This document shows, piece after piece, positions 1-64,000 of a stretch of DNA of 64,000 nucleotides. The translations under genes and the position numbers were made by a program. Each line of letters opens with the position of its first letter. Within the stretch, counting starts at the first letter, position 1. This DNA is from Tribonema minus. Lineage: Eukaryota > Sar > Xanthophyceae > Tribonematales > Tribonemataceae. The notes below the pieces were generated by a model. It was not told where the DNA came from. It made no database searches and saw nothing but the letters and a program-made list of their open reading frames with translations. The stretch covers positions 410,748-474,747 of the forward strand of contig JAFCMP010000023.1 in NCBI GenBank assembly GCA_017506865.1, in the 5' to 3' direction.

Positions 1-1213
1 CTGATGCAAGACACAAGCAGCTGCCATATGCGCCACATAGAATTTCGTGCTGCACTGTTGCTTTGACAGTGAATGCGGGCAGACTCAAACATGCCGAGCA
101 TTCATTGCAGCTGCTTGCATGCATTCATAGCTGCTGCAACACGTAGGCACACATCATCTGCAGCCCTGGCAATGATTGAAAGTGAAGCCGATCTGACCTG
201 GGCGGCACTGTACAAGATGCGTCAGTGTTGTTTGCAGAGTGACACAAGTGTGCTGTTGGCGTTTTGTGTACGCAACCGTTGCCGGGTCGGAAGGGAGCAA
301 GGGCAACTCGCCACTCTTCCTCCAACAAAAAAGAAGGCATGCACATCATTTCATCCGAGCAGTAAGCAGGAGGTACTGTAGGTAACTGCCACAAGCCCGG
401 CCAATGCCTGCTCTTGCAAGCCGGAGAGGCAGGGCATGATGCCCAAGCGAAGCTCCTGATAAATATCAGCAGGGCCGCCGTGGCTACGTTGGGCGCCTTG
501 CGCCACGCTTATTGCGCTGGGGCGACCACTGTGCTTGAGCAAGGCGATGGTCCGCCACTACCGCTCTGGATTGCCCCCCTGTGGGTAAGCTTCGGGGTCT
601 CGGATAATCAACGTTGCTGATCTCCGCGGATCAGCGCCCTTGTGTGTCGTTCCAACACGTGCTGACACCACATGTACGTTGCATGTCCATTTCATCCACG
701 GCGTTCGGGCGTGGATCGTTGCGATCAAACATTCAGTCTGACCTTACGAGTAACATGAATGTATCATGAGAGCCGCTCTGCCACCATCTCTGTTGGTTGC
801 TTTGTTGCTGCTGTACCTAAATGAACCATCAAATACGTGTGGCCAGCACCGCATGGCGGCTGTGCGGGCGCATGGTATAGACAACTACAGGAGCTTGCTG
901 AGCACATTTCTGGGACTGCGTTCACCTCACGAGGTGACCTCACAAAGTTTCGATTGTGCTTCGTGAGCCCCGAGTATTGGTCGCCAACGAGGAAGTGCCA
1001 GCAGGCGCTGCTGCAGCAACACGGCAGGAACGTAGCCCCGATCTAGGTTCAACTTAGAGAATCCGAACTTCAACAGAGGGAAAGTCGCTTCAAGTTGAGG
1101 TGTGTCTCATTTGGCCTGAGATCAACTGTGGTTGAAACACACACAGCGCACCCCTGAAGAGCAGTCAAGCACGCTCGTGCCCTGCGCGTCATCCCCCGTG
1201 TCATTGAAGCACC
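1..1213. other. Intergenic region with no supported gene
   Basis: I find no reading frame here with recognisable protein features; the open frames are short and overlap on both strands. The last 170 bases precede the IMPDH-like start codon. They contain AACTTCAAC (around 1066) and CTTCAAGTTGAG (around 1088), a motif type that recurs upstream of other genes in the window. The rest is unannotated flank or the 3' end of a gene outside the window. Confidence 0.5.
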
Positions 1214-4200
1214 ATGGCACCGCAGGAATACACTCATGGTGGCGTTACCGTGACTGAGGAGGACCTGGTTGATGGATACTCGGCCGAGATGATATTCTCA
1301 GCGGGAGCGATGAACAGGGGTTTTACATTCGACGACATGATTGCGCTGCCTGGTCAAATAGACTTTGGCGTGGAGCAGGTGAGATGGACTACAAATCATG
1401 TTAAAGATGTACTGATGAAACTCGCTTCTGCGGTTCTTGCCATTCCACTTGATGTTGCGCTGCTGCCAAGCTGCATGCGCTCTCCGCTGCCAAGTAAAAT
1501 GTAAAACGACAGCACTGCTCATCTCGTCCCTTGTCCGTGTGCCTGCGCCGCCGCAGGTGGACCTGAACACGAAGCTCACCCGCAACATCAAGCTGTCCTT
1601 CCCCTTCGCCTCCAGCCCCATGGACACTGTGACGGAGTCAAAGATGGCCATCGCCATGGCCCTGCAGGGCTGCATCGGCTTCATCCACTGCAACTGCAGC
1701 GCGGAGCGGCAGGTGGAGCAGGTCAAGAAGGTCAAGTCCTACGAGAACGGCTTCATCACGGAGCCCGCCGTCATGAGCCCCGACGCTCTGGTGTCAGCGC
1801 TCGACGCCCTCAAGGCGGAGCGCAACATCTCGGGCGTCCCCATCACGCAGGACGGCAAGATGGGCTCCAAGCTCGTGGGCCTCATCACGAAGCGCGACAC
1901 GGATCTGGTGGAGGACCGCGGCGCATCGCTCAGCACGTACATGACCCCCGCGGAGGGGCTCATTGTCGGCAAGAAGGGCATCTCGCTGGAGGAGGCGCAG
2001 ACGCTGCTCAAGGAGTGCAAGAAGGGATACCTACCCATCGTGAGTGCCGCGCCGCTCGCAGCGCCGCCGCTGCTGCTGCTGCTGCCATGGCACACGCGCG
2101 TGCTACTGAGCCGCTCGGTGCGACGATTGCGTTTACTCGCAGCGGCTGTTTGTGTCTGTGTTGGGGAGGATGAAACGCTAGCCATGCAGAGGGTGAAGAA
2201 GCATGCGCACGTGCCTTGGCTATATGCACAGGGCCCCCGCAAAACATGTGTGGGCATCAAGCACCTTTAACAAACTATACGAGTGAGGACTTGCTTTGCG
2301 ACGGATGGCTCTTAGTTTTCACGTGTCAACACACTATGTGTGAAACGTCAACGAATACTTGACTTGCAAGGTGAGAAGATGCCAAAGAGCTATCGCAACG
2401 CGTTGCGAGACCTCTCAGCACAGTTTCTCAGCATGCAAGTTCTGCGCGGTGTTGTTGGTTCACAAACGCACTTCAGAGGCTCGCTACGGTGTTGTTGCAG
2501 TTCAGCGCATGGGATGTGCGTACCGCATTCACAGTCAAGAACAGTTTACCAAAGTGGCCCAGAGCTTTCGCAATTTCGGGGGGATTGTCAGGTACGTTAC
2601 AGAAGGCTACGGTTGTGTATGGCCTGCATCAGTGGTTTTTCAATACAACGCGCTTGGTAGAGTTCGATTCTGATCGCAAGACGCCGCCAATGGACCGTCG
2701 TCTCCAGATGGATAGCACTTCCACAAAGTGCAACATAACACTACCGACGCTGGTGCAGTCAGTGCCAGCAATTGCGTCTTGCGGGTGCCTGTGCGCCCCA
2801 CGAATGCAAGGTCGCCGATGCCTGGCCTCGGCACCCTTGACACAGAAGGCCATTTTTACTGCCATGAATGCGGCATTCTGCCAGAAAATTTTGAGAACAC
2901 ACTTGAAACTACTATTGGCGCCACATGGCTGACTCACCCAAACCCTACGTGACGTCAACCCTACATCGCCGCGGCTAATCCTACCTACCCGTCTCAACCG
3001 CCGCAAGGTGGACGACGCCGGCAACCTGGTGTCCCTCACCACGCGCACGGACCTGCTCAAGTCGCGCGACTACCCGCACTCCACCAAGAACGCCGCGACC
3101 AACACGCTGCGCTGCGGCGCCGCGGTGCTCGCGCAGGAGGGCCACCGGCCGCGCATCGACGCGCTCGCCGCTGCGGGCGTGGACGTCTTTGTCATTGACG
3201 AGCGGAATGGGTCCACGGACGCGCAGGTGGGTAGCGGGCGGCGCTGCGAACGCGCGGAATGCGGGCTTGAGTGTGTGTGTACGCGTACATGTATGACAAC
3301 GAATCCGACGCGCTCGCTGCAGCGGGCGTGGACGTCTTTGTCATTGACGCGCGGAATGGGTCCACGGATGCGCAGGTTGGCGGCAGCGCTCCGCCTTGAG
3401 ACAAGTAGAAGTGTATGCGTACAGTATGCTTCAAAATATGTACTTGAAGTATATATGTATACACACATGTTTATGCACGCACGCACGTGTATATGCATGT
3501 GTGATCATAAGTGTGTGTGCTTCAAAGGTGTGTTTATACATGTACTCTCCGTAGGGCGCGACTGCGCTGTCACCGCCGTCGGCTGGCTGCTGTTGTCATC
3601 ATGCATTAGCTGGTGTGAACAACGCACGGGTCACAGGTGTTGCACCTTGGTATTCGTTTGCGTGCATCTGACTGCCCTCTAGGGCACTTGATGAAGCGCC
3701 TTCTTTCTCAACTGCAATACTTCAAGCTGTGGTAGTTGAAGTATGCACATGCCCCTTTTTTGTCCTTGATCATGCGCCTGTAGGTGAAGCAGCTCCGGTA
3801 CATCAAGGAGAAGCACCCGGGGGTGGACGTGGTGGCGGGCAACGTGGTCACGTGCGCGCAGGCGCGCGTGCTGCTGGAGGCGGGCGCGGATGCGCTACGG
3901 GTGGGCATGGGCGCGGGCTCCGTCTCCACCACACAGCAGGTATGTTTGTTTGTCATATTGGAAAAAACAGTGCTCTTTTGTTACCTTTGTAGTCATGATC
4001 GAGAGCGCTGTGCCATGCATAATACATGTACACTTCACGCTCTTGATTAGACCATCAGGTATGCATGTACGTCCGCTTTTTGTTTTAGCAGTTTAGATGT
4101 TTCAAGTGGAACCGCTTTTATACAGTTCAGGGCGTCTTCACGCTGTGGCAAGGATGTTTCAAGTGGAACCGCTGCTGTTATACAGTTCAGGGCGTCTTCA

Positions 4201-7200
4201 CGTTGCGGCAAGGATGCTCCGCTGCCTCACATCAGGCCTTTCTTCAAGGGATCGACATCTGTGCAGTGCGACCAAGCATCTGGCCATCTGGCGGTTCACG
4301 CACTCTCTGGGTGGTTTACTAAGAGATGTGCCTATAAACCTCTGACAGTGGTTTGCAGTCGTCATGATGACGTACCGCAGATACTGCACTCAAAACCTCA
4401 AATACTTGGAAGTGAGATGCACAGAAGGACCATGTTGAAGAAGGCACACCCGTGCCACTTGTCACCGGCCATGCATGGGGCAGCAGTACAGCAGTGCTCA
4501 TATCGGTGCTGTGTGCTTCGCTTCTGTGATGGAGTGCATAGTCCTGCTCCACCTAATAGTCTAGCGGCGTCATCAGCTGAGATTCTGCTTCACTGCACCG
4601 CTGCACCGCTGGCCTGTGTAGGCAGTAATTTAATTGTGCTAGAGAGAACACTGCTGTCCCTACCTGACAGTGACGTCTTCACCTGTAATGGTCAAGTATA
4701 CACTGTGAGCTACTTGAAGTATGGCTGTTGCTCCAGGTCTGAGCAGTGGGCAGGGTGCGCCATGATTCGTCATACAAGAAGGCGGTCCATTGAGGGTACT
4801 GAGCATTGCTGCATGCTGCTTTGACTCATCCTGTCTGTGCACAGCATATTGTTGTCCGCGCTGTGTCACGAATGTCATGGGTGTTACCATATTCCTGGGC
4901 TGCGTCGAGGTCTGGAGAGAGCGTAAGGCTATGTACAAGAGAATCTAAACGTATGAGTTCAAGTTGGCTCGAAGAAAGCGAACTGGATTGCAGCTGCTGC
5001 AGATTGCAAAAAAATCATGCCTGACCTGTCGGAATTTCACAACTCCACAATTGGGAGACCAAAAACAACTAATTTTCTGGATGAAGGTTCCCAAAGTTCA
5101 CAATGAAATATCGACCTACTTTCGAAGGACATGTATAAGAATCTATTCTGCTGAGTCAGCGTCGCGTATCGCGTTCAGCAAGCTGGCAACTTAGCGCCGT
5201 CATATGAGCAGCAGCCACTCGCGTGCACACCTCGAGATCATCACCCCTACCACAGCCAAACAACTTTAACTCACCATCGACTTCAACTTCCAATACCACA
5301 CCTACCCCCTGCCCCAGGTCCGAGCAGTGGGCAGGGCTCAGATCAGCGCCGTATACTACGTGAGCAGGCTGGCGGCGGAGCAGGGCATCCCCGTCATCGC
5401 CGACGGCGGCATCATGAACACGGGCTGCGCGACCAAGGCGCTGTCGCTCGGCGCGAGCGTCGTCATGATGGGGGGCATGCTGGCGGCAACGGAGGAGGCG
5501 CCCGGCGACTACTTCTACCAGGTATGCGCGTGTGCTGCATGGCTGCAGTACCGTATGTATGACCTGTTGCTGGAAGGGAGGCCCCCCCGGCGATGACTTC
5601 TACCAGGTATGCATGTATGATGTGTAGTTGCACATGTACCGTATGTATGACGTGTCACTGGACGCGCCGGCGACTACTTCGACGGGGTGTGCACGTATGC
5701 CGCATAGCTGCATACTATAGGTACATGCTGTCGACTAAAGAGGCCCCCCGCGACACTTGCGCCAGGCATGTACGCATGCACCGCCATTTGGGTGCAGCCC
5801 GGCGGACCGGCGCAGAAGAAAAAGTCAGAGTTCAACTCTAGATTGCTGATTGCTGCAGAAGACTGGACATGTCAGGTACGCTTCTTACAGTCAGCGGAGG
5901 GGCCTGACAAACTCACTACACGGGCCCGCAATTAGCTGCGGTGCCCAGATGAAGCCGAACTCACGGCTGCTGAACTCACAACCTGAGCAATGATGCCTCT
6001 GCGCGGTTGATGCCCACCCCATACCCAACTGCATGACTCGCGGCAGCATTTGTCTGTTCACCATCGGCAGTGCCAGACTTGCCTTCCACGTACTTGATAC
6101 GTGAACTTCCATGCATAGTCTATACCCGCTAGACAGCTATGTACCTACACATGCGTGTGTGCGGCTGACCGCTGGCATGCGCATCGCTTGTGCTGCGCCG
6201 CGCCAGACTACTTTGTACACACATGTGTGTGTGTGTGTGGCTGACATCTATGCGGCCATCGCTTGTGCTGCGCCGTGCAGGACGGTGTGCGTACGAAGCA
6301 CCACCACGCTACGACGTCATGTATTGTCTACTCGTATATTTGTGTGGCTAGGCGCTGACACGCACACCGCCCTCGCCTGCGCCGTGCAGGACGGCGTGCG
6401 CGTGAAGCGCTACCCCGCCGCAACGTCCTTCACACATGTGATCCTAAATACCGTACCTCTACGCCATGTACACCTGTGCGTGGGGGGCTGAGCGCTGACA
6501 CAAACGTCGCCCTCGCCTGTGACGTACAGGACGGCGTGCGCATGAAGCACTACCACGCGACGACGTCGTTCGCCGTGCAGAGCCGCGCGGACGGCCTCGC
6601 AGTGCCCGCGGGATCCTCCGCAGTGGTCACGTCCAGCGGCGTCAGCGGCCTGGTGGTCGACAGGGGGTCGCTCGACAGGTGCGGCCGCTTGATCTATCTC
6701 AGTAGAGGTCATTTGTTGATCGCACTTGGCGTTCTTGCGTTGATTTCACTCGCCGCGCGAAAGAGAGTCCGGAGGCAGAGCAGCCAGGGCGGCACGGCTG
6801 GCCTGGATCGTGTACGGGGGTCCTGATGGGGGGTGCGGCCAGATCGAATCCACTGATGCTGTGTACTGTCATCCTTTTCATGCTGCTCCACGCTTCTAGT
6901 CATCCTGGGCTGTCCTAGTCATCGTTTTTGTAGTGCATGCTGCTGCAAGCTTGTCAGTCGTACGCAGACTGGTCGTGGTCGGGGGGTGCCGCGCCTGGTG
7001 CGGTCATGTGGATTCATCTCTTGTTGCACACTGGGCACTGATGCTTTGGCTACATGCAACACAGAAAGCCGTCTGGAGGCAGTTTAAGAGCAGTGCAGCC
7101 AAATCTGAACGTCACTGTGATTGCCGTGAATGTCCTTGCGCATGCCGCGCTTGCACAGTGGTGGCATGTCGTCAGATTGCAGTCAATCTTGTCAGGGGCG

Positions 7201-7516
7201 CCACTGTATCTTGTTATCCCTTTCTTGACCGTGTTTTGTTGCTGAAGTCAGTGCGCCAGTAAGGTATTCACTGCTGCCCATTAATACCCCCCCCCCCCCG
7301 TCCCCTCCCATACCCGCCCCCCCCTGGCGCAGGTTCATCCCCTACATGGTCCAGTCGGTGCGGCACGGCTACCAGGACCTCGGCGTGAGCAGCCTCAACG
7401 CGGCCCACGAGCAGGTCTACAACGGCACCGTGCGCTTTGAGATCCGCTCCGCCAGCGCGCAGAAAGAGGGCGGCGTGCACGACTTGCACTCGTACACGCG
7501 CAAGCTGTTTGCCTGA
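1214..7516 (+). CDS. IMP dehydrogenase-like protein, seven exons, catalytic residues altered
   Basis: The family oxidises IMP to XMP, the first committed step of guanine nucleotide synthesis, in the cytosol. Exons: 1214-1378, 1557-2039, 3008-3226, 3784-3939, 5318-5521, 6530-6678, 7333-7516. All introns are GT-AG and the spliced frame closes at 519 aa; the family is usually about 510. The start ATG follows CACC and gives the expected N-terminus. The barrel start ([15 protein letters not shown]), two CBS-domain stretches in exons 2-3, GNVVT, ADGGI and the C-terminal [14 protein letters not shown] are clear. The catalytic loop is odd: it reads [10 protein letters not shown] where the family has GSGSICTTQE, so the nucleophilic Cys is Ser. 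The DSSQG-type NAD site is DERNG, and the GMGS and RYF flap motifs are not recognisable. It may be a pseudoenzyme or a divergent paralogue. Introns carry decayed copies of exon edges. UBA2 lies convergently downstream. Confidence 0.88.
4096..4212. repeat. Two-copy tandem repeat in IMPDH-like intron 4
   Basis: Two head-to-tail units of about 57 and 60 bp start at 4096 and 4153. Each begins GATGTTTCAAGTGGAACCGC, and the second has a few substitutions and a short insertion. The repeat lies between exons 4 and 5 and shows no coding role. Confidence 0.9.
5494..5780 (+). repeat. Decayed tandem copies of the IMPDH-like exon 5/intron 5 junction
   Basis: The true exon 5 end (GACTACTTCTACCAG, then GTATGCG) is followed by degenerate copies of the same junction near 5594-5613, 5668-5692 and 5740-5775. 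They match in exon-like sequence, in the CCAGGTATGC donor and in the CCGTATGTATGAC intron segment. Only the first keeps the reading frame with the rest of the gene. Confidence 0.75.
6165..6580 (+). repeat. Decayed tandem copies of the intron 5/exon 6 junction
   Basis: The acceptor and first about 40 bases of exon 6 (6530 onward, GACGGCGTGCGCATGAAGC) are preceded by related copies at about 6240-6325 and 6353-6435. A weaker copy lies near 6165-6215. Each copy has its own CCGTGCAG acceptor-like site. Only the last copy continues into the conserved exon and splices in frame to exon 7. Confidence 0.8.
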
Positions 7517-8572
7517 GTCGAGCAGGCGGCGGCTGGTATAGCTGAGTCTGCGTAATCGGCCGTCACGAGTGGCGGCAGTAGTAGTCAGAGCACATGTGCG
7601 GTGGCGGCAGCGGGAGGAGCTGTAGGCACCACTACAAGGCACCTTAATTGGACGTATGTTTGCAGTTTTGCGGTGATTTTTGGAACGTGTTCCGGTGAAC
7701 TGCACGATGCCAGCTGCATGCTGAGAGCTTCGTTTTTGTGTCAGAAGTCATTCGCCTGTGGCATCCAACACCACCTGGGTGCCCACTATGCTGCAGTCGC
7801 CTGGCGTGGGGATGTTGCCTTGCACTTGCTGTGGTGACGTACATATGCCATTGTCATGAGTCAGCGTTAGCACAGCCAAAATACATGCGTGTTTGCGAAT
7901 TGAGTGCGCAATGTATTGTCAACACTTCAGCCGCTGGCTGCGTCGTGAGCATATCATAATCTTGCAAGCACTCATGTGCCTCCAAGCAGCACTGCAGGAG
8001 GTGCTCACTAAATGACTCGATCGTCGGTGGAGGCAGTGGCTGCCGTTAGATTCTAAATGAAGTTCGTCAAAGCCAAAAAGCCACGAAGCAGTGACTGAGC
8101 CTTGTGTTGCAGCATATGCGAAGCGAGCTCCTCGTTTTAATGCGACCATGCAAAAGGTTGCATGCAGTGACGCTGCACGACTGTCCCATGGAGCCAATGA
8201 CCTGTTCAGGACTTGAGTACGTCATGTACACTAAGCTGCAGGTGAGCAAATTCTGAATGCTGCTATTCTGGGTCACCTTGCATACCAAGGAAAGTGAAGC
8301 ATCTGATATTGCCAGCAGCTAGGCCTCAATCGCTGCATCCACACCACTATACAACAATGGTGACATGTCAACACCATTAATTTATGACCAAATATTCAAG
8401 ACCGAGCCTATGCAATTTCATCTACTCCAACCATTGCGGCCGAGAACAAGGCAAATTGCATCATGGCACATGACAGCACGGCGCACCGCCACACCACCAG
8501 TTCGCCTTCCAGCGTGATTGCCAAATATGATTTGCTTTCGTCACACTCTGGATGACAACAAGAAGGGCCAGA
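7517..8572. other. Convergent intergenic region, no gene seen
   Basis: This 1.06 kb stretch separates the stop codons of the IMPDH-like gene and UBA2. It should hold both 3' UTRs. I see no supported coding region, RNA gene or clear repeat in it. Confidence 0.6.
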
Positions 8573-11500
8573 CTAGTCATCGCCAACACAGATGACATCA
8601 TCGTCGTCGTCGCCGCCGGTGGTGTCTACCGCAGTCGCCACGGTGGCGGCAGCGCGCTTGCTGGGCGGCTCTTCGCTGCCGCCGTCTTCTCTGCCGCGCT
8701 TTGCTGGTTGAGCAGTTGGCGCTGCTGCTGCTGCTGCCGCTGGCACTGCTGCTGCTGCTGCTGCCGCCGCTGCTGCAGGCGCGCCATTGGTTCCAGTTTC
8801 AGCTGATGGCGGCTCTGCCGATGGCTTGGCGGCGCTCGCAACGGGCATCTGTCCCCCCACGACAAAGCCATCTGGCACCTCCTCTTCGTCGAACACCCTG
8901 TGTAGCATAGCGGGGTGCGCAGCAGGCACTGGAGTGAGCTGCGTGCAACTCGGGCTCATGCGGCGCTCTCAAGCACAACACTCTCTCTCTCTTCAGATTC
9001 TCTCAAGTGCACTCAAGCACCCTGCACACATGGTCAGAACCCTCGCTGCTGCCGGCACGCCATTATATGAGCAAGGGCCCTGTGAACGAGCTGCCAACTT
9101 GCGACTTACAGTGGTGTGCAGCGCCTCGTCACCAGCTGACTCGCGCCGAAGCTCCAAACAATGTGCAAATCTCGCGTCATGCCACAGCGCCGGCGACAGT
9201 CGGCGCACACACGCAACAAACACAAGCGCACGCGCAACACCTGATGCCCTTGCAGCGTGGCCACCACTGCAGCACGTCTCCCCCCCCCTCCCCCTCCCCC
9301 CCACGTGCCCCCCCCCCCCCCCCCCCCTTCCCCTTCCGCGCCTGCCCCCCCAACACACGCACACACACACCCCCGGCACCCACCTGTGGTACACGCAGAC
9401 GGTGACGTCCAGGTCCTGGCTGAAGTCCTCCACGCTCAGCGAGGTGCCGTCCGTCACGCCGCCGCCGGGCAGGTCGCGCAGGCGCTTGGGCAGGTTCGCG
9501 CGCAGCCCCTGCGCGGCGTCCTCCCCCTCCTCGTAGATGAGGCTGCTGCCGACGCTGACGCTCGGCTCGTTGACGCCGAGGCGCGACTTGAGGACTCGAC
9601 TCACAAACTCGCCAAAGGTGAGCGCGGCCGTGTCGAGGTGCACATCGACGGTGCGCGTGCCGCACACGAAGCAGCCCTTGCTGGGGGGCTCGAGGGCCGT
9701 GGGCTGCAGGAGGAGCCCCTTGCGCGTCCCCTCGCGCAGGCACCAGACGTAGTTGCACGCCTCGCGGATGGGCTTGGCGGCCTGCGCGCCCAGCGTAAGG
9801 TTTGAGGGGAGGGGGGGGGGGGTTAGCGGTGCGACAAGGGGGTACCGCTCCATGTGTTGCGCTTGAATCTGCGGGCGAGGCCTGCGAGCAGGCGCTGACG
9901 GCGCAGCACACCTCACCGATTATGGGGTGACATTTGCACATGCTTTGGCGGCCACCTCTGCGACAAAATGGTGGTTGTGTGTTGAAGACATCAGCAGCGC
10001 ACCAACATGGTGTTGCGTGTTTTCTGAAGAGCTCATGTGTGCACCCAGATGCATGCATAGGTACATTGCTGGTAAGCCTCCCCTGCACCTCACCCGCATG
10101 ATCTTGAGCGCCTCCAGCACCTGCAGGCCCGCGATGATGGCGTTGGTGGTGGCGATGGCGGCGATGATGTTGCCGGCAATGCCCTTGGCGTCGTGGTAGC
10201 TCTGCAGCGGGATGTGGAACACGACGCTGCGCAGGTTGCACGCCGCCGTCACAAAGCGCATGGCTATCTTGTCGTCCTGTGAGGGGCGCGCAGCATCGCA
10301 GCGCAGTGGTGGGGGGGTGGGCGGGCATCAGGACTCAGAACGAGGCGCGTTCACTTCAACTTGAACTTGAACTCTGAGCTCGACGGACTTGCTTGTGCGC
10401 CGCCGTGCTTTCGATCTGCTGACGATGCGAGAATGATGCGTTGCAGGCGCCCCAGCACAATTAATTGCTGTCATGCTGTCACCATAACCCCAAGTAAATC
10501 CAGCCCCAGCGCCGGCGCACCTTGTCAAACTCCATGCTGCCGACGTGCTCTCGCAGCGCCGCGGAGCTGTAGACGTCGTGCAGGCACGCGCTGAACTCCC
10601 GCGCGCTCTCCTCCACGCCCCACACGTCCCTGTCCCACCCCGCCTTGCGCGCGACCCTGCGGCGCGCAGCACAGCGGGCAGCGGTTGAGCAGCGCAACGT
10701 TGACCGCGCGGATGAGGGAGAAGCCTTTGTGGTTTGGCGGCACAATGGAGGCAGCGTTGAATCCCTACAAGCAGTCGCCACACCAAGAGGGAAGAGTCCA
10801 GGAGACCGCTACGTCAGATCCTCGCCACTGCAGTTTGTAAGCTCGCAGAGGTGCTTCAGACTTCCAGACAAGATGGCCTCAAAGGGACGGGGCAACGCGC
10901 CCCAGCTTCGCATGCTGCATACCATGAAGAAGCGCAGCAGCACTCTCGACAGCATAATCATCATCCACGTCTAGACTACTAGTGATCGTCACCCGCATGA
11001 AATCCGATCGGATTTGCAGGCACGGCGGCCTGCGGGAGCGGCAGATACTGGGCTACGCCGTCGCGTGTCTGGGTGTGGCCCCGACATGCAGTTAGCAGCA
11101 ACGTTCCGCCCGCCCTTCATGATCACGCTGCCTGCCAGCCTGCGACCCTCGAGCACCCCAAGCCATGCCATTGCTGCGCTTCTCTACCGCGACTTACTCC
11201 GCCACACTGGCTGCGCTTGCTCATGCCCCCCCTCCCCCCCCCCCCCCCCCCCCCCTCCCACTGGCAGAACTAGTACTGGTACTACATAGCGCACGCACAT
11301 ACGCGCATACGCTCACCGCGACGGCGCCTGCGCGTACTCCGCAGCCAGCGCGCGCAGCGCCCCCCCCGCGACCGCCTCCGGCAGCCGCTTGGCGCCCTTG
11401 TACACGTCCATGCCGATGCGCTTGGCGACCTCCGTCTCGAACTGCGCCACGAGCACCGCGGCGGCGTACGCGGTGATGGCGTCAGCGCTCGCCTCAGGGC

Positions 11501-12789
11501 GCGCCGTAACCGTCGCCATGTACGCGCTCGGCTCATCGCCTGCGGGGTCCTCGTACAGCATGGAGTCCTCCGCGCGGCCGAAGAGCAGGCGGAAGAGCTC
11601 CTTCGCCCAGACGACGCAGTGCACGGGCTTGTCCGGCGTGGAGCGGATCGTGCAGATGGGGTACGACTTCTGCGTCGGCTTCGGCTGGCACTCGTAGCAC
11701 TCCGTCTCGCCCTTGCGGATGACGGTGACCTGGCCGAGGTAGCCCGTCGTGCCGCTCTCGATGAGCGGCTTGTCCTTGGCGAGGCACAGGCGGTTGACGT
11801 GCCTGCGTCGCTCTCGCGGTGGCAGTTTGTGCGGGGTCAGCGGCAGCTGCGGAGCTCAATTCGGTGCATGAGAATGCGGTTGACGTGGCTGCCTCGCTGC
11901 CAAAGGCTCAGGGTCAGCAGCTGTAGTGCAGTTGGGGCAGTGGAAATCGGCACACCCCACTAAGATGCATGTGCAGTGATTCTGAAGTGAAAGAGGCATT
12001 GAAGTAAGTCTGGTGCAGCGGTGTGACGCTTGGTGCAGGCCAGTGCCAGACCATCATGCATGCAGCAAAGCCATGGTTGGAGGCTCACAGACTGCGAAGG
12101 ATTTGGCTGCTGCACCACGCTGTGGCCCAGCAGCGTGTGTGCTGCTGCACTAACCCCTGCTCACTTGCAAAAATTGTTGAAGAAGACAAGTACGCTTGCA
12201 GATGATGACAATGTCCAATGCGTCTGTGCACAGACTGGCAACGGGTTGCAGTTTAGCCCTTCGACTCCCTGAGCCTGGTGAGCATCACAGACAGCATTGT
12301 CAGGGCAGTGACACATGCATCCAACTCGCAGAAGTGCTTATATATACGCACGCCAGAGGCGCCTAGTCATCAAGCTCCGGGTTCCTAGGGAAAAACCAAG
12401 GCTTACCTTCTTGCATCCACGTTGTCCAGAGCATTGAGCACCAGGTCAAACTGCGCCACAAAGTTCAGGCCGAACTCTGGCGATTTCACATTGCCATGAT
12501 GTGCGACGATGGTGGCATCGGGATTGAACACCTTGACTGCAGCCGCAGCAACCTGGCTCTTGCTCATGCCCACGTGCTCCTGCCTGAACAAGAACTGTCT
12601 GTTGAGATTGCTAACATCTATGATATCAAGATCCACGACATGGATATTGAGGAAGCCCGTGAGAACCAGGTTCTTGAGCAGCTCACAACCGATGCCGCCA
12701 GCGCCCACCACCAGCAACTTTGCGGCCTGCACCTTGGCAAGCAGCTCGTCCCCCAGGCTTGCACGCAGATGGGCGTAGCGATCCGCCAT
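8573..12789 (-). CDS. UBA2: SUMO-activating enzyme subunit 2 (UBA2/SAE2), six exons
   Basis: This is the catalytic subunit of the SUMO E1. It adenylates SUMO with its SAE1 partner, forms the thioester and passes SUMO to UBC9, mainly in the nucleus. Exons on the minus strand: 12789-12407, 11802-11317, 10656-10521, 10276-10094, 9781-9384, 8897-8573. The spliced frame closes at 636 aa; the human protein is about 640. The start [13 protein letters not shown] leads into the nucleotide-binding [15 protein letters not shown]. Exon 2 has the zinc CYEC motif and the catalytic cysteine in [10 protein letters not shown]. Exon 4 has [17 protein letters not shown], and exon 5 has the second zinc pair CFVC and the ubiquitin-like domain. 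The tail is poly-Ala, then basic (KRGRE), then [12 protein letters not shown], a likely SUMO-interacting motif. It is divergent with the Rgp1-like gene, with 167 bp between start codons. Confidence 0.93.
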
Positions 12790-12956
12790 CGTGATCTGCT
12801 GAGATTTGAAAAGTTGAAGGGCGGCAAAGGCCAAAATGTGTGTGAAGTTTGCAAATTGTAGTTGGTTGAAGTTTGCACAGTGTTGCCTCATTGTGAAGCT
12901 GCTGCTCCTGCACACAGCAGTGTTGCAAAGCTCATTCTGCCACAGACCTTCCCGAC
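12790..12956. promoter_or_regulatory. Bidirectional promoter region UBA2 / Rgp1-like
   Basis: Only 167 bp separate the two divergent start codons, so both promoters must lie here or overlap the 5' UTRs. The 10-mer GAAGTTTGCA occurs twice, at 12844-12853 and 12868-12877. The second copy extends to TTGAAGTTTGC, an 11-mer also found upstream of the histidine phosphatase gene. No TATA box is evident. A promoter role is inferred from position and repetition. Confidence 0.55.
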
Positions 12957-15900
12957 ATGGGCAAGGGAGCAGCTCAGCCAGCAGCCCCAGGGCGGTGCCA
13001 GATCACCTGCAGGCTGCACAAGGGCAACTACATTGGCGGCGAGCAGGTCGCAGGATTTCTGTCCATCACAACGCCTGCCTCCGATGGCGCCTCCAGCGCT
13101 CTGATACTCACGCAGGTGCATTCTCAGCTTGCCATGCAAGAGATTGGATGTAGAGCGCTGTCATGCGGGTTTCAAAAAGTACGAAAGGGTGATGGCGTTG
13201 TCCTGGGTGCACCGTCAGAAGTCCTCGACTTTCACTGGCTGCAGGATTCGCGCGTGACGGCTCATCTAAGTATTGTGGACGGCGCCGATGTCGTACACAG
13301 CCGCCCTGTGTTGTAGTTGTAGGCCGTCGTCGTAATGTCAACACCGAAGGCACCAGCAGCAGCAGCAGCGGCTGCGGCATCGTCCAGGGAGTGAACATAA
13401 AAGTTTCATGACGTGCAATGTCTGCATACGACCATCGTCCTCACCGACGAAGATCAGGCAGCGTATGATGAAACTGCGAGTCAGGACACCTTCATGTGTA
13501 CTTCATGTCCTGAGTCGCTATTCTTCGATGTTTTCTTTGTTGCTGACTTCTTGGTACGCAGCCCAATAGAAATAGCAAGTCAGGACATGAAAGTGAACAT
13601 GAATGTATCTTGGCTCGCAAATTCTTCTTACGCTTCCCAATTTCGTCGGTGATAACGATCCTCTCTCCGCACACGGGGATGGGTGTAAACGAAACTTTAA
13701 GTCAAGATACCTTCGCATGTTCACCCACTTGGAGATCGCCGCAGCTGCTGCCGCAGCCGCTCGTGCTTTTGTTGCTGATACCACGACGACAGCCTACGAC
13801 TACATCACAGGGCGGCGGCTGTATACGACAGCACTGTCCACCTCCACCATACCTGAGCACGAGCCGTCGCGCGCGAATCCTGCAGCCAGTGAAGGCCAAC
13901 AACTTCTGACGGTGCACCTGGCTTTCACCCAGGACATGCGCGAATCCTGCAAGCAGCGAGGGTCAAGGACTTCTGACGGTGCACCTGGCTTGTTGCACCC
14001 AAGGAAACGCGCAAACGTGCAGCGGGACTCGTTAGGCCAACGTTGTGTGTGTTTGCTGCGGCAGGCTAGCGTGAGGGCGCACGGGCATGCCAGGGTGGAC
14101 CCGCGCTGGACCAATCTGCCAAAGCCGCTCAGGACCTTGTATCAGCAGGACAAGGAGGAACCTGCCGGCGATAGCAGCAGCCCTTCGGTGCGCCGGCGAA
14201 GACCCAGGTGAGCAAGCTGTGCGTCGTTGATGTCGAGGACCGCTCCAAACAAGTGCGTTGCTGACCACAGGCATGCGATGCATACGCAACCTGCAGTGCG
14301 TGAATGATGTGCTGCCTCTTTTTCTGCAAGTCACTAGCGCCTGCGCCGCAACTGCTGCTTTTTGCAGACTTGCACCAAACTTGTTTGGCGGGCCTTGAGA
14401 TGATTGCTGCGCTGGGCTTCACGTGCGTCAGCAGGCACTGTGAAGTTCGCCTTTCATGCTTTTCATACCCTCAAAGCAACTGGCATGGAAGTATCGTTTT
14501 TGAACTCTGCATTTTTGGTAGCCAGTGTGATCAACTGCTGTGTATATGCTTGTGGTGCTGTGAAGCCTGTCGCCAACACATTTGCTTGTAGATGGTGTGC
14601 TTCTTGGCCTGGACACCACCATATGGATTCGGGGTTTGGCTTGGGGTCTAGGATTAGCGTCAGGGTAAGGTTGAGGGTAGATCACGCCCCCCACACACCC
14701 TTTGAGTTTCTGTTTGTTTTGTCCGATGTGCAGCTTGCTTGATGGACAACACAAGCAGCGCATTGACCTCGTGCCGATCTCGTGGCGCCGCACGCAGGTA
14801 CAAGGACCTGGACAACGCCAACACGGTGTGCATCTTCAGCACGGACTGCGTCGTCCTGCCCCTCGACGACGACGACAACAGCAGCAGCACTCATCCCGTG
14901 GACACCGTCAATGGCGACGGCGACGGGGCCGCCGACGCAGCGCCGCCGCCGCGGCAGCAGCAGCAGCCGCGGCCGTCGAAGACCTACGCGTACTCGTTCA
15001 CGTTCCGCGCGCCGCGCGACGTGCCGCCGTCCTTCAAGGGCGTCGTCGCGCGCTACCTGTACTTTGCGACCGTCACGGTGACGCTCGCGCGGCACGCGGC
15101 GTCGCCCGCCGCGGGCTGGGGCGTCGGGCGGCTGCTCGGCGCGGTGCGGCGGCGCAGCAGCGGCGGCAGCGGCAGCGGCAACGGCGGCGCCGAGGCGGTG
15201 ACGGTCACGACGGAGGAGCACAGCCTGCACCTGCCGTTTGCGCTGCTGGCGACGGGGCGGCCGCCGCGGGAGGCGCCCGCGCTGCCGCCGGACGTGTGCT
15301 GGGCCACGCTGCAGGTGCGGCCGCTGCTCTGCTGCTGCTACGGACAGTATCTGCAGTGTTTGCCTGCATGCAACCGGGGCGTGGTGTCAATGTTGCGCTG
15401 GCAGTACACGGGGGGGGCTGTTGTATGCAGCAGCTCATCAGCGGTGCAGGGCTGCGTCTGCACAGTAGGATGGTGGAGCTTGCAGCAAGCGCGCTACCCC
15501 AAATTGGCCTGCCAGGGCAGCGACTACAGTTTCCTACGCTCCGCGTCACCTTGTGGCAGAGCCCAATGAATCTCACCGAGGGTTTGCGCAGTGAGAGTTG
15601 CTGGCGATGGCCATATCTGCACCTGATGTTGGCGTTGAAACTAGGCGATGCCATCGCTGTTTGGTGCCGGATCATGACACCATGTACACAGGCTTCACGG
15701 TGCCACTTTTCTTGACAGTTCTGTTGTTGACGCTGCAGCAATATGCGTGCTGCCGCCGCTGCTGCCGACCACGCCACCCGCAGGCGCAGCTGGAGCACGC
15801 ATCGGAGGCGGAAGACGGCGCGCAAGGCAGCAGCGGCAGCGGCAGCGCCAACGCTGGGCAGCGCCCGCTGCTGCTGGCACGCACGCACGCGTCCGTCTGG

Positions 15901-16647
15901 GACCTCCAGGGCAAGGCGCGCGGCGGCACGGGCGGGCACCCGCTTGTCTTTGGCATCCGCAGCGGCGACGCGCGCATCCTGCGCTTCATGCTCTACAAGC
16001 GCGAGTTTTGGCCGGGCGACCTCGTGCTGGGGACGTTTGACATGGCGGGCGCGGACTGCACGTGCCACCAGATCTGCGCGTGCCTGCTGGTCGAGGAGCG
16101 CGCCGCCGCCGCCGCATGGCACGGAGACGGCGGCGCCGCTGCCGCCGCCGGCAGGGGCGGCGGCAGCGCAGCGGCGGCGGCGGAGGCGGCGGCAACCCAG
16201 GCGCACCAGCGCATCGTGGACGTGTTCCACGAGCTCGGGCCGTGCGCGCAGACGACGAGCATGGCGCTGGCGCTGCCGGCGGACGCACCGCTGTCGTTCG
16301 CCACGGACCTCGACGCGGTGCGCTGGCTGCTGCGCTTCGAGTTCACCATTGGCGCCGCGCGCACCGCCGCCGCGCCGCCGTCCGCTGCGCCGGCGGCGGC
16401 GGCGGACAACCCCACGCCGCGCGGCGGCGCGCGGCCCAGCCGCACCAATTCGATTCTGTCGATCGGCGGGCCCGGCGTGCTCGCGGGTGTGAGCGAGCCC
16501 GCTGCGGCGGCGGCGGCGCCGGAGCAGTACCGCGTGCTGCGGTGGGAGGTGCCGATAGCGGTGGTGACGCCGGCGGCGTCGGCGGAGGCGCCGCGGCCGC
16601 CGTTTGCCAGTCAGGAGGGGGCCGTGGAGCGCACCGCCTTTTGCTGA
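12957..16647 (+). CDS. RGP1: Rgp1-like subunit of the Ric1-Rgp1 Rab6 GEF, four exons
   Basis: Rgp1 with Ric1 forms the guanine nucleotide exchange factor for Rab6/Ypt6, acting in endosome-to-Golgi traffic. Exons: 12957-13115, 14065-14207, 14798-15314, 15784-16647. The frame closes at 560 aa. The arrestin-like N-terminal half starts [20 protein letters not shown] and includes a VHG-like [13 protein letters not shown] segment. Next comes [19 protein letters not shown], matching the family SYS..LP..PPSF.G signature. The C-terminal Rgp1 domain has [46 protein letters not shown] and [12 protein letters not shown]. Low-complexity Ala/Gly/Asp insertions lengthen it relative to the human protein (about 390 aa). 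Identification rests on motif order rather than high identity. Intron 1 contains a large foldback. Confidence 0.82.
13170..13990. repeat. Long imperfect foldback in Rgp1-like intron 1
   Basis: The left half (about 13190-13540) is repeated as an imperfect reverse complement in the right half (about 13545-13960). Matching pairs include GCACCGTCAGAAGTCCTCGA with the complement of a segment near 13905, and CACCGACGAAGATCAG with one near 13645. The centre is a short stem between GTCCTGAGTCGCTATTC (13519) and AATAGCAAGTCAGGAC (about 13572). A partial third copy of the outer arm follows at about 13935-14005. Transcribed as intron, it would fold into a long hairpin. Confidence 0.8.
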
Positions 16648-17680
16648 CGGACGGCCTTTTGTCGCGCTGCACTCGTGTAGTTGTTACTGTAATGTGTACA
16701 GACGAAGGACTGCCAGTGGGCTGTTGAACCGAAAACGCACGTGTTGTTGTGTCTGCAGTGCGGCGAGGTGCTTGCCATGCGACTGCTGCTACTCCGTTGT
16801 GTCAGTGCCAGTACGACGTGCCTGTAGCTGGCGGCGTCGGCCGCTTGGTGCTCGAGTATATGCCGAGTCTCCAGGAAGCAGCGCTTGCCATTTTAAAAGA
16901 AAGCATTAAAATGATCAACTCATGCATGCTCAGCAGCGTTGGTGACCCTACCAGACATGCATTGTGCGGCTGCCTGACGCATTTGGCACAGCGCTGTTTC
17001 ACATCATGATGGACAACATTGGCAGACGTCTTTGCATGCATGAGCTGTCTTCAAGTCAAATGTCTGGTCAACAGTCAGTTCTGCCGGTTTGCGTGTAGAC
17101 TATTGCATTATGAGGCAGCTTGTGTGCCGCCATATGCTGATGTGGCATGCAGTGGCAAGAGTGTCATCTGCTACGCCAAGAAGTCGAGTCAGATACTTCG
17201 AAGTACATAAAAAGGTTCACACGGAAAGAACAAGTGGCACCTCACAATACATTGTGAAGCGCTGTGCCTGTTGTGGCATGTCTTGTGTATGTACAGCTGA
17301 CAATGAGTCAAGCAGCGAGTCGCCACGTACAAGAGGCAGCAATGCGCCCACGATGACTGCCGCAGCGCCTGCAGAGCAGCATCGCAGGCAGCTTGACCGC
17401 TCCCGCGCGAACTTCACCCACCAGCAGCAGCAGCTTCTGAGGCGTGCCGTTGAACGACATGAGTCCGCGCATTCACTTTGGCGAGTGAGGCATTACCCGT
17501 GGTAACACTGGCGCGGAGGGCATTTGTACAGATGCACAGTCTGGACGTGGCGTAATTATCTGCTTGATTACATCAAAACACGATGCTCTGGCTGCCCATG
17601 TGACCCTGCTCTTGCGCAAACTCATCGCGCTCGGGCGCAGACAGCAGCGGTTCGCTTCGCGCGCCGCCGGTGCCGTTGGT
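16648..17680. other. Convergent intergenic region, no gene seen
   Basis: This region lies downstream of the Rgp1-like stop codon. I find only short overlapping open frames with no family resemblance. It probably holds the Rgp1-like 3' UTR and spacer. Confidence 0.5.
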
Positions 17681-17683
17681 GGG

Positions 17684-18055
17684 GGCGGCGCCTGGGGCGT
17701 CTTTGAGGGTCTGCCATTCAGCGCGCGCTGCCTGCAGAGGACAGTGCGGTGGGGCATAGAGTCTTGAGACTGAGCACATCAAAGCATAGCATACGGGATC
17801 ATGTCCAGCGATTAGAGGCATGCAAAACAAGGCGCCTGGGGCGTCCTTGAGGGTCTGCCATTCGGCGCGCGCCGCCCAAAGAGAACGGTGGAGCGGGGCA
17901 AAAGATCGTGAGGCAGAGCACAACAGGGCACACGCCAGCATGTCCAGCAAGGAGCAGCACGCCTGCGGAGCACGGTGCAGTGGGGCACGGTAGTTTGAGG
18001 CAGAGCGCAACAGGGCATGCACACACAAGCATGTCCAGCAAGAAGCAGCACGAGC
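17684..18055. repeat. Diverged tandem repeats, about 95-140 bp units
   Basis: Three related units follow one another at about 17684-17826, 17827-17961 and 17962-18055. Shared blocks are GGCGCCTGGGGCGT, GAGGGTCTGCCATTC, GGCAGAGC.CAACAGGGCA and CATGTCCAGCAA. They lie between the 3' ends of the Rgp1-like and TMEM163-like genes. The unit has no stable coding frame. Confidence 0.8.
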
Positions 18056-18240
18056 TGGCTACCCACAACGTGTGTGTGACAGTTGGAATGCGTATTGCTG
18101 AGGCTGAGAGAGAGATTGATGGTGATGTGACGCAAGCGCATTTGCCAAAGACTGTGCAGGTTTTGGCAAAGGTCAAAAAGGGGGGGGGGGGGGCACAGCC
18201 AGCCCTGGCAAGCCAGCAACTAAAATGCGCTGTCGCGTGA

Positions 18241-20096
18241 CTAAAAAGTCGCGCCTTGGCAGTTACTTTTGTACATACAGAGCGCAGGCACACGCACCTG
18301 CATGTTGCTCACGCCATCGAAGATGATATAGCACGCAAGCAGCAGCCCCAGCGCGCTGTCGGCCCACCATACAACCTGCGGCAGCGAGCATGAACGAGCC
18401 GGACATTGCCAGCAGGCGCGCGCTGAGACAAGGGCATGTATGTATTAATCCTGGTGGCATGTAAAGCGCGGCCATACGGGGGGCGCAGCGCTGAGCAAAC
18501 TCTGCTGGCAAGAAGCTGCTCAAACGAAGAGTGGATGGGCGTCGCAGGGTATGCTCAGCAGCACGGCGCTGTGGGGGGTGCGCAAGTATGGTGAGGTGAT
18601 GGAAGTCATGTTGTGTGACACTCAGCTGTGAGATCACCACCAGCAAGCCAAATGACGACGACATGCATGCTGCCACATAGTTGCAGACTGCCATTTACAA
18701 GCACAACACTGCGCCGTTGGCAGACACAGTCGAAACATGCAAAGCACCCTCCTCTCCCGAAAGCACCCTCCTCTCCTGACAATCACGATGGTAGGCACCT
18801 TAGGCAGCACCACAAGGCACATCAAGCAGCAGCGCGGGCACATACTCCCTGTCACTCACCCCCTGTATCAGCAGCGCCAGCGCCACGCACGCCGACACGT
18901 ACCCCGTGCAGCGGCTGCAGTGCGCGTCCGTGATGACCACAATGCTCTGCAGCTGCGCCCCGTAGAACATCTTGTACTTGTACAGGACGAGGCTCGTGGT
19001 CGCCCCAAACACCGCCACCCACAGGCCCGCAGCGAGCCGCGTGTGCGGCGTCGCCCAGACGAGGTCCAGCAGCGCAGTGACAAGCAGGTTCGCGCCCAGG
19101 AGCTGCATGAGCAGCGCTATCGCCAGGCTCGCGCCCACCTCCACCCTGGCGCTGCGGGCCCTGCCCTCGCGTCGCGCGCAGCAGTAGCAGGGCGACGAGC
19201 GGTCAGTGTCAGGGGGTCACGCGGAGCGTGGCGGCTGCTGAATATGCGGGACGACGGTGGGAGTGGTGGCTAGCGGCCGGTATGGCAACCGCGAGGTTAC
19301 GCCGCAGCCAGCGCCAAGCGGCGGCACGTACATGCAGCGTCAGTACAGCCAGACAAGGCGTCGCTGGCTGCGGCGTGCATGATGAAGCGCACACCCGCTG
19401 GACGATAGCGTGCATGCTGCCTTTGATCCATGGCAATGGGCTGATGGGGACTAATACATATGTGCAACTCATCTGCAAAGCACAATCGCACGAAGGCCTG
19501 TGCCATGACTTCACACAATGTATGCTTGCCAGCCAATTGAGACCCTCACCTGGCCGTTGTCTGTGACATGAAGCGCCATCGGTAAAGCACCAGTAGGCCC
19601 CCTGCAGCAAGACGCGCAGGTGGTGAGAAACCCATGTTCATCAAGGGGACTGTACACCAGGCCCTACGATCAAATATAATGAAGCCAGGCGAGCAGTGCA
19701 AGCAATGCATTGTGCATGTCAACCGGGCATTGTGAAGGAGCGATGTGTCTCACCTACTGTTTCTGCCAGGCCCAGGATGGTTATGCTCAGCACACCATCG
19801 CTGCCGTTCCCTGAGCCTGCAAGGAGGCTGGCACAGCATCGTGACATTGTGAGGACCGGGATCAGTTCACAATGCACGTAATCAGCGCGATGAACCGAAT
19901 CAACAAGTAGGGTAGGTATGACATACCTCAAAACCGTCTCCAGAACGCCCACCCACACAGTGGCATATGCCGCAAATGTGATGTGCTCCACCGCACTGTA
20001 TCCCGCCGCTACAGCCGCCGCTCTTTGGCGAGCACCGTTGTATCTCACTCGCACCGACTCACTTCCTGTGAACACTAGATCCACAAGGCGACTCAT
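18241..20096 (-). CDS. TMEM163-like / cation-efflux-related membrane protein, five exons
   Basis: Proteins of this type are multi-span membrane proteins related to cation diffusion facilitators; TMEM163 binds and moves zinc. Exons on the minus strand: 20096-19927, 19827-19754, 19601-19550, 19160-18860, 18375-18241. The frame closes at 243 aa. Visible features are VLETVLSLLAGSG, GSDGVLSITILGLAETV and GLLVLYRWRFMSQ, which match the TMEM163 layout of an Asp-containing helix followed by a LWRF-type segment. Further hydrophobic helices lie in exon 4, then ITDAHCSRCTGYVSACVALA and VWWADSALGLLLACYIIFDG. The Asp residues in ITDAH and WWADS sit where metal ligands are expected. The exon 1/2 junction was chosen to keep this pattern, and the last exon may have an alternative end. 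The gene is divergent with GPAT. Confidence 0.68.
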
Positions 20097-20354
20097 CGGC
20101 AGTACTCTGAAGTGCCTATGGCGGCATGCGTTGCCTCATCACGTGACAAAAAAGATGATCCTGGCCTTTCCTGCCCACTGCAGACTCTCACTGAAGCTGT
20201 TATAAGCCAGGAACAGAGGTTGACCAAGTTCTTCAACATCGACTTGAAGTAATACTTCAACTTGGGCTTGAAGTGTAAACCGACACAAAAATCCTCCTCA
20301 TAGAGCATCTCAGTTGTGTGTGTGACAGGAGCCACCCTGCGTAGTATTTGCAAC
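20097..20354. promoter_or_regulatory. Bidirectional promoter region TMEM163-like / GPAT
   Basis: The two start codons are 258 bp apart in divergent orientation. At 20241-20275 there is a cluster of three TTGAAGT/ACTTCAA elements (20244, 20254, 20269) around a small palindrome. This is the same motif family seen upstream of other genes. No functional evidence is available from sequence alone. Confidence 0.5.
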
Positions 20355-23300
20355 ATGGAAGATGTACCTCTCCCCTATCGAGCAATCAGAAGTCTCTTTT
20401 GGAGCTGCCTGCACACATTCTACAACAACATCGAAGTGACAGGATCCGTCCCGCCACCAGGCAACGCTGTGATACTGTGCGTAAATCATGGTGAGCCTCA
20501 TGAAGTTGATGATGGCTCATTGTGGTTTTTGCGTACACACTCTTCTGTGATAGAGATATGTATGCTGTGCATGGTCTAGTCTACGATTCTATGTCTTCAC
20601 CTCAAGATCAACTTTTCGATTGTTGTTTTTTCATGAATGTGAATTTCCACAGGCAACAGCCTGACAGATGCGGTCACCGTGGTGAGCTCGACGCCGCGCA
20701 TGGTGCGGCTCACTGCCAAGGACTCTTTGTGGAAGCACCCCTTCTGGAAGTACGTCGTGGGGGGCGTGGGCACCGTTCCCATACAGCGCAGGGACGAGTA
20801 CGGCTCCGCTGCCGACAACAAAAAGGCCATGGCAAAACTGCATGAGGCGCTCGAGGACGGTGCATGCGTCTGGTGAGCACGTTGCAGCCTTGCTCAGTTA
20901 TTCGCGTCGCCGGGTGCCTGATCATGCAATGCCCGTTGGTGCCGCTCGCTGATTACGTCGCGTCCAAGTGCGTGCGTGCGCGGCTGCTTGTGCACGGCCA
21001 GCCCCTGCGCCAACAACGCGGTACATCCAGCTGTCGGTTGGATGTTTCCAACACTATGCAACACCCGCCGCCCGCCGGTGCAAGAGAAGTGGACGAGGCA
21101 TGGGTGCTGTGTACCGGCTCTCGGCTCCCCGTTTAGCGGCCCATCGCGGGTGAAACGCGGCGCGGCAATCCACGTAGCAACTGCGCCGGACGACGTTGTC
21201 TTGAGCCGCTGCGTCAAGCTGCCTGCATCCAACAGTGCAGCTGTGCTGCAACCGCGACTGCCAATGCCGCGTTCCCAACGCGGTAGTCGTTGCGCTGCTT
21301 GACGTGCGTGCGTGTTTATCGTTTGGTGCTGCCGCTTCTTGAACTGCGGCGGTGATGTGATCACAGTACGCACCGTGTTCTGTTGCTGATGGAACCACCC
21401 TGTGCATATACATGAACGCGGTAATGCCCGCCCTTCTGCACTGCTGCAGCGGGGGCCATATCCGCAGAACGTCGCAGAATCACCTGCTGTGCATTTGGCA
21501 CCACAATTCTGACTGTGCCAATGCCCCTATTGGTTGCGCTGCCTGCTGCGCGCAGCTTGTTTCCGGAGGGGCAGAGCCGCTACCAAAGCGGGCTTGCGCC
21601 CCTGAAGACCGGCGTAGGCTACATTGCGCTGGAGACGCTGCGCCGCGCTCTGGACGCTGGCAAAGAGGACTTCACTGTGACGGTCAGTGCTCAGCGGCAG
21701 CGGTGACTGGCTGCTAATATCCTGTTTATGTTGAGGCTGTAATATGGAGCGGTGGATGGGTGGTATCGGCAAGGCGATGCTACTTGTGTTATAATAACAC
21801 GTGAATAGCTGACCATGCGGATGCAATGGATTATGCGCCAAAGGCAGCCGTACACCTTGTACAGGCTGACTCTTCCTGACCAGCGAAAAGCAATGGCACA
21901 GACAGCATGGCACACGGGGTGCAAATCGCTTGCCAGGTGGTGCTGTGTTGGTTGGTGCCAGGTATGAGAGTGAAGCATGACACAGCTGTGCTGGCCAGGG
22001 CTACATGGTTGATGTCTCTATTAAGGGCCATTTCACCCGGAGTTTCCCCGACTGCAAGGCTTATACCTGCCAGTAATTGTAACTGCTACTGTGCTGGACG
22101 CGCTGGACCCCCAATGTATCCTTGTCACAACAGTGCACAAAGTGTGATCGACCGCAATACTTTTGACACTTGTGCAAATGGCCATATGCTTACAGAGGAC
22201 ATCTCACTGCGGCGGCAAAGCTTAAAATGCATAGCACTTGCTCAATTGAAACTGTCATCCTGATGTCGAGTGCCCAGATGGTGTGCATGCCTTCGTAGCA
22301 ATGGCAAGCGATGCAGGCGGCCAGGCCCATAGCGTATTCATGTCGACTAGGATTAGGCCTCAACGCCAGGACGTCGTCGACACGTCGCTTCTTGGATGCA
22401 GCACTTGACTTTGACAGCAGCGCTCGGTCATGCCAACTTCAATTGAAGCGGCCGTGTGCGGTCATCCTGAGCGCTGCTGTGCTCGCCTCGGTCGTTGCAC
22501 CGTGCGCTGCTGCGGTTGCTGCGATGCAGCGCCCCGGCGCGTTCTTGTACGCCGACAAGGAAAGCGGCGCGTCACCTGCCCTGCCCACTACATAACGCAG
22601 GCAGCGTCCACGGCGCAGCGCACTGTTCGCCGCTACCTGCACATACCCTAGCATGACAGTGCGTTTCTCATTCACACCCGGAAGGCGCTCGCACCTCAGC
22701 ACCACGCTCTACCCCCCCCCCCCCCCCCCCCCCGACTCCATCAGGTCATCGCCTGCGGCATCACGTACACGCACCGCGAGAAGTTCCGCTCGGACGTGTG
22801 CGTCGTCTTCGAGACCGCCGCGCGCCTGCGCGCGGGCTCCCTGCCGGAGCTGGTCGGCGGACCCAACGGCGAGAAGGGCGCCGCGCGCGCCATAGTCGAC
22901 AGCGTCGCCGCGCTGCTGCGGCGCAGCGTCGTGAGCGCGCCGGAGTGGGCCACCGTGCGCGCTGCGCTAGCGGCTGTGCGCCTGCACGCGCCCGTTGGGG
23001 CGCGCATCGCGCTCGCGCAGCACGCGCGCCTTACGCAGTCCTTCGTGCAGGTGAGCTGCGGCGCGGCGCCGCGCGGTAGTTCAAGTGCGACATTCCTGCA
23101 TCGTGTGGCACTGCATGCCGATCTAAGGGTGTGTCATGAAGAGGCGTGCGCTACGGCACATGCTGGCGGGCTTGCGGCGACAACGCAGAGCGGCCAGTCA
23201 GGCGGGGAGCGGTGTGCATGTACACCACCAGCAGCAGCAACAGCAGTACCGTAGATCACGGGGTATAAAACCCCCCTCTCGTATAAGACCCCCCCATCTT

Positions 23301-26300
23301 ATGCCGTGGTATAAGACCCCCCGTGCCCTCTGTGAGGTGTGGGCGTGCGCGCAAGACCAGGGGTACGCTGTATAAGACCGGGGTAGGCACGCGTCGTATA
23401 AGACGGGGTTGTAAACAGAGGAACGGCAGTTACGCAAACTTCAAGTCGTTTCAGCATAATTATCAAGTGTGCTGCAGCACATACGCAGGTGGTGTGCAAG
23501 CTGCGTTGCTGTGAAACCCTCAGCAGCCGTGCGTTCGCTGTGCCAAGGAGGTGTGCGAACCAGGCGTGCTTAGGCAAGAGCTGCAGAACGTCTATTTGTG
23601 GCGTGCTGCTTGCAAGCAGCAGAACTTCTGCAGTATTCATCATGCGATATATGCGACCGCAGCCACCCACGCGTGCAAGACGGGGGGTACGTTGTATAAG
23701 ACCCCCCCCTCAAATAAGGCCCCCGTTGGCTCTGCATGAGCGTCGCAGCGCGACTAGACGGGGGGGTTTTATACCCCGTGATCTACGGTAGTGGTAGGCT
23801 TGCTGGTGCCTGACAGTTTCACGGCTTTCTGCAGAGTGATACGCCAAGTCCGTCCTCAGGCGTACGTCCCCCTGGCGCAGCCCTTGCTGGTGCATGCGAC
23901 CGTTACGCACTGCTCGCCAAATGCAACAGCAGTCGGCGCTGGACGGCTGTGACTTCAGGTCACCCTCTGGCGAGAGGAGAGGTTTAAGCCGCCTCTCAAT
24001 GAGACGTACAAGACCTGGCGTACATGCATGCGTGCAGAGCCGCCTTTCACCGCCAGCTTCAGCAAACACGCTGCACTTGTTTTAGTCTTGACGGTCATCA
24101 GCGAACAATGGTCGCTCGCCCTGCGCGCGGAAGCTTTCGTGCGAAGCTTGTCCTGTTGCACTTGGTGCTATGCGCCAGGTTGAGAGCGCGTCTGCCCCGT
24201 ACTCACGAGTTGCAAGCGCACAGCACCTGGGCTGTGGCGTCAGCAACGCTCCCACGATACATGCCCCATTCCCGATCACCACCCACTGTAGCGCGCTGAA
24301 GCATCCAGATCGCGAGAGCACCGCACCCCCTTTCTTGACAAGCGCGCCCCGCAACAAGCACGTCCCTCCCTGCACATTCCTCCCCGTGCTGCTGGCACAG
24401 CACGTGCCGTTTGCATCACGCGCTGCTGCACAGAAGCTGAGCGCTGCTCACACACAACGACCGCACATGCCACTGTTTGTCGCTTACGATCAGGTATGCC
24501 GCCGCGTTCCTGGCTCAGCGGCGCCTGTTGCGCCCCTTCTCGCGCATGACGCGCTGCCCTGCGAACGCCACAGCCTTTCCCGCACACAACAGCTGTCCCA
24601 AACTCAATAGCTGTGTTACCGCTGTGTTTCCTCGCCCCTCGCGCGTTGCGGCAGGTGCTGAGCGCGTGCACGCCCGCGTCGCTGGCGCAGCGGCGCCTGG
24701 TGCGACTCGCGTCCGATCCTGACATACCCGTGCAGGACCCCGAGCCGTCCAGCACGCAGGAGGAGCGTGCGGCAGCGCTGCTCAGCCAACTTCTCGCCTA
24801 TCAGGTGCGCCGCGCTGCCTGAACGAGCGTCTGAACTTTGTGCTGTTGCTGTCGCGCGTGCTGTGATGAGAGTCTGCGGTGGCAACTGTTGTCTTTGCCT
24901 GCAGGTGTACTGCGGTGTGCTGCTGCTGCTGCAGCTGCTGCAGACGCTTTTAGGGTGTCCGCTCGCATCTGGCACGCCTCAGCGGCGGCGGCTGTGCACG
25001 TGCGTGGCGCCCACTCTGCTCACGTGTGTGGGCCTGCCCTGAGCGTTGCTTTGCTGAGTATTGCTGATGCAGTACAGGTATTGCAGGTGTTGATGGTCAC
25101 AGCGTGCATAGATCTGCCTTCATAGAGTGCAGTGTTACTTCTTGGCTCTTTATCTTTTGCACATGCCTGTGCCTATGATTGTCAAGCATGTCACAGCACC
25201 TGTACAATCTCATTGACTGCCACAAGTGCGCGAGCGCTCCGTTCACCAATCGCTGCTTGCTTCCGTGCAAACTCCAACCTGCAGGATGCGCTAGATGCCG
25301 CTGGACTGCCTGACGCCATGCTGCTCAAGAGCGCCACGCAGAGCCGGCTGGGCCTGCTGTGCACTGCTGCCTGCCGAGCGCTGTGGACCGCAGCGCTGGG
25401 GCTGATCGCTGCCCCCGGCGCCGTGATCCTGTCACCCGCGCTCGCCACGGGAAAGTTCCTGGAGGCGCGCATCATACGCACCAATCAGGGGCCGCGGCGC
25501 ATCAGGAACCTCGATGAGGTGGGTGCAGATTGAGTCTCATGAGTCTGACCCGATCAGTCTTGGCAAAGAGTCAGGTACTTCAAATGCCCGAGTGCATGGC
25601 CACCCTGGGCGAGCAAACCTTTCTCAATCATGCGCAGCACAGCTTTGGGTCCACGTGAAGGGGAAGGGCCTTTTCCGCCTCTCTTCGAGAACCGCCTGCA
25701 TATTCAGCCTTGCACTTGCCATGTGCATGGTCCCTTTTTCTGCTTTCGGCACCCCTTTCTCTTCGAGTACTCTGAAAGTGTGTTCCTGTCAGCAAATCCA
25801 AGCTGCCAGTGAAAAGCACCTAGACAACAACGCAAACATCAGCAAATTGGCAGCTGCGGTCAGCAGTACCACCACTGTGGCTGCTGTCTCAACCTCCCTG
25901 TGCCATTGCCGTCTGCAGGTTGCCCAGTACAAGCTGGCAGTCTCCGTGTTTGTGGCCCCCACCCTCATATTCGGCGTCGCGTGGGGCAACAAGCGATTGC
26001 TCGCACCCGGCCTACCCATGCCAGCGCTCCTCGGCGCCAGCGCGGCGTGGCTGTGGCTCACCATGCGCTGGATAGAAGATGGTGAGTGTGGTGAAGGAAG
26101 TGAAGTTGGCACATTGGCACATCAGGGTGGTAAAGCTCACTGGATCCCACTCAAAGGGCATGCGTGTTGGACTGCCGGCGCTGCTGCGTCTCGTTTGGGC
26201 GTTGAGTCTCACAGCAACAATCAAATCTGCTTAGCCAGTGGCTTGTAGTAGCCCTGTTCAGCAGGGCAGTGAGACAGCCAGCGTGTGCTGCTTCAACGCC

Positions 26301-27570
26301 CCGTTGCCAGTAGCACCGTCCGGCTGACACGCATCGCCGCAGCACAGTCATATTGCGCTGCACCTCATTCGAAGGCCAGGCGCACGCAGAGCGCGGCCTG
26401 CTGCACGCACGCTGCCGCACCGTCGCGCTCATCCTGCTCCTTCTTTCAAACCACGCAGCGCGATGCTGACCACACCTGTCGCCTGGTCCGCCCCCCTGCA
26501 GGCATGGCGAGCGCCAACACGCTTGCCGCGCAGCTGCGCCTGCTGCTGTCCCCCGCGAGGGCGGCAGCGCTCCGCAAGCAGCGCTCAGCGCTGCTGCCAC
26601 AGGTGCAGGCCGCCGCCGAGGAGTACGGGCTGCCCACCGCGGAGCAGCTCGTCGCGAACGCACCTGCGGACTGCAAGAAGCGCACCTCCTTCTTGTCCTA
26701 CTTCAGCCTGCTGGTGAGTAAGCGGAGGATGCGGCAGAATGTAGGTGCGCACCATCTTTGTGTCAACGTCGTTCGCTTGGCTTGCACCTGTTTGCACTTT
26801 GGAAGAGTTTGACTTTGTTGACAAGCTGACAGGTTGCAGCATGTTCTTGTGCTGTAGAAGAAGTTGACCCCCCCACCTCCCCCGTCCCCTTTGGGTGTAC
26901 AGGCTGTTGCTCATGCCATAAATAGGATCACAGGACTTCAGCTGTTGCCTCTCTCCTCCCCTCCTGCAGGCAACGTAGACATTCAACATCAGGCCGGAGC
27001 CATGGGCTCACAGTATGCACTGGTGTACCGCATCATTCATTTCAGAACCTGTTTCAGTAGCACGTTGCACGGAGTCCCAGGAATCATGCCGAAGAATGAC
27101 CTGCCACAGGTTGTCGGCACACCGATACAGATGCCGCTCAAAACTGTTTGCAATGTTGCATAGTTGCGTTCGCTTTCATCTTTCCCAGGAAAGGGTGGCT
27201 CATCATTAACAGGAGCCCTTTTGCCTTATTAGTAAACTCATTGTATCATTGTCCAGCACTTGTAAGTGCTTGTGGTTTGGTCCACCAATGGTGTTGCGCC
27301 ATGCTGTAAGCATTCTACCACAGGCTCTTCAAGACAAGCGCAGTTGAAGCTGCCAACCAGACAAGCGCAGGCAAAGCTAAGTAGCATGCATGACCCCTCA
27401 TGCTCGCGCCCCACTCCGCTGCTGCCTCCCTGCTTCCCCGCTGCTGGCAGAGGCGGCGCAGGCGCGAGTGGGGAGAGTGCGCACACTACGGCATCACACC
27501 CGTCGATTACCCGGAGCAGATGCTGCTCAGGCAGTCTCAGCGTAACCCCGCGAGCAAGAAGAGCGAGTAG
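20355..27570 (+). CDS. Glycerol-3-phosphate/DHAP acyltransferase of the yeast Gat1/Gat2 type, nine exons
   Basis: This family acylates glycerol-3-phosphate or DHAP at sn-1, the first step of glycerolipid synthesis, on ER membranes. Exons: 20355-20490, 20653-20872, 21556-21682, 22745-23050, 24655-24804, 25285-25518, 25919-26081, 26502-26713, 27451-27570. All splice phases agree and the frame closes at 555 aa. Acyltransferase block I is NHGNSLTDA (His-X5-Asp), followed by VRLTAKDSLWKHPFWKYVVGG and GTVPIQRR. Block III is LFPEGQSRYQSGLAPLKTG, and block IV is CGITYTHREKFRSDVCVVF. The C-terminal half has hydrophobic segments in exons 6 and 7, giving the expected membrane topology, and a polar tail ending PASKKSE. 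Assignment to the SCT1/GPT2 branch rests on THREKFRSDV and the long C-terminal region. Intron 4 holds a MITE-like element. A poly-C tract precedes exon 4. Confidence 0.85.
23249..23788. mobile_element. MITE-like element, copy 1, in GPAT intron 4
   Basis: The 540-bp element has terminal inverted repeats starting CCGTAGATCACGGGGTATAA and ending in the complement (GATCTACGG). It is flanked by TA on both sides (23247-23248 and 23789-23790), consistent with a TA target-site duplication. Subterminal GTATAAGACCCCC motifs repeat several times in both orientations. There is no coding capacity, so it is non-autonomous. A second copy lies at 30011-30545 in the opposite orientation. Confidence 0.85.
24490..24560 (+). 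repeat. Decayed copy of the GPAT exon 5 edge inside intron 4
   Basis: CAGGTATGCCGCCGCGTTCC, followed by CTGGCTCAGCGGCGCCTGTT, resembles the true acceptor and start of exon 5 (24651-24715, with TCGCTGGCGCAGCGGCGCCT). The copy does not read through in frame. It parallels the exon-edge copies in the IMPDH-like gene. Confidence 0.6.
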
Positions 27571-30010
27571 TTGTAGGGATATATGTATGTGTACAGCTCT
27601 GCACAGGGCGCGCGCACGCAAATAGGTGATGGGTGCACCGTCTGGTGATTCGGCAGCGGACGCTGTCGGGTATGCGCTAGTGCATGCGCGTGCCACGGGC
27701 TCGACAACCATGCCCAACTGGATGCAGCAATCCGCTGTGTCCCCGCTGAGACAGCCCACTGTTTGAGACGCACGGCAAGGTTGTCTCGATGAGAGGCTCC
27801 TGAGCTGAGATGTTCAACTACATGCGGGGCCAGTTTTTTCAAAAGGCGGACCAGTGCCGCCATCAAACCTGATGTGGGCTGCCTGTCGTGGGCTGCTTCG
27901 ACAACAGTCGATGGCTTGCCGCGCACACTGTTGGACACCGCGATGCGCAATTCTGCTTGGGCCCCGCTTATCACTCAGCAGGTGCAGAAAATGTGCACCG
28001 ACTCACAGAGCTGGGCATGACCATGTTTGGTGGATCTGTATCCTGCCGCAATTTGAATTATGGGGCTGCACCCCTAATCAGAACCGCTTCCGCATTTATA
28101 AATTGTCGCCTCTATTGATCTGCTGTCTGCGTTGCTGATACTTTATTGCCTATGCACTGACACACATAGTGTGGAACAATATGCTTCGCATTGTACCATA
28201 CAAGGAACACGGCTGGTAGCATTGTTTGCTACACCATTGATGGTAGCTACCATGTGCCAAGTCTGTGGCGCACATGATGATGGCTGTCATGTTGGAACTG
28301 AGCCTGCGCACGGTATGATTGTCAGGTCAACTGCACAGATGCAACTGGAGCAGGTGATGCTCTGGTTGTGTTGAAGAGTCTGTGCGCAGCATCTTATAGT
28401 CATGATGATTACCCTGGGGCATCCGGAGGGTGTTGATCAGTGAGCAGTCGCAGTCGCCACAGCGATCAAATTCACTGCACGAAAGCATCACATTGCTTAG
28501 CAGATTAGCCATTGCCGCCGCTAGATGTGGGGCACACGACATGCCCCCTGCAGGGCTAGCGCGGCTAAACCATTTGGGCGTAGGCCCATGGTGTTTAGCC
28601 CCAGCCCTAAGTAGACCAGTGCTGCCGATGTTGCCCTCTGGACACTGCGGCGTCATCATCATGCTGAGGCAAAGTGCCACGTCCTGTTGTGCTTGCACCG
28701 TATTAGCTCTTGGTGCAGTGCCCGCAGAAACGGTTTAATGGCCAGAGCAAGTAACACCACTGCAGGCATGGCGCAAGCATTTGCATGGGCCATGGTGCAA
28801 TGACCTACACAAGACCACGTCCAATGAGGCCAATGTGGACAGTGACAAACGTCGAGCACAAGGCTGATGTGGTTTGCTTATTATAGCAGCCTACGCTGGC
28901 AAGGCAGGATATGCATGTAAACAATGATGATTGTCATGGCAGCCTACGCTTGCAAGGCAGAGCAGCAATACAGGGACCCACAGAAGAGGATGCTGAAAGG
29001 TGAAATCACATTTGTGGTCACAACGGCAGGGAGCTAGCTCGATGAGGGTTTCTGCAACCGTTTTGGACCTTCAATCAAGCGTAGCTACCCAGTCCTTTGT
29101 GCTGAAGGTACGCTGCTACTGGTATGAATTGATCTTACCACAAACGTAATGTACTCGTGCAAGCCTTTCATCCATCCAAGCATATCACAACTTGTGATAC
29201 TTCTGTATGGTGATTCACAACCGAGAACTGTCAGCACGAGGGTCACGCGCCCGTTCTGTTCCTGGGAAACGTCTTGCGCTTGGTCACATGACCAGGATGC
29301 ATGATGGCGTGCACCAGCAAGGACCTGCTTGTGCAGCAGTGAGGGCAGTTGCGCACGACCTGAGGCGGTGTCAGCATAACAGTAGGCTGGGCTGTGCGCC
29401 GTTCTAGCCATCTGGCAGCTGTCATACTGCAGATGCATTACATGAGCATGTAATGTGGGAGCAGACCACAGCGGCGCTGCCATCAATGCTTACACGCGTT
29501 AAACGGCCAGGCCAGCATCCCACTGATGATTCATTTGACAGCGAATTGGCCTTCCACTCCGAACTTCAACACTGGTGCTGGACGGCAATGGCTGTGTGCA
29601 GTCACATTAGTTCGAAAGAGAAGTACAGTGCGACTTGACATTTTAGCTACTTCACAGTCACCAACAAATCTGACAGGTTCTCAAGTATTACATCGATGGT
29701 GCGTGTATGGCGCCTTGGGCGCACGCATGCCACTGAGCCGCACTAAGCTCAGGTTGCCTGACACCAGGGCAAGCCCAATGCAGTACCTGGACGAGCTGAT
29801 GCAGGTCCGCTGTGAGTGCCACGCGGAGGCAGCCGGTGCAGTTGGGGAACTATGCAGGGAGGAAGGAGGGGGGGGGGGGGGGGTTGCGGGTACTGCGCTT
29901 GCAAGCGCGGCGCGCCTCCCCCTCATTGCAAGGTGAGTATGCTTTTCCTGATGTCGCTGATGGCGCTGCAATTCCATAGGCTGCATGTCCTGGCACGGCA
30001 TTGTCAGCTA
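27571..30010. other. Gene-poor stretch, no supported gene
   Basis: This 2.4 kb stretch follows the GPAT stop codon. I saw no frame with conserved motifs, no tRNA and no obvious transposon ends. A poly-G run lies at about 29869-29883. It leads into the repeat island. Confidence 0.5.
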
Positions 30011-30545
30011 CCGTAGATCACGGAGTATAAAACCCCCCCGTTTTAGCAAGTTGCGAGGCTCGTGTTCGGAAGACGGGGGGGTCTTATACGGGGGGGGGTC
30101 TTATTTAACGAACCCCCGTCTTGCACGCGCGTGTGTGGCTGCGGTAGCATGGTATCGCATGATATATACTGCAGCACACAGCTACTCAAGCAGCAGGCCA
30201 CGAATGAACGTTCTGCAGCTCCTATTCTAGCACGCCTGGCTCAAACACGCCCTTAGCACTACAAATTCACGGCTGCAGAGGCATTGCGCAGCAACGCAGC
30301 TCGCACCACCTGCTTTGGCGCTGCACCATGCCGAAACGACTTGATTTGCGTAACTGCCATGTTCCTTTGCCTACAACCCCGGTCTTATACAACACGTGCT
30401 TACCCCCCCCCCCGGTCCTATACAGCGTACCCCCGGTCTTGCGCACACACACACACCTCCCTAAACAAACGGGGGGTCTTATACTACAGTATACGATGGG
30501 GGGGTCTTATACAAGAGGGGGGGTTTTAAACTCCGTGATCTACGG
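30011..30545. mobile_element. MITE-like element, copy 2
   Basis: This 535-bp copy has CCGTAGATCACGGAGTATAA at the left and the complementary CTCCGTGATCTACGG at the right. TA flanks it at 30009-30010 and 30546-30547. Its left part matches the reverse complement of the right part of copy 1 (for example CTTGCACGCG.GTGTGGCTGCGGT), so it lies in the opposite orientation. It also has multiple GTCTTATAC subterminal motifs and no ORF. Confidence 0.85.
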
Positions 30546-30666
30546 TATTATAATGATGCGTCGCAGGCGCAGCGGCTGTGCCTTGTGCGCTGCTGATAAG
30601 GCAGCCCCGCTGCCAGCTCTTCCTTGCCTTGTATGGAATTGCAGGGCACCATATAGTACGTCTTGC

Positions 30667-30712
30667 TGACATTCGGGTTGTCGGGGTCAGGGTTCGAATC
30701 CCCTAACCGTCC
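30667..30712 (+). pseudogene. 5'-truncated tRNA-Pro fragment, copy 1
   Basis: The fragment starts at the anticodon stem (TGACATTCGGGTTGTCG) and runs through the T arm to AACCGTCC. It matches the 3' two-thirds of the intact tRNA-Pro at 35555-35627. The D arm and A box are missing and one G of the T stem is lost. A T-rich tract follows. Confidence 0.85.
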
Positions 30713-30741
30713 TACATGGTTTTTTTCTTTTTCCTGCTTGA

Positions 30742-30787
30742 TGACATTCGGGTTGTCGAGGTCAGGCTTCGAATCCCCTAACCGTCC
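30742..30787 (+). pseudogene. 5'-truncated tRNA-Pro fragment, copy 2
   Basis: This second tandem copy begins at the same anticodon-stem base as copy 1 and ends AACCGTCC. It has substitutions in the variable region and T arm (GTCGAGGTCAGGCTTCGA). It is also followed by a T-rich tract and then by the repeat body shared with the inverted copy near the intact tRNA. Confidence 0.85.
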
Positions 30788-32219
30788 TATCGACTCTTTT
30801 TCTTTTTCCATGCTTGGGCTTGCTGTCGATGCACATTGTCAATGCAATGGCAGCTGGGGGATTTGCAGGCACGATTGGCGGCTTGCAGCTACTGCACAAG
30901 GCGTGTTGTACAAGGTCGAAGGCATCTGCGCAAACTTCAAGCTTGGCTCTCCTGGCAGGTGCAGTGGAATTATACATTCTGAGCTTCAAGCGAGTGCCAT
31001 GTTTTGCAAACATGTAGCCAAAGAAGAACTGTCTGCTGACTGTCTGCTGGGGCACTTTACTGCTGCATGAACTGATCACAGAGTGCTTGCAGTTCTCCAT
31101 CAGCTGGTGGTGTACGGTGCTTCAACTTGTGCACCATAGCTCTGATGTTATCAAACAGAAGCACTTGTGCAGGCGCAGCTTTGTCGCCTCTGCATTTGAA
31201 TGTCGACCTGAGTGCATGCACGACTGAGAATGCACCATGGCACTACACTGCAAGCGCGTCGTACACTTGAAGTGGCGTGCGGAATCTTGTAGCCTGTCAA
31301 CACAAGCTACCTTGAAGTTCACCGCTTTTCAGAACACACTAAGCTGTTCAATGGCATGCCTGCACGTCGCTGATGCGCCCCTTCTTTGTTTCCACCCCCC
31401 ACAGGCCTGCATGCATTTACCAGGCTCACCATTGGTGGCCCTCCAGGGTAGGGTAGGGGGGGCAACACAGTGGCCCCTGGGGCAGCCGCGGCCCGGGGTG
31501 AAACTGGTCGGGGTTGCATTGCTGCCAGCAGTGGCATCAGCAGCGCCCGCTCAACCAATGGCCTGCTGCGGGTAACATACAGCGCAAAATGAGGCACGAC
31601 TCTGTGTATGCTTTGACAAATGGACGAAGTGTGATGATAAGAAGGCTGCCATCATCCAGCCTACCAACCCCTTTGTCTGACGATGTGCATTGTTGATCGA
31701 TCAAGTTTCATGGTCAAGAACGCGTCGTCATGAGGGGGAAAACGTCTGTAACGCTTCAGAAATGCGACTACCCGGGCAACATGACTATATAGCGGCTTGC
31801 AAAACGATACCACTACTTGCTAAGATCAGAGCGTGATGGCTCCATCTGGCATTGAGTTTATCGGTATGCGCAATCACATGGAGTCCCTGCCAGCACTGTT
31901 GGCTGTCGCTCGATCGGCACTGTAAAATGCACAAGATGCCGAGATGGGCGTACGTCACCTGTTACAGGAGAAACTGTCCACATTTGGCTCCACTCTCGCT
32001 GCCAGAAGCGTCAAATACTAGTCTGTAACCTGTGAGAGCCAGCTCTCGACCTGGCAGTGCTTCTATGAGTCGGTAGCATGCACTTCTGCATGTCGTCAGA
32101 GCCTAGAATTCGGTGTTTCAGTCAGACATCGTGGGCGCTCGTACGTATACTCCTCCTCACAAAAAAAAGCACGCTGATGTTCAACTTCAAGTCACGCGCC
32201 AAAGGAAGAGCGCGAGAGG

Positions 32220-34240
32220 TTTGTGGCCTGAGCCTGCCAGCGGGGTGGCGTTCTCTTTCAGCAGGTGTGCCGCAGCTTCGCCGCCTGCGCCACGTCCACC
32301 CCGACTTTGTTCGCGGCGACAGGGGTGCTGGACGCCTCCAGCATCGAGGCCGCTCCTCATCGGCAAAACAGCTACCCCCGCCGAGCTGAAGCAACTGGAG
32401 AAGCGCGCGCCGCTGAGGAGCACCGCTTCGGCGCCACACTGGATGACACCACCATCACGATACAACGCGCAACATGTCGTGTCACCCTCACGAGTGCAGC
32501 ACCAGGCAGGGCATGGCAGCGGGCCTGCGCATGCATCAACAAGCACGCCGTGCCTACGCGTACCGCTTTCTGGCAGTGCAGTGCCCAGACATGGAGCCAG
32601 CCAAGCTGACGGCCACCAGCGGCCTCAGAAAATACACCATCGTGCGCATGCTGTAAGCCTTCGCGGAGCGTCAGAGGCCGCCACAATCGTCAGCACCGCC
32701 ATTGACAAGTCAACAGAGTGCCCTGAGGGGGTCCAGCAGCAGATGCACTTGGCGTAGCAGCAGCAACGGCAGCAGCAGAAACGCCGCGCTGACACCGACG
32801 AGCCTGCCAACACCCTCGGGGCAGTGCCAGGTGCCTGAGCTCGCAGGCTGTGGTTATGTTCAAGTTTTGGTTCGTACGCGTACGATGTCGGCACCGGCGC
32901 CATGGGCGGGCACGAGGAGCGGCAGCTGTTGAGCCCGCAAGCCCTGCAGACCTTCATCTTCTCATGGTCCGTCATGGCCAGCCTCAGCACCGCCTACCAC
33001 GACCTCAGGCGGCGCGGCAGGCTGAGCTCGCTGCCGTCGGCGCCCGGGAGGAGGTGATCATTAGTGGTTCCGCAGCAGCTGCAGCAGCTGCTGCAGAGGG
33101 GCCCAACAGCGGTGGCAGCAGCGGCGGTGGAACAGCTCATCGGCGGCGGGGGGAGCAGCGCGAGACAGTGCCATGGCTGCAAGGGAGAGACAGCGGCAGC
33201 GGCTGCCGCAGCATTGGATGACCAGCAGCAGCAGCGGCGGCGGCGGCGGCGGCGGCGCCGCGCGCAGGGGCTGGCAGCGCAGGTGCTGACGAGGACGACT
33301 TCAGCGAAGAGCTGCCCTACAACCCCGTGGCCGCAGAACGCAAAAGCCGCGCGTTCTTCCACTTCGTGGCATTCGAGCTGGTGGCGCGGGCCGCGCGCCG
33401 CGCCGCCGCCGGCCAACACTGGCGCGCCCCCAAAACCCCCTGCAGCTGCTGCGCGACGCGCTGCACTTGCGCATCATGAAGGACGTGATGTGCGCCCGCA
33501 TCAAGAAGACGGGCGCTGACGGCAACTCGCCAACCACGCTGCTGCTTCGCAAGCTGACCCAGCGCGACAGCCTGCGTGCCATGCGACTGGTGCCCGCCGA
33601 GACTCAAGTCCTGATGTGGACGCTGGCCAACCCCAATGCAGCTTCTTCGAGGGGGGCCAGGTGCGCGCGGCGCTCTGGCGCTGCTAGAGATGCGTCGCTT
33701 TACGCTGCAGTGCATCAGTTGCCCGACTGCCTCGGCTGGCCAGTGACTGACATGCACAAGGTCAGTTACGCCACTGGGCACGGGGGGGCTTCTGGCTCAA
33801 GGGGCGCGGGTGCGCGGTACCTGTGCTGCAGGTACTGGCGCTTTCCGTTCGCGTTCGCGCCTCAGCTCAAGTGACAGCGGCTGTCCAAGCAGCTCGCGGA
33901 AGAATCGCGCAAGACCTGCGTCACGTTGCGCCTGCGCTCGCCCTGCCTCGCCACAGCTTTCCTCGCAGCAACGGGGTATGGCGGGTCGCGCGCGGACGCC
34001 AGCTGGTGCCCCCGGCGCGCCATGCGGGCGAAGCTGGGCGACGTAATCTACGGAGTCAACATGGCCTCCCTCGCGCGCTTTCTGCTCAGCCACATCAGCG
34101 GCGACGGCTCCACCAACCAGACCCTCACCGGAACGCCACAACTACAGTTCCTGACGACGAATCGCGTCATGAATGTGATGGTGCGGCAGCTGCTGAGCGC
34201 CATCGTCGCGGCTTCAGGTTACACAAGGTGTGTGGGGTAG
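32220..34240 (+). pseudogene. Decayed protein-coding gene of unknown family
   Basis: Several stretches read like coding sequence but lie in different frames with stops between them. Examples are RAYAYRFLAVQCPDMEPAKL (near 32540-32610), EERQLLSPQALQTFIFSWSV (near 32920), EELPYNPVAAERKSRAFFHF (near 33310), then LRIMKDVMCARIKKTG and LTQRDSLRAMRLVPAETQVL (33460-33620), and LLSHISGDGSTN and VMVRQLLSAIVAASG (34080-34215). Frame changes and stops show it is broken unless many short introns intervene. I do not recognise the family. It lies inside the large inverted repeat, and related fragments occur on the minus strand at 34786-34400. Confidence 0.5.
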
Positions 34241-34446
34241 GTGCTCGCCAGCGGCTGTCTGCAACATGTATGCCGTGACAATGGCGCTCAGCAGCTGCCG
34301 CACCATCACGCGATGATCATCATGACGCAATTCATGGTCAGGAACTGTAGCTGTGGCGTGCTGGTGCGGCTCTCAGACTGGTTCCAGTTGGTGGAGCCGT
34401 CACCGCTGAGGTGGCTGAGCAGAAAGCGCGCGGGGGAGGCCATGTC
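34059..34446. repeat. Local inverted duplication of the decayed gene end
   Basis: The segment 34059-34240 (starting CATGGCCTCCCTCGCGCGCT) recurs as an imperfect reverse complement at 34243-34446. The two arms abut almost without a spacer. The minus-strand copy continues outward as a coding-like stretch (WGHEELQLLSPHVRQ, about 34560) related to the plus-strand EERQLLSP segment. Confidence 0.75.
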
Positions 34447-35546
34447 GACGCCGCAAAGGTGCCGGTAGGCGAGGCTGCCAGTGAGCTGGCCATGGCAGAC
34501 CCAGAAAGACGAAGCTGCACTGGCGCACGTGCGGGCTCAGCAGCTGCAGCTCCTCATGCCCCCATGTGTGCGCGCCCGGTGCTCGCATGTCCTTGCGCGC
34601 CTGGCCCATGAGGGCCTTGTGCAGATCCCCGCACGTCTTGCCGACGGCCGTGTTGCATGCGGCCCCCTGCAGGTGTGCGCACTGCAGGCTCTCGGTGACG
34701 AGATGTATGTGGTCATGGGCTGCCGCGTGGAAGCAGGTGCCGCAGCTGAGGCACCTGACACTGGTGGCCGGGGCGTCGGCGAGCATGTCAGTGTCGGTGT
34801 GGCGCTCCTGCTGCTGCTATGGCGCAAAGCAGATCTGCGGCCGGACCCCCTCAGCAGCAGTGCCACAAATCTCACCCCAGGGTGCAGTTGCTGCCCCAGA
34901 GGCCGCTGTGATGCCCCCCCTCCGCTACCCTGGAGGGCCACCGATGGTGAGCCTAACGATGCATGCAGGCCTGTGGGGGGTGAGAAGAAGGTGTGCATCC
35001 GTGCAGGCAAGGTAGCTTTTGACACACACACAGGCTACATGATTCCGCACGCCTCTTCAAGTGTACGACGCGTTTGCAGTGTAGTGCCATCGTGCATTGT
35101 CAGCCATGCATGCACTTAGGTCGACATTCAAATGCAGAGGCGACAAAGCTGCGCCTGCACAAGTGGTTCTGTTTGATAACATCAGAGCTATAGTAGGCAA
35201 GTTGAAGCACCTTTCACCGCCAGCTGATGGACAACTGCAAGCACTCTGTGATCAGTTCACGCAGCAGTAAAATGGCCTAGCAGACGGTCAGCAGCCAGTT
35301 CTTCTTTGGCTGCAACTGCCTGCTAGTAGTGCAAAACATGGCACTCTTGAAGCGGAGAATGCACGCATAGAAGATAGTTTCACTGCACCTGGTAGGAGAG
35401 CCAAGCTTGAAGTTTGTGCAGATGCCTTTGACTTTGTGTAACACGCCTTGTGCAGTAGCTGCAAGCCGCCAATTGTGCCTGCGAATGCCCAGCTGCCATC
35501 CCATTGACAGTGCGCAAGCCCTCACTTGGCAGAAAAAAGAGGAACC

Positions 35547-35551
35547 AAAAA
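35547..35551 (-). terminator. Pol III T-run terminator of tRNA-Pro
   Basis: Five T residues on the minus strand follow the mature tRNA 3' end almost immediately, as expected for RNA polymerase III termination. Confidence 0.75.
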
Positions 35552-35554
35552 CGT

Positions 35555-35627
35555 GGACGGTTAGGGGATTCGAACCCCTGACCCCGACAACCCGAATGTC
35601 AGATCCTAACCGCTAGACCAAACCGTC
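35555..35627 (-). tRNA. tRNA-Pro (anticodon CGG)
   Basis: A 73-nt cloverleaf can be drawn by hand. The acceptor stem GACGGTT pairs with AACCGTC and the discriminator is C, as in eukaryotic tRNA-Pro. The A box lies in the D arm (TGGTCTAGCGG). The anticodon stem TGACA/TGTCG carries the loop TTCGGGT with anticodon CGG at 35592-35594. The T arm AGGGG-TTCGAAT-CCCCT contains the B box. A TTTTT terminator lies 3 nt beyond the 3' end (35547-35551). There is no intron. Confidence 0.92.
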
Positions 35628-35970
35628 TCGTGTTGATGCTGAGGATGTTTTTCAAAAGCTATAGCACACAAAGCGAGTTCTGGGTGCCAAACTCCCACAA
35701 CACTTACATGTAGCACACAGCTGCAGCTGCATACTGCATCGTGTGGCCGGCCTTCCTGGGCTGCTGCAACCGACAGCACATGAACGCACACCACCTTGTG
35801 CGCTTCGGCCACGAGGTGCAACGGCACCTGAGTGCACAGCACCCCCGAGCGCTGCCGCTCGCTGCAGCGCGCTGTAGTGCGGCACGCTGTTGAACACTGC
35901 CCGTGCACCAGTGTTGCGCTCTCGGTGCTGGGTGCACCGCACTTCTGCATGCTGCCGCGCGCCACAGCTA

Positions 35971-36065
35971 GCAAGGCGCCATGGTGCACGGCAGCGCGCT
36001 GGTGCGCGGCAGCGCGCTGCGGTGTACCATGCAGCAGCGCGCTGCCATGCACCATGGCGCCTTGC
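35971..36065. repeat. Near-perfect hairpin with 31-bp arms
   Basis: The arms 35971-36001 and 36035-36065 are complementary over 31 bp with one mismatch and enclose a 33-base loop. The surrounding 250 bp repeats GCAGCGCGCTG several times. It is bracketed by a direct repeat, CACCTGAGTGCACAGCACC, at about 35825 and 36084. No coding frame is convincing. A transcript across it would form a strong stem. Confidence 0.9.
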
Positions 36066-36660
36066 GTTCAGATGGCGAAGCACCTGAGTGCACAGCACCG
36101 TAGTCTAGTGACCACCGCTGCCTCGATGTGCGCTAACTTGAGGAACCCGAGAAGCACACGTGACAGAGTCCAGCGGGCAGAGCAGGTGGATACAGCTGAT
36201 GTGGAGGGATGGTTCACTACTTCCAAGGACTGTGTTGATCATCTTAGCTGTCTCTGGCCACAGCAATGAAAAGTGAGCAATGAGATACCAAACACGTTGA
36301 TGCAAGCCAGGAGCACAAGGACACATGAGTGGTGATGTCTTGCCCTACCCACAACATTTCGAATACACAGATTATAATCATGTCGCCGAATACCAACAGT
36401 TGCTGTAATAGGTAAAGCCCACTGCCAAACGTCTGCACGCAGTTGACGCCGCAGCATGTGAGGCGGACAGCAACATGAAGCGGCTCAATGGAGGTCTGGA
36501 ATCCACGCCTCTGATATTGACATTGTGAACTGGAACTGGGACGAGGGCGGCTCACGAAAGGCTCAGCACAGGGGTAGTAGCACCGAGCGCCGGCCAGGTA
36601 CTGAACACATAGGGCACAATAGCACATGAAAACCAACACTTGCAGGCGCAAGGGACCCCG

Positions 36661-39497
36661 TTATGTCAGGTCCACATCGCCGGCGGAGCCCGCGCCCCCG
36701 CCCCCCTCGATGAGCCGCTTGATGGTGACAAGAGTCGTCGTCTTCCACGGGTCCAGCGCCGTGACCTGGTCGTACTCGTACGACGCGGTCGCGAAGGCGT
36801 CGCCGTCGTACGTCTCCATCGCGGCGCACAGGTCCTCCGCGAACTTGCACTCGCGCGACGCGCCGAACGTGAAGTCCACGGACTTGAACTCGTCGAGCTT
36901 GAGGCGCGCGGCGACGCTGTCGTTCGCCGCCATCAGGCACAGGACGGCCTGCTGGAAGTAGCCCTTGGCGTTCATCTGCAGCAGGCGCGTGCTGGTGCAG
37001 CTGCGGCCCAGGTCCTCGAAGATCTTTGCGGCGCCCATGTAGTCCGGCGGCGAGATGAACTTGCTGCTGATCGTCGCCACCTGCGTGAAATGTGCAGAGC
37101 CATGTGCATGCTGTCAACTCATGTGTCTGTGTATGCGAGTCACTTGTACAACACAGTTGTGTGCACGTCAGCAATGCTGAGCACCACGCAGAGCACCAGC
37201 AGTTGATGGAAGACTGTCATGGCGGGCGATGCATCAGTGCAACACTTGTGTTCTAGGGCAGTGCCATCATCGTGCTGGCTACCCTTAGGGTTTGGCACAG
37301 CACAGCACAGACAACGACAAGGTTACGTGCAGCATTCTCCATCAATGTGTTTGTTAAAAATGAGTGAGAATAGAGTTGCTGGCACTATCAAGCAAGCTTT
37401 GCTACTGAACAGCAGTTGTGTGCAGCCGTTTGGGCACACGCGCTGCGCAACTGTAGTCTGCCTTTCCCTTGCTCTCAGGATGCAATAAGAAATGTCACAC
37501 TGCATCTGCCGCAATGAGAGCCCGAGTGTCAGCTACATCAACTTCAACTTCACATGACGAAAAACACTTGGGGCAATGGACGGCACGTGAGAAGCGCACG
37601 TTGCAAACAGTATCTGCAGACATTCTACATGTAGCACCGCCAGCGTATCACAGCCATACGGACACGTATGATCCACAGCTGACAGTCGGTGGACACAGTC
37701 TAGCAGGAGCTGCATTGCACTTGCAGCACAAGATCATGAGGTGTCATGAGTTACACGCCACTATGCAACTCACAAATCTCAGGTTCGTCCAGCATCCGCT
37801 GTAGTCTATTTCAACAGCATTATTTGGCCAAGGGCCATTCATGTCAAAAGAGCGGTAACAGCAACTTCAATCAGATGCTTCAGGGTTCTGGCAGCACTGC
37901 ATGATGAAGCAGGTAGCAGCAGAGGAAACTGCCGTGACCATGTGCTGCAGCAGGCAATACATCACTCCATGTCAGTGTTTTGTTGCTGCTACAGTGGCCA
38001 ACGTGCTTGCCCTCATCCGCGGGCAATACAATGCTGACCAAAACAACACATATTGCCCAGATGGCAGTGATGTATGAACTACACAGCGTGCGAGATAACA
38101 AAGGTCACAATCATCGCCATTCTGTGCGGAGCCAGCGACACTTGCCATCGTTCTGTTAGATAGTATTGGTAGCAAAAGTGAGTGCGTTGTGTTAATGACT
38201 CATGCATGCGGAAGTGCCCCGTGCATTCGATGTAGCTCACCAGAACAGGGGCTGCATGCTTGCAGTGTTATGCGTTTGCATACGGGTTAAACGCACTGTT
38301 GCTGCACCTACACCACCAACATCATTTCCATGCGCAACTGCTGCGAACCAACACGTCCTGGCTGCTTCGTGTTCATGTGAAGCCGATGATACTCGTCTTA
38401 TACAATTCGACACTGGTGCGTACATGAGGTGCGTGCTACGTGAAGTTTATGAATCTTCACTTCGTATAGTGCCCTTATGGCACATCAATACCTCTGTGTC
38501 CCTGGATTACAACGATGTGAAGCGGTCCCCAGTGACTTACGCAAGACGCTGGTGCCTCTTGCGATTCACTCTCAATGGAGCAGCACAGTGCTCATCCTTA
38601 GGCGCTGTGTTTGCAGTGGACCAAAGAAGCAGATTGGTGTCTGGGATACATTGGTGGATGTCATGATTCTTGCTGGCAGATTGTACAACCTCATTTCTCA
38701 CTGCGGATGGAGCAGTGAGCTCGACATTGTGGGAGTCGGTTAGGGGGCCACTAGCCTAGCTAATGCAATTTTCCCTGGTTGCAAACACCAAATGTCCAAT
38801 AAGATATGTGTATGTTTCTCTGCTCTGCGCGCACCTTTATCAGACACGCGTTTGCTGATTGCGTGGAGTTCTCCCCATTGAAGTAGTCTGCTGCCATCTG
38901 GAAGCAATCTCTTGCATCTGGGTAATTGGCATCCGCTTCGTACACCTCCCCAACGTCCTTGAGCAGCTTCGCCGCCTGCGAAAATCTCCCCATCTCCGTG
39001 TAGTGCGTTATTGCGCTGCGCATCGCCCCAATTGACTCCGCTGGATACGATTCCTTGTAGCACTTCCCGGCTTCCATGAATGCGCTGGCTGCCTCGTGTG
39101 CACTGGCGCACTTCTCATGCATGGAGGCCACACGCATGTATGTGTCCCCCGCCTCCTTCAGCTTGCGCGCCACTTTGAAGCAGTTGGCTGCCTTTGCGAA
39201 CTTCTCCGCTGCGTCCTCGTACTTCTGTGGGCTCAGGAACCGAGCAGAAAAAACAGGTTGGTAAACGACTTGCCAACAAAAAGCACATCACGTGACGGTT
39301 GGCGCCATGAATTCTGGCTGGCTCGGAGCAAAAGCAAGAAGCGCAGCATATTGTGTGTAGGTGCTTCATGAAGGAGCCGTATTCACCTGTGTATTGCTGC
39401 CCAACAGTGAGCCGAAGAGCGATTTCTTGTTGAGGACCTTCTCCCCTTCTTCCAACAAGGCCCTAGCTTTGTTTTCCTGGTCTCCAAATGCCGCCAT
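36661..39497 (-). CDS. Alpha-SNAP (soluble NSF attachment protein), three exons
   Basis: Alpha-SNAP bridges SNARE complexes to the ATPase NSF (Sec18) so that SNAREs are disassembled after membrane fusion. Exons on the minus strand: 39497-39387, 39224-38835, 37080-36661. The frame closes at 306 aa, slightly longer than the usual 290. Exon 1 encodes ENKARALLEEGEKVL. Exon 2 encodes the helical-repeat core, including KYEDAAEKFAKAANCFKVAR, YMRVASMHEK and ARDCFQMAADYFN. Exon 3 has the family signature SRECKFAEDLCAAMETYDGD, then EYDQVTALDPWKTTTLVTIK, and ends in a Gly-rich acidic tail. The penultimate Leu typical of the extreme C-terminus is followed here by T. It is divergent with Vps24, with 307 bp between starts. 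Confidence 0.92.
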
Positions 39498-39804
39498 GTT
39501 ATAACTCTGGAGAGGCCTTACTGCCGGCCCAGCGCAGCGTTGTGTGTTCAGCGCAAAAAAGCGTTCCAAAAAGTTTCCAAGCATCGCGGCTCAACGCGCC
39601 TGCTAGCGCCTATACCCGGACAGCAACTGTCAATCCGATCGGAGCAGCGCCGTCGCGGGGGGCCAAAGAGCAGCAGGCCTCTCAACTGTAGCTATATTTT
39701 ACAGTGTTGCCGTACCACCGTTGCATCAGCACAGCAACGAGGTGTGAGCAGGTCTAACAGCAGCAGAGAACTGTTCTTGGATACACACCCGAGGGTCAGC
39801 AAGC
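39498..39804. promoter_or_regulatory. Bidirectional promoter region alpha-SNAP / Vps24
   Basis: The two start codons are 307 bp apart and divergent. The segment is GC-rich, with an AT-rich patch (AGCTATATTTTACAG, about 39690) that could serve as a TATA-like element for one side. The promoter role is inferred from gene arrangement only. Confidence 0.45.
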
Positions 39805-41430
39805 ATGCGTTTGTTTGGCGCAAAGAAGGTCGATCCGCAGGAGCAGGCCAAGGAATGGAACAGGACTATGAACAGGGAGATTCGCACAATAGAGCGGCAA
39901 ATCAAGTCCATGGACAACGAGGAGGCCAAGCTTGTGAGGGACATCAAAAAGCTGGCCAAAGAAGGGAGCAGAAACGAGAGAGCAGTGCGCGTACTGGCGA
40001 GGCAGATGGTCACACTGCGCCAGACCAAAACGCGCATGTACGAGGGCAAGGTGCAGATCCACAGCGTCCAGATGCAGCTGAAGAATCAGCTGGCGCTGGT
40101 GAAGGTGACAGGGTGTTTGAGCAAGAGCACCGAGGTGATGCAGATGATGGGCAAGCTTGTGAGCATACCGGAGCTGCAGGCGACTATGACAGACCTGGCG
40201 CGGGAGATGGAGAGGGCTGGGCTGACGGAGGAGATATTGGGTGATGCCATGGAAGATGTGAGTGCTCAGCTCTCGCTGCCACGCTGCTTTCAGTCAGCTG
40301 CGTGCGAGCCAGAGGCCATTGAGTAGTTTGGTGCTTGCAAGGACTTATGTATGAGTGTACGTGTCTTCCAGCAATTTACCAATTTTGTTATCCGTGCACG
40401 ACACACTGTTCATCAGGCCCGTAGCTATGACTGATTGGATTTTTGAGCACGCACTCACCATGGCTGCAACGACTTGAGGCAATCTGAAGTCTGAGATGCT
40501 GTTGGGGCATCACACGCACTTCATGACTTGCGCCCGAGCGGCTCAAAATGCTTCAAACCGCAGTATCTACGTTGCTGATGAGTGTCAATTCGTTGAATGT
40601 ATCCCGCAACACATGAAGATCACAGTCTCAACAAACAAGTGATGTCAGAATGAGGTTATGCACACGTGTGCACACAGTGCCTGCACGAAATCCAATGCGC
40701 TGAGCATCATGTATTGCTCTGCATGTGCCCTTGCTACACAATGTCGTGTACCTCGCATCGGTAGCCACTGACAGATATGAGAGTTCAGCAGCACAGTCGA
40801 CAAGCCGCGAAGCATATTTGAAAGTGCTGATATGGTGACTGTTGCCTGTCACTGCAAACCTGCTTGAATCTTCAATGCAATTCAACACCAGCATGTGATT
40901 GCATACCATGTCGTTTGTAATGGCCAGAAGAGAGTCACGTGTCAGCTTCACAGAGTTTGAATGCACAGGTGGCTCGAACAACGTACATATACTGCAGTCA
41001 GAGCAGGTGGACAGGTCCGCAGGGCTGAGCTCATGTGCATGTGCTGCATCGTTTAAATGCCTATGGCCACTTCATGCACAGTATCGTGGCCTGCGTTGGT
41101 GCACAGCAATTCGTTGTCACAGGTCTCACACTCTGTGCTGGCAGCAATTGCCGCAGCAGGTGTTTCATCTCGCATACCGTCAGACACACAACTTACGTTC
41201 TCTGCGTGCTTGTCCGACCACAGACGATGGGGACCAACGAGGACGAAGTAGACCAGGAAGTGGAGAAGGTGTTGGCGGAGATCACCGCTACCACGATGGC
41301 GGGGGCAGAGGAGGCGCCTGTTGGCGAACCGCAAGTGCAGGTCGCAGAGCAGGAGCAAGTGCCTGCAGAAGCAGAGCAAGAAGACCCGGCTGAGCTGGCC
41401 AGCATGAAGGCGCGATTACAAAGCCTGTAG
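39805..41430 (+). CDS. VPS24: ESCRT-III subunit Vps24/CHMP3, two exons
   Basis: Vps24 co-assembles with Vps2 and Snf7 on endosomal membranes for multivesicular body sorting and membrane scission. Exons: 39805-40257 and 41224-41430, frame intact, 219 aa, the usual family length. The N-terminus MRLFGAKKVDPQEQAKEWNR matches Vps24. A basic helical hairpin follows (IRTIERQIKSMDNEEAKLVR, then LARQMVTLRQTKTRMYEGK). The acidic C-terminal half, with EDEVDQEVEKVLAEITA, ends ELASMKARLQSL, a MIT-interacting motif that would bind Vps4. Intron 1 is nearly 1 kb. Read-through of the donor gives an alternative, non-conserved tail ending at 40326, which I consider an artefact. Confidence 0.93.
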
Positions 41431-41975
41431 CGTGCCGCTGCGCGCCTCAAGCAGATGATTACATACAAGCAGAGCGGTTATGAGTCTCTTTAGCTTCCAG
41501 AACCTGGACAAGGCATGTATACAGAGAAGGGGGTGTATCATACTTCACTGTGACAATATGATGACACATCGACATAACGTTATAAAGGTAGTGTTGCTGC
41601 GCTGGCTCGTGCTGCTGCTTGATTTACACTCTGATTGATTCAGCATCTTGTGGCTCGAGCTACCCTATGGTGCCCTTTCTGAAATGAATGAAAAACACTT
41701 AGGCGCCCGCTTGCAACTTCTTTCAGCATGTTTTCTGCCAGCCTAGCTCAACGAAAGTGTCTGCCTTACTATGATCAGCATCGCGGTGGTATAGGCCCAA
41801 TTGTGTTCTCATGTCTGACTGTTAGCTTCATATGACTGGGCAGCAGGGTCTATACCACATGAATACAACAAGGAGGCCCCCCCCGCCAATTATCGCGAGT
41901 GCCATAAAACGAGTGCGCTTGGCTTTTGTGGCTCGCACAGGTAAACTTTTGCGTCGCTGCAGCCGCCAAGACAAC

Positions 41976-43661
41976 ATGGGTGCCTACAAGTACATGGAGG
42001 AGCTGTGGCGCAAGAAGCAGAGCGACGTGCTCCGCTTCTTGCTGCGTGTGCGCGCCTGGGAGTACAGGCAGCTGCCAAAGGTGTACAAGTGCACAAAGCC
42101 TACCCGCACAGACAAAGCGCACCGTCTGGGCTACAAGGCGAAGCAGGTGAGCGCTTACATGTAACCAAGGCAAGCATGATCGCGCTTGCCACAGGTCTGC
42201 TGTGCGCTCTAGTGTGCTGTGTGAAATTCTCACTCATACAGTTCAGGCAATCTACGAAGGCAGCGGCAGTTGTCGCAAGCAAAACTCTTCGGCGATGTGC
42301 GCGGTCGAGACAGTGCTCCTTCATGTCTACTGCACATTAAGTCCCCCCACTCTTACCACCATGCTCGGCGCACAAGTTGCACAAAATATCTCATCGACAT
42401 AGTGATCAGCATAGCCAAATTCAGGACTTGGGTTGTGTCTTCTGCTCATGTACAGTTTGGCGCATTATTTTGCAGATGTGATCTTGATTGGATGTTGCGC
42501 GCATTCTTCACTTACTTCGACACGAAGTGCCTGCACCAGATGCACGACCGAGACCTGCATGTACCAGGCTTTTCTACCCCCCCACCAACCCAAGGAGCGC
42601 TGGCCAATCTCACGCTGCTCAACTTGCACCTGTGATCCCCAATGTCCAACAGGGTTACTCAGTATTCCGCGTGGCTGTCAGGCGCGGTGGCCGCAAGCGC
42701 CCCAACTACAAGGGCATTGTGTACGGGAAGCCCAAGAACCAGGGTATCACACAGTTGAAGTTTGTGCGCTCACTGCGGTCGGTCGCGGAGGAGCGCGCGG
42801 GGGCCAAGTGCGCGAACATGCGTGTGCTCAACTCATACTGGGTGAACCAGGATGCTACATACAAGTATTACGAGGTGCGTGCGATTGAGGCTCCGGTGTG
42901 ATTGACCGCGCATAAGTCGAATGCAGTCCATGATTGCTTGCACCACTCGAAGTGCACTGCGCTCACGTGCATGCGGTCCTCTGCTGCCGTCTTGTACACT
43001 GAGGGGCATGGTGCATATCGTCCATGTGCATCAGCTGGGGGGCAATCAACGCCACCCAGACTGCACTGCGCTCAAGTGCGCACAGTTCTCTGCGACCATC
43101 GCGTTCACGATGCTCCATCTGCCTGCGGCTGCTACCGTCTACATGGTTTGTTGCCATGCATCATGTTTGTGTTGCGCATGTGGTTTGTTGCCATAGATCA
43201 TTTGTGTGTTGGGCGCGCGCAACTACACAGAAAGGATGACGGCACTGCGATACGGACAGCTACGCCTCCTTCTGCATGAGGTGTCTGTCTCAGCATACTA
43301 CTACGACTTGCAAGCCGCACATGTTATCAGCTGGCGCAGCAGTCCTGCTGCATAGCTTCTGTGGCATCACACCTGGGGCCTTGACGTGGGGTCTGACCAC
43401 ACCTCTACTCTTCTCTCGCTGCACGCCTGCGCGCAGGTTATACTGGTGGACCCCCAGCACAAGGCCATCCGCAACGACTCGCGTATTAACTGGATCGCCA
43501 AGCCCGTCATGAAGCACCGCGAGTGCCGCGGCCTCACCAGCGCCGGCCGCACCAGCAGAGGCCTGCGCAAGAGCGGCCACCGCGCAAACAACATTATCGG
43601 CGGCTCGCACCGCGCGGCTTGGCGGAAGCGCAACACGCTGTCGCTGCGGCGCTACCGCTGA
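41976..43661 (+). CDS. RPL15: 60S ribosomal protein L15 (eL15), three exons
   Basis: This is a structural protein of the cytosolic large ribosomal subunit that binds 28S rRNA. Exons: 41976-42146, 42653-42874, 43437-43661, encoding 205 aa against the usual 204. The start [20 protein letters not shown], the middle [38 protein letters not shown] and the C-terminal [20 protein letters not shown] and [16 protein letters not shown] are strongly conserved. All splice junctions fall at codon boundaries. Frames read through the donors give non-conserved tails and are rejected. The short distance to Vps24 on the same strand leaves about 545 bp for terminator and promoter. Confidence 0.97.
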
Positions 43662-44312
43662 GCGCGCCGCCCCTCGCTGCCGCCGCGTAACCCAGTACAT
43701 TTACTGGGGGCTCGGTACATTTACCGGGCGCGCGCGGCGGCGGCGCGGCAGCAAATGTATTTCCTCGATTGTAGCACACACGCTTTGTGCTGGGTTTGTG
43801 TCAACGCGTCTGCGCTTCTGCTTTCGCTTGTGTGCTGTGGTTGTGCGTGGCGAGGATGCAACATCTGAATGTGTGTTGATCATGCCACTGCTGGGGTTGT
43901 TTGTAGCTGCGGTGAATGCCATGTACGATAAGCCAATGCCACGTACGATAAGTCAAGCATGCTCTGCACACAAACTGTGTAGCGCCACGGATGCTGAGCT
44001 CATGAGGCAAATGCAAGGGTCAAGTGCTTGAAACCATGGTGACATGAGGCAGTGGTGTCATGAAACATGTCCGGAGCATACTGTGCTTTCACCAGAACAG
44101 ATCAGCGCTGTTGTGTTGGGAATTATTTGACAGCAGCCCCCCCCCCAGGTGAGTTTTTAGCACCTCTGATCTTCCAGCAGGAATGTCAACTTCGAAGTTT
44201 CGGAGCCGTAGAAAAAAGAGAAAAAACACACACACCCACTCTCTACACACTCTCTCTAGTTACAAGGTCTCCTTACGCTGTTCACGTCTGGTACTGCGGG
44301 CTTGGTTGCACG
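43662..44312. other. Intergenic spacer
   Basis: This stretch holds the L15 3' flank, with a short imperfect duplication (CAGTACATTTACTGGGGGCT then GGTACATTTACCGGG) near 43694-43730. It also holds the upstream region of the next gene, including TGTCAACTTCGAAGTTTC near 44184. No other gene is seen. Confidence 0.5.
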
Positions 44313-46446
44313 ATGGAAGACTGGAAGCTGCAGCAGCTGCATGACACGCTAGCGAAGCTACGGCCGACCGGCAATCATGGCTTGGGATCTCGTAGCCAGA
44401 CCACCGGCATCGGCCATGCTCACCGCGACAATGGCCTGCCCAAGAACGGTAAGCTGCCCTTTTTTTGTCACTTGCGGTTGTGGCAACTGGCTGTCGGTTG
44501 GCCCTGCAGCTTCTGGCCTGTGATCAAGGTGTTTACACCAGCAGCCAGAGAGGTGCGCAATGTCCGCATGCGGAGCGCCAGAGTGCAGTCCTGATGCCTT
44601 CCTGAAGTAGGCCATGCCATCTTCATTCTACTCTGGGCGCTTGTGTAGCTCTGTAACTCACACCACGCAGCGACATTGCGACAGGGACGGGCACAGCTGA
44701 CCGTGTGGCTCACAGTATCGAGGCTCCTCGCGAGACTCTGCTGTGCAGCCCTGGCCAGTGATATTGCCCTGAACCCTTACTATCTGCTGCAATATAAAGT
44801 TGCTTTGCTGAGAAGCAAAGCTCTTGCCCGTGTTGAGTAAGCTCAGGCACCCAACCTCACTGCCTGGGCATAATTGATCGGGAGAACATCAACCAAGGAT
44901 TGCATGGCACTGGCCTGCCGCATGACGTGCCAAGTGATTCCACATGAAGTTTGCCGTCTGCTGCTCAGTGTCACACGGCTGCTATGTCCGATGCTCTTTC
45001 ATGCTTTGTGCAGGCCTGTACAGCTTCTTTGTGAGAGAGGGACACTTCAAGAAGAAGTTTGCAGACAGTGACGATGACAGCGACACTGCAGAGGCCGCCA
45101 AGAAAAAGGCCAAGAAGGACAAGAAGAAAAAGAAGAAGGAGCGAAAGAGCAGTCCTGAACCCTCAGAGCCCGCCCTCAACGGCACAAATGGCGCAGCGGA
45201 GGCACCTGTGGAGTCATCCAAGAAGCGCAAGCGGCAGCGGAGCGAGACCACAGCCATCCTAGTTGAGACTGCCGCTGCTGCGGAGGAAGCTGGTGATACT
45301 GCTGCAGATCCAGTAGCGGCCAAGCAAGCACGAAAGGAGGCAAAAAAGCAGGCCAAGAAAGAGCAGAGAGCTGCGGCGGCGGCGGCAGCAGCAGCGGCGG
45401 CAGCAGCAGTCGCTGATGCGGCTTCAGCGGCGGAGGCGGCGCCGGCCATGCAGAATGGCAGCAGTGGCACACCTGCGGAAAGCGCTGCGACATCATCAAA
45501 GAAACGTAAGCGGCAGCGGGACGCTGCACCCGCAGGCGCGCTTGCTGACGGTTCTGCGGCGGCAGAAGCTGACGTCACACTCGCAGCGGATGCGGCATCA
45601 GCAGAAAAGCCGGCGAAAAAGCAACGGAAGAAGGACAAGACGACAGCAGCAGCAGCTCCGGAAACGGCAGTACCAGACGCAGCAGCAGTACCAGGCGCGG
45701 AAATACCTTCTGAGGCAGCTGATGGTGCGGCAGCAAGCGAGAAACGATCCAAGAAGCACAAAAAGAAGGCGGCGGCGGCAGCAGCTGCAGCGTCAGCAGG
45801 TGTGACAGCAGAGCTGGCGGCACCAGAACCTGAGGCGGCGGCAGCAGCAGCGGCAGCAGTGCCGGCATCAGACAATAAGGCCCGCAAAAAGGACAAGAAG
45901 AACAACGCAGCAGCAGCAGCAGCGGCTGCGGGCGCTGCGCCAGCGACTGTCACGGCTTCATCAGCAGCAGCGGAAGCTCCGGCTGGCGAGCCAGTCGATA
46001 CGGCTTCCAAGACCGCCAAGGTCAAGCGCTCGAAGGACCGTCCTGCTGCTGCCGATCCAGCAGACAATTCGCCAGCGTCTGATGTAAATGGAGCTATTCT
46101 CGAATTTAAGAGCGGGAAGGGCAAAAAGCGGCAGCGCGAAGAGCCGGCGGCCGCTGCAGTTGACACCATACCCGTAGCAGCAGTAGCAGCAGATGTTAGT
46201 GGGCAAGCAGAGCAGGCGGTGGGTTCGCCAAGCGCAGTAGACAAAGCAGCAGCGAAAGCTGCCAAGAAGGCTGCCAAAAAGAGTAAGAAGAAGGGGGCTG
46301 ATGATGTGGAGGTGCAAGGGGGCGGTGGTTCAGGTGCCTCTGTTGTCGAGCCTCCGGCATCACTGCCTGCAGCAGAAGGCGCGTTTCCATCAACTGGTGA
46401 AGGTAGCAGTAAGAAAGGCAAGAAGGCAAAGAAGAGCAAGCAATGA
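44313..46446 (+). CDS. Lys/Ala-rich, probably nucleolar protein, two exons
   Basis: I do not recognise the family with confidence. Exons 44313-44448 and 45014-46446 join in frame to give 522 aa. The N-terminal 75 residues look folded and include HGLGSRSQTTGIGHAHRDNG and GLYSFFVREGHFKKKFADSD. The Gly spacing and TGIGH are loosely reminiscent of G-patch proteins such as GPATCH4, but this is weak. The rest is low complexity: long KKKAKKDKKKKKKERK-type runs, repeated SSKKRKRQR blocks (at least three) alternating with poly-Ala, and an end in KKGKKAKKSKQ. The repeated basic clusters resemble nucleolar localisation signals, so a role in ribosome biogenesis is an inference. The ATG at 44313 is the first in frame that precedes the conserved-looking part. 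Confidence 0.6.
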
Positions 46447-47555
46447 CACGATGCTTGTGCCGCTGTGCAATAATGTATGCACAACTCTACGAGTTATTGT
46501 CTCTTGTGGCTTTTGTTTGACTTGCGCAAAGGTCATTGTTTGCATGCTTTGTTGACACCAGTTTATGCTCACATGTCCATGTCTCTGCGTCGACGTGGTA
46601 TGCTACAGAATTTAGCAGATTTCATGAAAGTGCAGACGCCTGTGGCGTTCCAATGAGCCATTGCAAACCTCAGCGCGTTGAAGTGTCAGGGTTTGGCGCC
46701 ATCAAGTCAGCAGTTGTGTCAGCTGCTTCGCATTCGTGCTGCATCACGTGCTCATTCAAATAACAGGCAGGGTTGTTACAGCGTGCATGTTCCATGGCAA
46801 GTGTCCATTCTTGATATACGTTGTGCATTGTTGAAGTCGTGCTTGTTGAAGTAGTACAGAGCACTTGTTAACTTGAGGTACGCACCAATCGAGTGTGGGT
46901 CTTAGAGTCGTAAACACTCTGTCACAAGTGTGATTCATCGCACCACGCTTTGTAGAGAGAAATGAGCGCCAACTTCATCGCACCACGCTTTGTAGAGAGA
47001 AATGAGCGCCAACATGCACTGTGCGCATGCCTTCATTCTATTTGACAGTCTTACTTCTAGGGTAGGTACAGTAAATGATGCATTTCCATGCAGTGAACTC
47101 GCCAGCAATATGCGGGGCTAGTGATCAAAGTCTTGGTCAATGACATCAAGTCAGCACCATGATGCAGCAGTGCTCAACAGGTACCCGTCACCCCATGTCC
47201 ACACGGAACCATGGACTTGAGAGACAGCGAGCATGAGCACCAAAAAGACTTTAAAAGGCATGCATGCCCCCCCCCCCCCCCCCCGCCATGCCACACACAC
47301 ACACAAACACGTGGACGCCGCCGCCGCCGCCTCAGAGAGTGCGCTTCAAGCGTTCCCAATGACCGTTCCATTAATGCACCTCATTTCACTCTCGCAGTCC
47401 TTCAACATTGAAGTCCGGCTCGCGCAGCCCTGACAACTTGCACACGCGCAAACACACCACAGGCGCCGGCCGCAAGCGCACCGAAAACACCACTACCACC
47501 ACGGCGAAAGAAGGAAGTAAAAGTTGAAGATCTCATCGACGCCGCCGCGCGGCCG
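46447..47555. other. Convergent intergenic region with tandem duplication
   Basis: This region lies between the nucleolar-type and histidine phosphatase 3' ends. It contains a perfect 40-bp tandem duplication at 46934-47013 and a poly-C tract at 47269-47284. No gene is supported. Confidence 0.6.
46934..47013. repeat. Perfect 40-bp tandem duplication
   Basis: Units 46934-46973 and 46974-47013 are identical (TTCATCGCACCACGCTTTGT and the following 20 bases). Perfect identity in non-coding DNA suggests a recent event or an assembly duplication. Confidence 0.95.
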
Positions 47556-50500
47556 CTACTTGAAGCCGCCGTACACGACCGTGATGCTCGCGGGGTCTAC
47601 TTTGTACGCGGGCCGGCCGTTGAGCGTGCCCTGCTGCAGCGTGAACGCGATCACGCCGCAGTTCACAATCTTCTTCTGCTTGGACGCGTGCCGCGCCGCG
47701 AACGGCAGGAAGTTCCTGAAGAAGTCGCGGAACCACAGCGAGTGCCCCGCGCACACTACCGTGTCCTCCGGCCGCGCGCTGGCCCACTTGCAGAACTCGC
47801 CCATGCGCGCGTAGCCGTTGCTGCGCAGGCCCTGTGTGTGCGCGCGCGTGCAGCGCGGAAATGGATCAGCGGCGGTTACAGGCGGTTACGGGCGGTTACG
47901 GGCGGTTACGGGCGGCTACGTACGACTGATCAGCGTTGTATTCAGGAAGTAGACATAAGAGGTAGCGAGGCTGGGTGTTACAGCATGCGGGAGCGCAGTG
48001 CATGTTTAAGCAGCCCTTGTGATTGAAGGTGACGACTCTACCTGAAGCCTGAAATCTGTTGCACATAATCATACTCTCTAAGTGCACCTGCTGTAACAGC
48101 GTCGGCACTCTGGTACATGAAGTGGCAATGAGTTGCCAGAACCAAGCACGGCTGTATATGGCGTACGGTGGCTGGTGTGCGCCTCACTCAAGAAACCTCA
48201 CCAAGGCGCCGTGCTGCATGGGTCATGTGCCTGGCGTGGCGGCTTGTCTTGATGCAGCCGCCAGCTGCACAGACTGGCAGTCAATGACAATGACATTGCA
48301 GTGGACTAAAAGCAGGGCAAGCGCCTTAACGAAACACCTTGCGCCAGATCAGTATCGCCAGTTGAAGTGCCTGTTGCAAGCTGGAGACCCCGGTGCCTCG
48401 TGGTGAACTCGCAAGTTTACCTGCAAGTCTTGCTTAGCATCAGAGCCCCAGCTAAAATTAGCTCTGACCCTAACCCTAGTTAAGTAAGCATTATGGGCCT
48501 TACTAAGGGTTACAGAGCCCTGCGCCAAAGCTGCTGGAGTTCAGGCGCTAGCCCTGACTTGTAGCATTGTGCAAATTTAATAAGCATCGACGTTGCTGCT
48601 GACGTCGTGGCGTGACTGCTGCGAAAGTTTCGCAGCGATGTGAACTTGCTGCTGACGTCACAGCTTGACTGCTGAGAACATGTCACTTCGGGTTAGGGTT
48701 AGGGTTTGATGTGAATGCAGCATCAAGCGCCACAGCAAAGTGTCAACAGCATCATAAATAACACACTAGTCACGAACATCAATCGGGCCAAAACCGGTCT
48801 GTTGCCTGCACAAACTGGGGGCGCACATCTGCTGTCGTTGATTTGCGTGCACTTCACTGCTCTTACCCAGGACGTGAACCAAGTCAAGGGGGCTGTAGCG
48901 AACGCTTTGCATCCGGCACGCAACCATTATGCAAGGAGCCTGATGGTTGTGAAGCAACGAGGGTTCATTGTTCTGGAGCGACAAGGGTCGGCAACCGTAT
49001 GCGCACCTTGGTGCCAGCGTTGAACTCAGCGTCAAAGGCAATCTCCTGGCCCAGGGCCCGCCCCACAGATCCGTCCGGGACCTCCCCGTTCTCCAGCAGC
49101 GATATCCCATCTACATTGAACGTCACCTCCTGCAGGCAGCTCAGCACCAGGAAGTTTTCCTGCGGCACGCAGCAGACGGGTGCCAGGTGCTACCGCGTGA
49201 GACATGGCGGACGGTGCACGTAATGTAGATCTGCAGAGCACGTCAAGTCCGCGCAGCAGGCCTAGATGTACACTAGTATATGGAGGAGGAGCAGTGTCGT
49301 TTGAAACGGTCGAGGCGTGTCTCACAGGAGCTGCATGCTGTGCCTGCCGCCAGCAGTAGTGGCGTGTGTGTCTAAAAGTGCGCTCTCACCGTGTCTACTG
49401 GTGTTGACATGCATGTTGACGTTGGCCCAACCGTCACGGTGAACAGTCGCACCCTCTTGCCTGCTGCACGCACAAAGCTCACATCGCCCAAGCTCAACAG
49501 ACTAAACAACAATGGTTGCAATGCGTGTAGGGTCTTGACATGTCACAAGGGCCGGTGCAAGCCGCGGCCCATCATAGCAGGCACTGTGCTCAATGGGACA
49601 ATGATCTGCTGGCTGCACCTGGGCCAGATTATGACGCACGCCAGACAAGCCAACTCTATGCGCTTTGAAAGGTTACAGGAGCAACAAGCACCGGCAAACG
49701 GCTACGCGCACATCAGCATGCAGCATGAGATTCGTCAATGCAAGCGATGCTGAAGCCGGCCGCGCTTGTACACGATCAACATCAACAACTCGACAGCTGC
49801 CTGTCGTGGAGTGAGTTTGGCCCTCGAATCGCATCGATATGCAGTGGCCGCAACGACACCAATCGTACTAAGGGGGTCAGCTGCCATGCGATAGTGTCAC
49901 CCGCACAACATGGGGTAGACCTCGTTTCACCTCATCATCGGACAGAGAAAGGGGGGTACTTGAAGCACAATAGAAGCTTATGAGCTCACCCTTGTCTGGC
50001 GCAGGCGGTCCCAGAACACAATCAAACCGGTGGCAATAGCTCTTCTAAGGTTGGAGGTTGTCAGCACACTGCCCTTGGCTGCCTCGCCATTCAAGATCGC
50101 CACGATCTCGTCCACCTTAGGGTCCGCCACGCTCCCCTGCGGCCTCTGCAGAAATCTGACCAGCTCCTGCGTCTGCTTGATGCCGGTGTCGCTCAGGGGA
50201 GAGTCGAAGAACACGCTGTCCCGGGTGGTCAGCAGCAGTGCCTCCCGAATCAGAGCTGAAACGAGGCGCACCAGGAAGGAGGGCCCGAATCCTCTGTTGA
50301 ACACTTCATTCCACTCGCTTTCCCCGTGTCTGAGAAAGACTATGCGCTTAGTGGGGGCATTGGGATCTACGACAACCGCATCAGGGTCCTGTCTGGCCTT
50401 GAACTTCTTGTCCTTGGACAGGAGCATGTGTGTGATGCCGATCGCCAGCAGCTTGGTCTTGCGAATGATGTTGGCGACGGCATTCTCGCTGCTGCCTAGC

Positions 50501-50559
50501 AGCCAGGCTATCATGATGAAGCTCACTAGCAGCGCGACCACGCCATTCATAACCTCCAT
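47556..50559 (-). CDS. Membrane-anchored histidine phosphatase superfamily protein, three exons
   Basis: Enzymes of this fold use a phosphohistidine intermediate to remove or transfer phosphate; the substrate cannot be told here. Exons on the minus strand: 50559-49990, 49159-49007, 47831-47556, with phases agreeing and 332 aa in total. Residues about 4-22 form a hydrophobic segment (VVALLVSFIMIAWLLGS), a likely N-terminal membrane anchor. The catalytic motif is VFLRHGESEWNEV (His in RHG). SDTGIKQTQEL and SNLRRAIATGLIVFWDRL follow. The second catalytic His is in VCAGHSLWFRDFF, and the tail ends ITVVYGGFK. I chose the MEVMNG start because the longer upstream frame looks like 5' UTR. GCAAACTTCAA lies about 61 bases upstream of this start. 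Intron 2 contains a tandem 10-mer array. Confidence 0.85.
47871..47924. repeat. GGCGGTTACG tandem array
   Basis: About five head-to-tail copies of a 10-bp unit (GGCGGTTACG with single-base variants) lie just downstream, on the plus strand, of exon 3 of the histidine phosphatase, inside intron 2 and near its 3' splice site. Confidence 0.9.
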
Positions 50560-51162
50560 TCCTGCGTGTGCAGCTGCTGCGGCATGCAAGTTTACACGCA
50601 ACAGCAACAGACAGCCTGGGCAAACTTCAACTGTCAGTTTTACTGGTGAAAGAAGAGAAAGAAGAGTGACACTAATATGTGAGGGTTGAGGTACACCCGT
50701 GAAGGCTGCCTGTCGTGCATGGGGTTGCTTCTGTGACGGATCCTGGCCGTACATGCGCAGCATGGATGTACCTGTACGTCTAAAGCAAGAGGCGTTCCAG
50801 ACTCTGTACAGAATCGTGATGTCGTATTTGACAAGACCCTGGAGATGTTTACAACATAATGTCGTGTAACACAAGCACACCAGTCAAACCAAGGTCATCA
50901 TGATGCAGCATGCGTGGGGCAATCGGGGACCTAGCCTGAGGCCGGAAAGACGTCTACACTTCAAGTGCTGGCCAACAGTGCAAGCGCCAAGTGCGCCTGA
51001 ACCATAATATCATGAGTGTTCATACCATGGTAATTCGGCAGCAATGGCGTAAAACTCAGCAGACGAACGCGCCACACGCGCACATAATCCTCGTGTTTGT
51101 CTCATCAGTTGCCATTGCTCTAACATCTGCATCAAATGCAAACACGGACCGTTGTAACTGTA
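50560..51162. other. Upstream region of the histidine phosphatase and left flank of the retrotransposon
   Basis: The segment holds the likely promoter of the histidine phosphatase, with GCAAACTTCAA at 50620-50630 on the plus strand. It ends with TGTA at 51159-51162, the left copy of the retrotransposon target-site duplication. No gene is seen. Confidence 0.55.
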
Positions 51163-51544
51163 TGATACAGCAAAGCAGCCTGGAGTCTATGTTCTTGAGC
51201 AATAGAGCTGCTGAGCTGCTAGTGACATCAAAGTGCAACCAACTTGCAGGGCAAACATCAGTGGGGCAAACAAAGACACACCTGTGTAGACATGACTGAA
51301 GAAGGAGAGTGAGCCCAATGGATATGGCTCAGCTCCAGAGGTCTTGCTGTCTCCCAGCCAGGATGGCCTCTTGTTGCTTGCCTTGTAGGTGCCTCGAGCA
51401 CTTGTTGTTGAAGCAAAAAAAGCCGTCCTCCTAGTTGCTGGCACAGGGCTTGAAGTTGAAGTACCGGTCCAGAGAACGGTCTCCCCCTTCCAGAGCTCCT
51501 GGCATTTCATGCTACTTGTAGCATAAAACAGAGAACTTGTATCA
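51163..51544 (-). repeat. 3' LTR of the retrotransposon
   Basis: The 382-bp LTR matches the copy at 62005-62387 except for one A fewer in an A-run (7 against 8). It begins TGATACAGC and ends TTGTATCA on the plus strand. It contains CTTGAAGTTGAAGTAC at about 51450, the same motif family as host gene promoters. Confidence 0.97.
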
Positions 51545-51556
51545 TCCCTCTTCTTT
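51545..51556 (-). other. Polypurine tract (PPT)
   Basis: On the minus strand AAAGAAGAGGGA lies directly against the 3' LTR. This is where plus-strand DNA synthesis is primed in LTR retroelements. Position and composition fit exactly. Confidence 0.85.
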
Positions 51557-51797
51557 GAAAGGGCCGCCGTCCGCGGCGCCCACTAGACTGGTGCGCGGAA
51601 GTCGACGTTTTATGATACTTGATATTCAGCAATCCGCCTGCTCTGTCGCATCATAGCCAGGTTCTTGTCTTGTCTAGGTTTAGGGTGCGTCACCGTTCAC
51701 CGTTCCTTCACGCCAAGCGCGTGAGCTCAACACGGCTTCAGGGTCAACACCGATGCTTCACCGCTCCTTCGCACCACGCGTGCGAGTTCAACGCGAT

Positions 51798-54700
51798 TCA
51801 ACATTTGCGCAGGCGTTTCTGGGGTCTAGTATCCCCGGTCTCGTGACTTGCAGCTGGCAAATCAATTTGTATGTCGGCCTTGAGCGGCTCCTCGGCGAGC
51901 TCGCGTGCCAGCATGAGGTTCCAAGATGAAGGTTCAGCTCGAGCGTCATCACGGTAATATTCGGCTCTGAGCTTCAAACGCTTCTCTAGAGGCTTTTGTC
52001 CTCGCGTGTTGGGGAACTCCACATCAAAAGTGAATTCTCCACAATCGCGCTTGGCGGACACAAGCCTAAGCAAGACGCCGCGGCTCCATCCGGAAGGGAA
52101 CCGGTAGCGGAGAACTTGGCCAACGTAGAGTGGTCCAAAGTCAGTTGGCAAGCATGGACTCACAGTCACTCTTACATTAGCAGGCGGGTCAGCCGTAAGG
52201 CTGGAGTCAAAGGTAGGTTCTGGCTCGTTGCGCTGACGCGCTAACCTACGCAGTCTGTCGCGTACGCCTTCGGCCATGAGCTTAGCAGCCCGTACCTGAG
52301 AAGACGTTAAGTCCTCCCACGTGCCATCAGAGTAGCGTACACGCCAGCGGGACAGCGCGAAGTCACGTACCTGGCCCCACAAGTAGTCAGTCGAGTTCGG
52401 CACATCGTTGACTTGCCGGACCACTTGCGTGCCGCAAGGGTATCGCAGCAATGCAGCATCTTTGGACAGCGTACAATCTTCGCGAGGAAGGTGACGTTCA
52501 GCGTATGGGGGAACGTTACCTTGGTGCTTGAGCTCATACAAAGCATGAAAAGTGTCCAGTACCCATGGTGGTATGAACACCAGTTCTACAAGCTCTTTCT
52601 CGCGCACCCACTCTGAAGTAGTGCCGTCGCGCGCCAGCCACTTGTATGACCAGCCGCCGTCCTCGTCAGCTCTGCGGTCCAGTATCTGGCACAATTGCTG
52701 GTCAGGGTCCAGCTCTTGCAGTTGCGCGGAGTCCAGGAGGGCATGTACTCCCTCAATGTCAAGTCGCGCGGGTCTGGGGTGATATGGCTTCATGTTTTCA
52801 ACATGCGCGGTGGTCTCGCGTATGCGCGTGCCCATGAGTTGGCATTGAAAAGAAAGCCCTGAGTCACCGTACGGAGCTACTAGCTTCCAGGGGCCAGTGA
52901 AATGCTCCTCAATGGCACTTGCGCGGCCGCGTGAAGGTAGTTTCTTGATCCACACATAGTCACCGACCTCCAAGTGTACAGTGCGTTGGATTTGGTCATT
53001 GCGAGCTTGAATGCGCTCAGCACGTTGCTGCAGCGCCTCGCCAACCGCCTCCTCAGCAAGTTTAAGATTTTCTTGCAGACGCTTTACCTCAGCATGTAGG
53101 TCTTGTGGACTTGCAGCCTCAGAGGTCAAAGCGTCAAGAGGGAAGCGTGCTTCGCGACCATAAACACAGAAGAATGGGGTCAGACCCGTCTCCTCCCTAG
53201 GCGTGTTCCTGAGCGCAAATTGCACGGCATCAAGGTATACATGCCAGCGTGCCTGGTAGCGAGAACAGAGTCTAGCAAGCGCTCGCTTGACGCGCCCATT
53301 CATGTTCTCAACGACGCCGTTAGACTGGGGGTGATATGCGCTGGTTTCAATCTTGTGCACTTTAAAGAAGGTGCAGAGCGTGGTTATCAGCGCACTCATG
53401 AATTCTGCGGCCCTGTCAGACATCAGCTCTTCCACAAGCGCGCCGCACTCAAAGAGCACTCTTGCCAGTAGGGGTGCGGCCTCAGCTGCTGATCGTGTCT
53501 TTACGGGGAAAAGCCAACAGTAGCCTGACCTAGCTTCGGTGATGATGAGCAAGTATCGATGCCCTTCTGAGGAAAGGACGCCGACTTCGGTGTAGTCCAC
53601 ATGCAAGCGTTGCCACATGTGTGTAGATGGCATCAGTGCTTGCTTGTACCTGGCAGTGGACTGCGGTTTGGTTTGTTGACAAGGGACGCATGAGCGTACG
53701 TAGTCTCGGACGTCAGCGCCTAACCCTCTCCAATACATGCGTTCCAGCACCTTTGCGTGCGTGGCAGCAGTCGAGGGGTGTTGAGCACTGCCATCATCAT
53801 GGCAAAGACGGAGCACAAGTGGCTTCAAAGCGTCGGGGACCACCCACTGAGTAATTAAGGTGCCCTTCTTTGACCGACTTGCCATGAAGTGCACGAGTAA
53901 ACCGTCAGGTTCAACTGTGAAAAACTCTTGGTTCTGGCTGACAAATTTGGCAAGGCTAGGGTCAGGGGTCTGGCCTTGTGTTTCCAGATAGTGCTTCACA
54001 GATGAACAGAAATGGTCACTTTCCTGCCAACGCACAAAGTTTTTGCGTTCCAGCATAGCAGGTGAAGACTCTAGGCGTGAGTCAGACTCTCCAGTCTGGG
54101 TTGACATATTGTCATCTGAAGTATCTGCTTCAGCGTCTTCAGCTCCAAGGGCAAGGTCAGTGATTTCGCTAGTTTCGGTTGGAGCAGTTGCATCTCCAAG
54201 CGGCGAGAGTATCGCAGCGCAGCTGTCCCAAATGTGCTCAGAATACGAGCCCAATTTCATGCTGCAAAGCATGGAAACGAGGGGAGTGTTTTCTAGTTCT
54301 GGTTCACCTCCCTCTTCTTTGAAAAGCGCGGTGTGCACGCACGCGCTCTCGTGCATGGTATCACTGAGGTCATGTACCTCCTGAGGTGTCAATGTACCCA
54401 TGCAGTTGCTCAGTTTTGTAGATATTTGTGCAAGTTTGTTAAATTTAAAAGCCGTGCCTCCCGGGCATGCCGTATAAGCACCTATGCGGCCTAGAAATGC
54501 TGGTGAGTCTTGCAGTTGTTCATCCTCAAAACGTACCCCAGACGGAGGTGCAGGTCCAGCATCGGTGCAGTCGGGCCACTGCTCGTCAGTGTGCTCGTAC
54601 TGCCTAGGTCCGATGATCTCCGTCATCTGAGGCATGCGTGAAGGGCAGTCTGCATTGCCATTGTCTTTGCCAGGCCTGTGTACGACCATGATGTCGTATT

Positions 54701-57700
54701 CCTGGAGACGCATGGCCCAATGTAGCAGCTTGCTATTGTGATTGTTCAAGGTCAAGAGCCAGCGAAGCGCAGACGCGTCGGTTACGACGGTTACAGGTCT
54801 GCCCCAAATGTAACCGCGGAAGTTGTTCAAAGCTAGCACTACAGCCAGACACTCTAGTGCAGTAGCACCAAGTTTTGCGTCCTGCACTGAGTTAATCTTG
54901 CTGAAAAATGCCACAACTACCTCTCTGGCAGGTTTGCCGTCAACTGTGTTGACACGGCGCGTGCTGGCCCAGGGGAAGTCCTTGTGCCGTTCACGTAATT
55001 TGTCTAGTGGCACGAATTGAGATAGAACACCAGCAACGGCTAGCTTGCTTGCGTCTGTATGTACTATAAAAGGTAGGTCAAAGTCTGGGTGCATGATCAC
55101 AGGAGCGTTTGACATGGCGTGCTTGAGTTTGGCCAGCGCCTCTTGGCGGCGTTTGGTCCACGACATGTCAGCGCCATCACGCGTACACTCGACTAGGGGA
55201 GCTGCAATATGCGCGAACCGATGTATGTAGCGCCTATAGTAATTGAAGCACCCCATGAGGACTTGCATTAGCCGTTTATCTACCTTGCCGTCCTTGCCTA
55301 CGGGTGGCATCATGTCGACCATGGCTTTTACTTTGTCCTCACATGGCTTGATTCCATACTTGCCCACCTTGTGGCCTAGGTATGTAACTTCTTCGGCAAA
55401 GAGTTGGCACTTGTGTCTAGACACACTCATGCCGTACTCTTCCACGCGTCGAAGTACATCGTCCAAGTGAGCTATATGGTCTTCTAAATTCTTGCTGTGT
55501 ACGAGCACATCATCAACGTACACGCACGCATGCGTTTGCCTGGCTGAGCCTAGGAGCTCATGCATGCATCTGGTGAATATGCTTGGCAGGCACACCAACC
55601 CAAACGGCGCGACCTTGTACTCCCAGAGTGAGCCATCAGGTGCCCGGAATGCCGTCTTGCAGGTTGATTCTCTAGTCATAGGTATTTGCCTGTAACCAGA
55701 AGCAAAGTCTAGTGCCGAGAATATGCGTGAGCCCGAGCATTTCTGAACCAAGTCGTCCATATTGCCAAGCCCATACTCATCACGGCGTGTAACTCTGTTG
55801 AGCGGCCTATAGTCAACGCAGAAACGGACCTTGTCCTTCTGAGTCACCAGCACTGGATTGCTAGCCCAAGGACCATTGGCAGGTCTGATCTGTCCGCGTT
55901 TGCGCTCATTTTCAATGGCTTCAAATATGATTTTAGCTTCGCGTTCAGCCCACCTGCGTGCCCTGTCGGCGATGGGCGCTGCGTCGCCTGTGTCAATGTC
56001 CACGTCAAAACGGTCCGTCACCTTGGGGTTCTTGGGGTCCTTGGCAAAGGCGCCTCGTCGCCGGCGAAGCACCTCCATGGCGCGGTCATAATAGGTGACG
56101 CCGTGTTGATCGCGTTGCTTGAGGATGTTGAAGATCTCCCCGTTCTTGTCACACAGCACTTCACGTAGCTCCTCGTCTGTGCAAGTTCCCAGCGAGGCAT
56201 TGTGCTCCTCTGCCACCTTGTGTCTGAATGCGGCTCGTTCCGCCTCAGCGCGCATGGCAGGGTCTGGTCTTGGCGAGTCGTGTTCTGGCACACACGAGGG
56301 GTCTGGCTGCTGCACAGGTCTTGATCTGTTTACAGCAGGTGTATCTGGTGCGTTTTGCCCAAGGTGTCTCAACGCAATTCTTGTCAAGTTAGTCACAAGC
56401 TCCTCTTTGCCAATGTCTAGGCTGCAGATCATGCCAGGGGCCTCAATGACGCCCAGCACTGCACCTCTAGGCACAAACACTGGCGCAGTGGAAGTGTTCT
56501 CGACTAACATCCCTAGTGGCTTGTTAGGTGCTACAAAGTCCACCGTATCCATGAGAACGGCACCTCTGGTGGCCAGCCTGTTTGTCATCACTGACGCCTC
56601 TGGCGCGTCAGGGGTGAGTAGCACTTCAACAGGGCCTGTGCACTGTACTGGTGGATGTGACACTACTTCAATGGTTTTAGCGGTGTCAGCTTTAAGCACC
56701 TGGTCACACGTTGTACGCAGCAAATAAGTGCGACTAGGCAAAGTGGGCCTCTGAGAAGACTTGGCTCTTGTAACACCCACCTTGATCGTGTTGGCAGCTG
56801 GGGGGTCTAGAGTCCCCAACTTAGCTTGTTCATGCATGGTAACGGCAGGTCCAGCGGATCCAGCGGGGTGGAATCGCATGCCATGTTCATAGGTGATGGA
56901 CGAGCCAAATTTGCCAAAGAAATGTGACCCCAAGATTGCCTCGTAAGGCAGGTCCACCACGTAAAAAGCGTGTGTGAATATGGTGTCTTTGAAGCGCACC
57001 TGGGCGTGCACTACACCTGAAATTGGCACAGACTTCTTGGCGTCTGCAAGTTCAACCGTGGTAAAATCACCCTCGGAGAGCGGGCAAATTGAACCCGGCG
57101 GCAACTGGTGTGCGCGTTCTGTGTTAATGAATTCGGCCTCGGCGCCGTTATCCACTAGCGCGTCAAGTACCAGTTCTTGTATGCCGTTACCAACTTGTGT
57201 GCGTATTGGCATGTGCACAAAGCCATTCTTCTTAGGTCTGCCGACTGCACGTGCCCTATGTAGAATCTTGGGAGGCTTGTCACGTGCTATGCGTCTGGGT
57301 TGAGCCTTGAAAACATCGGTAGCAATGCTACTAGCACTAGGCTGCTGAGCATCTGCATCACTGTCAGTGTCGCTCATTTCTCGCATTGCAACAGCACGTG
57401 GCGTCTCGACATGCGGCGCATGAGAAGCATGAGGAGTCAAAGGCTCTTCCTCATCTTCACCGTACGTCCAAGGCGTCTGCGAAACCGGTGCATCACTTCC
57501 AGGCCCAAATGATGCAAGTATGGCTTGGCCTACATTGCGTGTAAAACGCTGGAAGTTCCGCACGCAAGCACTAGCTAGGCGCAGTATTGCAGGCCGATCA
57601 GGACCGGAGTCTACCATCCATTCTGGCGGGGGAGAAGTGCGATCATGCACTACAACCTCACCTGGTAAGACGCCAGTAGCATCGCGAGGGCTTGGCCATT

Positions 57701-60700
57701 CCTCCGGCAAGGCAGCAACCGCGTGCAAGGCAAGCATGAGCGCTGACACGCAATTGGGTTGCACTAAGTTTGCAGCCCAGCGCTTCATCTGAGTGACAGT
57801 CCCGGAAGGATGTGGCTCAAAGTAGCCCAGCAAGTTCATGACCTGATCAACAGTCAAGACAAGGGCCTTATTAACTGGTCCTGCGTCTTTCTCACGTGGC
57901 TGATAAGACGAGGAGGGGCCCCGCCCAGGCTGGCGAGTAACAGGGCTAGGGAGCGGCATGTCAGTAGACAGCACGCCTTGCGTCGTGGGTTGCCTCGGGT
58001 CCCAATAAAACGTGTCATGGGAGCAACCAAGATGTTCACGGACCGTACGTGGCTTGCTGGTGCGAAAGCGCTCATTGAGAATTGCATTCAAGCGTGCAAA
58101 TCGTTCAGGCAACCGAGCAGCATTTGCAGCTGACACAGTATAGACGCGCTCACGTGAAGATGCACCATTAACGTCGGTCCCACGAAACTGCACCTCATAG
58201 GTGGAGTACCCCTTTGTACCCACGACGCGGCAGAAGTCACGCCATGAGCTTGATAGGAGCATCCTAGGCACGTTTTCGTTGATGACTAGAGCTGGCAGGC
58301 AATCGGCAGCAATCTCTGCAACATGTACAAGCGTGCGTGCTGCATCGCCTTCAATCCCCATTCCCGCAGGGGAAAACTCAACACAAGAAGATGTATTCCA
58401 AATCGCGTCTGGCTTGAGGTGCTTGAGCCTCTCGCGAACTTGGGGGCTAGATACATCTGCACATATGACCTCGGTGTCAGGGAAGAGTTTGCTGTACTCC
58501 TCACATGTACGCTTGCAGTTGTCTACCGCTAAGACCACCTGCACGTCAACGTCTGCTGCACGTGCGAACTCCTGCAACCCCCTATGTACACCCCCTATTC
58601 CACAGCACAACTCTGCCACCCGCAGCCGCCTTCTGTCCGAACGCCCCGCGTCGGCATCAGACGCCTCCTTAGTCTGCGGATATGACACGGGCGAAGTGGT
58701 GGAAGTAGGTGCAACGCATCTGGGGTCAGAGTCAGAAACGTCGGTCTTACCTGGCTGCGGAGTGGCAACATCATGAGTGACATCTCGCGCTGCAAGCGGC
58801 GCGCAACTGGTCGTGTCACTGGTGCCCAGAACAGTCAAAGGTGCGCTAGTGTCAAGTGCGCATACTGCTGGAGCGTCACTGGCATCTGGAGCAGTCAATG
58901 GTGCGCTGGTGTCAAGTGCGCGTACTGCTGGCTCACTATGCGCATACAAGAACGTGGCTAACATGCAAGTGCCAACGGTCTTGTCAAGCATGCGTGTAGT
59001 GACTTGTGTGCCGGCCTCAGTCGCCGCTGGTTGCACATCTAGCGCTTCTAGCACATCTTGCGTGGAGCTAGTGCAATGACCGCTGTGCCCAAGTTGCACT
59101 GGCGCGTCAACATCTATGAGTGCACTAGGCAAGGTGTGGAAAGCGGTGAGCGAACACTCACTTGTCTTGGCGCGCTTGGCGCGCAGCTCGTCGCGGCGCT
59201 TCTCCAGCTTGTCGTGGGGCCTCTTGGCGGCCTTCAGGCGCTCGATGCGGTGCTCGTACCATTCCGGGCACTCTTGGCAGTGCTCCCGGAGCTTGTTCTC
59301 TCCACCAAAGTGCTTGTGGCACCCGAAGCACTCGTCGCTGCTGGAAGCCCTGGCCTTGTCGCTCTTGGGCTTGGCCGGCTGCTTGGCAGGCTTGGCGGGA
59401 GCCATCGCCGCAGCCCTAGGGTGGCCCTCGTCCGAAGTGTCCATAGCGGCGCTGCCGCGCATGGCGCTAGTCTTGGCCTTGGCGCCCTCGTTGACGATAG
59501 CGAGCGCCATGCCCTGCCGCTCAGCTGCCTCTTTGAGGTTGCGCTTGAAGTCTGCGAGCTGTTGGGGACGCATGGCTTTGTAAAAGTCCTCGGTGCGGTC
59601 GACCATGGCGTTCCAGTCTTCAAGTATAAGGCGCTCCTTGCGGAAGTCTTGGCGAAGGGGCTGCGTCATGCGGTTGGAGAAGTGCGTCTTGAGCATGGTG
59701 ACGTCGACGACCGCGCCCTCGGGTCCGGCGCGCTCCGCAGCATGGAGTAGCTCGTCGGCAAACTGGCGTGGCGTCCAGTCTGGCTGCCAGACGAGGTCAG
59801 TGATCTCCATCATCGCCTCGGCGCGGTGAGCTGCGTTGTCGAAGCGCTTGGCGATCGCCGCCCAAAGCTCCTCGTAGTTCATGGAACCGCAGCCCTGAAC
59901 GCGCTCCAGCCCCGTAACAGGGTCCTTGTGCGCGATGATGAGCTGGTCTTGCTGATCCGCGGTCAGGCAACGGCGCAGAGCGAAGTCCCACTTGTCGTAG
60001 GGGACACTGTTGTAGTGGGCCGCCTGCTCGAAATGGCGGCGCGTCGTCTCGGTTGCGCCGGGGCGGAAGGGAATGGGGAGCGCCGTAGGGTTGAAGAACT
60101 TCTGCCAGCTCACGTCTTCATGGTGGCTAGAGCTCGCAGTGGCGGCAGCTGCAGGCGCGGCGAGTGGCGCTGCGCCCTCGAACGGCGCGCGCGCGGGGTT
60201 GATGACGTTGGCGAAAAGGCCGCTACTGCTAGTAGGCGCGGGGGCATAGCTGTGGCTAGCGGTGGGCGCGAGTAGGTCCGTCCCGGGATAGCCCACGGGC
60301 ATTGCGCGAAGCTGCTCCTCTTGGGTGCGCTGGGCAGCTTCGGTGAAGAGCGTCGGCGCGGTGAAGTTGACAAAGTGCGCCAGCGCCGCCGGTCCGGCGC
60401 GGCGCGCCGCATCAAAGTAATCTCGAATGCGGCGGTACCGCTCGACGCGGTCCGCGTGACGCCGCAGGTCCGATGCGCGCAGGGCGCGGCGGTGACGCTC
60501 CGCCTCGATGCGCGAGCGCCAGTCGGCGTCAGCTTCGGCCTCGATGGCTAGCTGCAGGGGCGTGGCGTGGGCAGTAGGCAGAGGACGCCGCTCGCGCTCC
60601 TCGTACAGCTCCTTGATCTTGGCGTCCGCGGCTAGAGTGTCGCGCTTGGCTTTGTCACGAGCAGCGTCATCTTGGGTAATGCGCTGGCCAAGCTCGACCT

Positions 60701-61274
60701 CGATGCCGCGGGCGACGCGCTCAACGTCGTCAGAAGAGGTCGGGGGGACGGCGGCGGCGCGTGGAGTTGCAGCGGTGCCGGCGCTGAAGAGGATGGCTGG
60801 GTCGAGGCTAGCAGTGGTGCTAGTAGCTGGACGCACCGAAGCGCTCACGCGCTCTGCAGCACGGCGCAGAGCCTCGTCGCTAATAGCGGGGAGAGCGGCG
60901 CGAAGTCCTCGGACGATGTCGTCCATCTGCTCTCGACCATCACCGGAAGCCGGGGCAGGTGCGGCGGATGTCGCGACCGGCAGGTTTCCGGAGGACGCGG
61001 GGGGACCTTGAGCTTGAGCGGCAGTGACAGGCGGAGTGGCAGTCGGTGTAGTCCCAGCGCTCGCAGGGGTCGAGGCGACCGCAGCCGACATGCCGCCCTG
61101 ATCGGCAGGAGGCGCCGACACAGGGTGCACAGGGGGGGGCTGTGCCTGCGGATCCGCACCGCCACCGCTACTCTCACCGCCGGTTCCCGCGCCACCCGTT
61201 TCCCCAACGGAGGCTAAGGCCGTCGCAGGCTGTTCGGCGTTGCCAGTGTGGATAGCACTTCCTCCCTGAGACAC
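51798..61274 (-). CDS. Gag-DNA methyltransferase-Pol polyprotein, 3158 aa, one open frame
   Basis: Domains in order by residue: Ala/Pro-rich N-terminus (1-200); Gag-like helical region (about 380-590); a zinc knuckle with C649, C652, H665, C669; a linker with ALDTSAPLT repeats (785-815); C5-cytosine methyltransferase (about 883-1182); aspartic protease VDNGAEAEF (D1375) with flap ILGSHFF; reverse transcriptase (about 1790-1965) with YVDD at 1919-1922; RNase H (D2074, E2141, D2166); integrase with HHCC (H2492, H2499, C2529, C2532) and D2560, D2620, E2656 (D-35-E); GPW-type module (about 2793); chromodomain-like stretch (2863-2897); and about 260 further residues with SH3/Tudor-like features. 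There is no stop or frameshift. Gag and Pol share one frame, so the Gag:Pol ratio is not set by frameshifting. Most full-length Ty3 polyproteins are half this size. The protease has DNG instead of DSG/DTG. Confidence 0.95.
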   Translation of the reverse strand: MSQGGSAIHTGNAEQPATALASVGETGGAGTGGESSGGGADPQAQPPPVHPVSAPPADQGGMSAAVASTPASAGTTPTATPPVTAAQAQGPPASSGNLPVATSAAPAPASGDGREQMDDIVRGLRAALPAISDEALRRAAERVSASVRPATSTTASLDPAILFSAGTAATPRAAAVPPTSSDDVERVARGIEVELGQRITQDDAARDKAKRDTLAADAKIKELYEERERRPLPTAHATPLQLAIEAEADADWRSRIEAERHRRALRASDLRRHADRVERYRRIRDYFDAARRAGPAALAHFVNFTAPTLFTEAAQRTQEEQLRAMPVGYPGTDLLAPTASHSYAPAPTSSSGLFANVINPARAPFEGAAPLAAPAAAATASSSHHEDVSWQKFFNPTALPIPFRPGATETTRRHFEQAAHYNSVPYDKWDFALRRCLTADQQDQLIIAHKDPVTGLERVQGCGSMNYEELWAAIAKRFDNAAHRAEAMMEITDLVWQPDWTPRQFADELLHAAERAGPEGAVVDVTMLKTHFSNRMTQPLRQDFRKERLILEDWNAMVDRTEDFYKAMRPQQLADFKRNLKEAAERQGMALAIVNEGAKAKTSAMRGSAAMDTSDEGHPRAAAMAPAKPAKQPAKPKSDKARASSSDECFGCHKHFGGENKLREHCQECPEWYEHRIERLKAAKRPHDKLEKRRDELRAKRAKTSECSLTAFHTLPSALIDVDAPVQLGHSGHCTSSTQDVLEALDVQPAATEAGTQVTTRMLDKTVGTCMLATFLYAHSEPAVRALDTSAPLTAPDASDAPAVCALDTSAPLTVLGTSDTTSCAPLAARDVTHDVATPQPGKTDVSDSDPRCVAPTSTTSPVSYPQTKEASDADAGRSDRRRLRVAELCCGIGGVHRGLQEFARAADVDVQVVLAVDNCKRTCEEYSKLFPDTEVICADVSSPQVRERLKHLKPDAIWNTSSCVEFSPAGMGIEGDAARTLVHVAEIAADCLPALVINENVPRMLLSSSWRDFCRVVGTKGYSTYEVQFRGTDVNGASSRERVYTVSAANAARLPERFARLNAILNERFRTSKPRTVREHLGCSHDTFYWDPRQPTTQGVLSTDMPLPSPVTRQPGRGPSSSYQPREKDAGPVNKALVLTVDQVMNLLGYFEPHPSGTVTQMKRWAANLVQPNCVSALMLALHAVAALPEEWPSPRDATGVLPGEVVVHDRTSPPPEWMVDSGPDRPAILRLASACVRNFQRFTRNVGQAILASFGPGSDAPVSQTPWTYGEDEEEPLTPHASHAPHVETPRAVAMREMSDTDSDADAQQPSASSIATDVFKAQPRRIARDKPPKILHRARAVGRPKKNGFVHMPIRTQVGNGIQELVLDALVDNGAEAEFINTERAHQLPPGSICPLSEGDFTTVELADAKKSVPISGVVHAQVRFKDTIFTHAFYVVDLPYEAILGSHFFGKFGSSITYEHGMRFHPAGSAGPAVTMHEQAKLGTLDPPAANTIKVGVTRAKSSQRPTLPSRTYLLRTTCDQVLKADTAKTIEVVSHPPVQCTGPVEVLLTPDAPEASVMTNRLATRGAVLMDTVDFVAPNKPLGMLVENTSTAPVFVPRGAVLGVIEAPGMICSLDIGKEELVTNLTRIALRHLGQNAPDTPAVNRSRPVQQPDPSCVPEHDSPRPDPAMRAEAERAAFRHKVAEEHNASLGTCTDEELREVLCDKNGEIFNILKQRDQHGVTYYDRAMEVLRRRRGAFAKDPKNPKVTDRFDVDIDTGDAAPIADRARRWAEREAKIIFEAIENERKRGQIRPANGPWASNPVLVTQKDKVRFCVDYRPLNRVTRRDEYGLGNMDDLVQKCSGSRIFSALDFASGYRQIPMTRESTCKTAFRAPDGSLWEYKVAPFGLVCLPSIFTRCMHELLGSARQTHACVYVDDVLVHSKNLEDHIAHLDDVLRRVEEYGMSVSRHKCQLFAEEVTYLGHKVGKYGIKPCEDKVKAMVDMMPPVGKDGKVDKRLMQVLMGCFNYYRRYIHRFAHIAAPLVECTRDGADMSWTKRRQEALAKLKHAMSNAPVIMHPDFDLPFIVHTDASKLAVAGVLSQFVPLDKLRERHKDFPWASTRRVNTVDGKPAREVVVAFFSKINSVQDAKLGATALECLAVVLALNNFRGYIWGRPVTVVTDASALRWLLTLNNHNSKLLHWAMRLQEYDIMVVHRPGKDNGNADCPSRMPQMTEIIGPRQYEHTDEQWPDCTDAGPAPPSGVRFEDEQLQDSPAFLGRIGAYTACPGGTAFKFNKLAQISTKLSNCMGTLTPQEVHDLSDTMHESACVHTALFKEEGGEPELENTPLVSMLCSMKLGSYSEHIWDSCAAILSPLGDATAPTETSEITDLALGAEDAEADTSDDNMSTQTGESDSRLESSPAMLERKNFVRWQESDHFCSSVKHYLETQGQTPDPSLAKFVSQNQEFFTVEPDGLLVHFMASRSKKGTLITQWVVPDALKPLVLRLCHDDGSAQHPSTAATHAKVLERMYWRGLGADVRDYVRSCVPCQQTKPQSTARYKQALMPSTHMWQRLHVDYTEVGVLSSEGHRYLLIITEARSGYCWLFPVKTRSAAEAAPLLARVLFECGALVEELMSDRAAEFMSALITTLCTFFKVHKIETSAYHPQSNGVVENMNGRVKRALARLCSRYQARWHVYLDAVQFALRNTPREETGLTPFFCVYGREARFPLDALTSEAASPQDLHAEVKRLQENLKLAEEAVGEALQQRAERIQARNDQIQRTVHLEVGDYVWIKKLPSRGRASAIEEHFTGPWKLVAPYGDSGLSFQCQLMGTRIRETTAHVENMKPYHPRPARLDIEGVHALLDSAQLQELDPDQQLCQILDRRADEDGGWSYKWLARDGTTSEWVREKELVELVFIPPWVLDTFHALYELKHQGNVPPYAERHLPREDCTLSKDAALLRYPCGTQVVRQVNDVPNSTDYLWGQVRDFALSRWRVRYSDGTWEDLTSSQVRAAKLMAEGVRDRLRRLARQRNEPEPTFDSSLTADPPANVRVTVSPCLPTDFGPLYVGQVLRYRFPSGWSRGVLLRLVSAKRDCGEFTFDVEFPNTRGQKPLEKRLKLRAEYYRDDARAEPSSWNLMLARELAEEPLKADIQIDLPAASHETGDTRPQKRLRKC
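57720..58637 (-). other. C5-cytosine DNA methyltransferase domain within the polyprotein
   Basis: Residues about 880-1185 hold the ordered motifs of the family. Motif I is AELCCGIGGVHRGL (887-900). An acidic residue follows in VVLAVDNC. Motif IV is SSCVEFSPAG with the presumed nucleophile C964; most family members have PPC. Motif VI is INENVPRML with E1000. Motif VIII is GASSRERVYTV (R1041, R1043). Motif IX-like is LVLTVDQVMNLLGYFE (1138-1153), and motif X-like is AANLVQPNCVSALML (1167-1181). The region between VIII and IX is short, so the target-recognition part is small. The layout resembles bacterial-type single-domain enzymes without accessory reader domains. Predicted activity is 5-methylcytosine formation; specificity is unknown. 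Confidence 0.93.
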
Positions 61275-61984
61275 ACGACAAAGTTGGCAACTCGTTGCTA
61301 GTACGCACTTCTGTGTAGAGCGGGCAAACGCTCAAAATGTGCGCGTCGACGGCGTGCCAGAGCGCTCAAGATTTTCAAAGTGCTCAAAGTTTATGCAATC
61401 TGCTCAGAGGTTATGCAGAAGCCGATAATTCCCCTTTCCACTTGAAAAAGCGTGCCAGGGTCGGCCTAGGCGAGTCTAGCCAGCGTGTGGACAACTCCAC
61501 ATTGTCAACTCAAAATGCGTCGGGGTGATCAGTCCCGTTGCATACATGAGTTTTCACGCTGCACGCAACATTGTGCCGAGGTGCACGAATCAGTTAGCGG
61601 CGCTCACACTAACTGACGGAAAACGCTGTTGCATGGTTGCGTGTCCATGCTCACGGATTCCTCAAAGTAGCTGGAGCACCTAGTCTGACAGTACAGCCAG
61701 TTGTGCCTAGCAGCCGTGTGCTGGAAGGGAAACACCGTGAGCTTCGTTGATCGCATGCTGTCGTCTGCAGGACTAAACAGCACGGACTTGCCATAGCATG
61801 CGAGCAACTGATAGACGCTGGGCAGTCTTAGTACATAGCAGCGTCCCTATGTGTCTGTTGCACCGCCAGCGCGACCCCGTCGCGGACGCAGTACTTCAGA
61901 ACACCTTCGTGGCCTAAGTGCACGGCATTAAACTGTGTCGGAGTAATCGACAGAGTCTTCAAAGTCTAGCACCGATGTTGTCGC

Positions 61985-62004
61985 CGGCAAGTGGAGCTGA
62001 GCCA
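61985..62004 (-). other. Primer-binding-site-like sequence
   Basis: Directly inside the 5' LTR the minus strand reads TGGCTCAGCTCCACTTGCC. It begins with TGG, the complement of a tRNA CCA end, with no spacer. I could not match the rest to a particular tRNA, and it does not match the window's tRNA-Pro. Confidence 0.65.
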
Positions 62005-62387
62005 TGATACAGCAAAGCAGCCTGGAGTCTATGTTCTTGAGCAATAGAGCTGCTGAGCTGCTAGTGACATCAAAGTGCAACCAACTTGCAGGGCAAACAT
62101 CAGTGGGGCAAACAAAGACACACCTGTGTAGACATGACTGAAGAAGGAGAGTGAGCCCAATGGATATGGCTCAGCTCCAGAGGTCTTGCTGTCTCCCAGC
62201 CAGGATGGCCTCTTGTTGCTTGCCTTGTAGGTGCCTCGAGCACTTGTTGTTGAAGCAAAAAAAAGCCGTCCTCCTAGTTGCTGGCACAGGGCTTGAAGTT
62301 GAAGTACCGGTCCAGAGAACGGTCTCCCCCTTCCAGAGCTCCTGGCATTTCATGCTACTTGTAGCATAAAACAGAGAACTTGTATCA
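62005..62387 (-). repeat. 5' LTR of the retrotransposon
   Basis: The 383-bp LTR is identical to 51163-51544 apart from one extra A. On the minus strand it reads TGATACAAG at its start and ends CTGTATCA. Promoter and R-region boundaries cannot be fixed from sequence alone. Confidence 0.97.
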
Positions 62388-62700
62388 TGTATGTACACAC
62401 CGTCTGGCCTTTTTCGTACACGGCGCCGCTCCTTCGGCACAACCCTGCATGCGCATTACCACCAAGCATCACACCCCACAACACCCCCTTCCGTCTATGG
62501 AGCAGGATGTTATTCCCTTTGTGGCTGCGACATCGAGGCAGGACTCAGCATTCAGCAGCCCCCCCCCCCCCCTCCCTTTCCCCCCTCTCACAGCCACCGC
62601 ACACTGTGTTGGCCAGACACACGACCCACATAAACACGCCACGCCGGCGCGCCCTCTCCCCCCACTCACAACCACCGCGCTGTGCTCTACGCACTAGAAC
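62388..62700. other. Right flank of the retrotransposon
   Basis: The region starts with the TGTA target-site copy and continues as spacer containing a poly-C tract (about 62560-62572) down to the kinase stop codon. It would hold the kinase 3' UTR. No gene is seen. Confidence 0.55.

Positions 62701-64000
<1,300 letters not shown>

Follow-up and report, generated by a model that had tools for sequence, protein, structure and literature searches.

The window, by which we mean the whole stretch of 64,000 nucleotides that was analysed, contains a complete, young, autonomous-looking Ty3-type LTR retrotransposon (51163-62387, minus strand) with a built-in C5-cytosine DNA methyltransferase (DNMT) domain. 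This identity, proposed by a first-pass annotation, was confirmed by the LTRs, by Pfam and PDB domain matches and by repeated loci in the genome. In the preferred reading, given a probability of roughly 55%, the DNMT of this young element was captured by an ancestor of its lineage, was kept by selection and most likely has as its substrate the cDNA of the element itself or insertion-site DNA.

Architecture of the element

All features given here lie on the minus strand, except for the unstranded target-site duplication. The ends were defined by the LTR pair: the 3′ LTR (51163..51544; 382 bp, TG...CA) and the 5′ LTR (62005..62387; 383 bp) were compared and differ by one A within an A run, the rest being identical. 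The duplication TGTA was read from the sequence on the left (51159..51162) and on the right (62388..62391), so that the LTR pair and duplication annotated at first both stand. The polypurine tract AAAGAAGAGGGA (51545..51556) adjoins the 3′ LTR and the primer-binding site TGGCTCAGCTCC (61993..62004) adjoins the 5′ LTR, both identical in family C. These features (TG...CA LTRs, 4-bp duplication, primer-binding site, polypurine tract) make up the hallmark set of Metaviridae (Ty3/Gypsy), and the Pol order of reverse transcriptase (RT), RNase H and integrase is likewise that of Ty3/Gypsy. DIRS features (tyrosine recombinase, split repeats) were absent from the element, with integrase matches and plain LTRs found instead.

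Gag-DNMT-Pol is encoded in one open frame (51798..61274; 3158 codons when counted from a GTG, with the first in-frame ATG at position 61091, residue 62). The earlier description of this frame was upheld for its unbroken length and for DNMT, RT, RNase H and integrase, but not for a zinc knuckle pattern or a chromodomain, and the protease match is weak. Gag was assigned from position, no Gag family being matched in the Pfam scan of the window protein. A putative C2HC-type zinc-binding motif (residues 649-678; 59241..59330) was recognised by sequence reading close to where the Gag region ends. The classical zinc knuckle pattern is CX2CX4HX4C; the motif at residue 649 reads CX2C-X12-HX3C and does not warrant that label. 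A comparable CX2C-X11-12-H-X3-5-C was seen by eye in P0002, P0003, P0005 and L049.

The aspartic-protease region (residues 1369-1452, DNGA; 56919..57170) gave a weak Pfam match (E 0.14), which is stronger in the relatives P0003 (7.9e-5) and P0008 (1.7e-4), and lies at a matching place in P0003, P0005, P0008 and P0026. The RT (residues 1814-1970, YVDD; 55365..55835) was matched by Pfam RVT_1 at 6.9e-32 and its best PDB match was Ty3 7q5b (5.1e-81). It is followed by RNase H (54696..55085; Pfam RT_RNaseH 6.9e-22), the integrase zinc-binding (H2C2) domain (53661..53840; Pfam 5.8e-17) and the integrase core (53328..53612; Pfam rve 1.7e-6, 28.7 bits, below the cut-off of 32.6); PFV integrase in the PDB matches the window integrase at 1.6e-19. 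A segment resembling a chromodomain (ILDRRADEDGGWSYKW...; 52590..52712) was picked out by eye. With the E limit set at 1, neither the window protein nor any of four family members matched Pfam Chromo; instead, a Tudor-like segment (PTM_DIR17_Tudor; 52290..52388) was weakly matched in the window protein (E 0.0014, 18.8 bits, below the cut-off of 27.2) and in all four scanned family members (best 6.6e-5). The chromodomain-like module was given up on these grounds. The window protein may have a remote chromo-like fold, and the element would not be placed by its sequence among the chromoviruses, defined by a C-terminal chromodomain.

The methyltransferase domain

The C5-cytosine DNA methyltransferase core was taken as residues 883-1196 (57687..58628), based on Pfam PF00145 (DNA_methylase; residues 885-1075, E 1.1e-14) and an alignment of six sequences, A1. 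Motif-like segments I (GIGG, within residues 884-895), IV (SSCVEFS, 962-968), VI (ENV, 1000-1002), VIII (RERVY, within 1040-1045) and IX/X (1138-1180) are present in order in one unbroken frame, as first described. The SAM motif, the predicted catalytic Cys, the ENV and the RxR thus follow the C5-methyltransferase order, and all six sequences of A1 share the Cys, the ENV and the motif VIII RxR without change. This Cys is usually preceded by Pro; family A and the family B copy L032 have Ser at that place and P0005 has Asp, with Pro kept in families C, D, E and F and in P0003, P0004, P0009 and P0026. Activity of the window DNMT could be altered by this Ser. As judged from its motifs, the domain appears intact and is a predicted enzyme.

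The only PDB matches of the window domain at E up to 0.01 were two DNMT2/TRDMT1 entries (3.3e-8 and 4.5e-8). With the profile of A1, the top three were tRNA C38 methyltransferases/DNMT2 (best 7.6e-12), followed by M.HhaI (5.3e-9), and the DNMT2 and M.HhaI matches span mainly the N-terminal half of the domain. None of the 30 distinct PDB sequences matching the profile at E up to 0.01 is named as DNMT3, and by this similarity the window DNMT appears to fall outside the DNMT3 family. A viral origin was considered and set aside, as viral_contigs, scanned once with a single peptide pattern, yielded no relative of the DNMT. A bacterial source was likewise considered; the matched Aureimonas enzyme P0014 is too distant for a donor to be named.

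Copies and relatives in the genome

The full DNMT score was reached at no fewer than 13 loci, window included, among the 113 matches listed (110 of 396 candidates scored), and the 23 best copies are 98-100% identical. In 16 of these 23, RT starts 2676-2686 bp past the DNMT start (92 of 640 candidates scored in the RT search); two gave partial RT matches only and five gave none. A chimeric assembly join, one of two findings that the first-pass annotation had named as fatal to its reading, is ruled out by the full-score loci and the constant spacing, and the other, that no further copy carries the DNMT in the same position, is excluded as well. Copy numbers are approximate because contig numbers and coordinates suggest that some loci sit on very short contigs, possibly haplotigs or collapsed repeats.

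Families in the genome at 63%, 35% and 33% DNMT identity share the order DNMT-protease-RT, which was also found in database polyproteins (P0003 and P0005 by Pfam, P0004 by eye). In families C, D and E (L039-L041), whose LTRs were examined, the DNMT precedes protease and RT, the protease being called by Pfam in E and by eye in C and D; the same order was seen by eye in family F (L049). The RT tree, built from polyproteins found through the window RT and elements of the same genome and so informative within that set and not on other superfamilies, and the DNMT tree each place these members in one clade and agree in the main. For the DNMT domain, dN/dS was 0.15 between families A and B (dS 0.81) and 0.225 between A and C (dS 1.5), which supports purifying selection on the domain at the sequence level. 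The agreement of the trees together with the A-B value points to one capture followed by retention. P0023 and P0024 (47-49% RT identity) are listed as proteins without a DNMT; since both start near the protease, an upstream DNMT is possible. The C290 group was dropped as a DNMT-free relative when a DNMT was found there.

Beyond this clade, at least 123 PF00145 matches were counted in the genome (123 of 378 candidates scored), so that the rarity claimed for such enzymes does not hold within this genome. Close examination covered the window element and nine retroelement-like DNMT loci (L005-L008, L039-L041, L045, L049), which fall into at least two Ty3 lineages; L001-L003 are methyltransferase frames that stand alone and, judged by eye, resemble those of phages or giant viruses. 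The second lineage is represented by the type II locus L045 (C101:634500-643499), which like the window element combines a Ty3-type Pol with a C5 methyltransferase (PF00145 positions 3-316 of 324 matched). Its DNMT lies downstream of a protease-like segment (by eye), whereas that of the window element lies upstream of the protease; it has a Pfam Chromo domain, which the window element lacks, and its RT falls outside the window element's clade. No LTRs were seen within these 9 kb. At least two more layouts occur among database polyproteins, one of them combining a Dam-like with a partial DNMT-like domain. With two distant lineages differing in the polyprotein position of the DNMT, we see an even chance that DNMT capture by Ty3 elements is recurrent and selected, and that the enzymes, being of non-DNMT3 kind, would form a bacterial- or DNMT2-like methylation system of their own beside that of the host.

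As to the host, 92 light-harvesting matches were counted exon by exon. The best PDB chains were fucoxanthin chlorophyll a/c proteins for L058 and, for L059, LHCI-11, -9, -8 and -6 of 9vfj, then ACPI/CAC. We take these matches to point to a photosynthetic host, probably an alga of chlorophyll a/c type, with which a dinoflagellate would also be compatible.

Proposed role, alternatives and precedents

According to the preferred reading, a DNMT domain would have been captured by an ancestor of the Ty3 lineage, as the trees and dN/dS suggest, and amino-acid-level selection would have preserved it while the lineage diverged into families that share 33-63% DNMT identity. The polyprotein would be packaged into a virus-like particle, the protease would release the methyltransferase, and the freed enzyme would act on the element's cDNA or on insertion-site DNA. 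The incoming copy would gain a chosen methylation state, for example one resembling host DNA or one suited to settling in tolerated chromatin.

The window element may methylate itself, but both CpG footprints failed against copia controls, which lack a DNMT. LTRs of families A and C are strongly CpG-poor (o/e 0.17 and 0.13), and the window LTR lies below all 508 overlapping same-size windows left of the element; the window ORF has an o/e of 0.91, its interior being without clear CpG depletion. Depletion was also seen in the LTR pairs of all four copia elements (0.36-0.62; about three families, two elements being 98.7% alike and none having a Pfam DNMT), and the LTRs of DNMT families D and E (0.42-0.65) are no lower, so a CpG-poor LTR was rejected as a DNMT-specific mark. 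The same values bear on the idea that the DNMT restrains its own element, with fewer harmful jumps and longer survival, for instance by LTR promoter methylation after insertion: the depletion in A, C and the window LTR would fit, the copia, D and E values speak against it, and we regard it as distinctly unlikely. First counts of CpG deamination gave a ratio of 2.2 for DNMT elements vs 1.1 for one copia pair. Over 17 DNMT pairs (drawn from 55 possible) the range was 0.90-3.09 (median 2.1) and over 17 copia pairs 0.90-3.26 (median 1.8; medians by hand). C>T changes polarised with an outgroup, worked out by hand, were about 1.5 times as frequent at CpG as in other contexts in seven DNMT copies and about 1.7 times in five copia copies, and an excess in DNMT copies was discarded given this result and the wide overlap. 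The transition:transversion ratio was higher in DNMT copies (112:21) than in copia (106:52). The copia LTR pairs are 98.3-100% identical, so a DNMT is unnecessary for spread.

That the DNMT modifies RNA, such as the primer tRNA or the genomic RNA, and not DNA is unlikely, even though the DNMT2-kind tRNA methyltransferases are the closest PDB matches, a Gag-proximal position would suit an RNA-binding particle, and RNA methylation is raised for SymbioLINE-Dnmt in the consulted part of PMC5890265; the DNA enzyme M.HhaI comes next, and the matches cover mainly the N-terminal half. That the domain has lost catalysis and serves as a structural or nucleic-acid-binding part would agree with the Ser or Asp before the Cys, but we hold it improbable against the invariant Cys, ENV and RxR, the Pro retained elsewhere and the purifying selection. 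Least probable, and very much so, is methylation of foreign DNA in defence of host or element against invaders such as DNA viruses, as Morozov et al. suggested for the methylases of transposons (PMC6338049, consulted in part); the stand-alone phage- or giant-virus-like frames in the genome would fit it, but the element layout gives no hint of DNMT expression outside the polyprotein.

The precedents in dinoflagellates and charophytes that the first-pass annotation named were found, within the consulted parts of de Mendoza et al. 2018 (PMC5890265), as Symbiodinium and Klebsormidium nitens elements. The closest, KnitGypsy-Dnmt3 of K. nitens, shares with the window element an LTR Gypsy type, a C5 methyltransferase encoded within the frame of the polyprotein, a presence in multiple copies and purifying selection on the domain. 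As described there, it differs in its DNMT3-family enzyme (the window DNMT matches DNMT2, HhaI and related chains, none named DNMT3), located in the Pol polyprotein rather than between Gag and protease, in a DIRS-like repeat arrangement instead of plain LTRs, and in its charophyte host, which the window element's host is not if the light-harvesting matches are read rightly. SymbioDIRS-Dnmt3 and SymbioLINE-Dnmt of Symbiodinium resemble the situation in this genome, with C5-methyltransferase retroelements in several families at high copy number (same source), but use DIRS and LINE machinery, whereas the window element is a Ty3 element with a DDE-type integrase. In yeast, SymbioDIRS-Dnmt3 domains, of another DNMT class, gave de novo CG methylation, while KnitGypsy-Dnmt3 and SymbioLINE-Dnmt gave no activity, a result its authors call inconclusive (PMC5890265). 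DIRS1-like elements (PMC3266345, consulted in part) also fuse a methyltransferase to a retroelement Pol, but with an adenine-type enzyme (Dam-like per PMC5890265) and a tyrosine recombinase in place of C5 type and integrase. Comparable cases have already been reported from a few other algae; the window element is a new form of them and does not amount to a new kind.

Cytosine methylation is a main route of transposon silencing in genomes, and a transposon with its own methyltransferase therefore directly tests who controls this mark. In the parts consulted, the 2018 work covers a DNMT3 type and an orphan type in Symbiodinium and a DNMT3 type in one charophyte (PMC5890265). The present case combines a different enzyme, many young copies and at least two Ty3 lineages in one compact 158 Mb genome, in which recent DNMT-less copia elements serve as built-in controls.

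Structure and genomic copies of the element

The Ty3-type element occupies window positions 51163–62387 on the minus strand, delimited by an LTR pair of 382 and 383 bp, whose sole difference is one A within an A run, and by a TGTA target-site duplication on both sides. A PBS-like sequence, TGGCTCAGCTCC, adjoins the 5′ LTR and the PPT, AAAGAAGAGGGA, adjoins the 3′ LTR. The coding frame (51798–61274) is free of interruptions over its full length and comprises 3158 codons if counted from GTG; the first ATG, at residue 62, is the more likely eukaryotic start. Located along the polyprotein were a C2HC zinc motif (residue 649), the C5-cytosine methyltransferase domain (DNMT; residues 885–1075 by Pfam, core set at 883–1196), a weakly matching protease region (about 1369–1452), reverse transcriptase (RT; 1814–1970), RNase H (2064–2193) and integrase (2479–2649). 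LTRs, duplication, open frame and ordered domains were all found as described in the first-pass annotation, which had proposed a Ty3 element with a built-in DNMT in a single 3158-codon frame. Two of its assignments were revised: the supposed retroviral zinc knuckle is the C2HC motif, and the region past the integrase, where a chromodomain-like module had been described, gave a weak Tudor-like match instead. No Gag family was matched in the polyprotein, Gag being named from position alone. A 57-bp unit is present in two copies (84% identical, 60 bp spacing; 58815–58931) between zinc motif and DNMT. Surrounding host sequence includes IMP dehydrogenase gene exons (1437–3679, plus strand; by eye the gene continues with more exons as far as about 5.5 kb) and a tRNA-Pro(CGG) (35555–35627, minus strand).

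A search of the genome (158.18 Mb, 554 contigs) with the DNMT domain, in which 110 of 396 candidates were scored, yielded at least 113 matches; the full score was reached by 13, the window among these. For 16 of the 23 best matches, the RT match begins 2676–2686 bp downstream of the DNMT match, so the DNMT occupies the same position at many loci; two of the remaining loci have a partial RT match and five have none among the RT candidates scored (92 of 640). This shared placement rules out a chimeric assembly join as the source of the DNMT.

Related families, descent and constraint

In all four related families C to F of the same genome, the DNMT lies upstream of protease and RT; the protease was a Pfam match in E and read by eye in C, D and F, and the Gag side was read in F alone. 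DNMT identity to the window element is 63% in C (contig C4; LTR pair 100% identical), 35% in D (C121; 96.7%) and 33% in E (C168; 99.5%), while F lies on C290. The same DNMT–protease–RT order was found in the database proteins P0003 (3112 aa) and P0005 (1769 aa) by Pfam, and in P0004 (3241 aa) by eye. Across 1023 aa, family C (locus L039) shares 99% identity with the ENA protein P0002, so ENA already contains sequence from the host or one of its close relatives. The PBS, compared at loci L042–L044, varies by family: TGGCTCAGCTCC in A (the window element and close copies) and C, TGGCACCTACAGACAG in D and TGGCACCCGAAGACAG in E.

In the RT tree (30 rows), a single clade (support 99/96) unites families A and C to F with P0003–P0005; a wider clade (100/100) adds P0026, of DNMT–protease–RT layout, and P0023 and P0024, whose listed proteins lack a DNMT. 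The same elements cluster in the DNMT tree (12 rows including P0026, 97/94), which holds 23 of 25 prepared rows, P0081 and P0088 being omitted as short and divergent. A group of A, C and P0003–P0005, joined for the DNMT by family B (copy L032) and P0009, received 100/100 in both trees. Family E groups with the A group in the RT tree (82/32, weak) and with D and F in the DNMT tree (88/94). Despite this conflicting place of E, a single early DNMT capture, followed by inheritance, fits the trees best.

A second DNMT-bearing Ty3 lineage is represented by locus L045 (C101:634500–643499), in whose 2438-aa frame a DNMT (369–681) is accompanied by RT, RNase H and integrase as well as a chromodomain matched by Pfam, with the DNMT downstream of a protease-like segment (by eye). 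Forcing its RT into the window clade was rejected (AU p 6.5e-5), L045 being a long branch and the group named post hoc. The DNMTs of both lineages are neighbours in the DNMT tree with modest support (80/92); the pattern stems either from independent capture from related sources or from domain transfer between elements. Loci L005, L007 and L008 resemble L045 around the DNMT, the whole frame having been scanned in L045 only; L046, the stretch beyond L007, is split among several frames, yet RNase H, integrase and Chromo are present. Among database proteins, P0050 is arranged Gag-PR-DNMT-RT (partial DNMT match). P0081, P0082 and P0088 are Ty3-like polyproteins combining a Dam-like adenine methyltransferase domain with a C5-methyltransferase match; the layout in P0081 and P0088 is PR-RT-RH-Dam-IN-SH3-DNMT, with the Dam-like domain before the integrase and a partial C-terminal DNMT match.

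The DNMT is under constraint, weaker than that on RT. Between A and B (L032), its dN/dS is 0.15 (dS 0.81); the A–C comparison, in which dS is near saturation, gives 0.225 (DNMT), 0.10 (protease) and 0.02 (RT–RNase H). The D–E and D–F values for the DNMT (0.25 and 0.35) are both near saturation, and the A–D and A–E comparisons of this domain are saturated. Nine close copies gave 0.07–0.45, with few changes behind these figures.

Searched against PDB (E up to 0.01), the window DNMT matched two DNMT2 entries and no others; the six-member family profile retrieved DNMT2 first, M.HhaI next and then others, with none named DNMT3 among the 30 listed chains. The bacterial match was an Aureimonas enzyme (26% identity across 47% of the query). 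The residue preceding the catalytic Cys, usually Pro, is Ser in family A as well as in L032 of family B, and Asp in P0005, which calls for caution over enzyme activity. Loci L001–L003 hold stand-alone C5-methyltransferase frames (367–390 aa), phage- or giant-virus-like by eye and possibly viral insertions.

Tests for methylation footprints, precedents and possible role

CpG-poor LTRs with interiors not so depleted were observed in Ty3 and copia elements alike (L039–L044, L052–L055 and window), most strongly in A and C. The window LTR (51163–51544) has 4 CpG (o/e 0.17; ORF and UTRs 0.91–1.29); values are 0.13 in C and 0.42–0.65 in D and E. As a sign of self-methylation this failed, since four of four copia elements, all without Pfam DNMT, are also CpG-poor (0.36–0.62) and D and E lie within 0.42–0.65. 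In family A (seven copies, 133 polarised changes), the C-to-T rate at CpG was 37 per thousand sites (other contexts 19–31), versus 47 (17–38) in copia (five copies, 158 changes). Neither LTR CpG content nor polarised C-to-T changes gave a DNMT-specific footprint in family A versus copia. Unpolarised pairs showed a slight tendency to more CpG change for the DNMT element (median 2.1) than for copia (1.8). Transition bias was stronger in the DNMT element (112:21 in L022–L024, L026, L027, L029 and L031 of family A vs 106:52 in copia L054 and L061–L065).

Retrotransposon-borne DNMTs are already known. A Klebsormidium Gypsy element with DNMT3 is on record (PMC5890265), and excerpts of PMC12344493 mention LTR Copia and DIRS elements with DNMT3s in streptophytes and dinoflagellates. 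PMC6338049 reports Ty3/Gypsy and DIRS elements encoding DAM and DCM from stramenopiles, from charophytes and from both red and green algae; in its excerpts these are treated together, so an earlier sighting of a similar element is possible. Searches of open-licence papers turned up no report of a Gag–DNMT–protease Ty3 element, and none is described in the excerpts of PMC9998398, PMC11244446, PMC12477816, PMC11347835 and PMC3266345.

In a sister case, SymbioDIRS-Dnmt3, CG methylation was demonstrated in yeast; for KnitGypsy-Dnmt3 none was observed, inconclusively (PMC5890265). In Tribonema minus, the DNMT is encoded as part of the polyprotein, recurs in many young copies and is constrained. The polyprotein with its DNMT would be packaged, the protease may then free the DNMT, and the freed enzyme could act on the cDNA or on the insertion site.
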